Source: Rhodospirillaceae bacterium (lineage in GTDB: Bacteria; Pseudomonadota; Alphaproteobacteria; Kiloniellales; DSM-21159). Taken from it: a stretch of 64,000 nucleotides of DNA. The stretch's first letter is position 1. Each line of letters opens with the position of its first letter. The DNA is taken from the NCBI GenBank assembly GCA_006969625.1, contig CP030885.1, positions 3,235,430-3,299,429 of the forward strand. The letters run 5' to 3'. This document shows positions 1 to 64,000 of this stretch, piece by piece. Both the position numbers and the translations under genes were made by a program. Under the pieces are notes generated by a model. It did not search any database. It was not told the DNA's origin and saw only the letters and a list, made by a program, of their open reading frames with translations.

Positions 1-1686
1 TTCGCCGCCGAGATTGAAGACCGCCTGGATCAGGTCGTGGCGCACACCCTGCTCGCGCAGCGCCACCTTAAGCCGCTCGGCGCAAAACGCGAGCAACTCT
101 TCGGCCACGGCCTCGCCCTCGGGGCGCACGCCGGAGGCGCGCGAGAGCTGGTAGACGCCGGCGTGGGCATGGCGGAACAGCGGCGCCAGGGACAGCCGCA
201 GCTCGTTCTCGACGATCAGGCGGATGACGCCGAGGGCGGCGCGGCGCAGGGCGAAAGGGTCCTTGCTGCCGGTCGGCTTCTCGTCGATGGCGAACATGCC
301 GACCAGGGTATCGATCTTGTCGGCGAGCGCGACGCAGACGCTGACCGGCGCCGTGGGGCAGAGGTCGTTCGGGCCCTGCGGCGCGTAGTGCGCGGCGATC
401 GCCTCGGCCACCTCGGCGTGCTCGCCGTCGGCCAGGGCGTAGTAGCGCCCCATGACGCCCTGCAGCTCGGGGAACTCGCCGACCATGCCGGTGGTCAGGT
501 CGGCCTTGCACAGCCGCGCGGCCGAGCGCACCCGGTCGGTATCGGCCCCCGGCACCGCCTTGGCGATCTCGACCGCCAGCGCGGTCAGGCGGTCGACCTT
601 GTCCTCGACTGTGCCCAGGCGGGCATGGAAGACGATCTCGCGCAGGGCCGTGACCCGGCTCTGCAGGCTGCGCTTGCGGTCCTGCGCCCAGAAGAACTCG
701 GCGTCAGCCAGGCGGGCGCGCAGCACGCGCTCGTTGCCGGCGACGATGTTGGCCCGGCGCAGCGAGCCTTCCGGCGCCGTCATGCCGGCCACCAGCAGGA
801 AGCGCGGCGCCAGGCTGCCGTCCGGCCGAACCAGAGAAAAGTACTTCTGGTGGCTGCGCATGGAGGTCGAGAGCACTTCGTCCGGCAGCGCCATGAAGCG
901 CTCGTCGATCTGACCGACCAGCACCTCGGGCCACTCGACCAGGCCGGTCACCTCCTCGACCAGCGGCGTGTCCTCCTTGACCGCCAGGCCGGCGGCGTGC
1001 GCCGCCGCCGAGCACTGCTCGACGATCGCCTTGCGGCGCGCCTCGCGGTCGACCAGCACGAAGGCCCGCTCCAGCCGCGCCTGGTAGTCGGTCCAGCTAT
1101 CGACCTGGAGCTCGTCCGGCGCCAGGAAGGGATGCCCGCGGGTGCGGTCGGCGAAGGCGAGGTGCCGGCCGCCGAGGTCGAGCGCGCCATCGAGGCGGTC
1201 GCCGGCGAACAGCGCCAACACCGCGTGCAGCGGACGCACCCAGCGCAGATCGGTTTCCGCCCAGCGCATCGACTTCGGCCAGCCGAAGGCGCGGATCGCC
1301 TCGGCCAGCAGGCCCGGCAGCACCTCGCGCGTCGCCTGCCCCTGGATCGTGCGCACGGCGAAGAAGAACTCGCCCTTGGGCGTCTCGCGCACCTCCGCCG
1401 CGTCGGTGGAGGCCAGGCCGTTGGCCTTCAGGAAGCCCTCGATGGCCTGCTGCGGCGCGCCCAGCTTGGGCCCCTTCCTCTCCTCGGTGCGGTCCGGCTG
1501 GCGCGCCGGCAGCCCTTCGACCGCCAGAACCAGCCGGCGCGGACTGGAGGTGGCGAAGGCGTGGTCGAAGGTCAGGCCGGCCTCGCCCAGCCGGCCGCAG
1601 ACCAGATGGCGCAGATCCTCGGCGGCGCGCACCTGCATGCGCGCCGGGATCTCCTCCGAGCGCAGCTCGAGCAGCAGCTCAGGCAT
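1..1686 (-). CDS. glyS: Glycyl-tRNA synthetase beta subunit, N-terminal 562 codons (cut by window edge)
   Basis: This is the beta chain of the alpha2beta2 glycyl-tRNA synthetase, which charges tRNA-Gly in the cytoplasm. The frame runs off the left edge of the window, so about 562 of the usual roughly 690 residues are visible. The ATG at 1686 lies inside the last codons of glyQ (8-bp overlap, ATGCCTGA), which indicates translational coupling. The protein opens with [17 protein letters not shown], the typical start of the family. The C-terminal anticodon-binding part is outside the window. Gene order glyQ-glyS is the usual bacterial one, and the call is firm. Confidence 0.95.
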
Positions 1687-2602
1687 CCGCCGCCTCCGCC
1701 AGCGCGGACTCCTTGGGAAAGCTGGCGACCCAGGCTTCGCAGCAGCCCTTGGCCAGCGCGCGCACACGCCCGATGTAGGCCTGCCGTTCGGTCACCGAGA
1801 TGACGCCACGCGCGTCCAGCAGGTTGAACAGGTGGCTCGCCTTCATGCACTGGTCGTAGGCCGGCAATGCCAGCGCGGCGTCCAGCAGCTTGGCGCACTC
1901 CGCCTCGGCATCCGCGAAGTGGCGGGCCAGCATCTCGGTGCCGGCGTGCTCGAAGTTGTAGGCGCTGAACTCCCGCTCGGCCTGCAGGAAGACGTCGCCG
2001 TAGGACTTGCCGCCCTGCTCCGCCGGCACCCCGTCCCAGTCCAGGTCGTAGACCTTGTCGACGCCCTGCACGTACATGATCAGCCGCTCCAGCCCGTAGG
2101 TCAGTTCGACCGGCACCGGGTGGCAGTCGATGCCGCCGACCTGCTGGAAGTAGGTGAACTGCGTGACCTCCATGCCGTCGCACCAGACCTCCCAGCCCAG
2201 GCCCCAGGCGCCCAGAGTCGGGCTCTCCCAGTCGTCCTCGACGAAGCGGATGTCGTGCTCCAGCGGCTCGATGCCGAGCGCACGCAGGCTGCCCAGGTAG
2301 AGCTCCTGGATGTTGGCCGGACTCGGCTTCATCAGCACCTGGTACTGGTAGTAGTGCTGCAGCCGGTTCGGGTTGTCGCCGTAGCGCCCGTCGGTCGGCC
2401 GGCGCGAGGGCTGTACGTAGGCGCAGTTCCACACCCGGTCCGGCCCCAGCGCGCGCAGCGTCGTGGCCGGATGGAAGGTCCCCGCCCCCACCTCCAGGTC
2501 GTAGGGCTGCAGGACGATGCAGCCTTGACGCGACCAGTAGTCCTGCAGCTTGAGGATCAGACGCTGGAAACAGGTGTCGGGATTGGCGGCGCGCTTGGCC
2601 AT
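1679..2602 (-). CDS. glyQ: Glycyl-tRNA synthetase alpha subunit
   Basis: The 307-residue product matches the normal length of the catalytic alpha chain of bacterial heterotetrameric GlyRS. The N-terminal region carries the class II synthetase motif [18 protein letters not shown] and, further in, [14 protein letters not shown] and [16 protein letters not shown], all characteristic of GlyQ. The start is ATG at 2602. The gene is followed directly by glyS with an 8-bp overlap, so the two subunits are made from one message. The promoter should lie in the AT-richer DNA upstream of 2602. Confidence 0.97.
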
Positions 2603-3256
2603 CGGGTGTGCGGGCGATCCATGCGGGAAGGAACCGGGCGCTTTCGCAGGCGCGATAAAGCGCCGTGACCCTAATCGGCGGCCCGCAGGGAATCAAGACG
2701 AGCCGCCTCGGAGCAGCTTGACTTGGTAGGAGTACGCTGCCCGCCTCTTCCACCTCAGAGGGCTGGCAACAGTGCAAGAACGCACATTCTTTGGTGTGCT
2801 TTCGTTGTCAGTTTACCCGATCCCTGATGTCTGAGTGTCGAACAAACTCGATGCCCAGGTGATATTGCGGCCAAGCCTTTCAGATGATCTAGCAAAATAC
2901 AAAGAGGGTTAATGCCCAGATTGATTGTACATACAACCTTTATGTTTTCAGTTGCAACTCTCCTGCTCTACAGCCGTCTCACAAAGTAAAGAGAGTAGCC
3001 AGTCTACTTTGCCCAGTACCCGTGCTCGATGAAGCGGACTCACGATAAGGAATCCCGCCGCGTCACAGACCGATCATGCGTTGGGGGGGGCACCGCGGGA
3101 AGTCTTCCATAGCACCAGTGATCCCGCTTGCAGAGGACGTCGACACGGAGGGTATGCTGTGATGGACGCGGGTGAGCCGCGCGGCTAGCGGCATCGCCGG
3201 CGGAGTAGCAGTCGCTGTAGACAGGGCTTCCCCTTCAGCCTACCGTGGCGGGCATA
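2603..3256. other. Long AT-richer intergenic stretch between glyQ and the methyltransferase pseudogene
   Basis: About 650 bases hold no convincing gene. Base composition from roughly 2760 to 3060 is clearly lower in GC than the surroundings, with many A/T runs. The right part (3060-3250) returns to higher GC and includes a run of eight G at about 3083-3090. The stretch must contain the glyQ promoter (leftward). I could not pick a confident -35/-10 pair. No tRNA, transposase remnant or terminal inverted repeat is visible. Confidence 0.6.
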
Positions 3257-4172
3257 ATGACGGCGCTTCACAACAACATGGCTGAACCGCCTGCCTCGGG
3301 CGACAAATCTGAAGACAAGAGCAACATTGCCCGCCTGAAACTGGCGATGTGGCTTTACGAGCACATGCTGGACAGGGCGGCGAAATCCACAGCTGGGGGA
3401 ACGGCGCCGGCGCCGAAATTCCCACTTTTCAGCGGTCGAGCCTTTGACCTGCCAATGTCTATGCCCGACCTCGGCCACTACGGAAACATCGAGAGTTACG
3501 TGCGCAGCGGCCGACGTCTACCGCTTCGCCCCCCCCTTCCTTCGTCACCAATTCGCGGGTAATGGGGCATTCTTCGACATCGGGGCGAACATTGGGCTTA
3601 CCTTGCTGCCACATCTGCTCGCCAACGATTTCACGAGCTACCTAGCGGTGGAGCCCGAACCGCGCAATGTTGCCTGCCTGCGCCACAATCTTGAGCGGCT
3701 CGGGTTGATGCAAAGGGTCGAGATCGTACAGGCGGCAGTCGGGGCCGTGCCCGGAGCTGCCCTGCTATCGCTGTCTTCGAAGAGCACAGGCCACGCCCTT
3801 GCAGCCCCAGGCACGGCCGTAGCGTCTAACGTCATCGAAGTGCCACAGGTGACTGTGGATTATCTAATGGAAAGAGTCGGCGCGCCGCCGCGTCTGGTGA
3901 AGGTCGATACGCAGGGTCACGAAGGCTGCGTGCTCGCCGGTGCGGAACGCGTGTTGGCCGAGCGTACGACCGCCTGGTTCATCGAATTCTGGCCGGCCGC
4001 GATGAACCGTACCGAAATGCCGGCGGCAGAGGCCGCAAAGCTGATCTGCAAGTATTTCAGTGCCTATGTAGACATTCGCGACGGCCAGAAGTTGCGGGAC
4101 ATAAGCGAGCTCTTGGATGCGATAGAGGAGATCGAACGGCGGCGGTTCACCGATCTTCTCTTGCTGCCCTAA
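3257..4172 (+). pseudogene. FkbM-family SAM-dependent methyltransferase, frameshifted
   Basis: Two overlapping frames together encode one FkbM-type methyltransferase. The first (from ATG 3257, or GTG 3245) supplies about 90 residues ending near GNIESYVR. The second frame carries the SAM-binding segment FFDIGANIGLTLL (motif I), EPEPRNVACLRHNL, and the family motif VKVDTQGHEGCVLAGA, ending at 4172. The shift must lie between about 3500 and 3540, where there is a run of eight C (3529-3536) that could be a true slippage site or a sequencing error. No clear Shine-Dalgarno precedes the start. Composition is AT-richer than neighbours, suggesting acquisition. FkbM enzymes often methylate sugars in surface polysaccharide or glycolipid pathways, but no such genes are adjacent. 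Confidence 0.75.
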
Positions 4173-4473
4173 GAAATGAAGCGACACAAACCCGGAGCGC
4201 CCCGGTGCGGGCCAGCGCACTCGCCTGTAAAGTGAATGTTGTCGCCTAAGACAAGGCACGTACGCTTGCGGATGCACCGACCCAATCCCCATTTCGCTCC
4301 CTTCAAACCTGAGGGCTCGGATTTCGCGTGAAACGAAAACGGACACCCTACACCGCGATTGCACCGCCCGAGACAACAGGTTCGCGCAGCGTTCCGGCAT
4401 CCGGACACACCCAAGGCCGCGCCGACGTTCGGGCGCGGCCGGCGATCTCGTAGCGATTTCAATATTATAGCTG
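4173..4473. other. Intergenic DNA between methyltransferase pseudogene and tRNA-Glu
   Basis: About 300 bases without a supportable gene. Open frames on the minus strand here (for example around 4169-4462) lack ribosome sites and resemble no family I know. The only structured element is the hairpin at 4415-4440, described separately. Confidence 0.5.
4415..4440 (-). terminator. Hairpin downstream of tRNA-Glu, probable terminator
   Basis: A perfect 9-bp inverted repeat (GGCCGCGCC, 8-nt loop, GGCGCGGCC) lies 33 bases beyond the tRNA 3' end in the direction of transcription. On the minus strand it is followed by TTGGGTGTG, only a weak T tract, so termination is plausible but not assured. Confidence 0.45.
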
Positions 4474-4549
4474 TGGCGTCCCCAACGGGACTCGAACCCG
4501 TGTCTCCACCTTGAGAGGGTGGTGTCCTAGGCCACTAGACGATGGGGAC
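4474..4549 (-). tRNA. tRNA-Glu (anticodon CTC)
   Basis: Read on the minus strand, the 76 bases start GTCCCCATCGTCTAGTGGC and fold as a full cloverleaf. The acceptor stem GTCCCC pairs with GGGGAC, the anticodon loop is CTCTCAA with anticodon CTC, the T arm contains GGTTCGAGTCC, and the 3' CCA is encoded (complement of 4474-4476). The D arm and acceptor match the bacterial tRNA-Glu consensus. This reads the GAG codon, which is heavily used in this genome. Confidence 0.97.
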
Positions 4550-4683
4550 GCAGCACACGACCGACCGCGGCGGGTCGCCGCCGCGTCGAAGCGGCGGATA
4601 TAGCGAAGTCGCCAGGCCGACGCAAGGGGCCGCGCGAGGTCCGCCGGCCTGATCGGTGGCGCGTGCGTCGGTTGCAGGTGGGA

Positions 4684-4977
4684 TCAGTCGTCGTCGAGCT
4701 TGACCTTGTCGGAGAGATAGCCGGCACCGGCGCCGACCGCGCCGCCGATCGCCGCGCCGCAGGCCACGCAGCCGCCTGTGACCGCGGTTCCGACGGTCCC
4801 CACCGTCGCGCCGATGGCCCCACCCGAGAGCACCCGCTGCTCGGTCTCGTCGAGGCCCGAGCAACCGCTCGCGACCAGCGGCAGGACGAAGGCGGCCGCC
4901 AGCGCGGCCATGCCGACACGGCCGCGACGCGACCTTTCGGGGCTCGCTGGAGGGAGGGACGGGTCGAACGTACGCAT
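4684..4977 (-). CDS. Small glycine-zipper lipoprotein
   Basis: A 97-residue predicted outer-membrane lipoprotein. The start ATG at 4977 is preceded by GGAGAAG at good spacing. A basic N-terminus and hydrophobic segment (about 21-37) end in LVASGC, an acceptable lipobox with the lipidated Cys near residue 39. The remainder contains GAIGATVGTVGTAVTGG and AAIGGAVGAGAGYLSD, repeated small-residue stretches typical of glycine-zipper envelope proteins. A CxxC pair (CVAC) sits in the middle. The C-terminus is acidic. Many alphaproteobacteria have similar small lipoproteins of unproved function, so no gene name is given. Confidence 0.75.
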   Translation of the reverse strand: MRTFDPSLPPASPERSRRGRVGMAALAAAFVLPLVASGCSGLDETEQRVLSGGAIGATVGTVGTAVTGGCVACGAAIGGAVGAGAGYLSDKVKLDDD

Positions 4978-5071
4978 GGTCTTCTCCGAATCCTGTTTCT
5001 GGGAACGGACACGGCAAATCCATCTAATCGCGCGTCTGTGACGGCGCTGGGACAAGATCCGTCCTGGCCCG

Positions 5072-6118
5072 TCACGGGTCGCGTGCGCCGTCGGCTGCCG
5101 CGGCGCCGGCCGCATTAAGGACGCGCTCGACATCGTCGGGATCGGTGTTCCAGGCGCAGACGAAGCGTTGGGTGCCCGCGCCGAAGTGACCGTCGTAGAA
5201 CACCGCCCCGGCGGCGCGCAGCGCTTCGCTTACCGGTTGCGGTAGGCGGGCGAAGACCTCGTTCGCCTCGACGGGATGCAGCAGGTCGCAGCCCGGCACG
5301 CTCGCCAGGCCCTCGCCGAGGCGACGCGCCATGGCGTTGGCGTGGCGCGCGTTGTCCAGCCAGACCTCGTCGGCCAAGTAGGCCTCGAGCTGGACGGCCA
5401 GCAGCCGGCCCTTGGAGACCAGATGGCCGGTGCGCTTGCGATGAAAGGGAAAACTCTCGGCCAGCTCCGGCCTGAAGAAGATCACCGCCTCGGCGGCCAA
5501 GCAGCCGTTCTTGGTGGCGCCGAGGCAGAGCACGTCGACGCCGGCCTTCCAGGTTACCTCGGCAGGGGACACGCCGAGCGCCGCGACGGCATTGGCGAAG
5601 CGCGCACCGTCCATGTGCAGATGCAGGCCGTGGGCGCGCGCCGCCTCGCCCAGGGCCGCTACCTCGTCCGGCGTGTAGACGCAGCCCGCCTCGCTCGCCT
5701 GGGTGATGCTGACGGCGGCCGGCTGGACGTGATGCACCACGCCGCGCCCGCCGACCGCCTCGGCCAGGGCCTTCGGCGTGAGCTTGGCCTGTTCGCCCGG
5801 CAGACTCACCAGCTTGGCACCGCCGGTGAAGGCTTCCGGCGCGCCGCACTCGTCGACGTTGATGTGCGCCTCGCGGTGGCAATAGACGGCGCCCCACGGC
5901 GGCGTCAGGCAGGCCAGAGCCAAGGCGTTGGCGGCGGTGCCGGTCGCCACCGGGAAGGCGAGCAGGGAGTCGTGCGCGAAGAGCGCACGCAGCCGCTGCT
6001 GCACCCGCGCCGTCCAGGCGTCGTTGCCGTAGGGCATGGCGGCACCGGCGTTCGCGGCGATCAGGGCGTCGAGGACCGCCGGACAGGCGCCGGTCACGTT
6101 GTCGGAAGCGAAGTTCAT
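5072..6118 (-). CDS. ltaE: Low-specificity L-threonine aldolase
   Basis: PLP-dependent aldolase of 348 residues cleaving L-threonine or allo-threonine to glycine and acetaldehyde. The N-terminus FASDNVTGACPAVLDAL is typical of the family. HMDGAR (168-173) is the PLP ring-binding segment. The Schiff-base lysine is K203 in LGATKNG. The start ATG at 6118 has GAGGAGA upstream, somewhat far (about 13 nt). An upstream extension of the frame is open but crosses the next gene and was rejected. The gene stands alone. The bacterial name ltaE is used by family resemblance and the exact stereo-specificity is not determined. Confidence 0.9.
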   Translation of the reverse strand: MNFASDNVTGACPAVLDALIAANAGAAMPYGNDAWTARVQQRLRALFAHDSLLAFPVATGTAANALALACLTPPWGAVYCHREAHINVDECGAPEAFTGGAKLVSLPGEQAKLTPKALAEAVGGRGVVHHVQPAAVSITQASEAGCVYTPDEVAALGEAARAHGLHLHMDGARFANAVAALGVSPAEVTWKAGVDVLCLGATKNGCLAAEAVIFFRPELAESFPFHRKRTGHLVSKGRLLAVQLEAYLADEVWLDNARHANAMARRLGEGLASVPGCDLLHPVEANEVFARLPQPVSEALRAAGAVFYDGHFGAGTQRFVCAWNTDPDDVERVLNAAGAAAADGARDP

Positions 6119-6195
6119 TGCGCCAGTCGTCTCCTCATGCTGCGACGCCGGCTGCGGGCACAAATCGATCCGGGGCCGGGCACTTCTGCAAGCGG

Positions 6196-6519
6196 TCAGT
6201 CTTCGGGCTGCAACCGCACACGACCGACGACGGTTCCCGCCACGGGATCGACGATCACAGCCTGTTGGCAGCCGCGCTCGACCGGACCGGTCAGTCGCAG
6301 GATCAGCAGAGCGTCGTCGGGCACCACCGCGGCCAGCTCGCAGCCGCGCGGGACCGCCACCGCCGTCTCGCTCATCGCCGGGATGCGCTCCAGACGGTCG
6401 GCCTGGCGCAGCAGCCCGTACACGACGGCGCCGAACAGCGCCAGAATGACCACCCCCAAACCGATGACCAGCGCCTTCAACGCCGTGTGCTTGCCGCCTT
6501 CGGCCTTGTTCGCCGCCAC
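6196..6519 (-). CDS. Small single-pass membrane protein beside rluD (DUF6476-like)
   Basis: A 107-residue protein if the GTG at 6519 is used. The frame is open further upstream but has no better start before entering rluD on the other strand. One clear transmembrane helix (ALKALVIGLGVVILALFGAVVYGLL, given in parts: ALKALVIGLG and VVILALFGAVV) lies at about residues 12-36. The following domain contains a conserved-looking VPRGCELAAV and ends in RLQPED. From memory, small proteins of this layout sit next to rluD in many alphaproteobacteria (DUF6476). Function is unknown. It is divergent from rluD with only 25 bases between starts, so the two promoters must overlap the opposite gene. Confidence 0.6.
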   Translation of the reverse strand: MAANKAEGGKHTALKALVIGLGVVILALFGAVVYGLLRQADRLERIPAMSETAVAVPRGCELAAVVPDDALLILRLTGPVERGCQQAVIVDPVAGTVVGRVRLQPED

Positions 6520-6544
6520 GCCTTGCGCTTCCTTCTGCGATACG

Positions 6545-7552
6545 ATGCCCGACGAGCCGACGACATCCGCCGCACCGCCCCCGCTGCCCGGCCGCCACAA
6601 GGTGCGGATCGCCGCCGAGGAGGCCGGCGCCCGGCTCGACCGGGTGCTCGCCCTGCACCTGCCGGGGCTGTCGCGCAGCCGACTGAAAGGCCTGATCGAG
6701 GCCGGCGCGGTGACGGCCGGCGGCGCGACGATAGGCGAGGCCTCATTTCGGGTCAAACCAGGTCAAATTTTCGCCATCGAAATCCCGTCACTGGAGCCGG
6801 CCGAACCGAAAGCGCAGGAGATCGCGCTCGATGTGGTGTTCGAGGACGCGGCGGTGATCGTCGTCGACAAGCCCGCAGGTCTGGTGGTGCATCCGGCGCC
6901 GGGCAATCCGGACCGCACGCTGGTCAACGCGCTGCTGGCCCATTGCGGCCCGCAGCTCACCGGCATCGGCGGGGTCGGGCGGCCCGGCATCGTGCATCGG
7001 CTGGACAAGGACACCAGCGGGCTGATGGTCGTCGCCAAGACCCAGGCCGCGCAGGACAGCCTGACCCGCCAGTTCGCCGCACGCAGCGTCGAGCGCCGCT
7101 ATTGGGCGCTGGTCTGGGGCACGCCCGAACCGCGCGATGGCGAAATCTCCGGCGACATCGGCCGGCACCCGACGAACCGCAAGAAGATGGCGGTGGTCCG
7201 GCGCAACGGAAAACCGGCCCTGACCCGCTACCGCGTGCTCCGCAGCCTCGCCGAGGGCGCCGTCAGCCTTGTCGAGTGCCGCCTGGCCACCGGCCGCACT
7301 CACCAGATCCGTGTGCACATGACGGAGATCGGCCACCCGCTTCTGGGAGATCCGCTCTACGGCCGAGCCAAACCGGCGCTGCTCAAGCGCCTGCCGGCCG
7401 CTGCCCAGCACAGGCTCGCCGCGCTGCATCGCCAGGCGCTGCACGCCAAGACCCTGGGCTTCGCGCATCCGGAGACCGGCCGCACGCTCGCCTTCGAAAG
7501 CGAACTTTCCACCGATCTGAAAGGCTTGATGCAGTGTTTGGAATCAATTTAA
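6545..7552 (+). CDS. rluD: Ribosomal large subunit pseudouridine synthase, RluD type
   Basis: A 335-residue pseudouridine synthase of the RluA family, acting on 23S rRNA. An S4-like RNA-binding domain occupies about residues 18-80 (GARLDRVLALHLPGLSRSRLK). The catalytic domain contains the family signature HRLDKDTSGL at 151-160 with catalytic Asp154, followed by GRTHQIRVHM. RluD modifies helix 69 (positions 1911, 1915 and 1917 in E. coli). The paralogues RluA and RluC are alternatives, but the adjacency to a DUF6476-like gene and rpoH is the usual alphaproteobacterial rluD setting. The start at 6545 is the first ATG that does not run far into the divergent neighbour. Confidence 0.88.
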   Translation: MPDEPTTSAAPPPLPGRHKVRIAAEEAGARLDRVLALHLPGLSRSRLKGLIEAGAVTAGGATIGEASFRVKPGQIFAIEIPSLEPAEPKAQEIALDVVFEDAAVIVVDKPAGLVVHPAPGNPDRTLVNALLAHCGPQLTGIGGVGRPGIVHRLDKDTSGLMVVAKTQAAQDSLTRQFAARSVERRYWALVWGTPEPRDGEISGDIGRHPTNRKKMAVVRRNGKPALTRYRVLRSLAEGAVSLVECRLATGRTHQIRVHMTEIGHPLLGDPLYGRAKPALLKRLPAAAQHRLAALHRQALHAKTLGFAHPETGRTLAFESELSTDLKGLMQCLESI

Positions 7553-7554
7553 GA
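7526..7554 (+). promoter_or_regulatory. Candidate promoter for rpoH
   Basis: TTGATG (7526-7531), a 17-bp spacer and TTAAGA (7549-7554) form a plausible sigma-70-type promoter overlapping the rluD stop, about 100 bases before rpoH. Two inverted repeats follow: CCAATTC (7561-7567) with GAATTGG (7584-7590), and GGGCAG (7589-7594) with CTGCCC (7609-7614). They could fold the rpoH leader or end the rluD message. This is read by eye from consensus and is tentative. Confidence 0.3.
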
Positions 7555-7650
7555 TGCGATCCAATTCTGACCGTGTAACTCTGGAATTGGGCAGGCAGCA
7601 GGGCTAGTCTGCCCCTGGACGAAGGGCCGCGCAGGCGGAGAGACAGGACC

Positions 7651-8592
7651 ATGGCGTCGGGCAACGGCAGCACGACCAACGCAGCGGCAGGCACGCGTGG
7701 AGCCTCCTCCGGGCGGCAGAACGTCCCCATGGCAGTGAGCGAAAGCAACCTCGGCCGCTATCTCCAGGACATCCGGAAGTTTCCGATGCTGGAGCCGGAC
7801 CAGGAGTACATGCTGGCCAAGCGCTGGGCCGAGCGCGAAGACGTCGAGGCCGCGCACAAGCTGGTCACCAGCCATCTGCGCCTGGTCGCCAAGATCGCCA
7901 TGGGTTACCGCGGCTACGGCCTGCCGCTGTCCGAGCTGATCAGCGAAGGCAACGTCGGCATGATGCAGGCGGTCAAGCGCTTCGATCCGGACCGCGGCTT
8001 CCGTCTGGCGACCTATGCCATGTGGTGGATACGCGCGGCGATCCAGGAGTACATCCTGCACTCCTGGTCGCTGGTGAAGATGGGCACCACGGCGGCGCAG
8101 AAGAAGCTGTTCTTCAACCTGCGCAAGCTGAAGGGTCAGATGCAGGCGATCGACGACGGCGACCTTCAGCCCGAGCAGGTCAAGCACATTGCCGAGCAGC
8201 TCAACGTGCCCGAGCAGGACGTCGTCTCGATGAACCGGCGCCTGTCGGCCCCCGACCATTCGCTGAACGCACCGTTGCGCGTCGACGGCGACGGCGAGTG
8301 GCAGGACTGGCTGATGGACGAGACCGAGACCCAGGAGCACCGGCTTGCGGAATCCGAGGAACTCGGCCGGCGTCGCGAGTTGCTGGTCCGCGCGATGGAG
8401 ACGCTGAACGAGCGCGAACGGCACATCCTCACCGAACGGCGCCTGAAGGAGGAGCCGACGACCCTGGAAGACCTCAGCCAGGAGTACGGCATCAGCCGCG
8501 AGCGCGTGCGCCAGATCGAGGTGCGCGCGTTCGAGAAACTGCAGAAGTCGATTCGCAACGCCGCCGTCGAAGCGAAGCTGGCGATCGGCTGA
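7651..8592 (+). CDS. rpoH: RNA polymerase sigma-32 (heat-shock) factor
   Basis: A 313-residue group 3 sigma factor directing transcription of heat-shock genes. The region 2 core includes SEGNVGMMQAVKRFDP and LATYAMWWIRAAIQEYIL. The diagnostic RpoH box QKKLFFNLR is at 150-158, which separates RpoH from housekeeping sigma. Region 4.2 near the end has SRERVRQIEVRAFEKLQ. The ATG at 7651 follows GGAGAGACAGG and is preferred. An internal ATG at 7729 gives a protein beginning MAVSESNLGRYL, close to the usual RpoH N-terminus, so the first 26 residues may be lineage-specific or untranslated. Alphaproteobacteria often have more than one rpoH. Confidence 0.95.
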   Translation: MASGNGSTTNAAAGTRGASSGRQNVPMAVSESNLGRYLQDIRKFPMLEPDQEYMLAKRWAEREDVEAAHKLVTSHLRLVAKIAMGYRGYGLPLSELISEGNVGMMQAVKRFDPDRGFRLATYAMWWIRAAIQEYILHSWSLVKMGTTAAQKKLFFNLRKLKGQMQAIDDGDLQPEQVKHIAEQLNVPEQDVVSMNRRLSAPDHSLNAPLRVDGDGEWQDWLMDETETQEHRLAESEELGRRRELLVRAMETLNERERHILTERRLKEEPTTLEDLSQEYGISRERVRQIEVRAFEKLQKSIRNAAVEAKLAIG

Positions 8593-8613
8593 GCCGTCGC
8601 CTCACCCCGACCG

Positions 8614-9111
8614 CTACGCCTCGCCATTGCTTGGCTGGTCGCCCTCGGTCAGGCGACTGCCGGCGATGTCGCCGCCCCAAGCCTCGACCAGGTTCTCCTG
8701 CCGTTTGCGCAGTTCCTCGATCCGCGCGGCGCCGGCGATCGTGAAGTAGGCGCTGACCATAGCCGGCATCATCATGAAGATCAGCCAGCCGATGCCGGCG
8801 GCGCCATAGGCAACCAGCCAGAGGAAGACGTCGCTCAGCACTTCGCCGGCCGCCGCCATGGTCTGGCCACGTGCCCAGAGCTCTCCGAGCGCCGGCAATG
8901 CGCCGCAGAGGTTGAGCAGCCCGACGGTGACGGCAAGCGACTTGTCCCGGTAGCGGTCGGCGGCATAGGCGCCCAGAGTCGGCAAGAGGCAGACGGCCAG
9001 CACCAGCAGACTGGGCAGCAAGACCGCCAGGATGGGCAGGGCGAAGATCGCCCCCAGCGCCTTCACCCAGATCGGGGTCGTCTCGCGCACGCGCAGGTTT
9101 TCCTGGCTCAT
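8614..9111 (-). CDS. Membrane protein of unknown function, cotranscribed with the pseudokinase gene
   Basis: A 165-residue protein with two hydrophobic blocks in its first half (about 15-45, including IFALPILAVLLPSLLVLAV) and others around 60-75 and 90-130 (LIFMMMPAMVSAYFTI), giving roughly four membrane spans. The C-terminal 35 residues are charged and probably cytoplasmic. It starts 15 bases after the pseudokinase stop on the same strand, so the two are very likely one operon. I do not recognise the family. It ends 21 bases before the convergent rpoH stop. Confidence 0.7.
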   Translation of the reverse strand: MSQENLRVRETTPIWVKALGAIFALPILAVLLPSLLVLAVCLLPTLGAYAADRYRDKSLAVTVGLLNLCGALPALGELWARGQTMAAAGEVLSDVFLWLVAYGAAGIGWLIFMMMPAMVSAYFTIAGAARIEELRKRQENLVEAWGGDIAGSRLTEGDQPSNGEA

Positions 9112-9126
9112 CGGCGGCCCCGCTGC

Positions 9127-11136
9127 TCAGGTCACGTACAGCACGGTCAGCAACAGCAGCCCCGTGCTGGCGACGCATCCGGCGACGAGCGAAGCGGCCT
9201 GGCGGCTGCGCTGGCGCACGTGCTCGGGATCGACCAGAGAGCCGGCCTCCAGCCGGGCCACCTCCTGTTCGATGGCAGCATACTCCTGCTTGGCCCGCTC
9301 GAAGCCCTGCTCGTCGCGCAGGCGGGCGTCGGCGTCGTCAGCGGCCTGGGCGAGCGCCTGCAAGTCGCCCTCGGCGGCCGCCGTCTGGATGCGCTCGGCC
9401 AGCAGCTTGCGCTGATCCCGATTGTGATATCCCTCGACCACCGGCCCGAGCAGACTCGCCACCCAGGCGGCCAGGGCATGCAGGCTGGCCTGCCCGGTGG
9501 CCCGCTGGATCTCGGCCAGGAAGTAGGCGAGCGCCAGGCGCCGCAGCGGGTCGTCGTCGGACTTGGCGAGCGCGCGGATCACCCGGTCGGGCATGGCCTT
9601 CATGCGCGCACAGGCGAACGCGGCGATGTGGCGGTCGATCGGCTCGCCGTCCGTCCCGGCAGTCTGCGCCCGGCGCTCCAGCGCCGGCAACAGATCGGCG
9701 AGCTCGGCGACGTACTCGCCCTCCAGCAGCGACGACTGGCAAGGCCAATGATCGTTGAACTCGTACAGGCAACGTTCGATGCCGTAGCCCGCTTCGGTGC
9801 GGGCGAGGAAGTGGTGCATCGAGTCGAAGACACGGCGCAGGACGGCGTGCTCCGAGCGGCTGAGCGGCTGGGCGTCGAGCCAAGCCTGCGGCAGTTTGGC
9901 CTGGACCAGCTCGCCGAAGGCCTGACGCTGCCGCGACTCGCCGAAGTGCACGGCCAGTGCCTGCGGCAGCGCGTCGATGCCGGCAGCGAAGCTGCGCAAC
10001 TGAAGCGGCGCGCGGGGATCGAGTGCCGTCAGCAGCCGAGAGACCAAGCGGTCGCGTAGACCGCCGCCGCCGCCGGAGCCGGCCACCCCGATCGCCGCGG
10101 CGACGCGCTCGGCCAGCGCCTCGTCGCCGAGCGAGCGGCGCACCCAGGTCGGCAGATCGTTGCGCTGCAGGGCTGCCGTCGCTTGCTGCCAGTCGCAGGA
10201 CAATGCGGCGGCGATCGAACGCGCCGACCAGTAGCTCTGCTCGCCGACCGCATAGGCGCGCTGGCCGCGCACCGGCAAGCTCGGCTGCTTCGGGCTCAGA
10301 CGCTGGCCGCCGAGCCACATCTGCAGATCCTGCAGCGACCAGCGCTCGGCCCGTTGGTCGCAGAGCAGGCCGCGCAGCACCTCCATCATCGGCAGCGACA
10401 AACGCGTGCGCCCGATCAGCGTCGCGTAGGAGCCGCGGTTGATCTTCGACTGCAAGAGAGCCGCCAGGTCCATGCCGTCGGTCGGATCGCCGCCGGCCAG
10501 AAGAACGGCGATCGTCACCCCAAGCGCATAGAGGTCGTCCGCGCCGTAGCCGTTGCCGCGACCGCCCGGCAAGGCGCCCATCGTCTCGATCGGCTCGTAG
10601 ATGGCCGGCTGGTCGATCGCCGGCGGGGCCATGACGCACTCGCCGAGTACGCACCCGGTTTCGGCCGCATCGTCGAAGAAGAGGTTGTCGGCGCGAATCG
10701 CACGGTGGGTCAGGGCGCGCGCGTCGAAATCACGCAGGACTGCAGCCGCCGGCTGCAGCAGGGCGCGTACGATGTCGTCTTCGCGCCACGGTTTGAAGGC
10801 CGCCCCCGGCCCGCTCTGGACGCGGCGCCCGCGCGGACGCTTGAAGACCGCGACGAAACGGCGTCCGCCGGACGGCGGCCAAGCGACGACGTTCCAGGCC
10901 AACGCCATCATCATCGGCAGGCGGTCCTGCCGCGCGAGTTGCGCGATCAGTTCGCGGCGCGGCGCCAAGTCCGGCTGGCCGACCAGGCAGACGAAGGGAT
11001 TGCCCGTACGCCGCTCGCGCACGCCGTAGGCCTCGGCGTGCGGCGAATCGAACTCGGGCAGCCGCTCGCCGGGGAGCAGATCGAAGGTCTGGTCCAGGGC
11101 GATGGCGTCGCTGGTGTGGCTGGCCTGACCGTGCAT
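9127..11136 (-). CDS. Membrane-anchored serine/threonine-kinase-like protein, predicted pseudokinase
   Basis: 669 residues from ATG 11136 (GAGGG upstream; an in-frame ATG 24 codons earlier lacks support). Residues about 35-300 show a eukaryotic-type kinase layout: VAVFKRP (candidate Lys99), THRAIRADNLFF at 143-154 where HRDxxxxN is expected, and DDLYALG (200-206) of the C-lobe. The catalytic Asp of HRD is Ala (A146) and the DFG position reads LGE (164-166), so phosphotransfer is unlikely. A long helical C-terminal region (330-640) ends in a single membrane helix (SLVAGCVASTGLLLLTVLY), placing the kinase-like part in the cytoplasm. It is the first gene of an operon with the membrane protein at 8614-9111. 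Partner and ligand are unknown. Confidence 0.75.
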   Translation of the reverse strand: MHGQASHTSDAIALDQTFDLLPGERLPEFDSPHAEAYGVRERRTGNPFVCLVGQPDLAPRRELIAQLARQDRLPMMMALAWNVVAWPPSGGRRFVAVFKRPRGRRVQSGPGAAFKPWREDDIVRALLQPAAAVLRDFDARALTHRAIRADNLFFDDAAETGCVLGECVMAPPAIDQPAIYEPIETMGALPGGRGNGYGADDLYALGVTIAVLLAGGDPTDGMDLAALLQSKINRGSYATLIGRTRLSLPMMEVLRGLLCDQRAERWSLQDLQMWLGGQRLSPKQPSLPVRGQRAYAVGEQSYWSARSIAAALSCDWQQATAALQRNDLPTWVRRSLGDEALAERVAAAIGVAGSGGGGGLRDRLVSRLLTALDPRAPLQLRSFAAGIDALPQALAVHFGESRQRQAFGELVQAKLPQAWLDAQPLSRSEHAVLRRVFDSMHHFLARTEAGYGIERCLYEFNDHWPCQSSLLEGEYVAELADLLPALERRAQTAGTDGEPIDRHIAAFACARMKAMPDRVIRALAKSDDDPLRRLALAYFLAEIQRATGQASLHALAAWVASLLGPVVEGYHNRDQRKLLAERIQTAAAEGDLQALAQAADDADARLRDEQGFERAKQEYAAIEQEVARLEAGSLVDPEHVRQRSRQAASLVAGCVASTGLLLLTVLYVT

Positions 11137-11284
11137 GCGGGTTCCCTCGGCAGTCGATACCGCGAACCGGCGAACCGGCGGACGGCGGCGCACCGGTGGA
11201 TGCAGCAATCCGCTTCTGTCTAACGCGGGGATGGCAAACGCGGGGTTAACGGCCGCGGCAATCGGGAGGCCCGACTGCGCGGAA

Positions 11285-12574
11285 TCAGTCGGCGAAGGGA
11301 TCGCGGACGAGGATGGTGTCGGCGCGCTGGGGCGAGGTCGACAGCAGAGCTACGGGGGCGCCGATCAGCTCTTCGATGCGGCGAACGTACTTGACCGTGG
11401 TCGCCGGCAGATCGGCCCAGGAACGGGCGCCCTGGGTACTGCCGCTCCAGCCCTCGAAGCGCTCGTAGACGGGCTCCGCCGCCGCCTGCAAGGACGGCAG
11501 GGCCGGCAGATAGTCGTAATGCCGCCCGCCGATGCGATAGCCGACGCAGACCTTCAGCTCCTGCAGCCCGTCGAGCACGTCCAGCTTGGTCAGCGCAATG
11601 CCGTCGATGCCGCCGGTCTTGACCGCCTGGCGCACCATCACCGCATCGAACCAGCCGCAGCGCCGGGCGCGGCCGGTCACCGTGCCGAACTCGCGGCCGC
11701 GCTCGCCCAGGCTGCGCCCGACCTCGTCGGACAGCTCGGTCGGAAAGGGGCCGCTGCCGACGCGCGTCGTGTAGGCCTTGGTGATCCCAAGCACCATGCC
11801 GAGGCCACCGGCGAAGCCGGAGCCGGCCGCCGCCTGCCCCGCCACCGTGTTGGAGGAGGTCACGAAGGGATAGGTGCCATGATCGACGTCGAGCATGGCG
11901 CCCTGGGCGCCCTCGAAGAGGACGCGATGGCCCTGACGCCGTGCCTCGTCGAGCCGGTGCCAGACGCGATCGGCGTAGGGCAGGATCTTCGGCGCGATCT
12001 CGCGAAGCTGCGACACGAGGTCCTCGGCCGCCACCTCCGGCAGGTCCAAGCCGCGAAACAACGCGTTGTGGTGGACCAGCAGGCTGGCGACGCGCTTGGC
12101 CAGCAGGTCGGGATCGGCCAGGTCGCAGACGCGGATGGCGCGCCGGCCGACCTTGTCCTCGTAGGCCGGGCCGATGCCGCGGCCGGTGGTGCCGATCTTG
12201 TCGTCGCCCCGCCGCGCCTCGCGCGCGCGGTCGACGGCCCCGTGCAGCGGCAGGATCAGCGCGGCGTTCTCCGCCACCTTCAGGGTGTCGGGCGTGATCT
12301 CGACACCCTGCGCCGTCAGCCGCTCGATCTCCTCGACCAGCGCCCAGGGGTCGACGACGACGCCGTTGCCGATGATCGACAGCTTGCCGGGCCGCACGAC
12401 GCCGGAGGGCAGCAGCGACAGCTTGTAGGTCTGCGCGCCGACCACCAGCGTGTGGCCGGCGTTGTGGCCGCCCTGGAAACGCACCACCACGTCGGCGCGC
12501 TCGGACAGCCAGTCCACGATCTTGCCCTTGCCTTCGTCGCCCCACTGGGCGCCGACGACGACGACGTTCGCCAT
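11285..12574 (-). CDS. purA: Adenylosuccinate synthetase
   Basis: A 429-residue enzyme making adenylosuccinate from IMP, aspartate and GTP in AMP synthesis. The N-terminus has the GTP-binding [14 protein letters not shown], followed by [20 protein letters not shown] and the later [13 protein letters not shown] are further family signatures. Length and start are canonical. It lies 183 bases downstream of the unknown three-gene cassette on the same strand. The gap contains an imperfect GC-rich hairpin near 12621-12651 but no clear terminator, so read-through into purA is possible. Confidence 0.97.
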
Positions 12575-12757
12575 GCTCCGTCCCTTCTGCGTGCAGGACC
12601 GGCGACCGACGACGAGGAGGGGCGCGCGCGGCAGGACGAGCCTGCGCGCGGCGGGGATCGGTGCGGCCTGAAGCGGGCCTGACGGATAAATCCCGCAGCC
12701 GCTCGGCTCAAGGCAAAAGTGCGGGCACGCGAATGCGGCGGGACACCCGGGAGCCGG

Positions 12758-13246
12758 CTAGCGCCTGCCGTTGGTCGTCTTGGCGGGCAGGCCGAAGGTG
12801 GGGAAGCTGCCCTTCAGCCCGCCGGCCACGGTCAGGGGCGTCACCCCGTCGGCGACGTCGGGACGCTCGACCCACCAGAACAGGTTGAGCGGCCAGAGCT
12901 GGTGCCCGGTGGGCACGCAGCCGGTGCCGGTGACGTAGCCCCACTTGATCAGCTTTTCCCACTTGCCGTTGCTGACCTCGTCGGGCGGAACCGGGCAGAC
13001 GGGGACCCACCAGCTTCCCGTCTTGTAGCTCGCCACCTCGTAGAACAGGACGGGCATGCCGCTATCGGGCAATTCGGCCACCTGCGCCTTGCCGCTGAGG
13101 AACAGGATCGGCGAGATGGCGCTGTCGAGCCCGGCAAAGCCGCCGAAGGTGGCGAGGACGACGCGGATCGGCGGCGACGGGGCCTTCAGTCCTTTGGCCG
13201 ACGAGGAGTTCGAGGAGCTCGAGGAAGACCCGGAGTGCAGACTCAT
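12758..13246 (-). CDS. Unrecognised protein, third gene of the 12.7-14.9 kb cassette
   Basis: 162 residues, start ATG 13246 with GGGAGGCG just upstream. It begins with a serine-rich low-complexity stretch (residues 5-16) and has no obvious signal peptide. The central and C-terminal part is rich in Trp, Pro and Gly (GSWWVPVCPVPPDEV, KWEKLIKWGYVTG, NLFWWVERPDV) and has two Cys residues. No catalytic motif is evident. It follows the 378-residue gene by 16 bases and is clearly the last member of a three-gene operon. I do not recognise it. Confidence 0.65.
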   Translation of the reverse strand: MSLHSGSSSSSSNSSSAKGLKAPSPPIRVVLATFGGFAGLDSAISPILFLSGKAQVAELPDSGMPVLFYEVASYKTGSWWVPVCPVPPDEVSNGKWEKLIKWGYVTGTGCVPTGHQLWPLNLFWWVERPDVADGVTPLTVAGGLKGSFPTFGLPAKTTNGRR

Positions 13247-13262
13247 GGTTCGCCTCCCGCGG

Positions 13263-14399
13263 CTAGGACAGGCGCTTCAGCCAAGGCGCGTCGGCAACCT
13301 CGGCGAAGAGACCGTTCGTCGTCACATATCCGGTCGGCTGCTTCTTGTCCTGAGTGTAGGGCTTGGCCAGCACGTCCAGCAGGGCCTCGGTCAGGGCGCC
13401 GGGCTTGGAACTGGTCTGGCTGCTGCCGCCGGCGACCTCGGGCGCCAGCTTGCCGAAAACATCGACGATGCGCTGGTCGAGCCCGACCCACTCGCCGCTC
13501 GGCTTGGCGACGGCGAGGAAGCTGTTGCCCGCATAATCGAGGCTCTTCGCGCTCTTGCCGGCGACGTCCAGGGCCTCCAGCCAGGGACGATAGAAGGCGA
13601 TAAACATGGCGTCGCTTTCTTCGGGATCATCGCCGCCGCCCTCGATCGAACTCGGATCCGCCACGCGCATGCGCCATGTCCCGTCGTTGTAGCCCTGCGC
13701 CATCACACCGACCCGCGCATTCGGCAGGTTGAGGTTGACCGTATTGATGTTCCAGACCTGCCACATGGCGTCCGTCAGCATGCCGTTCTGGCCGCCGTAG
13801 GTCTGCCCCGTCGTCAGGTTGCCGCCGTTGTCGGTGCCGCCGCCCGAGCCCTTGGCCTCCCAGAGCTGGTAGGCGCCGACGCCGCCGAAGCGGGAGATGT
13901 AGTCGGGCCGCTGATTGTTCCAGCGTGTCGTGATCAGGCCGAAGAAGCGGTTGAAGTGCATGAAGTTGGAGGGATTGCCGTGGCGCAGGGCGGCGAGCTC
14001 GCAGGCCGCGGCGGTGAAGACGGACCCCACCGTGAAGGCGATCTGCGCCTTCTCGCTCGTCTCGGCCAGCACCTGGACCGCCGAGCGGGAAAGATAGCCG
14101 GCCGGCGCGTTGTAGCCGCCGACGGCGCAGGCGACGAGGAAGGAGTTCCAGCGCCAGTCGCTCTCCGTCTGGTCCAAGGCGGGCGGACCGGGAAAGACGC
14201 CGACGAGTTGGGTGAGCGCGAAGAGCGCAGCGGGCGCCAGGTCGACGTAGTCGAAATTGGCGACGCCGTCGTGCTGCCAGACCTTGAAGTTGCCCGAGGC
14301 GGTGAAGTCGAAGGTGTCCTGGATGCCGCCGACGCAGCTCTGTCCGAAGACGTTCAGCAGCGTTCCGGGGGCGTGGTAGAAGTAGGCGATCCGCGGCAC
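13263..14399 (-). CDS. Unrecognised protein, second gene of the cassette
   Basis: 378 residues, starting at GTG 14399 with an excellent GGAGG six bases upstream and one base after the previous stop, so translation is coupled. The protein starts PRIAYFYHAPGTLLNVFG and has no signal peptide or strong membrane helix. It is rich in aromatic residues and Asn/Gly. Notable segments are GIQDTFDFTASGNFKVW (20-40 region), LVACAVGGYNAPAGYLS, FMHFNRFFGLITTRWNN and a Gly/Asn-rich GSGGGTDNGGNLTTGQ. I cannot assign a fold. The position between two other unknowns suggests it is the core component of the set. Confidence 0.65.
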   Translation of the reverse strand: MPRIAYFYHAPGTLLNVFGQSCVGGIQDTFDFTASGNFKVWQHDGVANFDYVDLAPAALFALTQLVGVFPGPPALDQTESDWRWNSFLVACAVGGYNAPAGYLSRSAVQVLAETSEKAQIAFTVGSVFTAAACELAALRHGNPSNFMHFNRFFGLITTRWNNQRPDYISRFGGVGAYQLWEAKGSGGGTDNGGNLTTGQTYGGQNGMLTDAMWQVWNINTVNLNLPNARVGVMAQGYNDGTWRMRVADPSSIEGGGDDPEESDAMFIAFYRPWLEALDVAGKSAKSLDYAGNSFLAVAKPSGEWVGLDQRIVDVFGKLAPEVAGGSSQTSSKPGALTEALLDVLAKPYTQDKKQPTGYVTTNGLFAEVADAPWLKRLS

Positions 14400-14400
14400 C

Positions 14401-14898
14401 TCAGTCCTCCATATCGGCCGGCGCCCCGGGAGCGGGCAGTTCGGCGGCGATCTGCTCCGGCGCGTAGCTGTCCCAGTCGGGCGGGCTGGCGGGGGGTGGG
14501 CCGCCGGAATCCTGTGCGCTCAGCACAGCGACCAGGCCCTGGGTGGCGTCCTGCAGCTTGGCGAGGTTCGTGTTGTGGGCGAGCGCCATCTCCGGCGTGA
14601 TGGTGCGGCCGGTGTTGAGCTGGCCCATCTTGCTCATCGCGGTGTTGTCGGCGATGAGCTGACCGAGCAGGGGCAGGACGGTGTTGCCGGCCTCGCCGCA
14701 CAGGGCATCGAGCTGCTGGGAATCGGGATCTTCGCTGGCACGCAGCGTCAACAGGGACTGCTTGAAGGCGTCGAGCGTCGCCACCGCCTGCTTCTGCGAG
14801 GTGCCGTAGTCGGGCCGCGCTTGCAGGTCGCTCACCACCTTCGGCACGACCTCCAGGCAGGCGGCGACCGCAGCGGTGAGTTCGGCGGATTTCGGCAT
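14401..14898 (-). CDS. Unrecognised helical protein, first gene of the cassette
   Basis: 165 residues from ATG 14898 (GAAGAGA upstream; an earlier in-frame ATG at 14943 is less well placed). The first 125 residues appear wholly alpha-helical (LTAAVAACLEVVPKVVSDL, AVATLDAFKQSLLTL, LPLLGQLIADNTAMSKM), and the last 40 are proline-rich and acidic (GGPPPASPPDWD, ending DMED). No signal peptide. It leads the three-gene operon, 90 bases after the FG-GAP protein gene, and may share that promoter or have its own in the gap. Not recognised. Confidence 0.65.
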   Translation of the reverse strand: MPKSAELTAAVAACLEVVPKVVSDLQARPDYGTSQKQAVATLDAFKQSLLTLRASEDPDSQQLDALCGEAGNTVLPLLGQLIADNTAMSKMGQLNTGRTITPEMALAHNTNLAKLQDATQGLVAVLSAQDSGGPPPASPPDWDSYAPEQIAAELPAPGAPADMED

Positions 14899-14987
14899 GG
14901 CGCGTCTCTTCGCGGCGGCAGGTCGTCGGGCGGCAGCCGTCAAGGGGGCTCCCCTGTCAGACGGGCGGCCGCGCCCGCGCGTGAAGT

Positions 14988-15899
14988 TCAGCGCAGCAGG
15001 CGCACCACCGTGCCGTCCCCGAGCGCATAGCCGACGTCCGGCCGGCCCGAGCCGTCGAAGTCCGCAACCAGGAAGTCGCTGTCGATCGGCGCCTTATGGG
15101 CCAGCCGCGCGAGCCGCACCCAGGCACCGTCGCGCAGATCCAGCGCCAGCAGGGCTCGGCGGCCCATCTCCGGCACCAGCAGCTCGTCGTCGCCGTCGCC
15201 GTCGAGATCGAAAACCGCCGACAGGCGCAGTGCGCGGCTGCCGATGGCATGGTTGGAAACGCCCGCGAACTCCGGCCCGGGCTCGAGGCGGCCGTCGCGC
15301 CAGCGCCACAGGCGCAGCACGCCGCCGATGTGCGGCGTCTCCACCTCGACCAGCTCGATGCGACCATCGCCGTCGAAGTCCCCGACGCCGGCCGGGTTGC
15401 GCCAGCGCATCGGCACGCCGATGGCCGGCGTCTCGGCGAGCAGTGCCAACCGCCCCTCGGTCACCTCGTAGAGCGCCAGGGCGGCGCCGCGGTCGCGATA
15501 CGACTTGACCACCAGCACCTCGTCGCGCCCCTCGCCGGTCAGGTCGACCAGCCGCGGCGTCAGGTCCTCGAACACCGCCTCGGGAGCCAGTCGGGCCTCC
15601 AGCATCAAGCCGCCGTCGGTGATCGCCCGCAATCCGGCCGCCTCGATCGCATCGCCGAGCACGCCGTGGGGATAGCGGTCGGTCGGCTCGATCAGCAGCG
15701 CCTTGACGATCCCCGACGCCCCGGTGGCCGGCCGCGAGTCCGCCAGCGCCTCGGCCGGCAGCGCCACGGGCGGCCGCACCGGCAAGGGCGCCCCGCCGAC
15801 CTCGACCCGAATGCCGAAATCTTCGAAGGTGCCGGCGGCAGCCGACGCCGGTGCCAGCGCGGCGGCGGCCAGCAGGCCGATGAGAGTCGGTCGCAGCAC
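14988..15899 (-). CDS. Secreted FG-GAP/VCBS-repeat-like protein
   Basis: 303 residues from GTG 15899, which places a clean Sec signal peptide (LRPTLIGLLAAAALAPASA) at the start; an ATG 27 codons earlier would bury it. The mature protein contains at least four calcium-binding-type repeats: LVDLTGEGRDEVLVV, VGDFDGDGRIELVEV, VFDLDGDGDDELLVP and VADFDGSGRPDVGYA. This pattern predicts a beta-propeller located in the periplasm or outside the cell. It follows serA by about 130 bases on the same strand, but no functional link to serine synthesis is evident. Confidence 0.8.
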   Translation of the reverse strand: MLRPTLIGLLAAAALAPASAAAGTFEDFGIRVEVGGAPLPVRPPVALPAEALADSRPATGASGIVKALLIEPTDRYPHGVLGDAIEAAGLRAITDGGLMLEARLAPEAVFEDLTPRLVDLTGEGRDEVLVVKSYRDRGAALALYEVTEGRLALLAETPAIGVPMRWRNPAGVGDFDGDGRIELVEVETPHIGGVLRLWRWRDGRLEPGPEFAGVSNHAIGSRALRLSAVFDLDGDGDDELLVPEMGRRALLALDLRDGAWVRLARLAHKAPIDSDFLVADFDGSGRPDVGYALGDGTVVRLLR

Positions 15900-16027
15900 G
15901 AGGTTCCGGCCCCTCCGGCACGGGGTAGGAGAAGGCGCGCCGCTCTGGCGCCCCAAACTTCTAGCAGAAGCGCACAGCATGCAGAACGCCGCAGGCCGCA
16001 TCGGCGGCCGGAAACCGGATCCGTGTC

Positions 16028-17611
16028 CTAGAAGTTCAGCGGCTCGGCTCGCGTAACCAGCGGCAGGCCACGGACCTTCTCCACTGTCGCCTTGTCGATC
16101 GGGGCGTCCAGTTCGATCAGGGCGATGGCGTCGCCGCCGGGCTCGTTGCGCCCGAGGTGGAAGGCGCCGATGTTGATCCGTTCCTGCGCCAGCAGGCCGG
16201 TCAGCGCCGCGATCACGCCCGGCTTGTCCTCGTTCGTCGTGTAGAGCATGTGCGGGGCCACCTGCGCCTCGATCTGGATGCCCTTGATCTCGACGATGCG
16301 GGGCTTGTCGCCGCCGAAGAGCGTGCCGGCGACCGCGCGCTCCTGCCGCTCCGTCTTGACCGTCAGCCGCATCAGCGTCTGGTAGTCCCCGGGCTCCTCG
16401 TCCTTGATCTCGCGCACCTCGATGTCGCGCTGGCGGGCGAGCACCGGCGCGTTGACCATGTTCACCGAGTCGAGCATCGGCTTGAGCAGGCCGGTCAGCG
16501 CCGCCTGGGTCAGCGGCCGGGTGTTCAGTTCGGCCACGTGGCCCTCGTATTCGATGGTGACGCCGCGCAGCCCGGTCCGCGTGAGCTGTCCGGCGAAGGA
16601 ACCGAGTTGCTGGGCCAGGGTCATGTAGGGTCCCAGGCGCTTGGCGTCCTCGGCCGAGAGCGAAGGCATGTTCACGGCGTTGGTGACCGCGCCGCTCAGC
16701 AGGTAGTCGCTCATCTGCTCGGCCACCTGCACCGCGACGTTCTCCTGCGCCTCGTTGGTCGAGGCGCCCAGGTGCGGCGTGCAGACCAGGTTGGGCAGGC
16801 CGAACAGCGGGTTGTCCTTGGCGGGCTCGACCTCGAACACGTCCAGCGCAGCGCCTGCGACCTGGCCGGACTCCAGCGCCGCCTTCAGGTCGGCTTCGAC
16901 CACGAGGCCGCCGCGCGCGCAGTTGACGATGCGCACGCCCTTCTTGCACTTGGCCAGCGCGGCCGCGTCGATCATGCCGCGCGTCTGGTCGGTCAGCGGC
17001 ACGTGCAGCGTGACGATGTCGGCGCGCGCCAGCAGCTCGTCCAGCTCCAGCTTTTCGATACCCAGGTCCGCGGCGCGGTCGTGCGACAGGAAGGGGTCGT
17101 AGGCGATCACCTTCATGCGCAGGCCCAGCGCCCGCTCGACGACGATGGAGCCGATGTTGCCGCAGCCGACGACGCCCAGTGTCTTGCCGGTCAACTCGGT
17201 GCCCATGAACTTCGACTTCTCCCACTTGCCGGCCTGGGTGGAGGCGTCGGCAGCGGGGATCTGGCGGGCCATGGCGAAGATCATGGCGATGGTGTGCTCG
17301 GCCGTCGTGGTGGCGTTGCCGTAGGGCGTGTTCATCACCACGATGCCGTGCGAGGTCGCCGCCTCGACGTCGATGTTGTCGACGCCGATGCCGGCGCGGC
17401 CTGTCACCTTCAGTCGGCCGGCGGCACCCTTCTCAAGGATCTCGGCGGTCAGCTTGGTGGCCGACCGCACGGCGATGCCGTCGTAGTCGCCGGCGCGCGC
17501 GGCCAGCTCGTCCGGTCCGAGGCCGGTCTCGAAGTCGACCTCGAGGCCGCGTTGCTTGAAGACCTCCTCGGCCAGCGGGCTGAGCTTGTCGGCGATCAGA
17601 ACCTTGGGCAT
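16028..17611 (-). CDS. serA: D-3-phosphoglycerate dehydrogenase
   Basis: A 527-residue long-form SerA, the first step of serine synthesis from 3-phosphoglycerate. The NAD-binding site is seen in LGVVGCGNIGSIV, the 2-hydroxyacid dehydrogenase signature in KKGVRIVNCARGG, and the catalytic His in VCTPHLGAST. After the catalytic part come an intervening (ASB) domain and a C-terminal ACT domain (about 450-527) that in this family can mediate serine feedback. The start ATG at 17611 is at the normal N-terminus (PKVLIADKLSP). serC lies 64 bases upstream on the same strand, so the two form a serC-serA operon. Confidence 0.97.
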   Translation of the reverse strand: MPKVLIADKLSPLAEEVFKQRGLEVDFETGLGPDELAARAGDYDGIAVRSATKLTAEILEKGAAGRLKVTGRAGIGVDNIDVEAATSHGIVVMNTPYGNATTTAEHTIAMIFAMARQIPAADASTQAGKWEKSKFMGTELTGKTLGVVGCGNIGSIVVERALGLRMKVIAYDPFLSHDRAADLGIEKLELDELLARADIVTLHVPLTDQTRGMIDAAALAKCKKGVRIVNCARGGLVVEADLKAALESGQVAGAALDVFEVEPAKDNPLFGLPNLVCTPHLGASTNEAQENVAVQVAEQMSDYLLSGAVTNAVNMPSLSAEDAKRLGPYMTLAQQLGSFAGQLTRTGLRGVTIEYEGHVAELNTRPLTQAALTGLLKPMLDSVNMVNAPVLARQRDIEVREIKDEEPGDYQTLMRLTVKTERQERAVAGTLFGGDKPRIVEIKGIQIEAQVAPHMLYTTNEDKPGVIAALTGLLAQERINIGAFHLGRNEPGGDAIALIELDAPIDKATVEKVRGLPLVTRAEPLNF

Positions 17612-17675
17612 GCGTGTCTCGTCTCTTCGGCAGGAAGTGGGGCGGGGAATCTGGCGGGAAGAGCCTCGGCAGGGA

Positions 17676-18860
17676 TCAGGCGGCGGCCGCCGTCTCGGCC
17701 CGGACGGTGGCGTAGGCCCACTCCAGCCAGGGCAGCAGCGCCTCGATGTTCGCCGTCTCGACCGTCGCCCCGCCCCAGATGCGCAGGCCCGGCGGCGCGT
17801 CCCGGTAAGCGCCGATGTCGTAGGCGGCGTCGGCCTCGTCGAGCAGGGCGACGATCCGCTTGGCGACCGCCGCCTGGCGCGCGTCGTCCAGGGCGACGAA
17901 CCAGTCGTCGACGACCTTCAGGCAGATCGAGGTGCAGGAGCGGGTCGCCGGATCCTCGGCCAGGAAGTCGATCCAGTCGGTCGCCTCGACCCACTTGGCG
18001 ATGGCGGCGAGGTTGGCTTCCGAGCGTGCGACCAGGCGCGGCAGGCCGCCGATCTCCTCGGCCCAGGTCAGGCCGTCGATGGCGTCCTCGACCGCCAGCA
18101 TCGACGGCGTGTTGATCGTCTCGCCCTTGAAGATTCCCTCGTTCAGCTTGCCGCCCTTGGTCAGGCGGAAGATCTTGGGCAGCGGCCAGGGCGGCGTGTA
18201 GCTCTCCAGCCGCTCGACCGCCCGCGGCGAGAGAGCCAGCATGCCGTGCGCCGCCTCGCCGCCCAGCACCTTCTGCCAGGACCAGGTGACGACATCGAGC
18301 TTGTCGTACGGCAACTCCATCGCGAAGGCGGCGGAGGTCGCATCGCAGATCGCCAGGCCCTCCCGGTCGGCGGCGATCCAATCGCCGTTCGGCACGCGCA
18401 CGCCTGAGGTGGTGCCGTTCCAGGTGAAGACCACGTCGCGGCGCCAGTCCACCTGGCCCAGGTCGGGCAGCCGGCCGTAGTCGGCCTTCAGGGTGCGCGC
18501 GTCGGCCAGCTCGAGCTGCTTCACCGCGTCGGTCACCCAGCCCTCGCCGAAGGACTCCCAGGCCAGCAGGTCGACGCCGCGCGCGCCCAGCAGCCCCCAC
18601 ATCGCCATCTCGACGGCGCCGGTGTCCGAGGCCGGCACGATCCCCAGGCGCCAGTCGTCCGGCAGGCCGAGGACGCGCCGGGAACGAGCGATGACCTCGG
18701 CCAGCTTGGCCTTGCCCCCCTTGGCCCGGTGCGAGCGGCCGACGAAGGCGCCCTCCAGCGCGGCCAGCGACCAGCCCGGGCGCTTGGCGCAGGGACCGCT
18801 CGAGAAGTTCGGATCGGCGGGTGCGATCGCGGGACGGGCGGGCGTGGCGGACGCGGACAT
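17676..18860 (-). CDS. serC: Phosphoserine aminotransferase
   Basis: A 394-residue PLP enzyme converting 3-phosphohydroxypyruvate to phosphoserine. It is the longer SerC form seen in alphaproteobacteria (about 390 rather than 360 residues). Visible features are the N-terminal [13 protein letters not shown], the small-molecule site around [17 protein letters not shown], and [15 protein letters not shown] with the likely Schiff-base Lys. It is first in the serC-serA operon. Its promoter must lie in 18861-19200, a region shared with a divergent transporter gene. Confidence 0.95.
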
Positions 18861-19200
18861 GGCGAGTCGCTCCTCAGCGGTTAATGGTCGCCCAAAGAAC
18901 AGGAGAGGCGCGGAGATTAGGCGCCATGCTGCAGTGCGTCAACGCGCGTTCCATGTGTTGGGCGCAAGGGAATCGCGCGGCATTCGCGGGGCTTCGTCCG
19001 CGCCATGCCGCCATTGCCGTAACACCCTTGGCCTGACGCCAAGGGCTAGCGCCGGTCGGGGACGAGGCGCTACCATGGGGTTTCGCGCGCAGCGGCCCTA
19101 GATCCGGATCGGTCTGCTTTCGTCCCTGCCCGTCGCAACGCCGTGGCCACGCGCAGCCAGCCGGCCCCGCTCCACCCCCACCGAAACGCCCGAACCGCCC
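18861..19200. promoter_or_regulatory. Divergent regulatory region between serC and the SLC13 transporter gene
   Basis: 340 bases separate two divergent starts. The only clear structure is a perfect 8-bp inverted repeat, CCCTTGGC, 5-nt loop, GCCAAGGG (19025-19045). It could be an operator or a leader hairpin; no gene ends nearby, so it is not a simple terminator. I could not define -35/-10 boxes with confidence, and no leader peptide or known riboswitch is apparent. Confidence 0.4.
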
Positions 19201-20988
19201 ATGCCGACGCCCGAACAGGTCCTGCTGTTCGCCATTCTCGCCGGTGCCCTGCTGCTCTTCGCGTGGGGGCGGCTGCGCTACGACCTGGTGGCGCTGCTCG
19301 CGCTGCTGGTCGCCGTGGTCGCGGGGCTGGTGCCGACCGACGTGGCCTTCGACGGGTTCGGCCATCCGGCGGTGATCACCGTCGCCGCTATCCTGATCCT
19401 GACGCGCGCGCTGCGCACCTCGGCCCTGGTCAACCTGATCTCCAGCCTGCTGAACCGCCTGAGCGCCTGGCCGAGCCTGCAGGTGCTGGCCCTGACGCTG
19501 ACCTGCGCGATCTGCTCGACCTTCATGAACAACGTCGGCGCCCTGGCGCTGCTGCTGCCTGTGGCGCTGGAGTTGGCCGGCAACGCCAAGCGCAGTCCCA
19601 GCACGCTGCTGATGCCGCTGTCCTTCGCCTCGCTGCTGGGCGGCCTGATCACCTTGATCGGCACGCCGCCCAACATCGTCATCGCCAGCCTGCGGGCGCG
19701 CGAAACCGGCGAGCCCTTCGCCATGTTCGACTTCGCGCCCGTCGGCCTGGTGGTGGCGCTCATCGGGCTGGCCTTCGTCGGCCTGCTCGGCTGGCGGCTG
19801 CTGCCCCAGCGCCTGCCGGCCCAGCCGCGCGCCGGCGACCGCCCGCTGGTGGAGATCGAGAACTACATCACCGAGGCACGCGTCCCGGCCAAGTCGGGTT
19901 TCGTCGGGCGGCGTTTGCTGGACATCGAGACGCTGGGCCAGGGCGACGTCTCGATCGTCGCCCTGGTGCGCCGCAAGGACCGCATCCTCGCGCCCTCCGG
20001 CTTCCTGCGCCTGCAGGCAGACGACATCCTGATCCTGGAGGCCGATCCGCAGGCGTTGCGACGGTTGGTAGAGAAGGCCGGGGTGGAGCTGGTCGGCGCC
20101 GGCGGCGTGCGCGCCGAGAGCCTGCGCAGCGAGCGGGTGGCGCTGATCGAGGCGGTGGTCACGCCCGGCTCGCGCCTGGAGGGCCGCACGGCCCGGTCCA
20201 TGCGCCTGCACACGCGATTCAACGTCAACCTGTTGGCAGTCTCGCGCCAGGGCGAGCGGATCTACGAACGGCTGGGGCAGGTGCACTTCCAGGCGGGCGA
20301 CGTGCTGCTGCTGCAGGGCGAGCGCGAGGCCATGCCGGAAACTTGCCAGTCGCTCGGCATCCTGCCGCTCGCCGAGCGCGGCCTGGAGATCGCCCGGCGC
20401 GGCGGCTCCTGGGGGGCGCTCGGGATCTTCGCCGGCGCCGTGGCCCTGACCGTCTCCGGCCTGCTGCCGCCTCACATCGCCTTTGCCATCGCCGCCGTCG
20501 GCGTGATCCTCAGCGGCGAGCTGCGCATGCGCGACGTGTACGAGTCGGTCGACTGGCCCATCATCGTCCTGCTGGGCGCCATGATCCCGGTCGGCCAGGC
20601 GCTGGAGACCACCGGCGGCTCCAGCATCATCGCCCAGCCGATCCTGGAACTGGGTGGAACCGCGCCCGCCTGGCTGATCCTCGGCCTCCTGATGTTGGTC
20701 ACAATGCTGCTCAGCGACGTCATGAACAACGCGGCGACCGCGGTGCTGATGGCGCCGATCGGCATCGAGATCGCTGCCGGCCTGGGCTACTCGGTCGACC
20801 CCTTCCTGATGGCCGTCGCGGTCGGCGCGTCCTCCACCTACCTGACGCCGATCGGCCACCAGTCGAACCTGCTGGTGATGGGACCCGGCGGCTATCGCTT
20901 CGGCGACTATGCCCGCATGGGCCTGCCGCTGGACCTGCTGATCCTGCTGGCGGCCGTGCCGACGATCCTGTTGATCTGGCCGGTGTAG
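19201..20988 (+). CDS. SLC13/DASS-family anion permease with internal RCK-C (TrkA-C) domains
   Basis: 595 residues. The first half has about six membrane helices with the transporter signature FMNNVGALALLLPVAL and ITLIGTPPNIVIAS. A cytoplasmic insert at about 210-395 carries two TrkA-C-type modules (GRRLLDIETLGQGD and GRTARSMRLHTRFNVNL). The second half repeats the permease fold (SDVMNNAATAVLMAP, with SSTYLTPIGHQSNLLVMGPGGY in parts). This layout is that of large DASS proteins related to sulfate, di/tricarboxylate or sulfonate uptake. The substrate cannot be set from sequence. No Shine-Dalgarno is evident before ATG 19201. Confidence 0.88.
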   Translation: MPTPEQVLLFAILAGALLLFAWGRLRYDLVALLALLVAVVAGLVPTDVAFDGFGHPAVITVAAILILTRALRTSALVNLISSLLNRLSAWPSLQVLALTLTCAICSTFMNNVGALALLLPVALELAGNAKRSPSTLLMPLSFASLLGGLITLIGTPPNIVIASLRARETGEPFAMFDFAPVGLVVALIGLAFVGLLGWRLLPQRLPAQPRAGDRPLVEIENYITEARVPAKSGFVGRRLLDIETLGQGDVSIVALVRRKDRILAPSGFLRLQADDILILEADPQALRRLVEKAGVELVGAGGVRAESLRSERVALIEAVVTPGSRLEGRTARSMRLHTRFNVNLLAVSRQGERIYERLGQVHFQAGDVLLLQGEREAMPETCQSLGILPLAERGLEIARRGGSWGALGIFAGAVALTVSGLLPPHIAFAIAAVGVILSGELRMRDVYESVDWPIIVLLGAMIPVGQALETTGGSSIIAQPILELGGTAPAWLILGLLMLVTMLLSDVMNNAATAVLMAPIGIEIAAGLGYSVDPFLMAVAVGASSTYLTPIGHQSNLLVMGPGGYRFGDYARMGLPLDLLILLAAVPTILLIWPV

Positions 20989-20997
20989 TTTGGCTCG

Positions 20998-21462
20998 TCA
21001 GATGTCGTTCGGGCGGCGGCGGAAGATCTGGGTCGCCAGCATGCTCATGACGGTCTCCCCGCGCTGATTGAGCGTGGCGTAGTGGAGCTTGACGATGCCG
21101 CGATCGGGCTTGGAGGCGCTGGCGCGCGCCTCGGTCACCGCCGCCTCGACATGCAGCGTGTCGCCCGGGCGGACCGGCGCCAGCCAGCGCACCTCCTCCA
21201 TGCCGGGTGAGCCGAGCGAGCAGTTCAGCCAGACGTTCTCCTGCACCACCAGCCGGAAGCTGACCAGCAGGGTCTGGAAGCCGCTGGCGATCAGCCCGCC
21301 ATAGCCCCAGTCGGCCGCCGCCTCGAGGTCCAGATGAAAGGGTTGCGGGTCCCACTGCCAGGCGAAGTCGAGGATCTGCGCTTCGCTGAGAGTGGCGCCG
21401 CGGGTTCGAAAGGCGCGGCCGACGGGGAAGTCCTCGAAGAAGGGGCCTTGGGGATCGATCAC
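20998..21462 (-). CDS. MaoC-family (R)-hydratase-like hotdog protein
   Basis: 154 residues when started at GTG 21462, with AGGGAC about 10 nt upstream; the frame is open to 21564 but that would overlap the DUF1127 gene. The start gives IDPQGPFFEDFPVGRAF, the common beginning of MaoC dehydratases. DFAWQWDPQPFHLD holds the hydratase-2 Asp/His positions, and the following YGGLIASGFQTL is the hotdog helix. MaoC proteins hydrate enoyl-CoA or act on related thioesters. No partner gene is adjacent, so the substrate is unknown. Confidence 0.82.
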   Translation of the reverse strand: MIDPQGPFFEDFPVGRAFRTRGATLSEAQILDFAWQWDPQPFHLDLEAAADWGYGGLIASGFQTLLVSFRLVVQENVWLNCSLGSPGMEEVRWLAPVRPGDTLHVEAAVTEARASASKPDRGIVKLHYATLNQRGETVMSMLATQIFRRRPNDI

Positions 21463-21544
21463 CGGCGCGATGTCCCTGCTCTGGAAGTCGGTTCGGCGAC
21501 GCAGGTTAGGGAAAACGCCCGTCACCGCAAGCGCGGCGCAGCCG

Positions 21545-21775
21545 TTACTTGCGGCCGTCCACATAATCCAGCAGGTCCCGCCGGCTGACGCCCATGTCGC
21601 GCAGCAGCCGCTCGTCCATCTCCAGCACGGCTTGGCGCTCTTCGTAGCGGCGCTGCCAGTCCAGCAGGTGGTCGAGGAGTTGCCGAAGCAGCGAGCGCCT
21701 GGGGCCGAGCAAACCGGCCCGGCGATGCGCGACTCGGCCGAAAGCGGGTCTCTGGGTCTCGTCGAAGCCTTGCAT
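21545..21775 (-). CDS. DUF1127 family small protein
   Basis: 76 residues from ATG 21775, with AGGAGA eight or so bases upstream. The C-terminal half carries the YjiS-like motif (EMDERLLRDMGVSRRDLL), a short Arg-rich helical domain common in alphaproteobacteria. The N-terminal half is basic with a helical RQLLDHLLDWQRRYEER. In other alphaproteobacteria such small proteins have been linked to RNA binding and to phosphate or stress physiology; the role here is not known. One of three related small genes in a 2.3-kb stretch. Confidence 0.85.
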   Translation of the reverse strand: MQGFDETQRPAFGRVAHRRAGLLGPRRSLLRQLLDHLLDWQRRYEERQAVLEMDERLLRDMGVSRRDLLDYVDGRK

Positions 21776-21888
21776 GGATGTCGTCTCCTTCCGCATCTCT
21801 CAGCCCGCTACCAGGCGACTGGGAAGGAGAGGCTAGGCGGTGCAGACCCACCGCTCTATCCGCGGTTTGTCTCCGAAGCTTGCGAGTT

Positions 21889-22059
21889 TCACACTCGCGG
21901 CCTCTGCCGCGATGCCGTCGGCCGCGCGCGTGCCGGGACGACGGCCTGCAGCAGGCGGCGCACAGCGGAGGGCCGCCGCGGCTGGGCGGGCGCGTTGCGC
22001 AGCCGCGGCGCGCTGCGGGCAACGTGCAACGAATCTTCGATATTGGACATGTAGGTCAT
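21889..22059 (-). CDS. Very small basic protein, possibly a shortened DUF1127 relative
   Basis: 56 codons from ATG 22059 (or 53 from ATG 22050) with GGAGCGGAGACC immediately upstream, a good ribosome site. The peptide starts MTYMSNIEDSLHVARSAP and becomes Arg/Pro-rich. The opening resembles, from memory, the N-terminus of longer DUF1127 proteins, but the DERxLxDxG core is missing. It may be a truncated paralogue or an unrelated small protein. The start region is AT-richer than the rest. Confidence 0.4.
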   Translation of the reverse strand: MTYMSNIEDSLHVARSAPRLRNAPAQPRRPSAVRRLLQAVVPARARPTASRQRPRV

Positions 22060-22128
22060 GGTCTCCGCTCCGATATCCGCTGCCGCAATCTGGTGTCGCA
22101 GCAGATATCGGGCGGCAGAGCTCACCGC

Positions 22129-22148
22129 GCTGTGAGTCGGCTCACAGC
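22129..22148 (-). terminator. Hairpin at the end of the PhzF-GNAT operon
   Basis: A perfect 8-bp stem GCTGTGAG, TCGG loop, CTCACAGC overlaps the stop codon of the GNAT gene (22142-22144). A stable tetraloop hairpin here could end the transcript or protect its 3' end. There is no T tract downstream, so it is a weak terminator call. Confidence 0.4.
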
Positions 22149-22687
22149 CCGGCGACGGGCGGCGCGACACGTGGCACCGCCTGCGTGTCGTCAGCACCTG
22201 TTCCGCCGGGCAGGTCCAGGCCGAAACACACGGTGCCTGGAATCGGGTGATCGGCGTAGGGCGGGATCGGTCGGAAGTCGAGCCGACGGTAGAGCGCGAT
22301 GGCGGCGTCCAGATGCTCGAGCGTATCCAGCACCATTCGACGATAGCCCTGGCTGACGGCGTGGCCGATCGCCGCCTCGGCCAGCTTCCGGCCCCAGCCG
22401 CCGCCACGCGCCGGTGCCTCGACCCACAGGCGCTTGAGCTCGCAGGTGCCCGCGAGGCCGAGCGGTCGCAGCCCGACGCAGCCAAGCGCCCGACTGGCGC
22501 CATCGCACAGCAGCCAGAGGCCTCCGCGCGGCGCGGCGTAGGCGCCCGGTAAGGCCGCGAGCTCGCCCTCGAAGTCCTCGAAGCAGAGGTCGACCGCCAG
22601 CCACTCGGCATAGCGCACGAAAAGCCGGCGCACCGTCTCGGCATCCTCGGGCCAGCGCGCCGACTCGATCTCAAGCGGGGACGTCAA
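22142..22687 (-). CDS. GNAT-family N-acetyltransferase
   Basis: 181 residues with the acetyl-CoA binding region visible: CELKRLWVEAPARGGGWGRKLAEAAI (motif A; Arg/Gly pyrophosphate loop GGGWGRKL) at about 83-108, then TLEHLDAAIALYRRLDF, the C-terminal GNAT signature. The start ATG at 22687 overlaps the end of the PhzF gene by 17 bases, so the two are translated from one message. The acetyl acceptor is unknown; the context with PhzF suggests a small-molecule role. Confidence 0.85.
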   Translation of the reverse strand: MTSPLEIESARWPEDAETVRRLFVRYAEWLAVDLCFEDFEGELAALPGAYAAPRGGLWLLCDGASRALGCVGLRPLGLAGTCELKRLWVEAPARGGGWGRKLAEAAIGHAVSQGYRRMVLDTLEHLDAAIALYRRLDFRPIPPYADHPIPGTVCFGLDLPGGTGADDTQAVPRVAPPVAGL

Positions 22688-23498
22688 TGCTTCCCTCCAG
22701 ATAGAAGGCGGCCGAGCCGCGCAGCTCGACGCGGTCGCCCCGCAGCCGGCACGCCAGCTTGCCGAGCCGCGGTGAGACCTGGCGGGCGACCAGCTCGTCG
22801 CGGCCGAGCTTCGCCGCCCAATAGGGCTGCAGGATCGCGTGGGCCGAGCCGGTCACCGGGTCTTCGGGGATACCGGCCTTGGGAGAGAAATAGCGCGATA
22901 CGTAGTCGCAGGGCACTTCGCCCTCCGGGCCGCCGACATCCGGCCCGGGCGCCGTGACGATCAGCCCGCCGCGCTCGAGGAGGGCGATCTTCGCCAAGTC
23001 GGGCGCCACCGCGCGGACGGTCGCGGCGTCGGCCAGGACGGCCAGGTTCTTGTCGGCCCGCAGCACCTCGAGCGGCGCGACGCCGAGGGCCGCGGTGCAG
23101 ACGCCGCCGTCGTCGAAGGGCTGCGGCGGACTCGCCGGGAGGTCCATGGCCAAGCCGCCGCCGTCGCCCGCCCGGCGCACCTCCAGCCAGCCGCTGCGCG
23201 TATGGAAGCGCACCGCCTCGGCCTCTGGGGTCAGCCGCTCGAGCAGCAGCGCGCCGGTGGCCAGGGTGGCGTGGCCGCAAAGATCGACCTCGACGGCCGG
23301 GGTGAACCAGCGCAAATCGTAGGCGTTCGTCTCGGCCGAGCGCGCCACGTAGAAGGCCGTCTCCGAGAGATTGTTCTCCAGGGCGATCGCCTGCAGCGTC
23401 GCGTCCGGCAACCAGGACTCGAGCGGCACGACGGCGGCCGGGTTGCCGCCGAAGATCCGGTCGGTGAAGGCGTCGAGCTGGTAGATCGGGAGCTGCAT
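22671..23498 (-). CDS. PhzF-family isomerase-like protein
   Basis: 275 residues, the normal length of the family. It begins with the conserved QLPIYQLDAFTDRIFGGNPAAVV. The catalytic-type Glu is in LENNLSETAF (Glu around 45), and DLCGHATLA is the second signature. GIPEDPVTGSAH matches the second lobe. PhzF catalyses an isomerisation in phenazine synthesis, but most members of this family act on unknown small molecules and no phenazine genes are nearby. Start ATG 23498. Overlaps the downstream GNAT gene by 17 bp. Confidence 0.9.
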   Translation of the reverse strand: MQLPIYQLDAFTDRIFGGNPAAVVPLESWLPDATLQAIALENNLSETAFYVARSAETNAYDLRWFTPAVEVDLCGHATLATGALLLERLTPEAEAVRFHTRSGWLEVRRAGDGGGLAMDLPASPPQPFDDGGVCTAALGVAPLEVLRADKNLAVLADAATVRAVAPDLAKIALLERGGLIVTAPGPDVGGPEGEVPCDYVSRYFSPKAGIPEDPVTGSAHAILQPYWAAKLGRDELVARQVSPRLGKLACRLRGDRVELRGSAAFYLEGSIDVPA

Positions 23499-23537
23499 TG
23501 CCCTACATCGTCCACTTCGATCGGAAAATTGTCACCA

Positions 23538-23774
23538 TTACGGCAGCCAAAAAGGCTTGCGGCTTTCCCGCTCGACGTCACGCCGCGACAGGCCCATGTC
23601 GCGCAGCAGTCGCTCGTCCAATTCGGCCAGAGCTGTGCGCTCGGCGGCGCGCGACTGCCACAGCATGAGGCGCTCCAAGGCGCGCCGCAAGAGCCCGAAT
23701 CGCCGCCCACCATGCATTCGACCGCCGCCGAGGCTGTGCGCCCGTCCGCGCAGCAGGGCACTCAGGGTACTCAT
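23538..23774 (-). CDS. DUF1127 family small protein
   Basis: 78 residues with the C-terminal LDERLLRDMGLSRRDVE motif. The N-terminal half is Arg/Gly-rich, with a helical LLRRALERLMLWQSRAAERTAL. It is the second clear DUF1127 copy in this region and lies 40 bases upstream of the phzF start on the same strand; its upstream region is shared with the divergent MocR gene. The shared leader DNA is AT-richer and probably holds both promoters. Confidence 0.85.
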   Translation of the reverse strand: MSTLSALLRGRAHSLGGGRMHGGRRFGLLRRALERLMLWQSRAAERTALAELDERLLRDMGLSRRDVERESRKPFWLP

Positions 23775-23869
23775 CGCTCTCTCCTCTGGCCAAAGCGGCC
23801 ATCAAGACAATCGTCGCAACAGCGAGATTGCGCTTGCACACAATCCGCTTCAATGTCTTTATTGTGCCC

Positions 23870-25276
23870 ATGACAAGTTGGATGCCTACCTTGCGCTCGG
23901 ACGTGCCGCGCTACCTCGCCATCGCCGAGGCGCTGGCCGGCGACATGCAGGCCGGCCGGCTGCCGGCCGGCAGCAAGCTGCCGACCCACCGCGACCTCGC
24001 GTTTCGCCTGGGCGTCACCGTCGGCACGGTGACGCGGGCCTATGCGGAGGCCGAGCGGCGCGGTCTGGTGATCGGCGAGGTCGGGCGCGGCACCTTCGTG
24101 CGCGCGCAGGTGCCCGATGCGCCGCCGAGCGCCTATCCCGGCGACAAAGGCGGCAGGGCCGAGGGCCTCCTGGATCTCTCGATGAACCTGCCGGCCTCGC
24201 CCTGCGAGCCCGAGGCCGTGCCGGACACGCTGGCCGCCGTCGCGCAAGACCCGCAGGCGCGCCACCTCTTCGGCTATACCGGAACGCTCGGCCTGCCGGC
24301 GCACCGCCGCATGGGCGCGGACTGGCTGGCGCGCACGGGTCTCGAGGTTGCGCCGGAGGGCGTCGTCCCCACGCTCGGCGCCCAGCACGCCATGTTCCTG
24401 GCCTGCGCGGCCGTGACCGAGCCGGGCGACGCCCTGCTGGTCGAGGAGTCGACCTTTTACGGGATCAAGGCGGTCGCCCGGACGCTGGGCCTGCGCCTGA
24501 TCGGCGTCGCCACCGACCGGCACGGCTTGGAGCCGGCGGCGCTCGACGCGGCGGTGCGGGCAAGCGGCGCGCGCGCGCTCTACGCCGTGCCGACCTTCCA
24601 GAACCCGACCACCAGCGTGATGCCGCAAAACCGGCGCGACGAGATCGCCGAGGTCTGCAGGCGGCAGGGCGTGACGGTGATCGAGGACGACATCTACAGC
24701 TTCCTGCTCGATCCGGCGCCGCTGCCGCTGGCTGCCCGGCTGCCCGACCAGGCGATGGTCTTCACCTCGCTGTCGAAGTCGATCGCCCCGGCGCTGCGCG
24801 TCGGCTGGCTGGCGGCACCGGAGCAGTGGATCGAGCGCATCACCGCGGCGGCGCGGGCGACCACGATCATGCCCAACCCGCTGATGCAGGAGACCGCCCG
24901 GCGGCTGATCGAGAGCGGCACCGCCGACCGGCTGGCGGCAGGCCAGCGCGCCGAAGCGGCCGCGCGCCAGGAGCTGGTCGCGCGCATCCTCCGCCGCACG
25001 AACTCGGGGGCCACCGTAACGACGCACCCGAATTCGTTCCACGTCTGGCTGCAGTTGCCGCCGGACTGGCGCACGGAGGCCTTCGTCTCCGCCGCGCGGC
25101 GGCGGGGGGTGGCCGTCGCCGCCGGCGAGGTCTTCTCGGTCGGCCGGGTGCCCGGCCCGCCGGCGGTGCGCATCTGCCTGGCGGCCGCGCCGGACCGCGC
25201 GGGGCTGGAGCGGGGTCTGAGCACACTGGCCGGCCTGCTGACGGAGCAGCCGGCGCTGGAGATCCCGCTGGTCTAG
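23870..25276 (+). CDS. MocR-type transcriptional regulator (GntR wHTH fused to aminotransferase fold)
   Basis: 468 residues from ATG 23870; an ATG at 23882 is a close alternative. The first 80 residues are a GntR winged helix (LPTHRDLAFRLGVTVGTVTRAYAEAERRG in two parts: LPTHRDLAFRLG, VTVGTVTRAY). The rest is an aminotransferase class I fold with PTFQNPTTSVMP, the PLP Asp/Tyr region IEDDIYSFL and the Schiff-base Lys in SLSKSIAPALRVGW. MocR proteins sense PLP or amino compounds and usually regulate a divergent neighbour, here the DUF1127-phzF-GNAT side. A short inverted repeat TTGT-N7-ACAA (23862-23876) overlaps the start. Confidence 0.9.
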   Translation: MTSWMPTLRSDVPRYLAIAEALAGDMQAGRLPAGSKLPTHRDLAFRLGVTVGTVTRAYAEAERRGLVIGEVGRGTFVRAQVPDAPPSAYPGDKGGRAEGLLDLSMNLPASPCEPEAVPDTLAAVAQDPQARHLFGYTGTLGLPAHRRMGADWLARTGLEVAPEGVVPTLGAQHAMFLACAAVTEPGDALLVEESTFYGIKAVARTLGLRLIGVATDRHGLEPAALDAAVRASGARALYAVPTFQNPTTSVMPQNRRDEIAEVCRRQGVTVIEDDIYSFLLDPAPLPLAARLPDQAMVFTSLSKSIAPALRVGWLAAPEQWIERITAAARATTIMPNPLMQETARRLIESGTADRLAAGQRAEAAARQELVARILRRTNSGATVTTHPNSFHVWLQLPPDWRTEAFVSAARRRGVAVAAGEVFSVGRVPGPPAVRICLAAAPDRAGLERGLSTLAGLLTEQPALEIPLV

Positions 25277-26089
25277 CTAGACCCCGAAGGATCGGACCGT
25301 GTGGCCATGATTCACCGGCCCGTGGCCCTGTCCTAGCCCCGGCGCCGTCCGCAGGGCTGTGTAGAGATAGGCACGGGCACGGCCGACGGAGTCCTCCAAA
25401 CCCAGCCCGTAGGCCAGCCCCGCGGCGATCGCCGAGGCCAGGGTGCAGCCGGTGCCGTGGGTGCTGCGGGTCTCCACCCGCGGCCCCTCGAAGATCTTTT
25501 CGCCGCCCTCTGTGACCAGCACGTCGCGCAGCGTCTCACCCTCCAGGTGGCCGCCCTTCAGCAGCACCGCCTCGGGCCCCATAGACCGCAGCATCCGCGC
25601 GGCCTGCAGCATGCCGTCGAGGTCGTGGATCTCCAGGCCGGTCAGCTTCGCCGCCTCCGGCACGTTCGGCGTCATCAAGGTGGCCAGCAGCGGCAGGCGC
25701 CGCGTCAGGGTCTGCACCGCCGCCGGCTCCAGCAGGTCGTGGCCGCTGGCGGAGACCATGACCGGATCGACGACGACGGGCACGTTTCGGCAGCGCGCCT
25801 CCAGCACGTCGGCAACCGTATCGATGACGGCCGAGGAGTGCAGCATGCCGGTCTTCACCGCATCGGTGCCTATGTCGTCGAGCACGGCCTCCATCTGCTG
25901 GCGGATGAAGCCTGGCTCGACCGGGAAGACGCCGCGCACTTCGAGCGTATTCTGGGCGGTCAGCGCGGTGATCGCCGTGGTGGCGTAGGCGCCCAGGGCC
26001 ATGCAGCTCTTCAGGTCCGCTTGAATGCCGGCGCCGCCGCCGGAATCGGAGCCGGCGACAATAAGGACACGCCCCTGCTGTATACTCAA
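25277..26089 (-). CDS. thiD: Hydroxymethylpyrimidine/phosphomethylpyrimidine kinase
   Basis: A 270-residue ribokinase-fold kinase of thiamine synthesis, phosphorylating HMP and HMP-P. It carries VLIVAGSDSGGGAGIQADLK at the N-terminus (in two parts) and the anion-hole motif THGTGCTLASAIAA. The best start is TTG 26089, with GAGGG three bases before ATC-TTG; no ATG or GTG is suitably placed and upstream extension would enter glmM. It follows glmM by 25 bases, so it is probably in the folP-glmM-thiD message. The stop codon abuts that of the convergent MocR gene with no gap. Confidence 0.92.
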   Translation of the reverse strand: MSIQQGRVLIVAGSDSGGGAGIQADLKSCMALGAYATTAITALTAQNTLEVRGVFPVEPGFIRQQMEAVLDDIGTDAVKTGMLHSSAVIDTVADVLEARCRNVPVVVDPVMVSASGHDLLEPAAVQTLTRRLPLLATLMTPNVPEAAKLTGLEIHDLDGMLQAARMLRSMGPEAVLLKGGHLEGETLRDVLVTEGGEKIFEGPRVETRSTHGTGCTLASAIAAGLAYGLGLEDSVGRARAYLYTALRTAPGLGQGHGPVNHGHTVRSFGV

Positions 26090-26114
26090 GATCCCTCCCC
26101 TGCTTCGCGCCGGT

Positions 26115-27473
<1,359 letters not shown>

Positions 27474-27564
27474 CACTGAACGTCCAGAAACGGGCGAATC
27501 GCGAGCGGTTCTGCGGTCGGTTTCCAGCCTTATAGCAAAGCGAGGCCGTATGCAGGCAAATCCC

Positions 27565-28602
27565 TTAGCCGATTGCGTCGGCCTCCGCCTCGGCCACCGC
27601 CTCGAACACGGCGAGCGCCTGCAGCGTTTCGGGTACGTCGTGCACGCGCAGGATCTGGGCGCCGCGATGGACGCCGGCGAGCGCGGCCGCAAGGCTGCCG
27701 GGCAGGCGGTTCTTCGCCGCCTTGGCCGCTGGCGAGGTGTCGATGCGGCCGATGAAGGACTTGCGCGAGACGCCGAGCAGCAGCGGGCAGCCGAGCCCGT
27801 GGAACAGCGCCAGGCGGTCGAGCAGCAGCAGGTTGTGTTCCAGGGTCTTGCCGAAGCCGATGCCGGGATCGACGGCGACGGCGCTTCGGCTCAGCCCGGC
27901 GTCCAGGCAGGCGGCGATGCGCCCCTCCAGAAAGTCGAAGACGTCGAGGGCGACGTCCTCGTAGGTGGGGTTGCGCTGCATGGTCTGCGGCTCGCCCTGC
28001 ATGTGCATCAGCACGACGGGCACCTGCAGCTCGGCGACCGTGGCCAAGCTCTCCGGATCGCCGGTCAGCGCCGTGACGTCGTTGACCAGGCAGGCCCCCG
28101 CCGCCACCGCCAGACGCATCACCTCCGCGTGCCGCGTATCGATGGAGACCCGGCAGCCCGCCTTCGCCAGGGCCTCGACCACGGGCAGCACCCGGCGCAG
28201 CTCCTCGGCCAGCGTCACCGGCGCGGCGCCCGGCCGGGTCGATTCGCCGCCGACATCGAGGAAGGCGGCGCCGGCTTCGGCCATCGCCAAGCCGTCGTCG
28301 ATGGCACGGGCGGCGTCCAGACGGTCGCCGCCGTCGGAGAAGCTGTCCGGCGTGACGTTGAGAACGCCCATGACGCAAGGTCGGTCCATCGGCACTCCGG
28401 CGAAGGGTGGACGGGGCGCCCCTAGGAGTGCGGCCCGCCCGGCCAGTTCCTCCGGCAGTGCACTTGGGTCGACCGGCAGCGCCGGGCCGCTGCGCGACAG
28501 GCGATCCGCCGCCGCCGCCCAAAGGCGCCCGGCGACCGGCAGTCCGCCGGGCACGGGACGGCGCCCGAGTGCGCGCGGCAAGAGGTAGCGGTCGGCGGTC
28601 AT
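27565..28602 (-). CDS. folP: Dihydropteroate synthase
   Basis: A 345-residue enzyme joining p-aminobenzoate to dihydropterin pyrophosphate in folate synthesis. The core has [16 protein letters not shown] (pterin site), GGESTRPGA, and the later [13 protein letters not shown] and SRKSF. The first 75 residues before the barrel are an N-terminal extension seen in several alphaproteobacterial homologues. Start ATG 28602. In related genomes folP usually follows ftsH; here the tetR-aidB pair lies between them on the opposite strand. Confidence 0.95.
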
Positions 28603-28830
28603 TCGAGAAGCCTGGCCTCGTTGCGGGAATGGACTTGGCCGTGGCGTAGCGAAGTTGCTCTGCCGCGTCCAGAGCCGCACCGGGGTCGCCCGGCCTCGTG
28701 CCCTGGCCCGCGCGCGCCGCACCACGCGGGGCAAGCCGGCCGCTCTCTCCGCGCTTGCCGTGCCGAAGCCCTGCCCCTCGCGGCGGAAAATCGCCCGACG
28801 CCGTCCACGGGGAGGCAGCGAGCGAGAAAA

Positions 28831-28846
28831 TTGAATTCGAATTCAA
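28831..28846. promoter_or_regulatory. Perfect 16-bp palindromic operator in the tetR-aidB promoter
   Basis: TTGAATTCGAATTCAA is an exact palindrome 20 bases before the tetR start. Its first six bases can act as a -35 (TTGAAT), with TATACG (28852-28857) as a -10 at 15-bp spacing, so a bound dimer would block the promoter. TetR-family regulators typically repress their own operon through such a site. The stretch is sharply AT-rich against its GC-rich surroundings. Confidence 0.7.
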
Positions 28847-28865
28847 GTTCATATACGCTGCCACA

Positions 28866-29552
28866 ATGACGATCGATCAGTGTCCTCCCCAGCGTCCGCC
28901 ACGCGCTGGGCCCGACCTTGTCGCGGCGGCGAAGGCGCCGCGTTCGCGCCGCGACGAGAAGCGCCTGCGTATCCGCGCCGTCGCCCGCCGCCTGGTCTCC
29001 GAAGTCGGCTTCCGCGAGGCTTCGATGGCGGCGCTGGCCCGCGCCGCCGGCATCTCGACCGGTGCGGTCTACAGCTACTACCCCTCGAAGTCGGCGCTGA
29101 TGGCCGACGTGGTCGCGCTGGTCTCCGAGCGCGAATTGGCGGTGATCGAGGCGATTGCCGAGGACGGCGCGCCGACGCCCCAGGTTCTGGCGGACGCGGT
29201 GCGCACCTTCGCCGGGCGCGCGTTCCGCAACCGGCAGCTCGCCTGGTCGATGATCGCCGAGCCGGCGGATGCCGAGGTCGATGCCGTGCGCCTGCACTAC
29301 CGCCGGCGGATCGGGCTGGTCTTCGAAGGCATTCTGTGCCGCGGCATCGCCGACGGCAGCTTCCGTCCCCTGGACGTGGAGGCGGCCGCGGCCGCCATCG
29401 TCGGCGGCTTCATGGAGGCGCTGGTCGGCCCGCTTTCGCCGGACGCCCCGATCGCGCCGGGCCGCGCCGAAGCCATCGCCGCCGCGCTCGCCGACTTCGC
29501 CGCCCATGCGGTGGCCAATCCGAACGAGACCCGGGAGGAGACCTGTCGATGA
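28866..29552 (+). CDS. TetR-family transcriptional regulator of the aidB operon
   Basis: 228 residues from ATG 28866. The N-terminal DNA-binding domain has the TetR pattern RRLVSEVGFREASMAALARAAG (in parts RRLVSEVGF, REASMAALARAAG) followed by ISTGAVYSYYPSKSALM, the recognition helix. The C-terminal ligand domain is helical. The stop overlaps the aidB start (ATGA), so the two are translated together. The palindrome at 28831-28846 is the probable binding site. The effector may be an acyl-CoA or similar ligand given the partner, but this is inference. Confidence 0.9.
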   Translation: MTIDQCPPQRPPRAGPDLVAAAKAPRSRRDEKRLRIRAVARRLVSEVGFREASMAALARAAGISTGAVYSYYPSKSALMADVVALVSERELAVIEAIAEDGAPTPQVLADAVRTFAGRAFRNRQLAWSMIAEPADAEVDAVRLHYRRRIGLVFEGILCRGIADGSFRPLDVEAAAAAIVGGFMEALVGPLSPDAPIAPGRAEAIAAALADFAAHAVANPNETREETCR

Positions 29553-31204
29553 CGCCCTTGGACGACTATGGCTACGCCACCCATGAAGTGATGAACCAGC
29601 CGCCGGATCTCGGCGACTACGACGCCTATGGCAGCGACCCGGTCTTGCGCCGCATCGTCGCGGCCTTCGGGGCCGAATGGGCCGAGGAGCGCCTGAGCGA
29701 AGCCGGACGGACGGTCGCCTCGGCCGAGGTGCAGCGGCTGGCGCGCCAGGCCAACCGCCACCTGCCGGAGCTACACACCCATGACCGCTACGGCCGGCGC
29801 ATCGACGAGGTCGAATTCCACCCGGCCTGGCACCGTCTGATGAGCCTGGCCATAGGGCAGCAGACCCACGCCCTGGCCTGGACCGAGACACGGCCGGGCG
29901 CGCAGGTGGCGCGCGCCGCCCTGTCCTACCTCTGGAACCGCGGCGAAAACGGCATCTGCTGTCCGCTCGGCATGGCCTATTCGGTCGTCCCGGTCCTGCA
30001 GGCGCATCCGGAGGTCGGCGCCGAGTGGGCGGCGCGCATCCTGTCCGACCGTTACGACCACCGGCCGCTGCCGGCCACGCAGAAGACCGGCGCGATCTGC
30101 GCGGTGGCGATGACCGAAAAGCAGGGCGGTTCCGACCTGCGCCAGACCCAAACCGTGGCGGAAGACAACGGCGACGGCACCTGGTCGCTGGTCGGGCACA
30201 AGTGGTTCTTTTCGGTGCCGCACGCCGACGTCTTCGTGACCCTGGCGCAGACGTCCGAGGGCGTATCGTGCTTCCTGGCGCCCGGATGGCTGCCGGACGG
30301 CAGCCGCAACCGCATCCAGATCCAGCGCCTGAAGGACAAGTGCGGCAACCGCTCGAACGCCTCCTCGGAGGTCGAATTCCGCGGCGCGTTGGCCCGCCCG
30401 CTCGGCGAGCTCGGGCACGGCATCCGCACCGGCATTTCGGTGAACCACTACACGCGCCTGGACTTCGGCGTCGGCTCGGCCGGCCTGATGCGGCAAGTGC
30501 TTGCGCTCGCGGCGCACCACGCAGCGCACCGCCGCGCCTTCCAGAAGGCGCTGATCGACCAGCCGATCATGACGGCGGTGATCGCCGACTTGGCGTTGGA
30601 GGCGGAGGCCGCGGCCTGGCTCGCCTTCCGCTTCGTCGCCGCGCTCGACCGTCAGATCGACAGCGAGGGCGAGCGCCTGCTCGGGCGGATCGGTGCGCCG
30701 ATCGCCAAATACTGGGTTTGCAAGCGCGCCCCGGCGGTGGCGGTGGAGGCCCTGGAGTGCCTGGGCGGCAACGGCTTCATCGAGGACGGCCCGATGGCCA
30801 GGCTGTACCGCGAGGCGCCGCTCAACGGCATCTGGGAAGGCACGGGCAACGTCATCTGCCTCGACGTGCTGCGCTCGATCCGCCGCGAGCCGGACTGCGT
30901 GCCGGCACTGCTGGACGAGCTGCGCCTGGCGGCCGGCGCCGACCGGCGCTACGACGCCTTCGTCGCGAGCCTCGAGCCCGACCTGCTGCAGGCGGAGAAG
31001 CACGAGGGACAGGCGCGGCGCCTGGTCGAGCGGACGGCGCTGGCGATTTCTGCCGGCCTGCTGCTGCGCCACGCCGCGCCGCAGGTCTCCGAGGGCTTCG
31101 TCGCCACTCGGCTGGACGGCGGCTGGTCGGGCCATTTCGGCGCCCTGCCTGCCGGCTGCGATGCCGCAGCCCTGGCCCGCGCCGCGGTGCCCGCCCCGCA
31201 CTGA
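29549..31204 (+). CDS. aidB: AidB-like acyl-CoA dehydrogenase
   Basis: 551 residues, close to the 541 of E. coli AidB and longer than ordinary acyl-CoA dehydrogenases. The N-terminal region has VMNQPPDLGDYDAY and the AidB-type CPLGMAYSVVPVL. FAD-domain signatures are AMTEKQGGSDLRQT and KWFFSVPHADVF. The C-terminus has ECLGGNGFIEDGPMARLYREAP (in parts) and WEGTGNVICLDVLR, typical of AidB. E. coli AidB is an adaptive-response flavoprotein that binds DNA and shows weak isovaleryl-CoA dehydrogenase activity. The start overlaps tetR (ATGA), with GGGAGGAG upstream. Here control is by TetR rather than an Ada-type regulator. Confidence 0.9.
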   Translation: MTPLDDYGYATHEVMNQPPDLGDYDAYGSDPVLRRIVAAFGAEWAEERLSEAGRTVASAEVQRLARQANRHLPELHTHDRYGRRIDEVEFHPAWHRLMSLAIGQQTHALAWTETRPGAQVARAALSYLWNRGENGICCPLGMAYSVVPVLQAHPEVGAEWAARILSDRYDHRPLPATQKTGAICAVAMTEKQGGSDLRQTQTVAEDNGDGTWSLVGHKWFFSVPHADVFVTLAQTSEGVSCFLAPGWLPDGSRNRIQIQRLKDKCGNRSNASSEVEFRGALARPLGELGHGIRTGISVNHYTRLDFGVGSAGLMRQVLALAAHHAAHRRAFQKALIDQPIMTAVIADLALEAEAAAWLAFRFVAALDRQIDSEGERLLGRIGAPIAKYWVCKRAPAVAVEALECLGGNGFIEDGPMARLYREAPLNGIWEGTGNVICLDVLRSIRREPDCVPALLDELRLAAGADRRYDAFVASLEPDLLQAEKHEGQARRLVERTALAISAGLLLRHAAPQVSEGFVATRLDGGWSGHFGALPAGCDAAALARAAVPAPH

Positions 31205-31260
31205 GCAAGCTGGTCTCTGGCAGCCACGCCTTCACCCGCATCGGCAAGGCCCCAACGGCG

Positions 31261-31291
31261 AAACGCCCCCGAACTCGCTGCGGGGACGTTT
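31261..31291. terminator. Bidirectional hairpin between convergent aidB and ftsH
   Basis: AAACGCCCCCG, a 9-nt loop, and CGGGGACGTTT form an 11-position stem with one C-A mismatch. It sits between two converging stops (31204 and 31323). The arms end in AAA/TTT, giving a short T run on either strand, as expected of a shared terminator. Confidence 0.6.
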
Positions 31292-31322
31292 CTCCGGTTC
31301 GGCTCCGGGTGCCGCGGCGGGG

Positions 31323-33245
<1,923 letters not shown>

Positions 33246-33326
33246 GGGCGCTTTTCCCTTCGTCGACAGGGCAGCGCCGTGCGGCGGGGCGCATACCCGT
33301 CCAAGGTACATAATGTGCCCCGCGCA

Positions 33327-34697
33327 CTAAGCAACTGTAAAGGACAGCGCGAACTCGGCCGGGGCCAACGGACGCCGCGGACGGAAGGCGCAGGCCAGCG
33401 GGACAGCCTGCCAGTCGCGGCGCAGAAAGCCGAGGTGGGGCACCGCGACGGGGCCTTCAAGATCGCTGAACAGGGGCAGAACGACGCGGGCCGGCGCCGG
33501 CAGGCCGGCAGCGCGCAGGGCGGGGACCTGGCGCACCAGCGCCTGCCAGCCGCGCGTCCCCAGCGCGTTCACCGAAAGGGAGCGCGGCGCATCCGCCGGC
33601 AGGTGCGCGAAGAACCGGCCGTCCCACACCAGGCTCTCGCCCGGGTGCAGGGTTGCGCGCGCGCGTGCCGCAGGCTCGCGCACCAGCAGCCAGCCGTCGG
33701 CCTCCGGCATCAGGCGGCAGCCGCCCAAGGTGAAGGGCTGCGGCGCGCCGGCGCGCAGCCGCGTCAGGCCAGCCTGCAGCCGCGCCGTGCGCGCCGGCCA
33801 CTGCGCCCCGGAAACGCAGGCCAGCAGGTTGGCCAACGCCCGCAACGCCAGCGCGTCCTCGGCACCGACGACGGAAGCGCTCAGCCGGGCGAAGCCGGCC
33901 GGATGCAGCGCGACGCCTTCGACCAGCAGATCCGCCGCGGCGCGCTCGCGGGTGGCGCGCGCCAGCCCGTGCACGAGCGCTTGTCCGGTCAAAGCCCGGA
34001 CCCACCGCGCATCGGCGAGTCGCGGATCCCGGCGCAGACGGCTGCGGGAAAAGCGCGGGTCTCGATTGCTGGGGTCCTCGACGAAGGGCAGTCCGGCGGC
34101 GTGGCAGGTCGCTACCAAGCGCGCTTTCGGCACCGGCAGCAAGGGGCGGATCAGCCGCACCTCCGGCCGTTCGGAGACCGCAGCCATACCGGCGAGGCCG
34201 TCCGGCCCGCTGCCGGCGGCCTGGCGCAGCAGCACCGTCTCGGCCTGGTCGTCGCGGTGGTGGGCCAGCGCCAGGTGCAGGATGCCGGCCTCCCGGCAGG
34301 CCGCCGTCAACAGCGCATAGCGGGCGGCGCGCGCGGCGGCCTGCCAGCCGCCGCGCAAAGGTTCGTACGGCCGGCGCATAAGGCGCACCGCGAGCCCGCG
34401 GGCACGCAGCAGCGCCGCCACGCCCTCGGCCTCACGCTCGGACTCGGGGCGAAGCCGATGGTCGACGACGAGGGCCGTCAGCCGCCCGCCGCCCTGCGCC
34501 AGCCAGTCCTGGAGTAGGAGCGTCAGGGCCAAGCTGTCAGGGCCGCCGGAGACGGCGACGGCGACGCTTGGCCGGGGCTCGAATGGGCCACAGGCGGCGA
34601 TCAGCCGAGCGAAGTCGCCCGCGCCGAGCGGTTCCGCCTCAGCAGCCGAGACGGCTGGACTCGCGCTGGGCGCGCTGGAGGACGGTGGGCGCGGCAT
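33327..34697 (-). CDS. tilS: tRNA(Ile)-lysidine synthase
   Basis: 456 residues from ATG 34697. It makes lysidine at the wobble C of tRNA-Ile(CAU). The PP-loop SGGPDSLALTLLLQ is at about residues 48-62, followed by VDHRLRPES and LAHHRDDQAETVLLR, all diagnostic. The C-terminal region is less conserved. The start overlaps the end of cpoB by 59 bases; a later start would cut into the PP-loop domain, and an ATG at 34739 is also possible. Order cpoB-tilS-ftsH is typical for alphaproteobacteria. Confidence 0.93.
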   Translation of the reverse strand: MPRPPSSSAPSASPAVSAAEAEPLGAGDFARLIAACGPFEPRPSVAVAVSGGPDSLALTLLLQDWLAQGGGRLTALVVDHRLRPESEREAEGVAALLRARGLAVRLMRRPYEPLRGGWQAAARAARYALLTAACREAGILHLALAHHRDDQAETVLLRQAAGSGPDGLAGMAAVSERPEVRLIRPLLPVPKARLVATCHAAGLPFVEDPSNRDPRFSRSRLRRDPRLADARWVRALTGQALVHGLARATRERAAADLLVEGVALHPAGFARLSASVVGAEDALALRALANLLACVSGAQWPARTARLQAGLTRLRAGAPQPFTLGGCRLMPEADGWLLVREPAARARATLHPGESLVWDGRFFAHLPADAPRSLSVNALGTRGWQALVRQVPALRAAGLPAPARVVLPLFSDLEGPVAVPHLGFLRRDWQAVPLACAFRPRRPLAPAEFALSFTVA

Positions 34698-35715
34698 CGG
34701 GATAGCGGCGCTGCAGTTCGCCGAAGGTCGCGCAGGCATCTCGATTGGCCCCGAGGTTGGCCAGGGACATGCCGAGCTTCAGCAGATTGTCGGGTGCCTT
34801 GCCGCTTTCGGGGAAGTCCTGATAGCCCTCGGCGAAAATCACAGCGGCGGTCTCGTAGTCGCCCCGGACATAATGGGTCTCGCCGAGCCAGTACTTGGCA
34901 TTGCCGGCCAGCGGATTGTCCGGATAGAGCTGGAGGAATTCGCTGAAGGCGGCTTCGGCCAAGAGATAGTTCATCTGCCGAAGCTGGTCGAAGGCCTGAT
35001 CGTAGGCCGCCTGGGCGTCGTTCTGCGGAAGCTGCACGGCAGCTTGCTGTTGGGCCTGCCCGGCGCCCTGGCGTTCCTGCGCGCTGACCGGCGGCTGCAC
35101 GGTTGCGGGGCCTTGACCCTGATCGGAGGGCGTGCGGACAGCCGCCAGATCGTCGTCAGTGACGGTGCCCAGCGTGCGCGGCTGCAGCGGCCCGGGCTGG
35201 CCCGTGCCGGTCTGCGGCGCGGCGGGCGCGGCCTGGGGCTGCGGCGCCTGTCCGACGACCGTCTCGCCGCTGCCGGCTGGCGGCGTGTATGTGGTCGCCG
35301 GCCCCGGCTGAGCGCCGCCGTCGAAACCAGCGGCCGGAGCGCTGGGCTGGCCCTGCTCCAGGCGCAGCAGACGAGCCTTGGTCTCGGATTCGAAGCGCTC
35401 CAGGCGCTGGTGCTGCTGACGGATGCGGAATTCGAGATCCTCGAGACGACCGGTCAACTGCCTCAGCTCGGCCTCCAGACCCGAGATGCGCCGGTCGAAC
35501 TGGGCCGCTTGGGCGCTGTTCAAATCGGTCTGGGCCAGTTGGGCCCGCACACGCTCCATCTTCCCGGCGAGCCGCTCGGCCCCGATTCGCACAAGCTCCG
35601 ACTCGCTCGCCGAAGCGGCAGAACCAGTCGAGAAGACGAGGCCGAGGGCGAGAAGCGGCACCGCGAGCGGGGCCGCCGCGCGCTCAAAGCGATTGCTGGA
35701 ACCGAGGGGTGACAT
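34639..35715 (-). CDS. cpoB: Cell division coordinator CpoB (YbgF), Tol-Pal associated
   Basis: 358 residues from ATG 35715. It has a signal sequence ([23 protein letters not shown]), an N-terminal coiled coil (about 45-115, with QFDRRISGLEAELRQLTGRLEDLEF in parts) that trimerises, a Gln/Pro-rich linker, and a C-terminal TPR domain (about 235-358) with YDQAFDQLRQMNYLLAEAAF and LGETHYVRGDYETAAVIF. CpoB coordinates outer-membrane constriction with peptidoglycan synthesis through TolA. It follows pal after a 288-base gap, so it may have its own promoter. Confidence 0.93.
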   Translation of the reverse strand: MSPLGSSNRFERAAAPLAVPLLALGLVFSTGSAASASESELVRIGAERLAGKMERVRAQLAQTDLNSAQAAQFDRRISGLEAELRQLTGRLEDLEFRIRQQHQRLERFESETKARLLRLEQGQPSAPAAGFDGGAQPGPATTYTPPAGSGETVVGQAPQPQAAPAAPQTGTGQPGPLQPRTLGTVTDDDLAAVRTPSDQGQGPATVQPPVSAQERQGAGQAQQQAAVQLPQNDAQAAYDQAFDQLRQMNYLLAEAAFSEFLQLYPDNPLAGNAKYWLGETHYVRGDYETAAVIFAEGYQDFPESGKAPDNLLKLGMSLANLGANRDACATFGELQRRYPDAAPTVLQRAQRESSRLGC

Positions 35716-35898
35716 GGCGAAGCAGGCTCCGGGATCTCGAATCGCGCAGGCGGTTGGGCAGACTAGAGGGGATCGCCGGACTTGGGAATCGGTCCGGGCA
35801 TCCGTCTCGCGCCCGCCACCTTCGCATGCTTCCCGCGGCAGTTTGTCCAAATTGCGGCACCGGTGCCTGCGCGGCGGCACGAATCCTCGAACGCCGAG

Positions 35899-35925
35899 CG
35901 CCCGTCGCCGAAACGGCAACGGGCG
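35899..35925 (-). terminator. Strong hairpin between pal and cpoB
   Basis: CGCCCGTCGCCG, AAA loop, CGGCAACGGGCG form a 12-position stem with one mismatch, 78 bases beyond the pal stop on the minus strand. There is no T tract. It may end or attenuate the tol-pal message before cpoB, or stabilise the pal 3' end. The remainder of the 288-base gap shows nothing else. Confidence 0.45.
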
Positions 35926-36003
35926 CAGGCCGTTCGATCTCGGCCTATGAGGTCTCGGCCAGGCGGCGGAGACCCGCGCGCCGCCGCCCCTCGGCGCAGG
36001 CGA

Positions 36004-36495
36004 TCAGCTCGGGACGAAGACGGCGCGACGGTTCTGCGCCCAGGCGGCCTCGTTAGAGCCGAGGACGGCCGGCCGCTCCTTGCCGTAGCTGATGGTGCCC
36101 AGGCGCGTCGGGGCGATGCCCAGGGCGACCAGGTACTGGCGCACCGAGTTGGCGCGCCGCTCGCCGAGCGCGAGGTTGTACTCTCGGGTGCCGCGCTCGT
36201 CGGCGTGACCCTCGATCGTCAGCGAAACGCCCGGGTTGCGCTGCATCCAGGCGGCCAGCCGGTCGATGGTGTTGCGCGCGTCGGAGGAAAGCTCCGAGGA
36301 GTCGAAGGCGAAGAAGACGCGGTCGCCAACCTGCTGGACCAGATCCTCGCGCGAGCCCGGCACGACCTGGGCGGTCGGGGCGGCCTGAGTCGTGGTCGTC
36401 GATGTAGCGCTGGTCGCTGCCGGCTCCTCAGGCGCGCTCTCGCAGGCAGCCAGGCCGAGCACGGCCGCCGCGATGACAACAAACTTCAGCTTCAT
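36004..36495 (-). CDS. pal: Peptidoglycan-associated lipoprotein Pal
   Basis: 163 residues. The signal peptide ends in LGLAACES, a lipobox with the lipidated Cys at about 19. After a Thr/Ala-rich linker the OmpA-like domain (about 50-163) has VFFAFDSSELSSDAR, IEGHADERGTREYNLALGERRAN (in parts) and the peptidoglycan-binding Asp/Arg pair of that motif. Pal is anchored in the outer membrane and binds peptidoglycan and TolB. It is the last strictly linked gene of the Tol operon, 187 bases after tolB. Confidence 0.97.
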   Translation of the reverse strand: MKLKFVVIAAAVLGLAACESAPEEPAATSATSTTTTQAAPTAQVVPGSREDLVQQVGDRVFFAFDSSELSSDARNTIDRLAAWMQRNPGVSLTIEGHADERGTREYNLALGERRANSVRQYLVALGIAPTRLGTISYGKERPAVLGSNEAAWAQNRRAVFVPS

Positions 36496-36681
36496 TGGAA
36501 GAGGATCCCCTTGTGATGTGCCCGGTCCGGACGATCCGATACCGAGCGGCTGCGGTATGCCGGTCGCCGTCGGCTGCCCTGGGGCACGCGAGGATGGCCG
36601 TGGCCCACCTCTGCCTGCTCCCCCCTGCCGGCTCGATGCCGCGTCTCCGCCTCGTTGCGCCGCAATATATCGAGGCCGGTT

Positions 36682-38034
36682 TCACGGAATCAAGGGCGAC
36701 CATGCCGGGTCCGAGGCATCCAGCGGTGTGATCACCTCGCGTTCGTTGAACCCGGTCAGATCGATGGTGTAGAGCCGGCTGCGCTGCTGGCCCTGGGAGG
36801 TTGCGCGCTCGGTCCGATAGAAGGACAGCACGCGTCCGTTCGGCGCCCAGGTCGGGCTTTCGACCAGGAAGCCGCTGGCGAGCATGCGTTCGCCGCTGCC
36901 GTCCGGCTTCATCACACCGATGTAGAACTGGCCCTGGTGCATCCGCGTGAAGGCGATCAGGTCGCCGCGCGGCGACCAGACCGGCGTGGCATAGCGGCCC
37001 TGCCCGTAGGAAATCCGCCGCGCGTTGCCGCCGTCGGCGTCCATCAGGTAGAGCTGCTGTGCGCCGCCGCGGTCCGAGTTGAAGACGACCTGCGAGCCGT
37101 CCGGCGAAAAGGACGGCGAGGTGTCGATCGCCGGACTGCCGGTCAACTGCTGCACTCGGCGGGTGCGCAGGTCCATGACGTAGATGTCGCTGTTGCCGGC
37201 ATCGGCCATCGACATGATCACCTTGTTGCCGTCCGGGGAAAAGCGCGGCGCAAATGTCATGCCGGGAAAATCGCCCAGCACTTCGCGCCGGCCTGTCTGC
37301 AGATCGAGCAGATACACCCGCGGCCTGTTGTTCTCGTAGGACAAGTAGGTGATTTCCTGGGTCGTCGGCGAGAAGCGGGGCGTCAGCACCAGGTTACCGC
37401 CGTCGGTCAGGAACTTATGGTTGGCGCCGTCCTGGTCCATGATCGCCAGTCGCTTGACCCGGCGGTCCTGCGGGCCGCTTTCGGCGACGTAGACGATGCG
37501 GGTGTCGAAGTAGCCGTCCTCGCCGGTCAGTCGCTTGTAGATGGCATCCGAGACGATATGGCCGATGCGCCGCCAGTTCTCCGGCGTGGTGACGTAGGCG
37601 AGCCCCGTCATCTGCTGCTCGGCCAGCACGTCCCACAAGCGGAAGGAGACGCGCAGCCGGCCGTCGGGGTTGGTCTCGACGCTGCCGCTGACCAAAGCCT
37701 TGGCGTTGATCAGGCGCCAATCGCCGAAGCGCGGCCCGCCCTGCACGCTCGCCGCATCCTGGATGAAGGCGCGCTGGTCGATCGGCCGGAACAGTCCTGA
37801 GCGCGCCAGGTTGTCGGAGATGACGCCGGCGATGTCGGCGCCGACGCGCGCCTGCTCCGGGTCCTGCGAATGGAAGTCGGTGACGGCGATCGGCAGCGGC
37901 TCGGCGAAGCCTTGTACGATATCGACCGTGAGCTGCGCGCGGGCGGGGGTCGCGACCGCCGCGACCAGGAGTACGGTCGCGGCCGCGGCGAAGGCGGCGG
38001 AACGACGCAAAGCGGACACTCGCACGGGTCTCAT
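36682..38034 (-). CDS. tolB: Tol-Pal periplasmic beta-propeller protein TolB
   Basis: 450 residues with a Sec signal peptide ([21 protein letters not shown]), an N-terminal domain of about 140 residues, and a six-bladed propeller with repeated WD40-like TolB motifs ([78 protein letters not shown]). Periplasmic partner of Pal and TolA. The start ATG 38034 overlaps the tolA stop by 4 bp. Confidence 0.97.
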
Positions 38035-39224
38035 CCTCCCAGCATTTGACGCGGGTCGAAGCGCAGGCGGATCGATCGCCAGATGTCGTACTGCGCTTGC
38101 GGCAGCTCTGTATAGGGTTCGCAGTCGAACACCGCCCGGCGGGCGTTCTCCGCCGCGGCGCGGTAAGCGGGGTCGGTGGCCATGCGCCCGCCGTCCTCGA
38201 ACTGCGGCTGACCGATCAGGTAGCCCTCGCGCGTGAGTTCGATGCGCATGGTCACGATCAGCTCCTCGGCGTTGCGCGCGCCGGGGTCGAAGCGCCAGCA
38301 GTAGGCCATCTTCTGCCGGATGACCTCGCCCAGCGCATTGACCGTCGCCTGCGAGGGCAGGTTGGCGCCCTGCCCGCGGCTCGGCTGCGCCGTCGGCTGT
38401 CGCGCCGCCTGCTGGGTCTGCCGCGGCTGCGGCTCCTCGCGGTTCCGCAGCACGTTGCGCAGCACCGACTGCAGACGGTCTTGCGGCGGCTCTTCGGGCT
38501 CCGGTTCGGGTTGCGGCCGCTCGGCGACCTGCGGGCGTCGCTGCGGCGTCGGCGGCGTGATGCCCGACATCCAGGCTTGCTCGCCGTCCTGCGGCGCCGG
38601 TTCGGCGGGCTGTGCCTGGGCGACCTGGGCCTCGGGCTCGGCCGCCGTCGCCGGCTCCGGTTCCGGCGCCTCGGCGGCCTGGGCGGGCTCCGGCGTCGGG
38701 GTCTCCGGCTCGGGCGCGACCGCGGTCTCGGCCTCCGGTTCGGGCGCCGGGGCTGGCGCGGGTGGCGGCGGCTCGGCGCTAATGGCCTCTGCCCGGGCGC
38801 TGTCCGCCGGCGCCGGCGCCACGCTCTCGGCCTGCGGGACGGGCGGTGGCGGTGCGGTCGGTGCGGGCACCGCCGCGGCGGAGGGCGGCGGTTCGGCAGT
38901 GGCGGTCGGCGGCGGCGGCTCGGCCGTCTCAGCCGGTGGCGGCTCGGCCCGCTCGGCCGCTTCGGCCGCCGGTTGCGCCGGCTCCTCGGCCTGCGGCGCA
39001 TCCGGTTGTCCGGCGGCCTCGGGCTGCGACTGCTGCGCGATCTCCGCGATCTGGTCGAGGGTCACCAGGTCGACCGAGACGACTGGGGCGATCGGCGGCC
39101 GCTCGGACAGGCGCGGCAGACCGACCAGCGCCAGCGCCGCCACCACGAGGTGCAGCGCCAGCGAAGCGACCAGGCCGATCCCCATGCTGCTGCCGTTCGG
39201 TGCGGTCGAGGCCGCCAGGGTCAC
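38031..39224 (-). CDS. tolA: Tol-Pal system protein TolA
   Basis: 397 residues: one N-terminal membrane helix ([19 protein letters not shown]), a very long Pro/Glu/Ala-rich periplasmic region (about 60-300), and a C-terminal domain (about 310-397) with [16 protein letters not shown] and [13 protein letters not shown]. TolA spans the periplasm and links TolQR to TolB, Pal and CpoB. The middle region is low complexity and proline-rich rather than the Lys/Ala helix of enterobacteria. ATGA overlap with tolB, 24 bases after tolR. Confidence 0.93.
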
Positions 39225-39248
39225 GATCGAAGGCTCCCCGAGTTCTCG

Positions 39249-39713
39249 CTACTGCGCCGACGGCTGGCCCGGCGGCGGCATCTCGGCGATCAGGGCGACG
39301 CGGCTGAAGCCGGCGGCGTTGATGGTGCTCATCACCTCCATGACGCGGCCGTACTGAAGGGCGCGGTCGCCGCGGATGTAGATGCGCGTATCCGGCCGGT
39401 TCTCGGTGATGGCCACCAGGCGCGGCACCAGGGCGCCGATCTCCACCGCCGTTTCCTGAATGTAGACCTCGCCCAAGCGGTCGACCGTGACGACCAGCGG
39501 CTCGACCGGCTCGGAGATGTTCTGGGCGCGCGTCTGCGGCAGGTCGACCGGCACGCCGACCGTCAGCAGCGGCGCGGTGACCATGAAGACGATGAGCAGC
39601 ACCAACATGACGTCGACGAAGGGCGTGACGTTGATCTCGCTCATCGGCGCCCAGCGGCCGCGGCGGCGCCGTCCGCCGCCCGAGCGCTCGCGCTTCAGCA
39701 GGGTCGCGGCCAT
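39249..39713 (-). CDS. tolR: Tol-Pal system protein TolR
   Basis: 154 residues of the ExbD/TolR family. An N-terminal basic stretch leads to the membrane helix with the functional Asp: [21 protein letters not shown]. The periplasmic domain (about 60-150) has [15 protein letters not shown], standard for TolR. It works with TolQ as a proton-driven motor. It lies between tolQ and tolA with 3 and 24 bases of spacing. Confidence 0.96.
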
Positions 39714-39716
39714 CGC

Positions 39717-40442
39717 CTAGCGGGCCTCCTCGACCTGCCGGGAGAGAATGGCGGAGAACTCGCCGGCGAAGGACTCCAGCCGCTGACCGTAGCGGGTCAG
39801 GTCGCTGTTCAGCTTGTTGAAGCCGATCGTCGCCGGGATCGCGGCGACCAGCCCCAGGGCTGTGGCGAACAGCGCCTCGGCGATGCCGGGCGCGACGACG
39901 GCCAAGGAGGTGCTGGCCTCGGCGGCGATCGAGGTGAAGGCGTTCATGATGCCCCAGACCGTGCCGAAAAGGCCGATGAAGGGGGCCGAGGAGCCGACCG
40001 AGGCGAGGAAGGTCATCTGTCGCTCGAGCCGGTCCATCTCGCGCCCGATGGTCAGGTCCATCACCCGTTCGATACGGTCGCGCACGGCCATGCCGTGCTC
40101 GCCGTCGAAACGCGAGCCGCGCGCGCTGGAACGGCGCCACTCGCGCATCGCCGCCATGAAGACCGCCGACTGCGGGTCGCTGGCGCTGTCGCCCAGGCGG
40201 TCGTAGAGTGTGTCGAGCGAGCCGCCCGACCAGAAGGCGTCCTCGAACTGCTCCGAGCGCCGACGTACCCGGCGCAGGCGCAACACCTTGTCGAAGATGA
40301 TCGCCCAGGTCCAAATCGAGGCGGCGATCAGGATCAGCATGACGAACTTCACGACGATGTCGGCCATGAGGAACAGACCCCACGGCGACAAGTCGTGCGC
40401 GCCGGCGGCCGCACCCACGACCTGAACCGCTTCGTTCTCCAT
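39717..40442 (-). CDS. tolQ: Tol-Pal system protein TolQ
   Basis: 241 residues from ATG 40442, with AGGAG about 12 bases upstream; a GTG at 40475 would overlap the ybgC end. Three membrane helices: about 24-46 ([21 protein letters not shown]), about 140-160 with [12 protein letters not shown], and about 175-200 ([18 protein letters not shown]). These are the ExbB/TolQ signatures forming the proton channel with TolR. Follows ybgC by 14 bases. Confidence 0.95.
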
Positions 40443-40456
40443 ATCCCGGGATGCTC

Positions 40457-40918
40457 CTAGATTACCGGTTGACACAGTGGCGCCAGGATTTGGCGGATGT
40501 ATGGCGGAATTCGCGCCGGCCGGCCATCGATCAGGCGCAGGCAGGCGACCCGCACCTGGAGGTCGGCCAGAAGCGCACCGTCCCGCTCGACCCGCTGGCG
40601 CGCAGCCAGCGTCGCGCCGCGCAGCTCGACCAGGCGCGAGCGCACCGTCAGCAGGTCGTCCAGCCGCGCCGGACCGACATAGTCCACGGCCGCGCTGCGC
40701 ACCGCGAACGCCAGCCCGTCGCGCACCCGCATCGCTCCCTGGTCGATGCCCAGCAAGCGCAGGAGTTCCGTGCGGCCCCGCTCGGCGAACTTCAGGTAGT
40801 TGGCGTAATAGACGATGCCGGCCGCGTCGGTGTCCTCGTAATAGACCCGGATCGGCAGGACGTGCTCGCGGCCGTCGAGCGTCCCGGCGCAGGGTTCGGT
40901 CCCGGCGGTGGCGGTCAT
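40457..40918 (-). CDS. ybgC: YbgC-type acyl-CoA thioesterase of the Tol-Pal cluster
   Basis: 153 residues with the 4-hydroxybenzoyl-CoA thioesterase hotdog signature [20 protein letters not shown]; the catalytic Asp is in the YEDTDAAG segment. YbgC enzymes hydrolyse short- or long-chain acyl-CoA and associate with phospholipid synthesis. It is the first gene of the tol cluster; its ATG overlaps the ruvB stop (ATGA), tying the ruv and tol operons into one transcription unit. Confidence 0.95.
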
Positions 40919-41991
40919 GCCTCCTCCCCGCCCGCCTCGGTCCCGCCAGCCAGCAGGTCGAGCTGCTCGACCAGGGCGCGCGGCGCCTCCAGGCCTAGGT
41001 AGGCGAAGCCGCTGCGGGTCAGCAGCCGGCCGCGCGGCGTGCGCTGCAGCAGGCCCTGCTGCAGCAGGTAGGGCTCGATCACCTCCTCAATGACGTCGCG
41101 CTGCTCCGAGAGCGCGGCGGCCAGGGTCTCGGCCCCGACCGGCCCGCCGCCGTAGTTGTGCGCCAAGCAGCCGAGATAGCGCCGGTCCATGGCGTCCAGC
41201 CCCTTGGCGTCCACCTCCAGGCGCTGCAGGGCGCTGTCGGCGATGCGCGCGTCCACCTCCGCCGCCCCCTCGACGGCGGCGAAGTCGCGCACCCGACGCA
41301 GCAATCGGCCGGCGACGCGCGGCGTGCCGCGCGAGCGGCTGGCGATCTCGCCGGCACCCTCCGGCGTCAGCCCCATGCCGAGCACGCGCGCGCCGCGTCC
41401 GACGATCAGCTCCAGCTCCTCGGGCGTGTAGAACTGGAGACGCAAGGGGATGCCGAAGCGCTCGCGCAAGGGGCGGGTGATCAGGCCGGAGCGCGTGGTG
41501 GCACCGATCAGGGTGAAGGGCGGCAGGTCGATGCGCACCGAGCGCGCCGCCGGCCCCTCGCCGATGATGATGTCGAGCTCGAAGTCCTCCATCGCCGGAT
41601 AGAGGATCTCCTCGACCGCCGGAGACAGCCGGTGGATCTCGTCGATGAACAGCACGTCGCGCGGCTGCAGGTTGGTCAGGATCGCCGCCAGGTCGCCAGC
41701 GCGCGCGATCACCGGCCCGCTGGTGGCGCGGAAGCCGACGCCCATCTCGCGCGCCACGATCTGCGCCAGCGTCGTCTTGCCGAGACCGGGCGGCCCGAAG
41801 AAGAGCGTGTGGTCGAGCGCCTCGCCACGGGTCTTGGCCGCCTCGATGAAGACCCGCAGGTTGGCGCGGAGTTGCGCCTGGCCGACGAAATCCTCCAGCG
41901 CCTGCGGCCGCAGCGACGTCTCGGCCGCGCCGTCTTCCTCGCCGCGGTACTGCGGACTGACCATGCGGCCCTCGGCCGAAGCGTCGCTCAT
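40915..41991 (-). CDS. ruvB: Holliday junction branch-migration ATPase RuvB
   Basis: A 358-residue AAA+ motor. Walker A GPPGLGKT is at 66-73, Walker B DEIH at 117-120. The sensor and C-terminal winged-helix regions are seen in [18 protein letters not shown] and [14 protein letters not shown], and the protein has [12 protein letters not shown] near the end. It starts ATG 41991, overlapping the ruvA stop by 4 bp. Confidence 0.97.
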
Positions 41992-42614
41992 GTCGCCAGC
42001 TCCTTCAGCCCGGCACGGATCAGGGCATCCAGCTTGGCCTCGGGCCCGAGCTCGCGGCTCGCCGCCGCCACCGCAGCGAAGGCCTCGGTGCGCCGGTAGC
42101 CGAGGTTGACGAGCGCCGAGACGGCGTCTTCGGCGGTCTGCGCCAGACCGTCGGACGGCGGCGCGGCCGCGCCGGCCGCACCCGTGGCCAGCGGCCGGCC
42201 GCCGTGGAAGACCAGGGCGCCGGCCTTGTCCTTCAGCTCGGCGACGATGCGGCCAGCCAGCTTCGGGCCGACGCCGTTGGCGCGCGCCACCGCCGCCTTG
42301 TCCTGCGCCGCCACCGCAGTCGCCAGCTCGTCCGGCGAGAGCACGGAGAGGATGGCCAGCGCGACCCGCGCGCCGACGCCTTGCACCGTCGAGAGCAGCC
42401 GGAACCATTCGCGCTCGCCGCGCTCGGCGAAGCCATAGAGGTGGATGTGGTCCTCGCGCACGTGCGTCTCGATCAGCAGCGCCGCGGCCTGGCCGGGCGC
42501 CACCTGCCCCAGGGTACGGGCGGAGGCGAAGACGAGGTAGCCAACGCCGCCCACGTCGATCAGGCAGCGGTCCTCCTCGACCGTGTCGATGCGCCCCGTC
42601 AGCTTGCCGATCAT
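41988..42614 (-). CDS. ruvA: Holliday junction DNA helicase subunit RuvA
   Basis: 208 residues, starting [20 protein letters not shown]. Domain I is an OB fold (about 1-65), domain II has the helix-hairpin-helix pair ([11 protein letters not shown] and [11 protein letters not shown]), and domain III (about 150-208) binds RuvB and includes [14 protein letters not shown]. RuvA tetramers hold the junction open and load RuvB. Coupled on both sides by ATGA overlaps. Confidence 0.97.
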
Positions 42615-43132
42615 TCGGCCACCCTGCGCAAGGGGTCCGCCCGCCCCAGGCTCCAGGCGGCGCCCGTGGCCCGGACGTGCGCGTGGCAGATGGCCACCGC
42701 CAGGGCGTCGGCCGCGTCCGGCGCGGCGATGGAGCAGCCGGGCAGCAGGCGCGTGACCATCATCTCCACCTGGTCCTTCTTGGCGTGGCCGGTGCCGACG
42801 ACCGACTTCTTGACGATCATCGGCAGGTACTCCGCCACCTCGATGCCAGCCAGCGCCGGCACCAGCAGGGAGACGCCGCGGGCCATGCCGAGCTTCAGCG
42901 TCGAGCCCGGGTTCTGGTTGGCCAGCGTCTCCTCCACCGCGGCGGAATCCGGCGCATGCGTGGCGAAGACCGCCTCGAGGCCCTGCTTGAGCTGCAGCAG
43001 CCGCTTGGCGAGGTCCAGACGGTCGTCCGATCGCACCACGCCGTTGGCGACGTGGCTCAGGCGGCTGCCCTCGGCCTCGATCACCCCCCAGCCGGTCTGG
43101 CGCAGTCCGGGATCGAGCCCGATGACGCGCAT
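42611..43132 (-). CDS. ruvC: Crossover junction endodeoxyribonuclease RuvC
   Basis: A 173-residue RNase H-fold resolvase that cuts Holliday junctions. Acidic metal-binding residues are seen in [15 protein letters not shown] (Asp7), in [14 protein letters not shown] (Glu) and in [17 protein letters not shown] (Asp). ATG 43132 gives the canonical N-terminus. Upstream yebC ends 48 bases away. ruvCAB is a single coupled unit. Confidence 0.96.
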
Positions 43133-43179
43133 GCGGTCGTTCTCCCTGCGGTCCTTCACCCGTGCGACGGCGCTGCAAA

Positions 43180-43932
43180 TCAAGCGGTGACCTTCTCCAG
43201 CACTTCGTCGGCGATCTCGAAGTTGGAAGCCACCGACTGAACGTCGTCGTTGTCGTCGAGGACGCCGAGCAGACGGACCAGCTTGCCCGCCTGATCCTCG
43301 TCCTCGATCGGCGTCGAGCTCATCGGCTTCCAGGCAAGCCCGGCCTCCTGGGGATAGCCGAAGCGCTCGCTCAGCGCCTCGCGCACCTCGGCGAAAGCCT
43401 GCGGCGGAGTCAGGATCTCGTGGACATCCTCGCTACTGACGACATCTTCGGCACCGGCCTCGACCGCCGCCTCGAACATTTCCTCCGCGCCCGCAGCGTC
43501 GGCCGGATAGAGGATCTGTCCGACCTGGTTGAACATGAAGGAGACCGAGTTGGTTTCGCCGAGATTGCCGCCGTGCTTGGAGAAGGCGGCCCGCACCTCC
43601 GAGGCCGTGCGGTTGCGGTTGTCGGTCAGCGCCTCGACGATGATCGCGACACCTCCCGGGCCGTAGCCTTCGTAGCGCACCTCCGCCAGGTCGGCGCCGT
43701 CGTCGCCGCCGGTCGCCTTGGCGATGGCGCGCTCGACATTGTCCTTCGGCATGTTCGCCGCGCGCGCCGCCTGGATGGCCGCGCGCAGCCGCGGGTTCTT
43801 GTCCGGCTCCGGTAGGCCGGACTTGGCGGCGATGGCGATCTCGCGACTGAGGCGTGCGAACTCCTTGGCGCGCTTCTTGTCCTGCGCGCCCTTGCGATAC
43901 ATGATGTTCTTGAATTGCGAATGGCCTGCCAT
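43180..43932 (-). CDS. yebC: YebC/PmpR-family DNA-binding or translation-associated protein
   Basis: 250 residues, opening [19 protein letters not shown], with [10 protein letters not shown] and [19 protein letters not shown], all signatures of YebC. Members have been described as transcriptional regulators and, more recently, as factors that help ribosomes through difficult proline stretches; which applies here is not shown. The position next to ruvC is strongly conserved in bacteria. It is the first gene of the long leftward run. Confidence 0.96.
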
Positions 43933-44224
43933 GGGGGTCCACGTCCTACATCCTGGCGGATGGTCTCAGGGGTATACCATATCTAGAGTTTCGGCGGCAG
44001 CGCTGCGCAGACCCGCACGGGACCGTGCGCCGCCGGCCCGACCGCTGCGGTCAAACGGGGCTTCTAGCAGGCTGCGGCCTGGGATTGAAGTCCCGGCACG
44101 GCCTCGGCCACGTCCTGCCTCGCCGGCGCGTTAAGCCGCCGTTAAGGGTACGGGCGGCAGGCTGAGGCTTGGGCCCGGTGCCGCCACCGGGCTGCAAGTT
44201 CTACAAGGCACGCGAGCGCACAAA

Positions 44225-44488
44225 ATGGCACTGCCGACCCCGATCCTGCCCGCCGGCTTGGCCGACGACCTGGCCAGCGGCAACGCCGAGCGGGCCGCCG
44301 AGTTGGTCGGCGACTTCGCCTTTCAATCCAACCTCACGGCGCTCGATGTCCTTCTCGGGGCCGCCGAGCAGGGCGACGCCAAGGCCGCCGCCGGCAACGC
44401 CCTGGCGACCGCCGAGTTGCACGCCGAGCGCACCGCCCTGCTGGGCGAGGAAATCGCCCGCTACCGCAGCATCGCCGAGCGGCTGTAG
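44225..44488 (+). CDS. Small helical protein of unknown function
   Basis: 87 residues, ATG 44225. Mostly alpha-helical and Ala/Leu-rich (GLADDLASGNAERAAELVG, LDVLLGAAEQGDAKAAAG, EEIARYRSIAERL), with no signal peptide, membrane helix or Cys. No clear Shine-Dalgarno precedes the start, but the AT-poor leader DNA and compact end five bases before the convergent phosphoesterase stop make it plausible. Not recognised. Confidence 0.5.
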   Translation: MALPTPILPAGLADDLASGNAERAAELVGDFAFQSNLTALDVLLGAAEQGDAKAAAGNALATAELHAERTALLGEEIARYRSIAERL

Positions 44489-44493
44489 CGCCC

Positions 44494-45324
44494 CTACTCC
44501 GCCGCCAGCGCCAGGTCCGGCAGGGTTGGCTTGAGCCGACCACCGAGCCTGATCGGTTCGACGCTGCGCGCCAGGCCCGTGCGGTCGTCGGTCTCCACGA
44601 AGACGCCGCAGACGGTGGCAGGGCCTTCGGCGGGTTGCATGCGCTCGGTCGGCAGCTTCCTGACGAAGCGCTCGATCGAGGTCTGCTTCTGCACGCCGAT
44701 CACCGAGTCGTAGTCGCCGCACATGCCGGCGTCGGTCTGATAGCCGGTGCCGCCCGGCAGCACCTGGGAGTCGGCGGTCGGCACGTGGGTGTGGGTGCCG
44801 ACGACCAGGGAGACGCGGCCGTCGAGGACGTGCGCCATGGCCATCTTCTCGCTGGTCGCCTCGGCATGCACGTCGACGAGCACGAAATCGACGGTCGCCC
44901 CGAGGCGCCAGCGCGCCATCTCGCGCGCCACGGCTGCGAAGGGGTCGTCCAGCGGATCCATGAACAGGCGCCCCATGACATTGATCAGCAGCACCTTGCG
45001 GCCGCGCCTGGCCTCGAAGACGGCGGCGCCGCGGCCTGGCGTGCCCTGGGGATAGTTGAGCGGGCGCAGCAGCCGCGGCTCGCGCTCGATGAAGGACAAC
45101 GCCTCCTTCTGGTCCCAGGAGTGGTTGCCGCCGCTGATCGCGTCGACGCCGGCCTCGAACAACTCGGCGCAGATCTTCCCGGTGATGCCGAAGCCGCCGG
45201 CCGCGTTCTCGCCGTTGGCGACGACGAAGTCGAGGTCGAGGCGCCGGCGCAGCTCGGGCACCTGCTCGACCACCGCCTGACGGCCGCTGCGGCCCACGAT
45301 GTCGCCCAGGAATGCGACGCGCAT
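44494..45324 (-). CDS. ymdB: YmdB-type metallophosphoesterase
   Basis: 276 residues from ATG 45324. Motifs in order: MRVAFLGDIVGRSG, NGENAAGGFGIT, GGNHSWDQ, VDVHAEATSEKMAM and VGTHTHVPTADSQVLPGGTGY (in parts), which together give the dimetal site of the TIGR00282 family. YmdB of Bacillus is a 2',3'-cyclic nucleotide phosphodiesterase affecting RNA turnover and biofilm. The gene lies 32 bases after the folate cyclo-ligase gene on the same strand. Confidence 0.9.
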   Translation of the reverse strand: MRVAFLGDIVGRSGRQAVVEQVPELRRRLDLDFVVANGENAAGGFGITGKICAELFEAGVDAISGGNHSWDQKEALSFIEREPRLLRPLNYPQGTPGRGAAVFEARRGRKVLLINVMGRLFMDPLDDPFAAVAREMARWRLGATVDFVLVDVHAEATSEKMAMAHVLDGRVSLVVGTHTHVPTADSQVLPGGTGYQTDAGMCGDYDSVIGVQKQTSIERFVRKLPTERMQPAEGPATVCGVFVETDDRTGLARSVEPIRLGGRLKPTLPDLALAAE

Positions 45325-45356
45325 CTTCGCTCCTTTCCACGCCGCGCGCCGCCGGT

Positions 45357-45935
45357 TCAGGCGAAGCGCATCAGCTCGCGCTCGGTGACCAGCGCATCCA
45401 GGCGCCGGTCCGTTGGCTCGTGCGGCACCTCCGGCGCCTCCTGACCGGCGTAGGCCAAGCCCACCGCCAGCACCGGTCCCTCGGCACGCAAAGCCGCCAG
45501 GGTGCGGTCGTAGAAGCCGCCGCCGTAGCCGAGACGATAGCCGCTCCGGTCGAAGGCCAGAAGCGGGACCAGCAGTACACGGGGCACCGCTTCGGCCGCG
45601 GTGTCCTGCGGAATCTGGGTGTTGAAACGCCCTCCGACCAGGGGGTCGCCCGGCATCCAGGCCCGGAACAGCAGCGGCATCGCCTTGCCCACGACCACCG
45701 GCAGGCACAGCGGGTGGCCGCGCGCCGCCAGCGCCAACAGCAGCGGGCGCGGGTCGAGTTCGTCGCGCATCGGCCAGTAGGCGGACACGCAGGCGCCGGC
45801 CGGCAGGCTCAGCCCGGCAAGCAGGCGTTCGCGCACCGCCTCGGCGGCGCCGGGCGCGGCCTGGGCGGCGCGGCGGCGCGCCTCGGCCATGGTGCGGCGC
45901 AGCTCTGCCTTGGCGTCGGCGATGTCGCTGGTCAT
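45357..45935 (-). CDS. 5-formyltetrahydrofolate cyclo-ligase
   Basis: 192 residues (YgfA/Fau family) converting 5-formyl-THF to 5,10-methenyl-THF with ATP. The conserved C-terminal motif RLGYGGGFYDRTLA is present, preceded by VPLLAFDRSGY. The N-terminus has KAELRRTMAEARR. It lies downstream of the 6S RNA gene in the zapA-6S-cyclo-ligase arrangement conserved in Proteobacteria, consistent with processing of 6S RNA from the same transcript. Confidence 0.93.
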   Translation of the reverse strand: MTSDIADAKAELRRTMAEARRRAAQAAPGAAEAVRERLLAGLSLPAGACVSAYWPMRDELDPRPLLLALAARGHPLCLPVVVGKAMPLLFRAWMPGDPLVGGRFNTQIPQDTAAEAVPRVLLVPLLAFDRSGYRLGYGGGFYDRTLAALRAEGPVLAVGLAYAGQEAPEVPHEPTDRRLDALVTERELMRFA

Positions 45936-45974
45936 GACTGCAGGGGGTGCCGCGAAGGCCGTCGGTCGTCAATC

Positions 45975-46134
45975 ATCCTCTGCGGCCTGCGTCAAGCAGG
46001 TGGGCGCCGTAGTGCCGAGGCCAGGACCCCGACAGGGACAGCTCCCGAGGAATGAACATTGGCCCCAGGGATCGAAAGACCTAACGCACCTCGCAGCAAG
46101 GCCCCCTCCGCGGCGTCCGCGGACCCCAGAGTGT
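45975..46134 (-). ncRNA. ssrS: 6S RNA
   Basis: The 208-base gap between zapA and the cyclo-ligase gene holds a 6S-like RNA on the minus strand. The closing stem is visible: CTCTG-G-GGTC (from 46131 leftward) pairs with GGCC-G-CAGAG (ending 45978). The central region includes GCGTTAGGTCTTTCGATCCC and TCCTCGGGAGCTGTCCCTG, which resemble alphaproteobacterial 6S RNA from memory. The open bubble and conserved genomic position support it. 6S RNA binds the housekeeping polymerase in stationary phase. Ends are approximate. Confidence 0.85.
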
Positions 46135-46143
46135 AGGTGCGCT

Positions 46144-46488
46144 TCAGCCCGCTTCCAAGCGGCGGCTGAGCGCCTCCAGCTCGGCCGCCGCCGAGTCGAG
46201 GCGCTCCGCTGCGGCCGCCTGGGCTTCGGCCTCGGCCTCGGCGCGGAGGGCGGCGCGCAGCTCGCCCTCCAGGCTGCCCAGACGGGCACCCGTCTCGGAA
46301 AGCTCGTCGGCGATCAGCAGGCCGGCCATGACCAGCAGCCGCGCCTCGCCAACCTGGCCGACGGCGCTGGCGAGATCGCGCACCTTCCTGTCCAGGTAGT
46401 CGGCGAGCGACTGCAGATGCTGCTCCTGCCCGTCCTCGCAGCCGATGTCGTAGGACTTGCCGTTGATGCGGATGGCGACCTGGGCCAC
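46144..46488 (-). CDS. zapA: Cell division protein ZapA
   Basis: 114 residues. The globular head begins AQVAIRINGKSYDIGCEDGQEQHLQSLA (seen in parts), and the second half is a long coiled coil (about 65-112, Ala/Glu/Leu-rich). ZapA bundles FtsZ filaments at the division site. Start ATG 46488 is 5 bases after the upstream coiled-coil gene; the 6S RNA follows directly. Confidence 0.9.
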   Translation of the reverse strand: MAQVAIRINGKSYDIGCEDGQEQHLQSLADYLDRKVRDLASAVGQVGEARLLVMAGLLIADELSETGARLGSLEGELRAALRAEAEAEAQAAAAERLDSAAAELEALSRRLEAG

Positions 46489-46493
46489 GGCGG

Positions 46494-46748
46494 CTACTCG
46501 CCCAGCACCCGGTCCAGACGCGCGATCGCCGCGTCCAGGCGCCGCGCCACCTCGCCGCCGAGGTCCCGCAGCTCTTGCGCCTCGCCCTCCGCCGCCTGCA
46601 GCGCCGCCACGTCCGTCGGTCGGCCGGCGCCATCGCCCGGAGCCGGAGCCTGGGCCGGCGCGGCGACCGCGAGGCGTCCGGCCACCGCCTCGTCGAGGCG
46701 TGCCAAGGCGTCCTTTAGACGGCGGCTGGCAGAGTCGAGATCGCGCAT
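46494..46748 (-). CDS. Small coiled-coil protein upstream of zapA (DUF4164-like)
   Basis: 84 residues, entirely helical apart from an Ala/Pro-rich middle (APAQAPAPGDG). N-terminal LDSASRRLKDALARLDEAV and C-terminal GEVARRLDAAIARLDRVL show heptad-like leucines. From memory, a short coiled-coil gene (DUF4164) precedes zapA in many alphaproteobacteria. It probably belongs to the zapA transcription unit and perhaps acts with it in division; this is by position only. Confidence 0.7.
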   Translation of the reverse strand: MRDLDSASRRLKDALARLDEAVAGRLAVAAPAQAPAPGDGAGRPTDVAALQAAEGEAQELRDLGGEVARRLDAAIARLDRVLGE

Positions 46749-47078
46749 GATGGTGGCTAGGCTAATGAGCCGGAACCGAGGCGGTCAACGCTGCAGCGAG
46801 CCGGATCGCGACGCGGCGGGCAAAACCGCGGGCCGGCGGGCTGTGCGGTTGACCCTCGGCAGACCTCTCGGCATTGTGCGCCGCACTTCAGGGCGCTTCG
46901 GCCACGGGCCGGCGTGCCGCAGGATCCGCATGCTGCACAGATTGTATGCACCGGGCCTGCGGCGCGGCGCTGCCGGAGCGCGCCTTCGCCGACCCGGACC
47001 GACCGCCAGGCACCCACATCGCCGCCCCGCGCCGGCCTGCGCGCGAACGGGGCGCGCGCGACGCAGGAGGGAAACCCG
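46749..47078. promoter_or_regulatory. Divergent regulatory region between the zapA unit and tkt
   Basis: 330 bases with no convincing gene. It must hold the leftward promoter of the zapA unit and the rightward promoter of tkt. A TTGACC at about 46849-46854 could be a -35 for tkt, but no good -10 follows at the right spacing. A strong AGGAGGG at 47065-47071 is the tkt ribosome site. Confidence 0.4.
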
Positions 47079-49088
47079 TTGGCCGTACGGCGCCACGCAT
47101 TCGACCCGGCCGAGCACGGCACGAGCTATCGCGAGATGGCCAACGCCATCCGCGCGCTCAGCATGGACGCGGTGCAGCAGGCCAACTCCGGGCACCCCGG
47201 CATGCCGATGGGCATGGCCGACGTGGCGACGGTGCTGTTCAGCCAGTTCCTGAGGTTCGACCCCAAGCGCGCCACCTGGCCCGACCGCGACCGCTTCGTG
47301 CTGTCGGCCGGGCACGGCTCGATGCTGCTCTACAGCCTGCTGCACCTGACCGGCTACCCGGACATGACGACGGAGCAGCTGCGCAACTTCCGCCAACTCG
47401 GCTACCGCACCGCAGGGCACCCGGAGTTCGGCCACGCCGAGGGCATCGAGACGACCACGGGCCCGCTCGGCCAGGGCCTCGGAAACGCCGTCGGCATGGC
47501 GCTGGGCGAACGCCTGATGGCGGCGCGCTTCGGCGACGAGCTGGTCGACCACTTCACCTACTGCGTGGTCGGCGATGGCTGCCTGATGGAGGGCATCAGC
47601 CACGAGGCGATCAGCCTGGCCGGCCACCTGAAGCTGGCCAAGCTGATCGTGCTGTTCGACGACAACGCGATTTCGATCGACGGCAGCACGGGATTGGCCT
47701 GCTCCGACGACCAGCTGGCGCGCTTTCGCGCCTGCGGCTGGGACGCGCGGCGCGTCGACGGCCACGACCACGCCGCGGTGGCCGAGGCGATCGCCGCGGC
47801 GCAGCAGACCGACACGCCCTCGCTGATCGCCTGCCGCACCACCATCGGCTACGGCGCCCCGAACAAGCAGGGCACGGCGGCCACCCATGGGGCGCCGCTC
47901 GGTGCGGAGGAGGTCGCTGCCGCGCGCAAGCAGCTCGGCTGGGACGCCGAGCCCTTCGTCGTGCCGGAGGGGATCGCCGCGGCCTGGCGGGCCGTCGGCG
48001 CGCGCGGCGCGGAGCTCTCGGCCGCCTGGGACGGGCGCCTGGCGGCGGCGCCGGCCGCCGAGCAGGCCGAGTTCCAGCGCCGCATCGAGGGCGTCCTGCC
48101 CGAGGGGCTGGATCAGGCGATCGCCACCTTCAAGCAGGAGATCGTCGCCGAGGCGCCGAAGGTGGCCACCCGCGTCGCCTCCCAGAAGGTGCTGAACGTG
48201 CTGACCGGCGCCCTGCCCGAACTGGTCGGCGGCTCGGCCGACCTGACCGGCTCAAACGGCACCAAGGCGGCCGGCATGAAGGTGGTGAGCGCCGGCGACT
48301 TCGACGGCACCTACATCCACTACGGCGTGCGCGAGCACGGCATGGCGGCGGCGATGAACGGCCTGGCCCAGCACGGCGGGCTGCTGCCCTACGGCGGCAC
48401 CTTCCTGGTGTTCAGCGACTACTGCCGCCCGTCCATCCGCCTGGCCGCGATGATGCGGCAGAAGGCCGTGTTCGTACTGACGCACGACTCCATCGGCCTC
48501 GGCGAGGACGGCCCGACCCACCAGCCGGTCGAGCACCTGGCCGCACTGCGGGCGATCCCCGGTCTGCGGGTGTTCCGCCCGGCCGATGCGGTGGAGACGG
48601 CCGAGTGCTGGGAACTGGCCATCAAGGGCGAGGGACCGAGCGTGCTCGCCCTGACCCGCCAGAACGTGCCGACGGTGCGCGTCGAGCACGTGACGGAGAA
48701 CTACTGCGCCTGGGGCGCTTACATCCTGGCGCCGGCGGACGGCCAGCGCCAGGTGACCCTGTTGGCCACCGGCTCCGAGGTGCAGATCGCCTTGGAGGCG
48801 CGCCGTCAACTGAAGGACAGGGGCGTCTCGGCCGCCGTCGTCTCGATGCCCTGCTGGGAGCTGTTCCTCGAGCAGCCGCCGCACTACCGCGACGAGGTGC
48901 TGGGACCCGGCTCGCTCCCGGTGGCGGTGGAGGCCGCCGCCAGCTTCGGCTGGCACCGCTGGGTCGGGCTAGACGGCGTCAGCGTCGGCATGAGCGGCTT
49001 CGGCGCCTCGGGCAAGTACGAGCAGCTCTACGAGCACTTCGGGATCACTGCCGAGGCCGTGGTCAAGGCGGTGGAGACGTGGCTTTAG
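47079..49088 (+). CDS. tkt: Transketolase
   Basis: 669 residues from TTG 47079, which is preceded by a near-perfect AGGAGGG eight bases away; the next ATG (within [10 protein letters not shown]) would cut the N-terminus. Thiamine diphosphate site: [29 protein letters not shown], and [13 protein letters not shown] with the metal-binding region extending to DDNAISIDG. The pyrimidine and C-terminal domains follow ([19 protein letters not shown] in parts). It transfers two-carbon units in the pentose phosphate or Calvin pathway. Followed after 88 bases by gap. Confidence 0.96.
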
Positions 49089-49176
49089 GATTGACATCCG
49101 GGGCCGGACCCTTCGCAGGTTCGGCGCCGTTTCCTTGACGACGGCTGCACAGCCACTGAACGGAGGAACCACCCCT

Positions 49177-50187
49177 ATGGCAGTTCGTGTCGGCATCAAC
49201 GGGTTCGGCCGCATCGGCCGCCTCGTTCTGCGCGCGGCGATGGAACGCAAGCGGACCGACCTGGAGTTCGTCGCGATCAACGACCTGGGCTCGCCCGAGG
49301 CCAACGCTCACCTGCTTAAGTACGACTCGGTGCACGGCACCTACCCGGGCACGGTCGCGCATGGCGAGTCCTCGATCACCGTCGACGGGCACGAGATCAA
49401 GGTGCTGTCCGAGCGCGACCCGACCAAGCTGCCCTGGGGCGATCTGGGGGTCGACATTGTCATGGAGTGCACCGGCATCTTCACCGCCAAGGAGAAGGCC
49501 AGCCTGCACCTGGAGGGTGGGGCCAAGAAGGTGGTCGTCTCGGCGCCCGCCTCCGGCGCCGACCTGACGGTGGTCTACGGGGTCAACCACGACCAGCTCA
49601 AGCCCGAGCACACGGTGATCTCCAACGCCTCCTGCACCACCAACTGCCTGGCGCCGGTGGCCCATGTGCTGCACGAGACCTTCGGGATCGAGCAGGGCTT
49701 CATGACCACCATCCACAGCTACACCGGCGACCAGAACACGGTCGACTCGCTGCACAAGGATCTGCACCGGGCGCGCGCCGCAGCGCTGTCGATGATCCCC
49801 ACCTCGACCGGCGCCGCGCGCGCCGTCGGCCTGGTGCTGCCGGAGCTCAACGGCAAGCTGGACGGCGTCGCCATCCGCGTGCCGACCCCCAACGTCAGCC
49901 TGGTCGACCTGAAGTTTACCTCGAGCGAGCCGATGAGCGTCGAGGCGATCCACGAGGCGATGCGGTCCGCCGCCGAGTCGAACGCGCTGAAGGGCATTCT
50001 CGAGGTCAACAGCGCGCCGTTGGTCTCCGCGGACTTCAACCACTCCTCCGCCTCGTCGGTCTACGACGCCGGCGGCACCAAGGTGATGGGCGAGCGCTTC
50101 GCGCGCGTCATGTCCTGGTATGACAACGAGTGGGGCTTCTCCTGCCGCATGGCCGACACCGCCGTCGAGCTGGCCAAGACGCTGTAG
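49177..50187 (+). CDS. gap: Glyceraldehyde-3-phosphate dehydrogenase
   Basis: 336 residues from ATG 49177 with CGGAGGA upstream. Starts [18 protein letters not shown] (NAD site). Catalytic Cys is in [12 protein letters not shown], with the conserved His later in [10 protein letters not shown]. The tkt-gap-fba order points to a central carbon cluster like those of several Rhodospirillales. The pgk gene that often sits between gap and fba is missing; instead there are the PCuAC-like and LytTR genes. Confidence 0.97.
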
Positions 50188-50213
50188 GCTGCGGCGCCGG
50201 ACGCACCGACGAA

Positions 50214-50243
50214 AACGGCCGGATCCGCAGGGATCCGGCCGTT
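50214..50243. terminator. Strong bidirectional terminator hairpin after gap
   Basis: A perfect 13-bp stem, AACGGCCGGATCC, GCAG loop, GGATCCGGCCGTT, lies between the converging stops of gap and the PCuAC-like gene. On the minus strand it is followed by TTTTCGTC, on the plus by GCCGTTTGC, so it fits termination best for the leftward gene but may serve both. Confidence 0.75.
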
Positions 50244-50268
50244 GCCGTTTGCGAAGGCCCCAGGCCGC

Positions 50269-50748
50269 TCAGGAGTCGGCCGCACCGGGCTCGCGCGGCT
50301 GCTCGACCACGACCTCGACCTCCAGGAAGCCGGCCTTCTCGAAGGTCAGGTCGAGGTGGAATTCGTCGCCGGCCATCAGCGCCTGCTTGACGTCGTTCAG
50401 CACGATGACGAGGCCGCCGGGCTGGAAGGTGATCTGCTGGCCCGGCGCCAGCTCGACGGCCGCGACCTCGCGCACCTTGAGGGTCCCGTCCTCGCCGAGC
50501 ACCGGCGCCTGGAAGACGGCGTCCTGGGTGAAGTCGGTCGAGGCTGCGACCAGGCGGTCGGTCTCCTCGCCCTCGTTGGTGATGGTCAGATAGACCTCGA
50601 CCGCGTGCGCCATGGCGCTGGTCTGCGGCGTCCAGGCATGGCTGGCCTTCATGGTGCCGGCGGCGGAGATGTCTCCCACGTGGTGGGCCAACGCCGGCGC
50701 GGCCAGCAGGCCGGCGACGGCCAGCCCGGCGAACATCTTCTTCAACAT
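50269..50748 (-). CDS. PCuAC-family periplasmic protein lacking the usual copper ligands
   Basis: 159 residues with a Sec signal peptide (KKMFAGLAVAGLLAAPALA) and mature N-terminus HHVGD. The fold is clear from HAWTPQTSAMAHAVEVYLTITNEG (in parts), EETDRLVAAST and TFQPGGLVIVLNDVKQAL. In copper-binding members the segments read VELHEM and GGxHIML. Here they read AVFQAP (77-82) and GGLVIVL (111-117), and the M...M of the middle loop is GTLKV, so the known Cu(I) ligands are absent. Two His at the mature N-terminus and one at 37 remain. A cobalamin riboswitch precedes the gene, suggesting a cobalt or B12 role. Its start has GGAAGGGA upstream. Confidence 0.8.
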   Translation of the reverse strand: MLKKMFAGLAVAGLLAAPALAHHVGDISAAGTMKASHAWTPQTSAMAHAVEVYLTITNEGEETDRLVAASTDFTQDAVFQAPVLGEDGTLKVREVAAVELAPGQQITFQPGGLVIVLNDVKQALMAGDEFHLDLTFEKAGFLEVEVVVEQPREPGAADS

Positions 50749-50799
50749 GGCTTAGATCCCTTCCGGAGGGCCCTCCGCCCTCTCCCCTGGGTTGTCGAC

Positions 50800-50981
50800 G
50801 GCGTCTCGGCAGGTCTCCTGGCTTGCGGGTCGTCGCCCAGCCGTCCCGCCTTCCCGGCCCCGCTCGGGCCAGTGGCGTCACCCTGGGACGGTGGCTCGCC
50901 GCTCACAGTTGCGGGGGCAGCGCCGGTGTCGCACCGGCTTCCCTCTTCGCCCGGGCGCCGCCACGGACGGCAGCGACGCCT
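50800..50981 (-). promoter_or_regulatory. Cobalamin (B12) riboswitch
   Basis: Read leftward, the element has the conserved pieces in order: GGGAAGCCGGTGCGACACCGGC, the core GCTGCCCCCGCAACTGTGAGCGG (in parts CTGCCCCCGCAACTGT), GACGCCACTGG, and near the end the B12 box AGCCAGGAGACCTGCC. Outer arms GGCGTC (near 50975-50980) and GACGCC (50800-50805) close P1. This is an adenosylcobalamin-type aptamer. The expression platform lies in the 51 bases before the downstream start and includes a GGAGGGCCCTCC palindrome that could mask the ribosome site. It directs control of the PCuAC-like gene. Confidence 0.92.
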
Positions 50982-51242
50982 GGGACCGACACGCATGAGT
51001 ATCACCCAGGCTAGACGTTGGATCGTTCGCGGGCAAGCGTCGCCCGTCCGGGCGGATGCAGGGTGCGCACCGAGAAGCGGGCCAGCAGCTCGAGGCGGGC
51101 GAAAGGCATCGTCATGCGAAAGGCTCCCGAGGGCTTCGGCTGCGGATGCACACCACCTGGCAGACCCGGTCCCGCGCCCGCCACTTCGCCTGCGCGAGAG
51201 GCCAAGGGAATTTCGCCAACGGCATGGTAGGGTGCGCTCACG
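50982..51242. other. Intergenic DNA between riboswitch and LytTR gene
   Basis: About 260 bases with divergent promoters. A leftward open frame (51011-51241, 76 codons) has no good ribosome site and an uninformative sequence, so I do not call it. The riboswitch promoter should lie near 51000-51100 on the minus strand; no clear boxes are seen. Confidence 0.4.
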
Positions 51243-52022
51243 ATGCGCGAACGGCTGGGTCAAATCGTTCGGTGGTCCGTCCTGCCGCTGCTGGTCGGCC
51301 TAGTGTTGGCCGGCCTCGGGCCCTTCGGCAGCTACTCGTCGCCGTTCTGGCGGCGCCTGCTGTTCTGGATTCCGGTCGTCTGGGTCAACTGGGCGCTCGC
51401 CGAGGCGACCCTGCGCCAGGCCCTGCGCCACCTGCCGCAGCGCCTGCCGATGCGCACCCTGACGCTTCCCCTGCTGGCCAGCCTGCTGGTCTCGCCGCTG
51501 GCCCTGGCCGTGGTGTTCGGCGTGGCGGCGGTCGTCGGGCAGCCGCTCGGAGCGTCGGTCTGGCAGGTCTACTGGCAGGTGCTGCTGGTGACCGCCGCCG
51601 CGGCGGTGCCGGCCTACGCCTGGTCGGTCGCCCGCTCGAACCGCGCGGCGGCGGCGCTCGACCAGATGGTCGATTCGGTCCTGGCCGAGGCGGCCCGCGA
51701 GCGCGAGGCGGGCTTCGAGCGGCGCTGGCCGATACGGCTGCAGGGGCGCCTGCTGTTCCTGGAGATGGAGGACCATTACCTGCGCATCCACACCGACCGC
51801 GGCAGCGACGTCATCCTGTGCCGCATGGAGGATGCCGCCCACGAGTTGGGCGCGCGCGGTTTGCGCGTCCACCGCTCCTACTGGGTGGCAGCCGACGCCG
51901 TGGCCGGGGCCCGGCGCCACGGCCAGACCTGGCGGCTGCGCCTGATCGACGGGCGCGAGGTGCCGGTCGGCCGCACCTACCGGGCGGCCGTCAAGGACGC
52001 GGGCTGGTTGCAGCGGTCGTGA
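51243..52022 (+). CDS. Membrane-bound LytTR-domain transcriptional regulator
   Basis: 259 residues. Four hydrophobic segments in the first 130 residues (for example WSVLPLLVGLVLAGLGPFG, LPLLASLLVSPLALAVVFG, VYWQVLLVTAAAAVPAYAW) anchor it in the inner membrane. The C-terminal 100 residues form a LytTR DNA-binding domain: LLFLEMEDHYLRIHT, VHRSYWVAADAV and LIDGREVPVGRTYR. There is no receiver domain, so it is a one-component sensor. Similar proteins occur in alphaproteobacteria. Target genes are unknown, perhaps fba downstream. Confidence 0.88.
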   Translation: MRERLGQIVRWSVLPLLVGLVLAGLGPFGSYSSPFWRRLLFWIPVVWVNWALAEATLRQALRHLPQRLPMRTLTLPLLASLLVSPLALAVVFGVAAVVGQPLGASVWQVYWQVLLVTAAAAVPAYAWSVARSNRAAAALDQMVDSVLAEAAREREAGFERRWPIRLQGRLLFLEMEDHYLRIHTDRGSDVILCRMEDAAHELGARGLRVHRSYWVAADAVAGARRHGQTWRLRLIDGREVPVGRTYRAAVKDAGWLQRS

Positions 52023-52501
52023 GCGCCGGGGGCCAAAGCGCCGGGGCCGGCCCGAGGGCCTGGCGGACCGCCCCCGCCGTGATCGTGCACGATCTGACGC
52101 AGGCCCTGGCCGCCGCGACAGCGGCCGGGACCGCCGGGCAGCCGCTGATCCTGCTGACGCCGGAGCAGGGCCTGTTCGCCCAGGGACCGGGCTTCTGGGC
52201 GGCGCTGCAGCGCCGCCTGGCGGCTGAGCGTCCGCAGGCGCCGGTCCGCCTGCTGGTGGATTGCGACGCGGCGCCCGGGCTTGCCCAGGCGGCGCTGCGC
52301 TGCGGCCTGAGCTGGCTGGTGTTCCGCGGCGAGGGTCCGGCCGCCGAGCGGTTGGCCGCCCTTCTGGCGACCGCCGGGGGCCGTCTGGAGCGACGCCGCC
52401 CCCCCGCGCTCGACCTGCTCGGCCAGCCGGATCCGGCGAGTGCCACGGCAGCCCACCTGCAAGCCAAGCGGGGCGCAGCAAGCAACCCGCAGCGGCGTTG
52501 A
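52019..52501 (+). CDS. Conserved-looking hypothetical protein coupled to the LytTR gene
   Basis: 160 residues from GTG 52019, which overlaps the LytTR stop (GTGA). It has a hydrophobic/Ala-rich alternating pattern suggesting a small Rossmann-like or receiver-like fold: PAVIVHDLTQALAAATAAG, PLILLTPEQGLFAQGP, VRLLVDCDAAPGLAQAAL, SWLVFRGEG. No catalytic motif is seen. It precedes fba by 89 bases. I believe related genes occur near class I aldolase in other Rhodospirillales, but I cannot confirm it. Confidence 0.6.
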   Translation: MSAGGQSAGAGPRAWRTAPAVIVHDLTQALAAATAAGTAGQPLILLTPEQGLFAQGPGFWAALQRRLAAERPQAPVRLLVDCDAAPGLAQAALRCGLSWLVFRGEGPAAERLAALLATAGGRLERRRPPALDLLGQPDPASATAAHLQAKRGAASNPQRR

Positions 52502-52590
52502 AATACCCCGACGCCTTGGGTATTCACCGTGCCCACGCACGACCGGGCATCGGTCCGGGGCAACGGGAGCACAGGGAAGGAACCCGCACC

Positions 52591-53511
52591 ATGCGGATCA
52601 CGCAGCGCGTCAAGAAGATTCTGGCCAATTACGAGAGCGACTGTCCGGGCACCAAGGCCAACCTCGCCCGCATCCTGATGCAGGGCAAGCTGGGCGGCAC
52701 CGGCAAGCTGGTCATCCTGCCGGTCGACCAGGGCTTCGAGCACGGCCCGGCGCGCAGTTTCGCCCCCAACCCGCCGGCCTACGATCCGCAGTACCACTAC
52801 CAGCTCGCCATCGACGCCGGCCTGTCGGCCTACGCGGCGCCGCTCGGCATGCTGGAGGCCGGCGCCGACAGCTTCGCCGGCGCGATCCCGACCATCCTCA
52901 AGATGAACTCCGCCAACTCCTGGGCCACCAGCAAGGACCAGGCCGTCACCGCCAACGTCGACGACGCGCTGCGTCTCGGCTGTTCGGCGATCGGCTTCAC
53001 CATCTATCCGGGCTCCGACGAGCAGTTCGAGATGATGGAGGAGATCAGGGAGCTCTCGGCCGAGGCCAAGGCGCTGGGCCTGGCTACGGTGATCTGGTCC
53101 TACCCGCGCGGCGGCGACCTCTCGAAGGAGGGCGAGACGGCGATCGACGTCACCGCCTACGCCGCCCACATGGCCGCCCTGCTCGGCGCCCACATCATCA
53201 AGGTCAAGCCGCCGACCGCGCACATCGAGCAGCCCGAGGCCAAGAAGGTCTACGAGGCGCAGAACATCGACGTCTCCACCCTGGCCAAGCGCATTGAGCA
53301 CGTGGTGCTGTCCTGCTTCGCCGGCCGCCGGCTGGTCGTCTTCTCCGGCGGCGGGGCGAAGGGCACCGACGCCCTGCTGGACGAGATCCGCGAGATCCGC
53401 GACGGCGGCGGCACCGGCTCGATCATCGGCCGCAACACCTTCCAGCGCCCGCGCGAGGAGGCGCTGGAGCTGCTCGACACCGTCATCAAGATCTTCCAGG
53501 GCAAGGCCTGA
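52591..53511 (+). CDS. fba: Class I fructose-bisphosphate aldolase (DhnA/FbaB type)
   Basis: 306 residues from ATG 52591 (GGGAAGG upstream). It cleaves fructose-1,6-bisphosphate via a Schiff base. Family segments: LVILPVDQGFEHGPARSFAP, AAPLGMLEAGADSFAG, VIWSYPRGGDL and the lysine-containing HIIKVKPPTAHIE, whose Lys is the likely Schiff-base residue, then the phosphate site VFSGGGAKG. This archaeal-type class I aldolase is common in alphaproteobacteria. Next gene begins 19 bases later. Confidence 0.93.
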   Translation: MRITQRVKKILANYESDCPGTKANLARILMQGKLGGTGKLVILPVDQGFEHGPARSFAPNPPAYDPQYHYQLAIDAGLSAYAAPLGMLEAGADSFAGAIPTILKMNSANSWATSKDQAVTANVDDALRLGCSAIGFTIYPGSDEQFEMMEEIRELSAEAKALGLATVIWSYPRGGDLSKEGETAIDVTAYAAHMAALLGAHIIKVKPPTAHIEQPEAKKVYEAQNIDVSTLAKRIEHVVLSCFAGRRLVVFSGGGAKGTDALLDEIREIRDGGGTGSIIGRNTFQRPREEALELLDTVIKIFQGKA

Positions 53512-53530
53512 TCCGGACCGGGCGGGCGCC

Positions 53531-54157
53531 ATGCCCGGAGCGATGCGCTGCCGCCTCTACCTGGTCACGCCGCCGGACATCGGATCCGGCGGCGTTACCG
53601 TCGAGGAGATGCGCCGCCGGCTGGAAGCGGCGCTTGCCGGCGGCGACGTCGCCAGCCTGTTGATCCGCGCCGACACCGACGACGCCACCCTCAATGCGCT
53701 CGCCGCCGCGCTGACGCCTGTCGCCCAGGCGGCCGACGTGGCGGTGCTGGTGCAGGACCGCTGCGACGTCGCCGACGCCCACCACTGCGACGGCGTGCAC
53801 ATGGAGGCGCGACCGGCCAGCCTGCGCGCAGTGCGCCGGGCGCTCGGCGAAGACGCCATCCTGGGCGCCGATTGCGGCGAGTCCCGTCACATGGCGATGG
53901 TCGCCGGCGAGTTGGGCTGCGACTACGTCTGCTTCGATGCCCGCGCGCTCGACACCATCGCCTGGTGGGCGGAGATGATGGAGGTGCCCTGTGTCGCCTG
54001 GGGCGGCATCGACCTGCAGCGGGCGCCGGAGCTGCTCGAGGCCGGCGCCGACTTCCTGGCCGTCGGGCGCGCGGTCTGGGACCACCCGGAGGGCCCCGCC
54101 GCCGCGGTCGCCGCCTTCAATGCGTTGATGAGCCGCCGCGCCCGCGACGCCGGCTGA
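53531..54157 (+). CDS. ThiE-superfamily (thiamine-phosphate synthase-like) protein
   Basis: 208-residue TIM barrel. LVQDRCDVADAHHCDGVHME matches the IINDRVDLA...DGVHLGQ region of ThiE, and GADFLAVGRAVWDHPEGP the phosphate-binding end. The ThiE substrate residues are only partly kept (LIRADTDD for QLREK; ADCGESRH for GVSCHS), so it may be a non-thiamine paralogue. It sits 19 bases after fba in an apparent operon, a placement seen in some other alphaproteobacteria. True thiE assignment is not justified. Confidence 0.72.
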   Translation: MPGAMRCRLYLVTPPDIGSGGVTVEEMRRRLEAALAGGDVASLLIRADTDDATLNALAAALTPVAQAADVAVLVQDRCDVADAHHCDGVHMEARPASLRAVRRALGEDAILGADCGESRHMAMVAGELGCDYVCFDARALDTIAWWAEMMEVPCVAWGGIDLQRAPELLEAGADFLAVGRAVWDHPEGPAAAVAAFNALMSRRARDAG

Positions 54158-54321
54158 CCCGCCCCGTCCGCCTCCCCGAGTTCGAGTCGCGCGGCCGGCG
54201 GATTTGCCCGCTTGTCGCGGTGCCGCGTGGCGGGTAGCTTCCTTGCGCTCGAGACGGCGCGTCGCGCAGGGAAACTGCGGGCGTCCGAAAGAAAACCAGT
54301 CTCTTGAGGGAGGGACGCACG

Positions 54322-55356
54322 ATGAAGCGCTTGTTCGGGGCGGCCGTGACGGCCGTCGCCCTGGCCGTGGCCGCGCCCGCCGCGATCACCGCCACGACCG
54401 CGGCCGCCGAGGCCGCCGAGACCACCCTGCGCATCACCCTGCAGCTACCGCTGAAGAGCCACCTCGGCCAGAACCTGCTGCTGTTCAAGGAGGAGGTGGA
54501 GAGCGCCTCCGACGGCGAGATCTCGGTCGAGATCTACGATTCGGCGCAGCTCTACAAGGACAACGAGGTGCCCCAGGCGGTCGGCTCCGGCGCCATCGAG
54601 ATGGGCGTCGCCTCGCTGACCCGCTTCGTCGGCGAGATCCCCGCCGTCGACATCTTCTACATGCCCTTCATGTTCAACTCGGAGGCGCTGGTGCGTGCCG
54701 CCACCGCCCCCGGCAGCCCGGTGCGCGGCCCGATCGACGCGGCCATCCTGGACACCGGCAGCCGCGTGCTCTGGTGGCAGGCCTACGGCGGCGCCATCAT
54801 GCTGTCGAAGGACGCGCCGCTGAAGACGCCGGCCGACATCGAGGACAAGAAGGTTCGCGTCTTCGGCAAGACCCTGGGCGCCTTCATCGAGGCCGTCGGC
54901 GGCGCGCCGACCCTGATCTCCGGCTCCGAGCAGTACCTGGCCTACCAGCGTGGCACGGTCGACGTGGGCATGACCGGCGTGTCCGGCGTCAAGTCGCGCT
55001 CGCTGTGGGAAGTGATGGACTGGATCACCGTGACCAACCACGCCGACATCGAGTTCATCGTGCTGGTCAACGAGGAGTTCTGGCAAGGCCTGCCCGAGGC
55101 GCACCAGGAGATCATCCAGGCCGCCGCCGCCAAGGCCGACGCCGCGGTGCGCGACGCCATCAGCCAGATCGAGGCCGACGCCTACGCCGCGGCGGAGCAG
55201 AACGGCATGCAGGTCTATACGCTAAGCGAGGCGGAAGTTGCCGCTTGGCGCGAGGGCGCCCAGCCGGTGATCGACGACTACCTCGCCACCTCCGGCGAAC
55301 TGGGCCAGCAGCTCTACGACGCGGCCGTCGCTCTGCGCGAGACCGCCAGCAACTGA
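54322..55356 (+). CDS. dctP: TRAP transporter solute-binding protein
   Basis: 344 residues from ATG 54322 with GAGGGAGGG upstream. A Sec signal peptide (KRLFGAAVTAVALAVAAPA) gives a periplasmic protein of the DctP family: LRITLQLPLKSHLGQNLLLFKEEVE (in parts), SRVLWWQAYGG, and the hallmark KTPADIEDKKVRVFG with the carboxylate-binding Arg. The ligand is an organic acid that cannot be named. A 232-base gap containing a long palindromic repeat separates it from dctQ. Confidence 0.92.
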   Translation: MKRLFGAAVTAVALAVAAPAAITATTAAAEAAETTLRITLQLPLKSHLGQNLLLFKEEVESASDGEISVEIYDSAQLYKDNEVPQAVGSGAIEMGVASLTRFVGEIPAVDIFYMPFMFNSEALVRAATAPGSPVRGPIDAAILDTGSRVLWWQAYGGAIMLSKDAPLKTPADIEDKKVRVFGKTLGAFIEAVGGAPTLISGSEQYLAYQRGTVDVGMTGVSGVKSRSLWEVMDWITVTNHADIEFIVLVNEEFWQGLPEAHQEIIQAAAAKADAAVRDAISQIEADAYAAAEQNGMQVYTLSEAEVAAWREGAQPVIDDYLATSGELGQQLYDAAVALRETASN

Positions 55357-55431
55357 GGCCAGGGGCACAGGGCGGCCGGCTTCGAGCGAAGCCGGCCGTC
55401 GCCTTCCCGTAGCGGCCTGCCGGCCGCTCGC

Positions 55432-55543
55432 CTTCGCCCTTCGAGACGGCCGCTGACGCGGCCTCCTCAGGATGAAGGCGTGTTTTCATCTCGCACTTCA
55501 TCCTGAGGAGCCGACCGAACGGTCGGCGTCTCGAAGGGCGAAG
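55432..55543. repeat. Long palindromic interspersed repeat, copy 1
   Basis: A 112-base element between dctP and dctQ. Arms CTTCGCCCTTCGAGACG and CGTCTCGAAGGGCGAAG are exact reverse complements, as are CTCCTCAGGATGAAG and CTTCATCCTGAGGAG. Each arm carries an internal side hairpin: GGCCGC-TGAC-GCGGCC (left) and CCGACCG-AA-CGGTCGG (right). The same arms recur at 57465 and 61512 with different but still self-complementary side hairpins. Confidence 0.9.
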
Positions 55544-55588
55544 TGCAGCGGCCGAAGGCCGCTTCCCCCCAACACCCGCGAAGCCCCC

Positions 55589-56092
55589 ATGTTCCGCCTG
55601 CTCGACCGCCTCAACGACGCCCTGGCGCTGCTCGCCGCCTGGTTGTTCTTCGCCACCGCGGCGATGATCACCTGGGAGGTGGTGGCGCGCTACGTCTTCA
55701 CCGCGCCGACCATCTGGGCCGAGGAGCTGAGCCGCGTCTTCCTGGTCTGGGGCACCTTCCTGGCGATGGCCGCACTGCTGCGCCGGCGCAGCCACATCCG
55801 CATCACCATCGTCACCAATCTGCTGGGCCCGGGCGGCCGGCGCGCGGCGGAGATCTTCAGCCTCGCCGTGGTCGCCGCCGTCTCCGGCGTAGCCGCCTGG
55901 TACGGCTGGACCATCGCCTTCGAGTCCTTCGAGCGCGGGCGCACCACCGCGACCATGCTGGACCTGCCGCAGTGGTGGGTCGAGGTCAGCGTGCCGCTCG
56001 GCTTCGCCCTGCTCGGCCTGCAGGCCCTGGCCGAGACGCTGCGCCTGCCGGGCGGCGCGCCGGTCCCGCCGGGCGCCGGGGAGCAGCACTGA
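55589..56092 (+). CDS. dctQ: TRAP transporter small permease subunit
   Basis: 167 residues from ATG 55589. Four membrane helices, starting LLAAWLFFATAAMITWEVVARYVF with the characteristic WEEVxRYxF-like segment and PTIWAEELSRVFLVWGTFLAMA. Follows dctP and a palindromic repeat, and precedes dctM by 63 bases. DctQ stabilises DctM in the TRAP complex. Confidence 0.9.
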   Translation: MFRLLDRLNDALALLAAWLFFATAAMITWEVVARYVFTAPTIWAEELSRVFLVWGTFLAMAALLRRRSHIRITIVTNLLGPGGRRAAEIFSLAVVAAVSGVAAWYGWTIAFESFERGRTTATMLDLPQWWVEVSVPLGFALLGLQALAETLRLPGGAPVPPGAGEQH

Positions 56093-56155
56093 TGGCTTTG
56101 TCCGCTCCACGGCCAGCCCGCGCGTCGCACCAGCCGAAGGCGAACTGAGACTCCC

Positions 56156-57430
56156 ATGGAAACCCTGCTCGTCCTGCTTGCCCTGTTCGGGCTGCTGCTG
56201 GCCGGCGTGCCGGTCGCCTTCGCGCTGGCCGGGCTGGGCCTGGCCATGCTGCTGCTCGGCGGCTTCTCGCCGCTGATGGTGCCGCAGGGCCTGCTGTCCA
56301 CGGTGGACAACTTCATCCTGCTGGCGGTGCCGCTGTTCCTGCTGATGTCCAACGTGCTGCTGAAGGGCGGCGTCGGGCGCGACCTCTTCGCCGCGGTGCA
56401 GGCCTGGGTCGGCCACTGGCCGGGCGGCCTGGCGGTCGCCACCATCGTCTCCTGCGGCATCTTCGCCGCCATCTCCGGCTCGTCGGTCGCCACGGCGGCG
56501 ACCATCGGCACGGTGGCGATCCCGGAGATGCTGAAGCGCGGCTACGCCCGGCCCTTCGTGCTCGGCCTGCTGGCCGCCGGCGGCACGCTCGGCATCCTGA
56601 TCCCGCCCTCGATCCCGATGATCGTCTTCGGCTTCATCACCGAGGAGTCGGTGATCCAGCTCTTCCTGGCCGGCATCGGCCCGGGGCTGCTGCTGGTCGG
56701 GCTGTTCGTCGTCTTCTCGATGATCTACGCCAAGTTCGGCGGCGGCTACACGCCGATGGACAAGGCGAGCTGGGGCGAGCGCAAGGCCACCCTCCTGCGC
56801 GCCAGCCCCACCTTCGGCCTGGCCGCGCTGATCATCTGGGGCATCTACGCCGGCGCCTTCACCCCGACCGAGGCGGCGGCGATCGGCTTCGCCGCCAGCC
56901 TGATCATCACCGGCGTCATCCTGCGCACGCTGAACTGGGCGATGCTGAAGGAGGCGGTGGTCGACGCCATGCGCACCACCGTCACCATCCTGCTGATCGT
57001 CGCCGGCGCCAAGGTCTTCGGCAAGGCGATCACCCTCTACCGCATCCCCCAGGACATCTCCGCCTTCATCACCGGCAACATCGACGAGGCGGCGCTCTTC
57101 ATCCTGGTCGTCGCGCTGGTGCTGGTGGTGATGGGGCTGTTCCTCGAGGCGCTCTCGATGATGCTGATCATGGTCCCGGTGCTGGCGCCCTCGCTCGGCG
57201 CGCTCGGCATCGACCCGATCTGGTTCGGCATCTTCTTCGTCATCATGGTGGAGTGCGCGCTGATCACCCCGCCGGTCGGCCTCAACCTCTACGTCATCCA
57301 GGCCGTCGGCAAGGCCGGCATGGGCGAGGTCGCGCGCGGCGTCTGGCCCTTCCTGCTGTTGATGCTGCTGACCGTCGCGCTCATCTACCTCTTCCCGGAC
57401 ATCGCGCTCTACATTCCGTTCAAGATGTAG
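56156..57430 (+). CDS. dctM: TRAP transporter large permease subunit
   Basis: 424 residues with 11-12 membrane helices, the size and pattern of DctM. Segments: LALFGLLLAGVPVAFALAG, SGSSVATAATIGTVAIPEML and GTLGILIPPSIPMIVFGFI (in parts) form the transport core, and LITPPVGLNLYVIQAV is the C-terminal signature. With DctP and DctQ it uses a sodium gradient to import an organic acid. The downstream repeat copy 2 may end or trim the message. Confidence 0.95.
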   Translation: METLLVLLALFGLLLAGVPVAFALAGLGLAMLLLGGFSPLMVPQGLLSTVDNFILLAVPLFLLMSNVLLKGGVGRDLFAAVQAWVGHWPGGLAVATIVSCGIFAAISGSSVATAATIGTVAIPEMLKRGYARPFVLGLLAAGGTLGILIPPSIPMIVFGFITEESVIQLFLAGIGPGLLLVGLFVVFSMIYAKFGGGYTPMDKASWGERKATLLRASPTFGLAALIIWGIYAGAFTPTEAAAIGFAASLIITGVILRTLNWAMLKEAVVDAMRTTVTILLIVAGAKVFGKAITLYRIPQDISAFITGNIDEAALFILVVALVLVVMGLFLEALSMMLIMVPVLAPSLGALGIDPIWFGIFFVIMVECALITPPVGLNLYVIQAVGKAGMGEVARGVWPFLLLMLLTVALIYLFPDIALYIPFKM

Positions 57431-57464
57431 GGGGTGGCCATGTGAAGCCGGCTACGCCGGCTGC

Positions 57465-57587
57465 CTTCGCCCTTCGAGACGGCCGCTGACGCGGCCTCCT
57501 CAGGATGAAGGCGAGAAAGAGGATGAGCAGGAGAAAAACCCGCTTCATCCTGAGGAGCAGGCGCAGCCTGCGTCTCGAAGGGCGAAG
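57465..57587. repeat. Long palindromic interspersed repeat, copy 2
   Basis: 123 bases between dctM and the isocitrate lyase family gene. The left arm is identical to copy 1, including GGCCGC-TGAC-GCGGCC. The right arm carries a different side hairpin, GCAGGC-GCA-GCCTGC. The symmetry extends outward: AAGCCGGC on both flanks (left CGGCTACGCCGGC, right GCCGGCGAAGCCGGC), so the whole palindrome is about 155 bases. Confidence 0.9.
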
Positions 57588-57635
57588 CGGAGCCGGCGAA
57601 GCCGGCTACCAGCACAGATCCAGAGGACCGAAAGA

Positions 57636-58559
57636 ATGCCCGACGCCAGCACCGGCCCCGCTCCCGACACCGCCCAGCTGCCCGGCGCCAGGCTGCGCGC
57701 GCTGCTGTCCCAGGGCGGGCTGCAGGTGATGCCCTGCTGCTTCGACGCGCTCTCGGCCAAGCTGATCGAGCAGGCCGGCTTCCCGCTGACCTTCATGAGC
57801 GGCTTCGCGGTCTCGGCCGCGCGGCTGGGCGCGCCGGACACCGGCCTGATCTCCTACGCCGAGATGCTCGACCAGGGGCGCAACATCGCGGAGGCCGTCT
57901 CCATCCCGGTGATCGGCGACGCCGACACCGGCTACGGCAACGCGCTGAACGTCAAGCGCACGGTCAAGGGCTACGCGGCGGCCGGCTTCGCCGCCGCGAT
58001 GATCGAGGACCAGGTGGCGCCCAAGCGCTGCGGCCACACCCGCGGCAAGGAGGTGGTCGAGCGCGCCCTCGCCCTCGACCGCATCCGCGCCGCCGTCGAC
58101 GCGCGCGCGGAGGCGCGCGAGAAGGGCCACGACCTGCTGATCCTGGCGCGCACCGACGCCCGCCACGGCTACGGTCTTTCGGAAGCCATATCCCGCGCCC
58201 AGGGCTTCGCCGAGCTGGGCGCCGACATCCTTTTCGTCGAGGCGCCGCGCGACGCGCGCGAGATGGAAACGGTCTGCCGCGAGGTCCCCGGCTGGAAGAT
58301 GGCCAACCTGGTCGAGGGCGGCGACACGCCGCTGCTGACGCCGCCGGAGCTGGAAGCCCTGGGCTACAGTATCGCCGCCTACCCCCTGACCCTGCTCAGC
58401 GCCGCCATGCGCGCCATGCGCGACGCCCTCGCCGCCATGAAAAGCGGCACCCACCCCACCGGCCTCCTGCTGGAGTTTCCGGAGCTGCGCGAGAAGGTGG
58501 GGTTCGAGGACTACTACGCGGAAGAGGCGCGGTATGCGGGGGCACGGGCGCGGGATTAG
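57636..58559 (+). CDS. Isocitrate lyase/PEP mutase family enzyme
   Basis: 307 residues of the family including 2-methylisocitrate lyase, oxaloacetate decarboxylase and phosphonomutases. Metal-site DADTGYGN, the catalytic loop DQVAPKRCGHTRGKEVV and LILARTDARHGYG are present. KRCGH is the lyase-type catalytic motif, so a C-C lyase acting on a 2-hydroxy acid such as 2-methylisocitrate or dimethylmalate is more likely than a phosphonomutase. Next to a TRAP transporter, it may process the imported acid. Exact substrate unknown. Confidence 0.85.
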   Translation: MPDASTGPAPDTAQLPGARLRALLSQGGLQVMPCCFDALSAKLIEQAGFPLTFMSGFAVSAARLGAPDTGLISYAEMLDQGRNIAEAVSIPVIGDADTGYGNALNVKRTVKGYAAAGFAAAMIEDQVAPKRCGHTRGKEVVERALALDRIRAAVDARAEAREKGHDLLILARTDARHGYGLSEAISRAQGFAELGADILFVEAPRDAREMETVCREVPGWKMANLVEGGDTPLLTPPELEALGYSIAAYPLTLLSAAMRAMRDALAAMKSGTHPTGLLLEFPELREKVGFEDYYAEEARYAGARARD

Positions 58560-58578
58560 GAACCAAGCAGTTCCGAAG

Positions 58579-59208
58579 CTAGAAGGGGCGGCCACGGGCT
58601 ACCCATTCCTGCATATCCTGCAGGAACTCATGGGTTGGATAGTCCTTAATCGTCTCCTCCGACCAGCCTTCGTCCGAGCGCTTTTCCCAATACCACTCCT
58701 GGAAATCCTCGTAGTCCCGAACGATTCTATTTGGCGACGGCAGCTTCACGCCTGTCGCCGAGGAGAGCCACTTGCGCACCTTGGCTACGGCGGTACGCCA
58801 ATCGCCACCGTGCGCCTCGATATCGAAGCCAGCGAGATCTGAGATAGCGGCTTGGTAGCGGTAGTACTGTTCTTCGAGGATCAGAATCTTCTTGCCGTTG
58901 CGTCCCTCCCCGCAATACGCACGGCAGCCGAAATCCAGTCCCAACTCGAAGGGCATGTTGAGGCGATAATGCTCGCCCGCCTTCTCAGCTTGGCACCGAC
59001 TAAGATCGTGGATCGAGAACTTCGATGCCTCGATCAGTTCCCGGATCTTCCCGATCCGGGACTCGCCAGAGTCGGCACGCTCTGTGGCAATCCGTGGAAT
59101 TAGCCCTGCGGAGACGATGCAGAACAAGATGGCGTGGAGAACCGGCTCATAGGCGGAGTCGAACGGGCAGTTGACAAAAACGGCTTTGTCGAATGGTGGC
59201 GACTCCAC
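58579..59208 (-). CDS. Orphan TIR/deoxyribosyltransferase-like protein, possible defence effector
   Basis: 209 residues. Start ATG 59208. The N-terminal 120 residues have a Rossmann-like pattern: KAVFVNCPFDSAYEP (10-22 region), SKFSIHDLSR (62-71) and NMPFELGLDFG (84-94), the last with a candidate catalytic Glu88 as in TIR and nucleoside deoxyribosyltransferase folds. Proteins beginning FVNCPFD with this layout are, from memory, common as uncharacterised singletons and in defence loci. The C-terminal part (EEQYYRYQAAISDLAGFD and ICGGDW-like AHGGDWRTAV) is conserved with them. AT-richer than its neighbours, with no partner gene, so probably acquired. Confidence 0.7.
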   Translation of the reverse strand: MESPPFDKAVFVNCPFDSAYEPVLHAILFCIVSAGLIPRIATERADSGESRIGKIRELIEASKFSIHDLSRCQAEKAGEHYRLNMPFELGLDFGCRAYCGEGRNGKKILILEEQYYRYQAAISDLAGFDIEAHGGDWRTAVAKVRKWLSSATGVKLPSPNRIVRDYEDFQEWYWEKRSDEGWSEETIKDYPTHEFLQDMQEWVARGRPF

Positions 59209-59217
59209 CAGTCAGAC

Positions 59218-59442
59218 TTAGCCCTTCGGCGGAAAAGGATCATGGCCGTAGGTGCTGCGCTCGCGAATCCGGCCGTCGCGTCCATGAATATAGAGATCGC
59301 TCCCTTCGCGCCGAGCGATTTCCCGAGCGCGGTCGACGGCCTCTTGCTGAGTGTCGAAAACGCCACTGGCGCGCGACGCACCCTGGCGCCGCACGCTCCA
59401 GCGCTCGCCACGAGGCACCACATGCTGACCACGCTTGGGCAT
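59218..59442 (-). CDS. DUF2188 family small protein
   Basis: 74 residues from ATG 59442 with AGGGAGCGG upstream. The whole protein matches DUF2188: QHVVPRGERWSVRRQGASRAS (in parts HVVPRGERWSVRR), DTQQEAVDRAREIARREGSD and IHGRDGRIRERSTYGHDPFPPKG (in parts). Basic, cytoplasmic, function unknown. Immediately upstream of the TIR-like gene (9 bases), so the two may be one operon. Widespread in bacteria and often in mobile or accessory regions. Confidence 0.9.
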   Translation of the reverse strand: MPKRGQHVVPRGERWSVRRQGASRASGVFDTQQEAVDRAREIARREGSDLYIHGRDGRIRERSTYGHDPFPPKG

Positions 59443-59557
59443 GTCCGTACCGCTCCCTGAGAGTGACCTGAGCCGACAAGCAATATATGCGACTTCTGGG
59501 AAGTTTCGCCAGAGCCCAACTGCTCGCTTGCGGGCCGCGCTCCGCTCCAACCTAAAC

Positions 59558-60730
59558 CTATACTGCCTCCACCGCCGACACGATCCGTTCCGCCAGCAGG
59601 CGGTTGAGATCGCCCGCATATCCGGCCGAACGCGCCGGGCGGGTGGGGTCGGAGGTGATGGCGACGGTCAGGCCCCAGTGGGGGACGAGGTAGAGCATCT
59701 GGCCGCCGTAGCCGCGGGCGTAGGCGACCTCCACCGCCTCCGGGGCGCGGGCCGCCGCCAGGGCGCGATTTCCCGTTCGGATGAGGCCGCCTGAGCCAGA
59801 CGATCTCTCGGAAGACCCCAGCCGGGCGAGGAACCAGCCGTAGCCGTAGGCGTGGCCGGAGAAGGGCGAGACGGCGCGCGGGCGCCAGCTTGCGGAAATC
59901 CAGGCGGCGGGCAAGACTTGTTCGCCCGCCCACGCCCCGCCCTGCCGCACCATCTCGCCGAAGCGCCAGAGCCCCAAAGGACTGAGCGCCATGTTGTTGC
60001 CGCCCAGGTAGTAGCCCTGGGGGTCGCGGGTCCAGGGCGGGATCTCGATGCCGAGCGGCTCGCCCAGCCAGTCGCGGGCGAGCTCGAGCAGGCTGCGCCC
60101 CGCCGCCTCGGCCAGCACGGCGCCGGCCACGTGGGTGCTGCCGGTGGAATAGAGGAAGCCGTCGCCCGGCGTGCGCACGAAGGGCTGGCCGAGGGCGTAG
60201 GCGACCCAGTTGCGGCTCTCGACCCAGCGGCCGTAGTTGGCGCCGCTGGTGCGGGCCAGGCCCGCCTGCAGGCTCAGCAGGTCGGCCAGGGTGATGGTCG
60301 CGACCTGCGGGTCGGCCTGGGGCGGGATGAGGTGCGGGGCGAGCTCGCCGAGGCTGGTCTGCGTGCCCCCCAAATCGTCTCCTTGGGGCACGCCGCCGGG
60401 CAGCACGCCGCGCGCCAGCGCCGCGCCGACCAGGGCGGCGACAAGGGTCTTGGAGACCGACTTGACGTTGACCGGCGTCTCCAGCCCCGGCCCGCGGAAG
60501 GTTTCCGCCAGCGCGATCTCGCCGTTCCGAGAAATCACCAGGCTGTGGAGCTGGTCGAGGCCGCGCGCCGCCTCGGCGACGGCGTCCAGCGCCCGGGGGT
60601 CGAAGCCGGCGGCGGCCACCGACGTGCGGGCGCCGGCGGGCCGGCGGGGCAGCGCGGCGAGCGCCAGGGCGCCGGCGGCACCGGCCAACAGCGTGCGGCG
60701 GGTCGGGCGGCTTGGGAGACATGCGCTCAT
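59558..60730 (-). CDS. Exported serine hydrolase (class C beta-lactamase-like)
   Basis: 390 residues from ATG 60730. A Tat-type leader ([18 protein letters not shown]) suggests export in folded form. The catalytic SxxK is SVSK (91-94) in [13 protein letters not shown]. The second motif is YST in [12 protein letters not shown] (normally YxN), and YGG near the end replaces KTG, as in many non-beta-lactamase esterases of this family. An unusual Ser/Gly/Ala-rich insert ([10 protein letters not shown]) interrupts the C-terminal domain. Probably an esterase or peptidase, not an antibiotic resistance enzyme. Confidence 0.85.
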
Positions 60731-60908
60731 GCCGCAAGAGATGGCCCGCCGCGCAGGCCGTGCCAATGGCCCCGGCCGCTACGCCCGCCTTGCCCGGCCT
60801 CCGCACAGCGGTTATATCGGCGGCGCCTTTTCCCGAGCGGGCGTGCGACTTCCGGCGGCTCCGGCCGCCTGTCGGCGCGCGCCCCCAGCAGATCCGAGAG
60901 CGACACCC

Positions 60909-61475
60909 ATGAGGATCAACGGCAACGCCATCCGGCCCGGCAACCTGATCGAGCACAAGGGACGGCTGATGCGCGCCGTCAAGGTGCAGGCGGTGAAGCC
61001 GGGCAAGGGCGGCGCCTTCGCGCAGGTCGAGCTGAAGGACGTGCGCGACGGCACCAAGATGAACGAGCGCTTCCGCGCCGACGAGCAGGTCGAGCGCGTG
61101 CGCCTGGACCAGAAGCAGATGCAGTTCCTCTACGCCGAGGGGGACATGCTGACCTTCATGGACACCGAGAGCTTCGAGCAGATCACGGTCAATGCCGACC
61201 TGGTTGGCGAGCCGCTGCCCTTCCTGGCCGAGGGCATGAGCTGCGAGGTCGAGTTCTACGAGGAGGAGCCGATCTCCGTCTCGCTGCCCGAGCAGGTGAC
61301 GCTGGAGATCAGCGAGGCCGACCCGGTGGTCAAGGGCCAGACCGCCTCGTCCAGCTACAAGCCCGCGGTGCTGGAGAACGGCGTCAAGATCATGGTCCCG
61401 CCGCACATCGAGGCCGGCACCCGCGTCGTCGTCACCACCGCCGACGGCGCGTACGTCGAGCGCGCGAAGGATTGA
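60909..61475 (+). CDS. efp: Translation elongation factor P
   Basis: 188 residues. Relieves ribosome stalling at polyproline. It opens [20 protein letters not shown], and the tip lysine to be modified is Lys33 in VKPGKGGAF. The C-terminal domain has [20 protein letters not shown] (in parts) and [20 protein letters not shown] (in parts). Whether Lys33 is lysylated, rhamnosylated or unmodified cannot be told; the modifying enzyme is not in this window. The many proline-rich envelope proteins here (TolA, the OmpA protein) would need it. Confidence 0.97.
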
Positions 61476-61511
61476 GCGCCTAGCGCCATGTAGCCGGCTC
61501 CGCCGGCTTCG

Positions 61512-61624
61512 CTTCGCCCTTCGAGACGCGGTCCTGGCGGACCGCTCCTCAGGACGAAGCGATTTTTCTTGTTTCGCCTTCATCCTGAGGAGGCCTGCGG
61601 AGCAGGGCGTCTCGAAGGGCGAAG
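61512..61624. repeat. Long palindromic interspersed repeat, copy 3
   Basis: 113 bases between efp and the inositol monophosphatase gene. Outer arms are the same as in the other copies. The left side hairpin is GCGGTCC-TGGC-GGACCGC, the right CCTGC-GGA-GCAGG, both different from copies 1 and 2. The left inner arm has one change (AGGACGAAG for AGGATGAAG), leaving a G-T-type mismatch. The flanks carry GCCGGCTTCG and GCCGCCG-type symmetry. Confidence 0.9.
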
Positions 61625-61686
61625 GCGAGCCGCCGAAAGGCGGCTGAGCCGCCCCCGCCGCCCCGCCCACCGGAACGACCGAGACC

Positions 61687-62493
61687 ATGTCCCTGCGCTC
61701 GCCCAACATCGCCGTCATGATCAAGGCCGCCAAGAAGGCGGCCGGCAGCCTGCGCCGGGACTTCGGCGAGGTGGAGAACCTGCAGGTCTCCAAGAAGGGG
61801 CCGGCCGACTTCGTCTCCACCGCCGACATGAAGGCGGAGAAGACGATCCGCGAGGAGCTGAGCCGCGCGCGGCCCGGTTTCGGCTTCCTGATGGAGGAGT
61901 CCGGGGTCCATGCCGCCGACGACGGCGAAACGCGGCGCTGGCTGGTCGACCCGCTGGACGGCACCAGCAACTTCCTGCACGGCCTGCCGCACTTCGCCGT
62001 CTCGATCGCCCTGGAAGAGCGCGGCCAGGTGGTCGCCGGCGTGGTCTACGACCCGGTCAAGGACGAACTCTTCGCCGCCGAGCGCGGGGCCGGCGCGTTC
62101 CTCAACGACCGCCGGCTGCGGGTTTCGGCGCGCACCCGCCTGGACGAGGCGCTGATCGCCACCGGCATCCCCTTCAAGGGCACGCCCGGCCATCCGCGCT
62201 TCCTGGCCGAGCTGGAGGCGGTGATGCCGGCGGTCGCCGGCGTGCGCCGCTGGGGCACCGCCAGCCTGGACCTGGCCTACGTCGCCGCCGGGCGCTTCGA
62301 CGGCTTCTGGGAGCGCAACCTGAACCCCTGGGACATCGCCGCCGGCGCCCTGCTGGTGCGCGAGGCCGGCGGCCTGGTGACCGAGGTCGGCGGACGCAGC
62401 CACACGGTCGACAGCCCCTCGATCCTCGCCGTCACGCCCAAGCTGCAGGAGCCGCTGGACCGCCTGCTGTCGCAGGCCGGGCGCGGACGCTGA
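61687..62493 (+). CDS. suhB: Inositol monophosphatase family protein
   Basis: 268 residues. Metal-dependent phosphatase fold with the metal-site motifs VDPLDGTSNFLHG and WDIAAGALLVREAGG. N-terminal VSTADMKAEKTIREEL and PGFGFLMEESG (metal Glu) are present. SuhB cleaves inositol-1-phosphate and also assists rRNA antitermination in E. coli; other family members (CysQ, HisN) are less like this sequence. efp and this gene are often neighbours in alphaproteobacteria. Confidence 0.9.
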   Translation: MSLRSPNIAVMIKAAKKAAGSLRRDFGEVENLQVSKKGPADFVSTADMKAEKTIREELSRARPGFGFLMEESGVHAADDGETRRWLVDPLDGTSNFLHGLPHFAVSIALEERGQVVAGVVYDPVKDELFAAERGAGAFLNDRRLRVSARTRLDEALIATGIPFKGTPGHPRFLAELEAVMPAVAGVRRWGTASLDLAYVAAGRFDGFWERNLNPWDIAAGALLVREAGGLVTEVGGRSHTVDSPSILAVTPKLQEPLDRLLSQAGRGR

Positions 62494-62646
62494 CCTCGGC
62501 ACCGGCCCCGACGCCGGGCGCGCCTTTGCCCGGTTGTTTGCCCAACGCGGTCTGACTAGTGTAAACCGCGCGCTTGACGGGGGCGTTTGGCGGAATCCAG
62601 CGGGCGGCCGGACCAGGAACGGCCGGCGCCAGGGGGCAAGACGAGC

Positions 62647-64000
62647 ATGACCAGCGAACACGAGACGCAGGCGGCACCCGGGGCGGGCGGCGGCAGGCGC
62701 CGTGGCATCCACACGCGGCGCGGGAGGCGGCTGCGCGGGGCCTGCGCGGCCCTGGCGCTCGCCGCCGGCTTGGCCGCCGGACTGCCGGGCGGGCCAATGG
62801 CCCCGCAGCCGGCCGCAGCGCAATCCAACGTCTTCGTCAATCAGCAGCTTCTCGGCGCCCTGGGCGGCGGCGTGACCCCCTACCCCGGCGTCGGACCTTA
62901 CGGCGCCGCGCCCTACGGCCAGCCGGTGCCCTATGGCGCCATCCCCCCGGGTGTGGTGCCGCCGGCGGGCTTCGGCGCGCCCTTCGGCGCCGGGGGCATG
63001 GTCGGCGTGCCCGGCAACCTGATCTACCCGCCGCAGCAGATGCCGCGCTCGACCGTGGTGCAGCGGACGCAGCCCTTCGGCTACGGCGCGCCCGGAGCCT
63101 TCGGCCAGCCGGGCTTCCCGCCGCAAGGCCGCGTCCAGGCCTTCGGCGGCGTGCCCGGCCAGGCGACCACGATGATCGACGGCCGCACGGCAGCCGCCGG
63201 CCGGACCGAGGGCGAGGCCCGTTCCCAGGCCTTCGTCCCCAGCACTACCGGCCGGCCGCCGGCCCCGGCCGCTCCGCCGCCGCGCACCGAGCGCAGCACG
63301 CCGCCGCCGCTGCCTTCGGAGGCGCTGGCCCAGCGCCAGGCCAGCGGGCAGGACCAGGCGCCGCCCCAGCCTCGAGCCCCGGCACCGGCGCCCGCGCCGG
63401 CCTCCGCCCCGCTCGTCCAGCAGCCTGCGCCCGAAGCGCAACCGGCACCGCAGACGCAGCCCGAACCGCAGCGCCAGGCGGCCGAACCGCCGGCGCCGCA
63501 GCAGGCCGCCGCCCCCGAGCCAATGCCCGCGCCGCCGGCCGCCCCGGCACCGGCCCCGGACCAGGAGGTGGCGACGCCGCCCAGCCCGCCGCCTGCCCCG
63601 GAACCCGAGCCACAGGCGCAGCCGGCAGCGGAGCCGGAACCGCAGCAGGCCGCCGAGCCGGCGCCGCAAGAGACCCAGGAGGCCGCGGTCCCGGCAGAAC
63701 CGGAGCAGCAACTGCTGACGCAGGTGATATTCCCGGAAGGCCAGGACGACCTGAGCGACGAGGGCCAGGACGCGCTGCGGGCACTGGCCTCCGACCTGCA
63801 GCAAAACGAGGATCGGCGGATCCAGCTCCTCGCCTATGCCGCCGGCGATTCCAGCCAGGTCAACCAGGCGCGGCGGCTCTCGCTGTCGCGCGCGCTGACC
63901 GTGCGCCAGTACCTGATCGACCAGGGCATCCGCTCGACCCGAATGGACGTGCGCGCGCTGGGCAACAACGTGCCGCAGGGGCCGGCCAACCGCGTCGACA
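62647..64000 (+). CDS. OmpA-family envelope protein with proline-rich linker (cut by window edge)
   Basis: 451 codons are visible from ATG 62647 and the frame continues past the edge. After an Arg-rich N-terminus (25-40) there is a hydrophobic Ala/Leu stretch (ACAALALAAGLAAGLPGG) that could be a signal or anchor, then a Gly/Pro/Tyr-rich region (GVGPYGAAPYGQPVPYGA), then a very long Pro/Ala/Gln/Glu-rich linker (about 205-355), and finally an OmpA-like peptidoglycan-binding domain starting VIFPEGQDDLSDEGQ and with LSLSRALTVRQYLIDQGI. It likely tethers the envelope to peptidoglycan. Not a gene I can name. Confidence 0.8.
   Translation, partial: MTSEHETQAAPGAGGGRRRGIHTRRGRRLRGACAALALAAGLAAGLPGGPMAPQPAAAQSNVFVNQQLLGALGGGVTPYPGVGPYGAAPYGQPVPYGAIPPGVVPPAGFGAPFGAGGMVGVPGNLIYPPQQMPRSTVVQRTQPFGYGAPGAFGQPGFPPQGRVQAFGGVPGQATTMIDGRTAAAGRTEGEARSQAFVPSTTGRPPAPAAPPPRTERSTPPPLPSEALAQRQASGQDQAPPQPRAPAPAPAPASAPLVQQPAPEAQPAPQTQPEPQRQAAEPPAPQQAAAPEPMPAPPAAPAPAPDQEVATPPSPPPAPEPEPQAQPAAEPEPQQAAEPAPQETQEAAVPAEPEQQLLTQVIFPEGQDDLSDEGQDALRALASDLQQNEDRRIQLLAYAAGDSSQVNQARRLSLSRALTVRQYLIDQGIRSTRMDVRALGNNVPQGPANRVD

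Follow-up and report, generated by a model that had tools for sequence, protein, structure and literature searches.

Introduction

Canonical PCuAC proteins (PF04314; e.g. Streptomyces SCO3965 and AccA) are periplasmic Cu(I) chaperones, in which the metal is held by ligands of the pattern HXnMX21/22HXM (PMC13006917). The PCuAC domains of PmoF1 and PmoF2 from methanotrophs (PDB 6P16, 6P1E and 6P1G), which are linked to methane oxidation, have no Cu(I) site and carry an HX10H histidine brace (PMC13006917). Known cobalt uptake genes, including HupE, CbiMNQO, CbtAB and NiCoT, encode membrane transporters; the uptake table of a 2021 review of cobalt homeostasis consists of transporters, with no free-standing periplasmic chaperone among its entries, and riboswitch control is noted in the same review (PMC7689651). 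The passage of cobalt through the Gram-negative periplasm to such importers is poorly known. Secreted beta-sandwich domains termed Ang-1 and Ang-2 (‘anglerase’ domains) are fused to HupE/UreJ-2 permeases, and their N-terminal His has been proposed to capture metal on behalf of a HupE-type permease; the passages that treat them do not describe them as PCuAC or as B12-regulated (PMC12537917).

Here we describe a PCuAC gene under a cobalamin riboswitch in a 64,000-nucleotide stretch of DNA (the window, to which all coordinates refer unless a locus number is given). Its product shares family, fold and periplasmic signal with the canonical Cu(I) chaperones, but their HXnMX21/22HXM ligands are missing in all nine members of the clade to which it belongs. 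It resembles the PmoF domains in combining the PCuAC fold with the lack of a Cu(I) motif, and in having a predicted His at the mature N-terminus, followed by a second His that aligns with theirs. It differs from them in its spacing (HX14H, X15 in one member), in an additional His at position 2, in an invariant third His position and in being controlled by a B12 riboswitch. With the cobalt transporter genes it has in common the regulatory RNA, often the genomes in which it is found and the logic of a B12 regulon, but the protein is predicted to be soluble and periplasmic and is encoded alone. Like the Ang domains it is a predicted secreted beta-sandwich, in this case free-standing. A small soluble protein of this kind, kin to copper carriers but with its histidine site rebuilt, is a candidate that lends itself directly to experiment and, if the reading proposed here is true, a metal-chaperone fold would have switched metal through the loss of one site and the expansion of a second. 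Our search of open-licence full text found no paper on PCuAC together with a cobalamin riboswitch, which is weak evidence of absence, and no title or abstract of open-licence papers on PCuAC with vitamin B12 or cobalt reported the pairing.

A cobalamin riboswitch upstream of a PCuAC gene

50791..51004, minus strand: complete cobalamin aptamer (RF00174; cmscan, model positions 1-189)
50269..50748, minus strand: PCuAC-family periplasmic protein of 159 aa, a variant lacking the Cu(I) motif (Pfam PF04314; alignments)
50214..50243, no strand assigned: 13-bp hairpin in the gap where the GAPDH and PCuAC genes converge; may terminate both (sequence and fold)

The cobalamin riboswitch (minus strand, 51004-50791) was identified with 102.7 bits (E 1.4e-24) against a gathering score of 31.5 bits, and the match is full-length, spanning positions 1-189 of the 189 in the model. 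The initial annotation had proposed a set of B12-riboswitch core elements upstream of the PCuAC gene; all of these lie inside the match, and the aptamer thus holds up against the covariance model, except that its 5' end had been placed too far downstream, at 50981, and reaches about 23 nt further, to 51004. It is the only RF00174 copy in the 4.62 Mb genome and ends 42 nt before the PCuAC start codon. The open reading frame (50748..50269) scores 79.7 bits against Pfam PCuAC (E 1.9e-22; curated cut-off 29.4). It lies between a convergent GAPDH gene and a divergent LytTR gene, and as both are unrelated to it and on the opposite strand, the gene is monocistronic, in agreement with the initial annotation. 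The strong hairpin that had been said to end it is also present, beginning about 25 nt beyond the stop codon, but it is followed only by TTTTCG and so does not qualify as a classical U-tract terminator, and it is common to the convergent GAPDH gene; a strict terminator scan gave no match at this position.

Recurrence of the riboswitch-PCuAC pairing

Nine proteins forming one PCuAC clade were recovered when we searched the family, the class (385 genomes), the phylum (398 genomes) and two further orders; their scores are 187-255 bits, compared to at most 132 for other PCuACs. The clade is supported at 98/95 against 19 other PCuACs, in a tree built without two fragmentary rows and without the long-branched L019 and L020. 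All members found belong to the window's own class, in the sample of which (385 genomes) only four genomes encode the protein; named relatives include Fodinicurvata fenggangensis and Aquibaculum arenosum. The pairing seen in the window recurs in relatives: RF00174 lies directly upstream of the gene in seven of the nine members, representing at least five genera and three families (102.7 bits in the window genome, G000; 126.9 in G005, 121.4 in G006, 113.5 in G075, 97.2 in G291, 120.6 in G479 and 119.1 in G480). A rough binomial estimate, using round figures of about four riboswitches per 3500 genes as background, gives a chance of ~1e-19 for seven pairings in nine, a figure made optimistic by kinship since members are treated as independent. 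None of 34 other PCuAC loci scanned in the same way had a riboswitch directly before the PCuAC gene.

One of these 34 loci (L091, genome G456) had a riboswitch within 1.5 kb, and comprises, in a row on the minus strand (3315-1501), the riboswitch, HupE, a 134-aa ORF and a canonical PCuAC. The latter has the Cu(I) motif and groups outside the clade, making this a second, different B12-linked PCuAC arrangement. It also provides a possible model for an alternative in which riboswitch control is real but the protein is metal-free, or in which the control survives from an ancestral HupE-PCuAC operon of the G456 kind, and the disappearance of the Cu(I) site would fit a metal-free protein. We regard this alternative as very doubtful, given that the G456 protein falls outside the clade and that four histidines (His1, His2, His16 and His27 of the mature protein) are invariant in nine otherwise strongly diverged sequences.

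A search of plasmids for close relatives returned only PCuACs of <60% identity, and the two loci inspected (Azospirillum and Tistrella) had no annotated B12 context and carried the HxM motif; this lead was rejected. In the Fodinicurvata genus (g3), both genomes (G006 and G005) encode a further PCuAC-like protein (L019 1441-1935 and L020) whose mature sequence begins, after Ala, with HSYKLGELSIGHIW; it has no Cu(I) HxM motif, keeps HX10H at PmoF1-like spacing and has no riboswitch.

Leader sequences and mode of control

50749..50790, minus strand: expression platform or leader, 42 nt (sequence)
50782-50766, minus strand: possible hairpin GAGGGC-GGAGG-GCCCTC in the leader (sequence)
50764-50758, minus strand: Shine-Dalgarno-like GGAAGGG in the leader (sequence)

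The leader closes with the purine-rich GGAAGGG, nine nt before the ATG. The distance from aptamer to start codon is 34-42 nt in G000, G291, G479 and G480, and the latter three have comparable hairpins ahead of the Shine-Dalgarno sequence. Inverted repeats lie directly 5' of the Shine-Dalgarno-like purines in all four (GAGGGC/GCCCTC in G000, GCGGGC/GCCCGC in G291, and GGGAC/GTCCC in G479 and G480), a placement that suggests translational control in these genomes. The leader hairpin is part of the minimum free energy fold of G291 and absent from that of the window. Leaders of G005, G006 and G075 are longer (120-127 nt) and contain CGGGGTGTG, a potential pairing partner for the conserved CCCCCG in the aptamer loop. 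Leader folding energies showed no clear gain in stability over shuffled sequences and did not single out the proposed hairpins and pairings, and a scan for promoter and terminator consensus sequences returned nothing. The direction of the switch, with cobalamin repressing expression, is assumed from the known behaviour of this riboswitch class.

Protein motifs and predicted fold

50686..50748, minus strand: predicted signal peptide, residues 1-21 (...APALA then HH), mature residue 1 being His (sequence; A at -1 in nine of nine members)
50680..50685, minus strand: codons of mature His1-His2 (HH invariant in nine of nine members)
50638..50640, minus strand: codon of mature His16 (SHAW), invariant (phmmer alignment with the second brace His of PmoF1, 6p16)
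50605..50607, minus strand: codon of mature His27 (MAH), third invariant His position (invariant in nine members)

Pattern matching and alignments indicate that the HXnMX21/22HXM motif is absent from the window protein and from all nine clade members, whereas the pattern detects it in nearly all other PCuACs compared. The signal cleavage site was judged from sequence only; following the signal-peptide Ala, all nine proteins continue with His-His and then Gly and an acidic residue nearby (HHxGE/D, HHxGER or HHGE). The N-terminal spacing is HX14H in eight members and HX15H in one, and His16 and His27 (17 and 28 in that one member) are separated by a constant X10 throughout, in sequences that have diverged to 38-51% identity between the window protein and six relatives (alignment A3). 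Many of the canonical PCuACs compared start, after A, with HDYxxG...DHPW, which is an HX10H arrangement alongside their Cu(I) site, and the clade therefore appears to have kept and enlarged an old N-terminal His site while the Cu(I) site was lost. An NCBIfam ‘BRANT His-rich’ match (E 0.006) was dismissed as signal-peptide similarity, there being none above cut-off in 61 genomes.

AlphaFold2 modelled the mature protein with a pLDDT of 90.1 and low confidence for residues 1-3, and the best PDB fold match of the model is Cu-bound PmoF1, a His-brace PCuAC. The phmmer alignment pairs His16 with residue 12 of PmoF1 chain 6p16. These similarities are relevant to the alternative that this is still a copper protein. 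In that view it would bind Cu(II) through a PmoF1-like histidine brace, be repressed by B12 and serve to scavenge or buffer copper in the periplasm; it may, for example, keep Cu from competing with Co uptake during B12 synthesis, or supply a copper enzyme used at low B12. The best fold matches being the Cu-bound PmoF1 and PmoF2 domains, the alignment of His16 with a PmoF1 brace His, and the typical binding of Cu(II) by His braces (PMC8424229, PMC13006917) all favour copper. The N-terminal region of the clade, however, is unlike that of PmoF1, with X14 rather than X10 and with the extra HH and His27.

Association with B12 and cobalt genes

CobN is present in all seven genomes with the riboswitch-PCuAC pairing and absent from the two without it (G003 and G004), in which we also found no HupE, no CbtA and no riboswitch before the clade gene. 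Both nevertheless keep the protein with all of its histidines, so the link between its role and cobalt insertion is not a strict one. This retention is a further point for the copper alternative. On the other side, riboswitch loss coincides with CobN loss and, among the genes that the riboswitches of these genomes precede, we recognised no further copper gene; we consider copper an unlikely but still appreciable possibility.

The single riboswitch of G003 precedes a btuB-like TonB receptor gene, indicating that this genome probably salvages B12, and G004 has none. Salvage raises the alternative of a periplasmic corrinoid binder that would hold cobalamin or its precursors, e.g. by His coordination to cobalt, and aid salvage via BtuB/BtuF. 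B12-riboswitch control would be expected of such a protein, and its retention in G003 without CobN would likewise be accounted for. To our knowledge, however, corrinoid binding is known for no cupredoxin-like or PCuAC protein, and in the loci read the clade genes are not beside btuB or btuF, making this alternative improbable.

Most of the other riboswitches in these genomes and in neighbouring ones lie before btuB/TonB, HupE, CbiM, CbtA, CobU-CobW, DUF1636-CobW and CobG-like genes. Two riboswitches of G007 (L067 and L083) precede a gene with a BLUF photoreceptor domain and a Rieske/ring-hydroxylating oxygenase gene, which are unusual for a B12 regulon, so the riboswitch gene set is not perfectly pure. 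Of these names, CbiM, CbtA, TonB, the HupE of L091, DUF1636, BLUF and Rieske were confirmed by Pfam, and the remainder were read from translations. No importer gene was seen adjoining a clade member in the loci read, and HupE was not found in G075 or in G480, the latter genome being only 86% complete. The first of the HupE genes of the window genome (L097) is followed by a gene that is CbiX-like by eye, and the second adjoins hydrogenase-like genes. A degenerate riboswitch before the HupE at L097 was considered and rejected, as no RF00174 match was obtained there even at E 10.

CobN and HupE are each encoded twice in the window genome, yet it has only one detectable cobalamin riboswitch, before the PCuAC gene. 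In two genomes of the same genus, G001 and G002, no clade protein was seen, and three and two riboswitches, respectively, precede other B12 genes.

Proposed function

Control by cobalamin had led the initial annotation to suggest a cobalt or B12-linked function. The B12 link is supported by the loss of the Cu(I) motif, the tracking of the riboswitch with CobN and the mostly B12- or cobalt-related identity of the co-regulated genes, whereas cobalt itself, with two members lacking CobN, is what we infer. B12 feedback, co-occurrence with CobN, the lost Cu(I) motif and the conserved N-terminal histidines together suggest that the protein carries a divalent metal in the periplasm for use in B12 synthesis, cobalt being the likeliest metal. 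We judge it an evenly balanced proposition that the gene product binds metal in the periplasm, is repressed by B12 and most likely scavenges or carries cobalt, with a putative metal site, cobalt as the presumed metal and an importer as the presumed partner. More tentatively, and with a probability we place somewhat below even, it may be specialised for carrying cobalt in the periplasm. In this reading, one branch of the copper chaperones would have given up its Cu(I) site, acquired a multi-histidine site at the N-terminus and come under B12 feedback control, and would now feed cobalt to importers for B12 synthesis. The N-terminal-His domains described as fused to HupE/UreJ permeases offer a precedent for a cobalt carrier (PMC12537917).

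Under the cobalt-carrier model, the riboswitch would permit expression of the message when adenosylcobalamin is scarce, and plentiful cobalamin would shut expression off, probably via occlusion of the ribosome-binding site just downstream. The protein would be secreted and signal-peptide cleavage would expose His-His at the mature N-terminus, where the N-terminal His (through amine and imidazole), His16 and perhaps His2 or His27 may provide the ligands of a histidine-brace-like site for a divalent metal, replacing the lost Cu(I) site. The mature protein would capture scarce Co(II) in the periplasm and hand it to an inner-membrane importer, here plausibly the HupE at L097, and the imported cobalt would be inserted by CobN. 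Counting against cobalt, most His-brace sites characterised to date are copper sites, and in competition for nitrogen ligands Cu(II) normally prevails over Co(II).

Elsewhere in the window, a 6S RNA (45943-46102, minus strand, 68.3 bits) lies directly upstream of an open reading frame (45357-45935) resembling 5-formyltetrahydrofolate cyclo-ligase, which together constitute the classical ssrS-ygfA arrangement.
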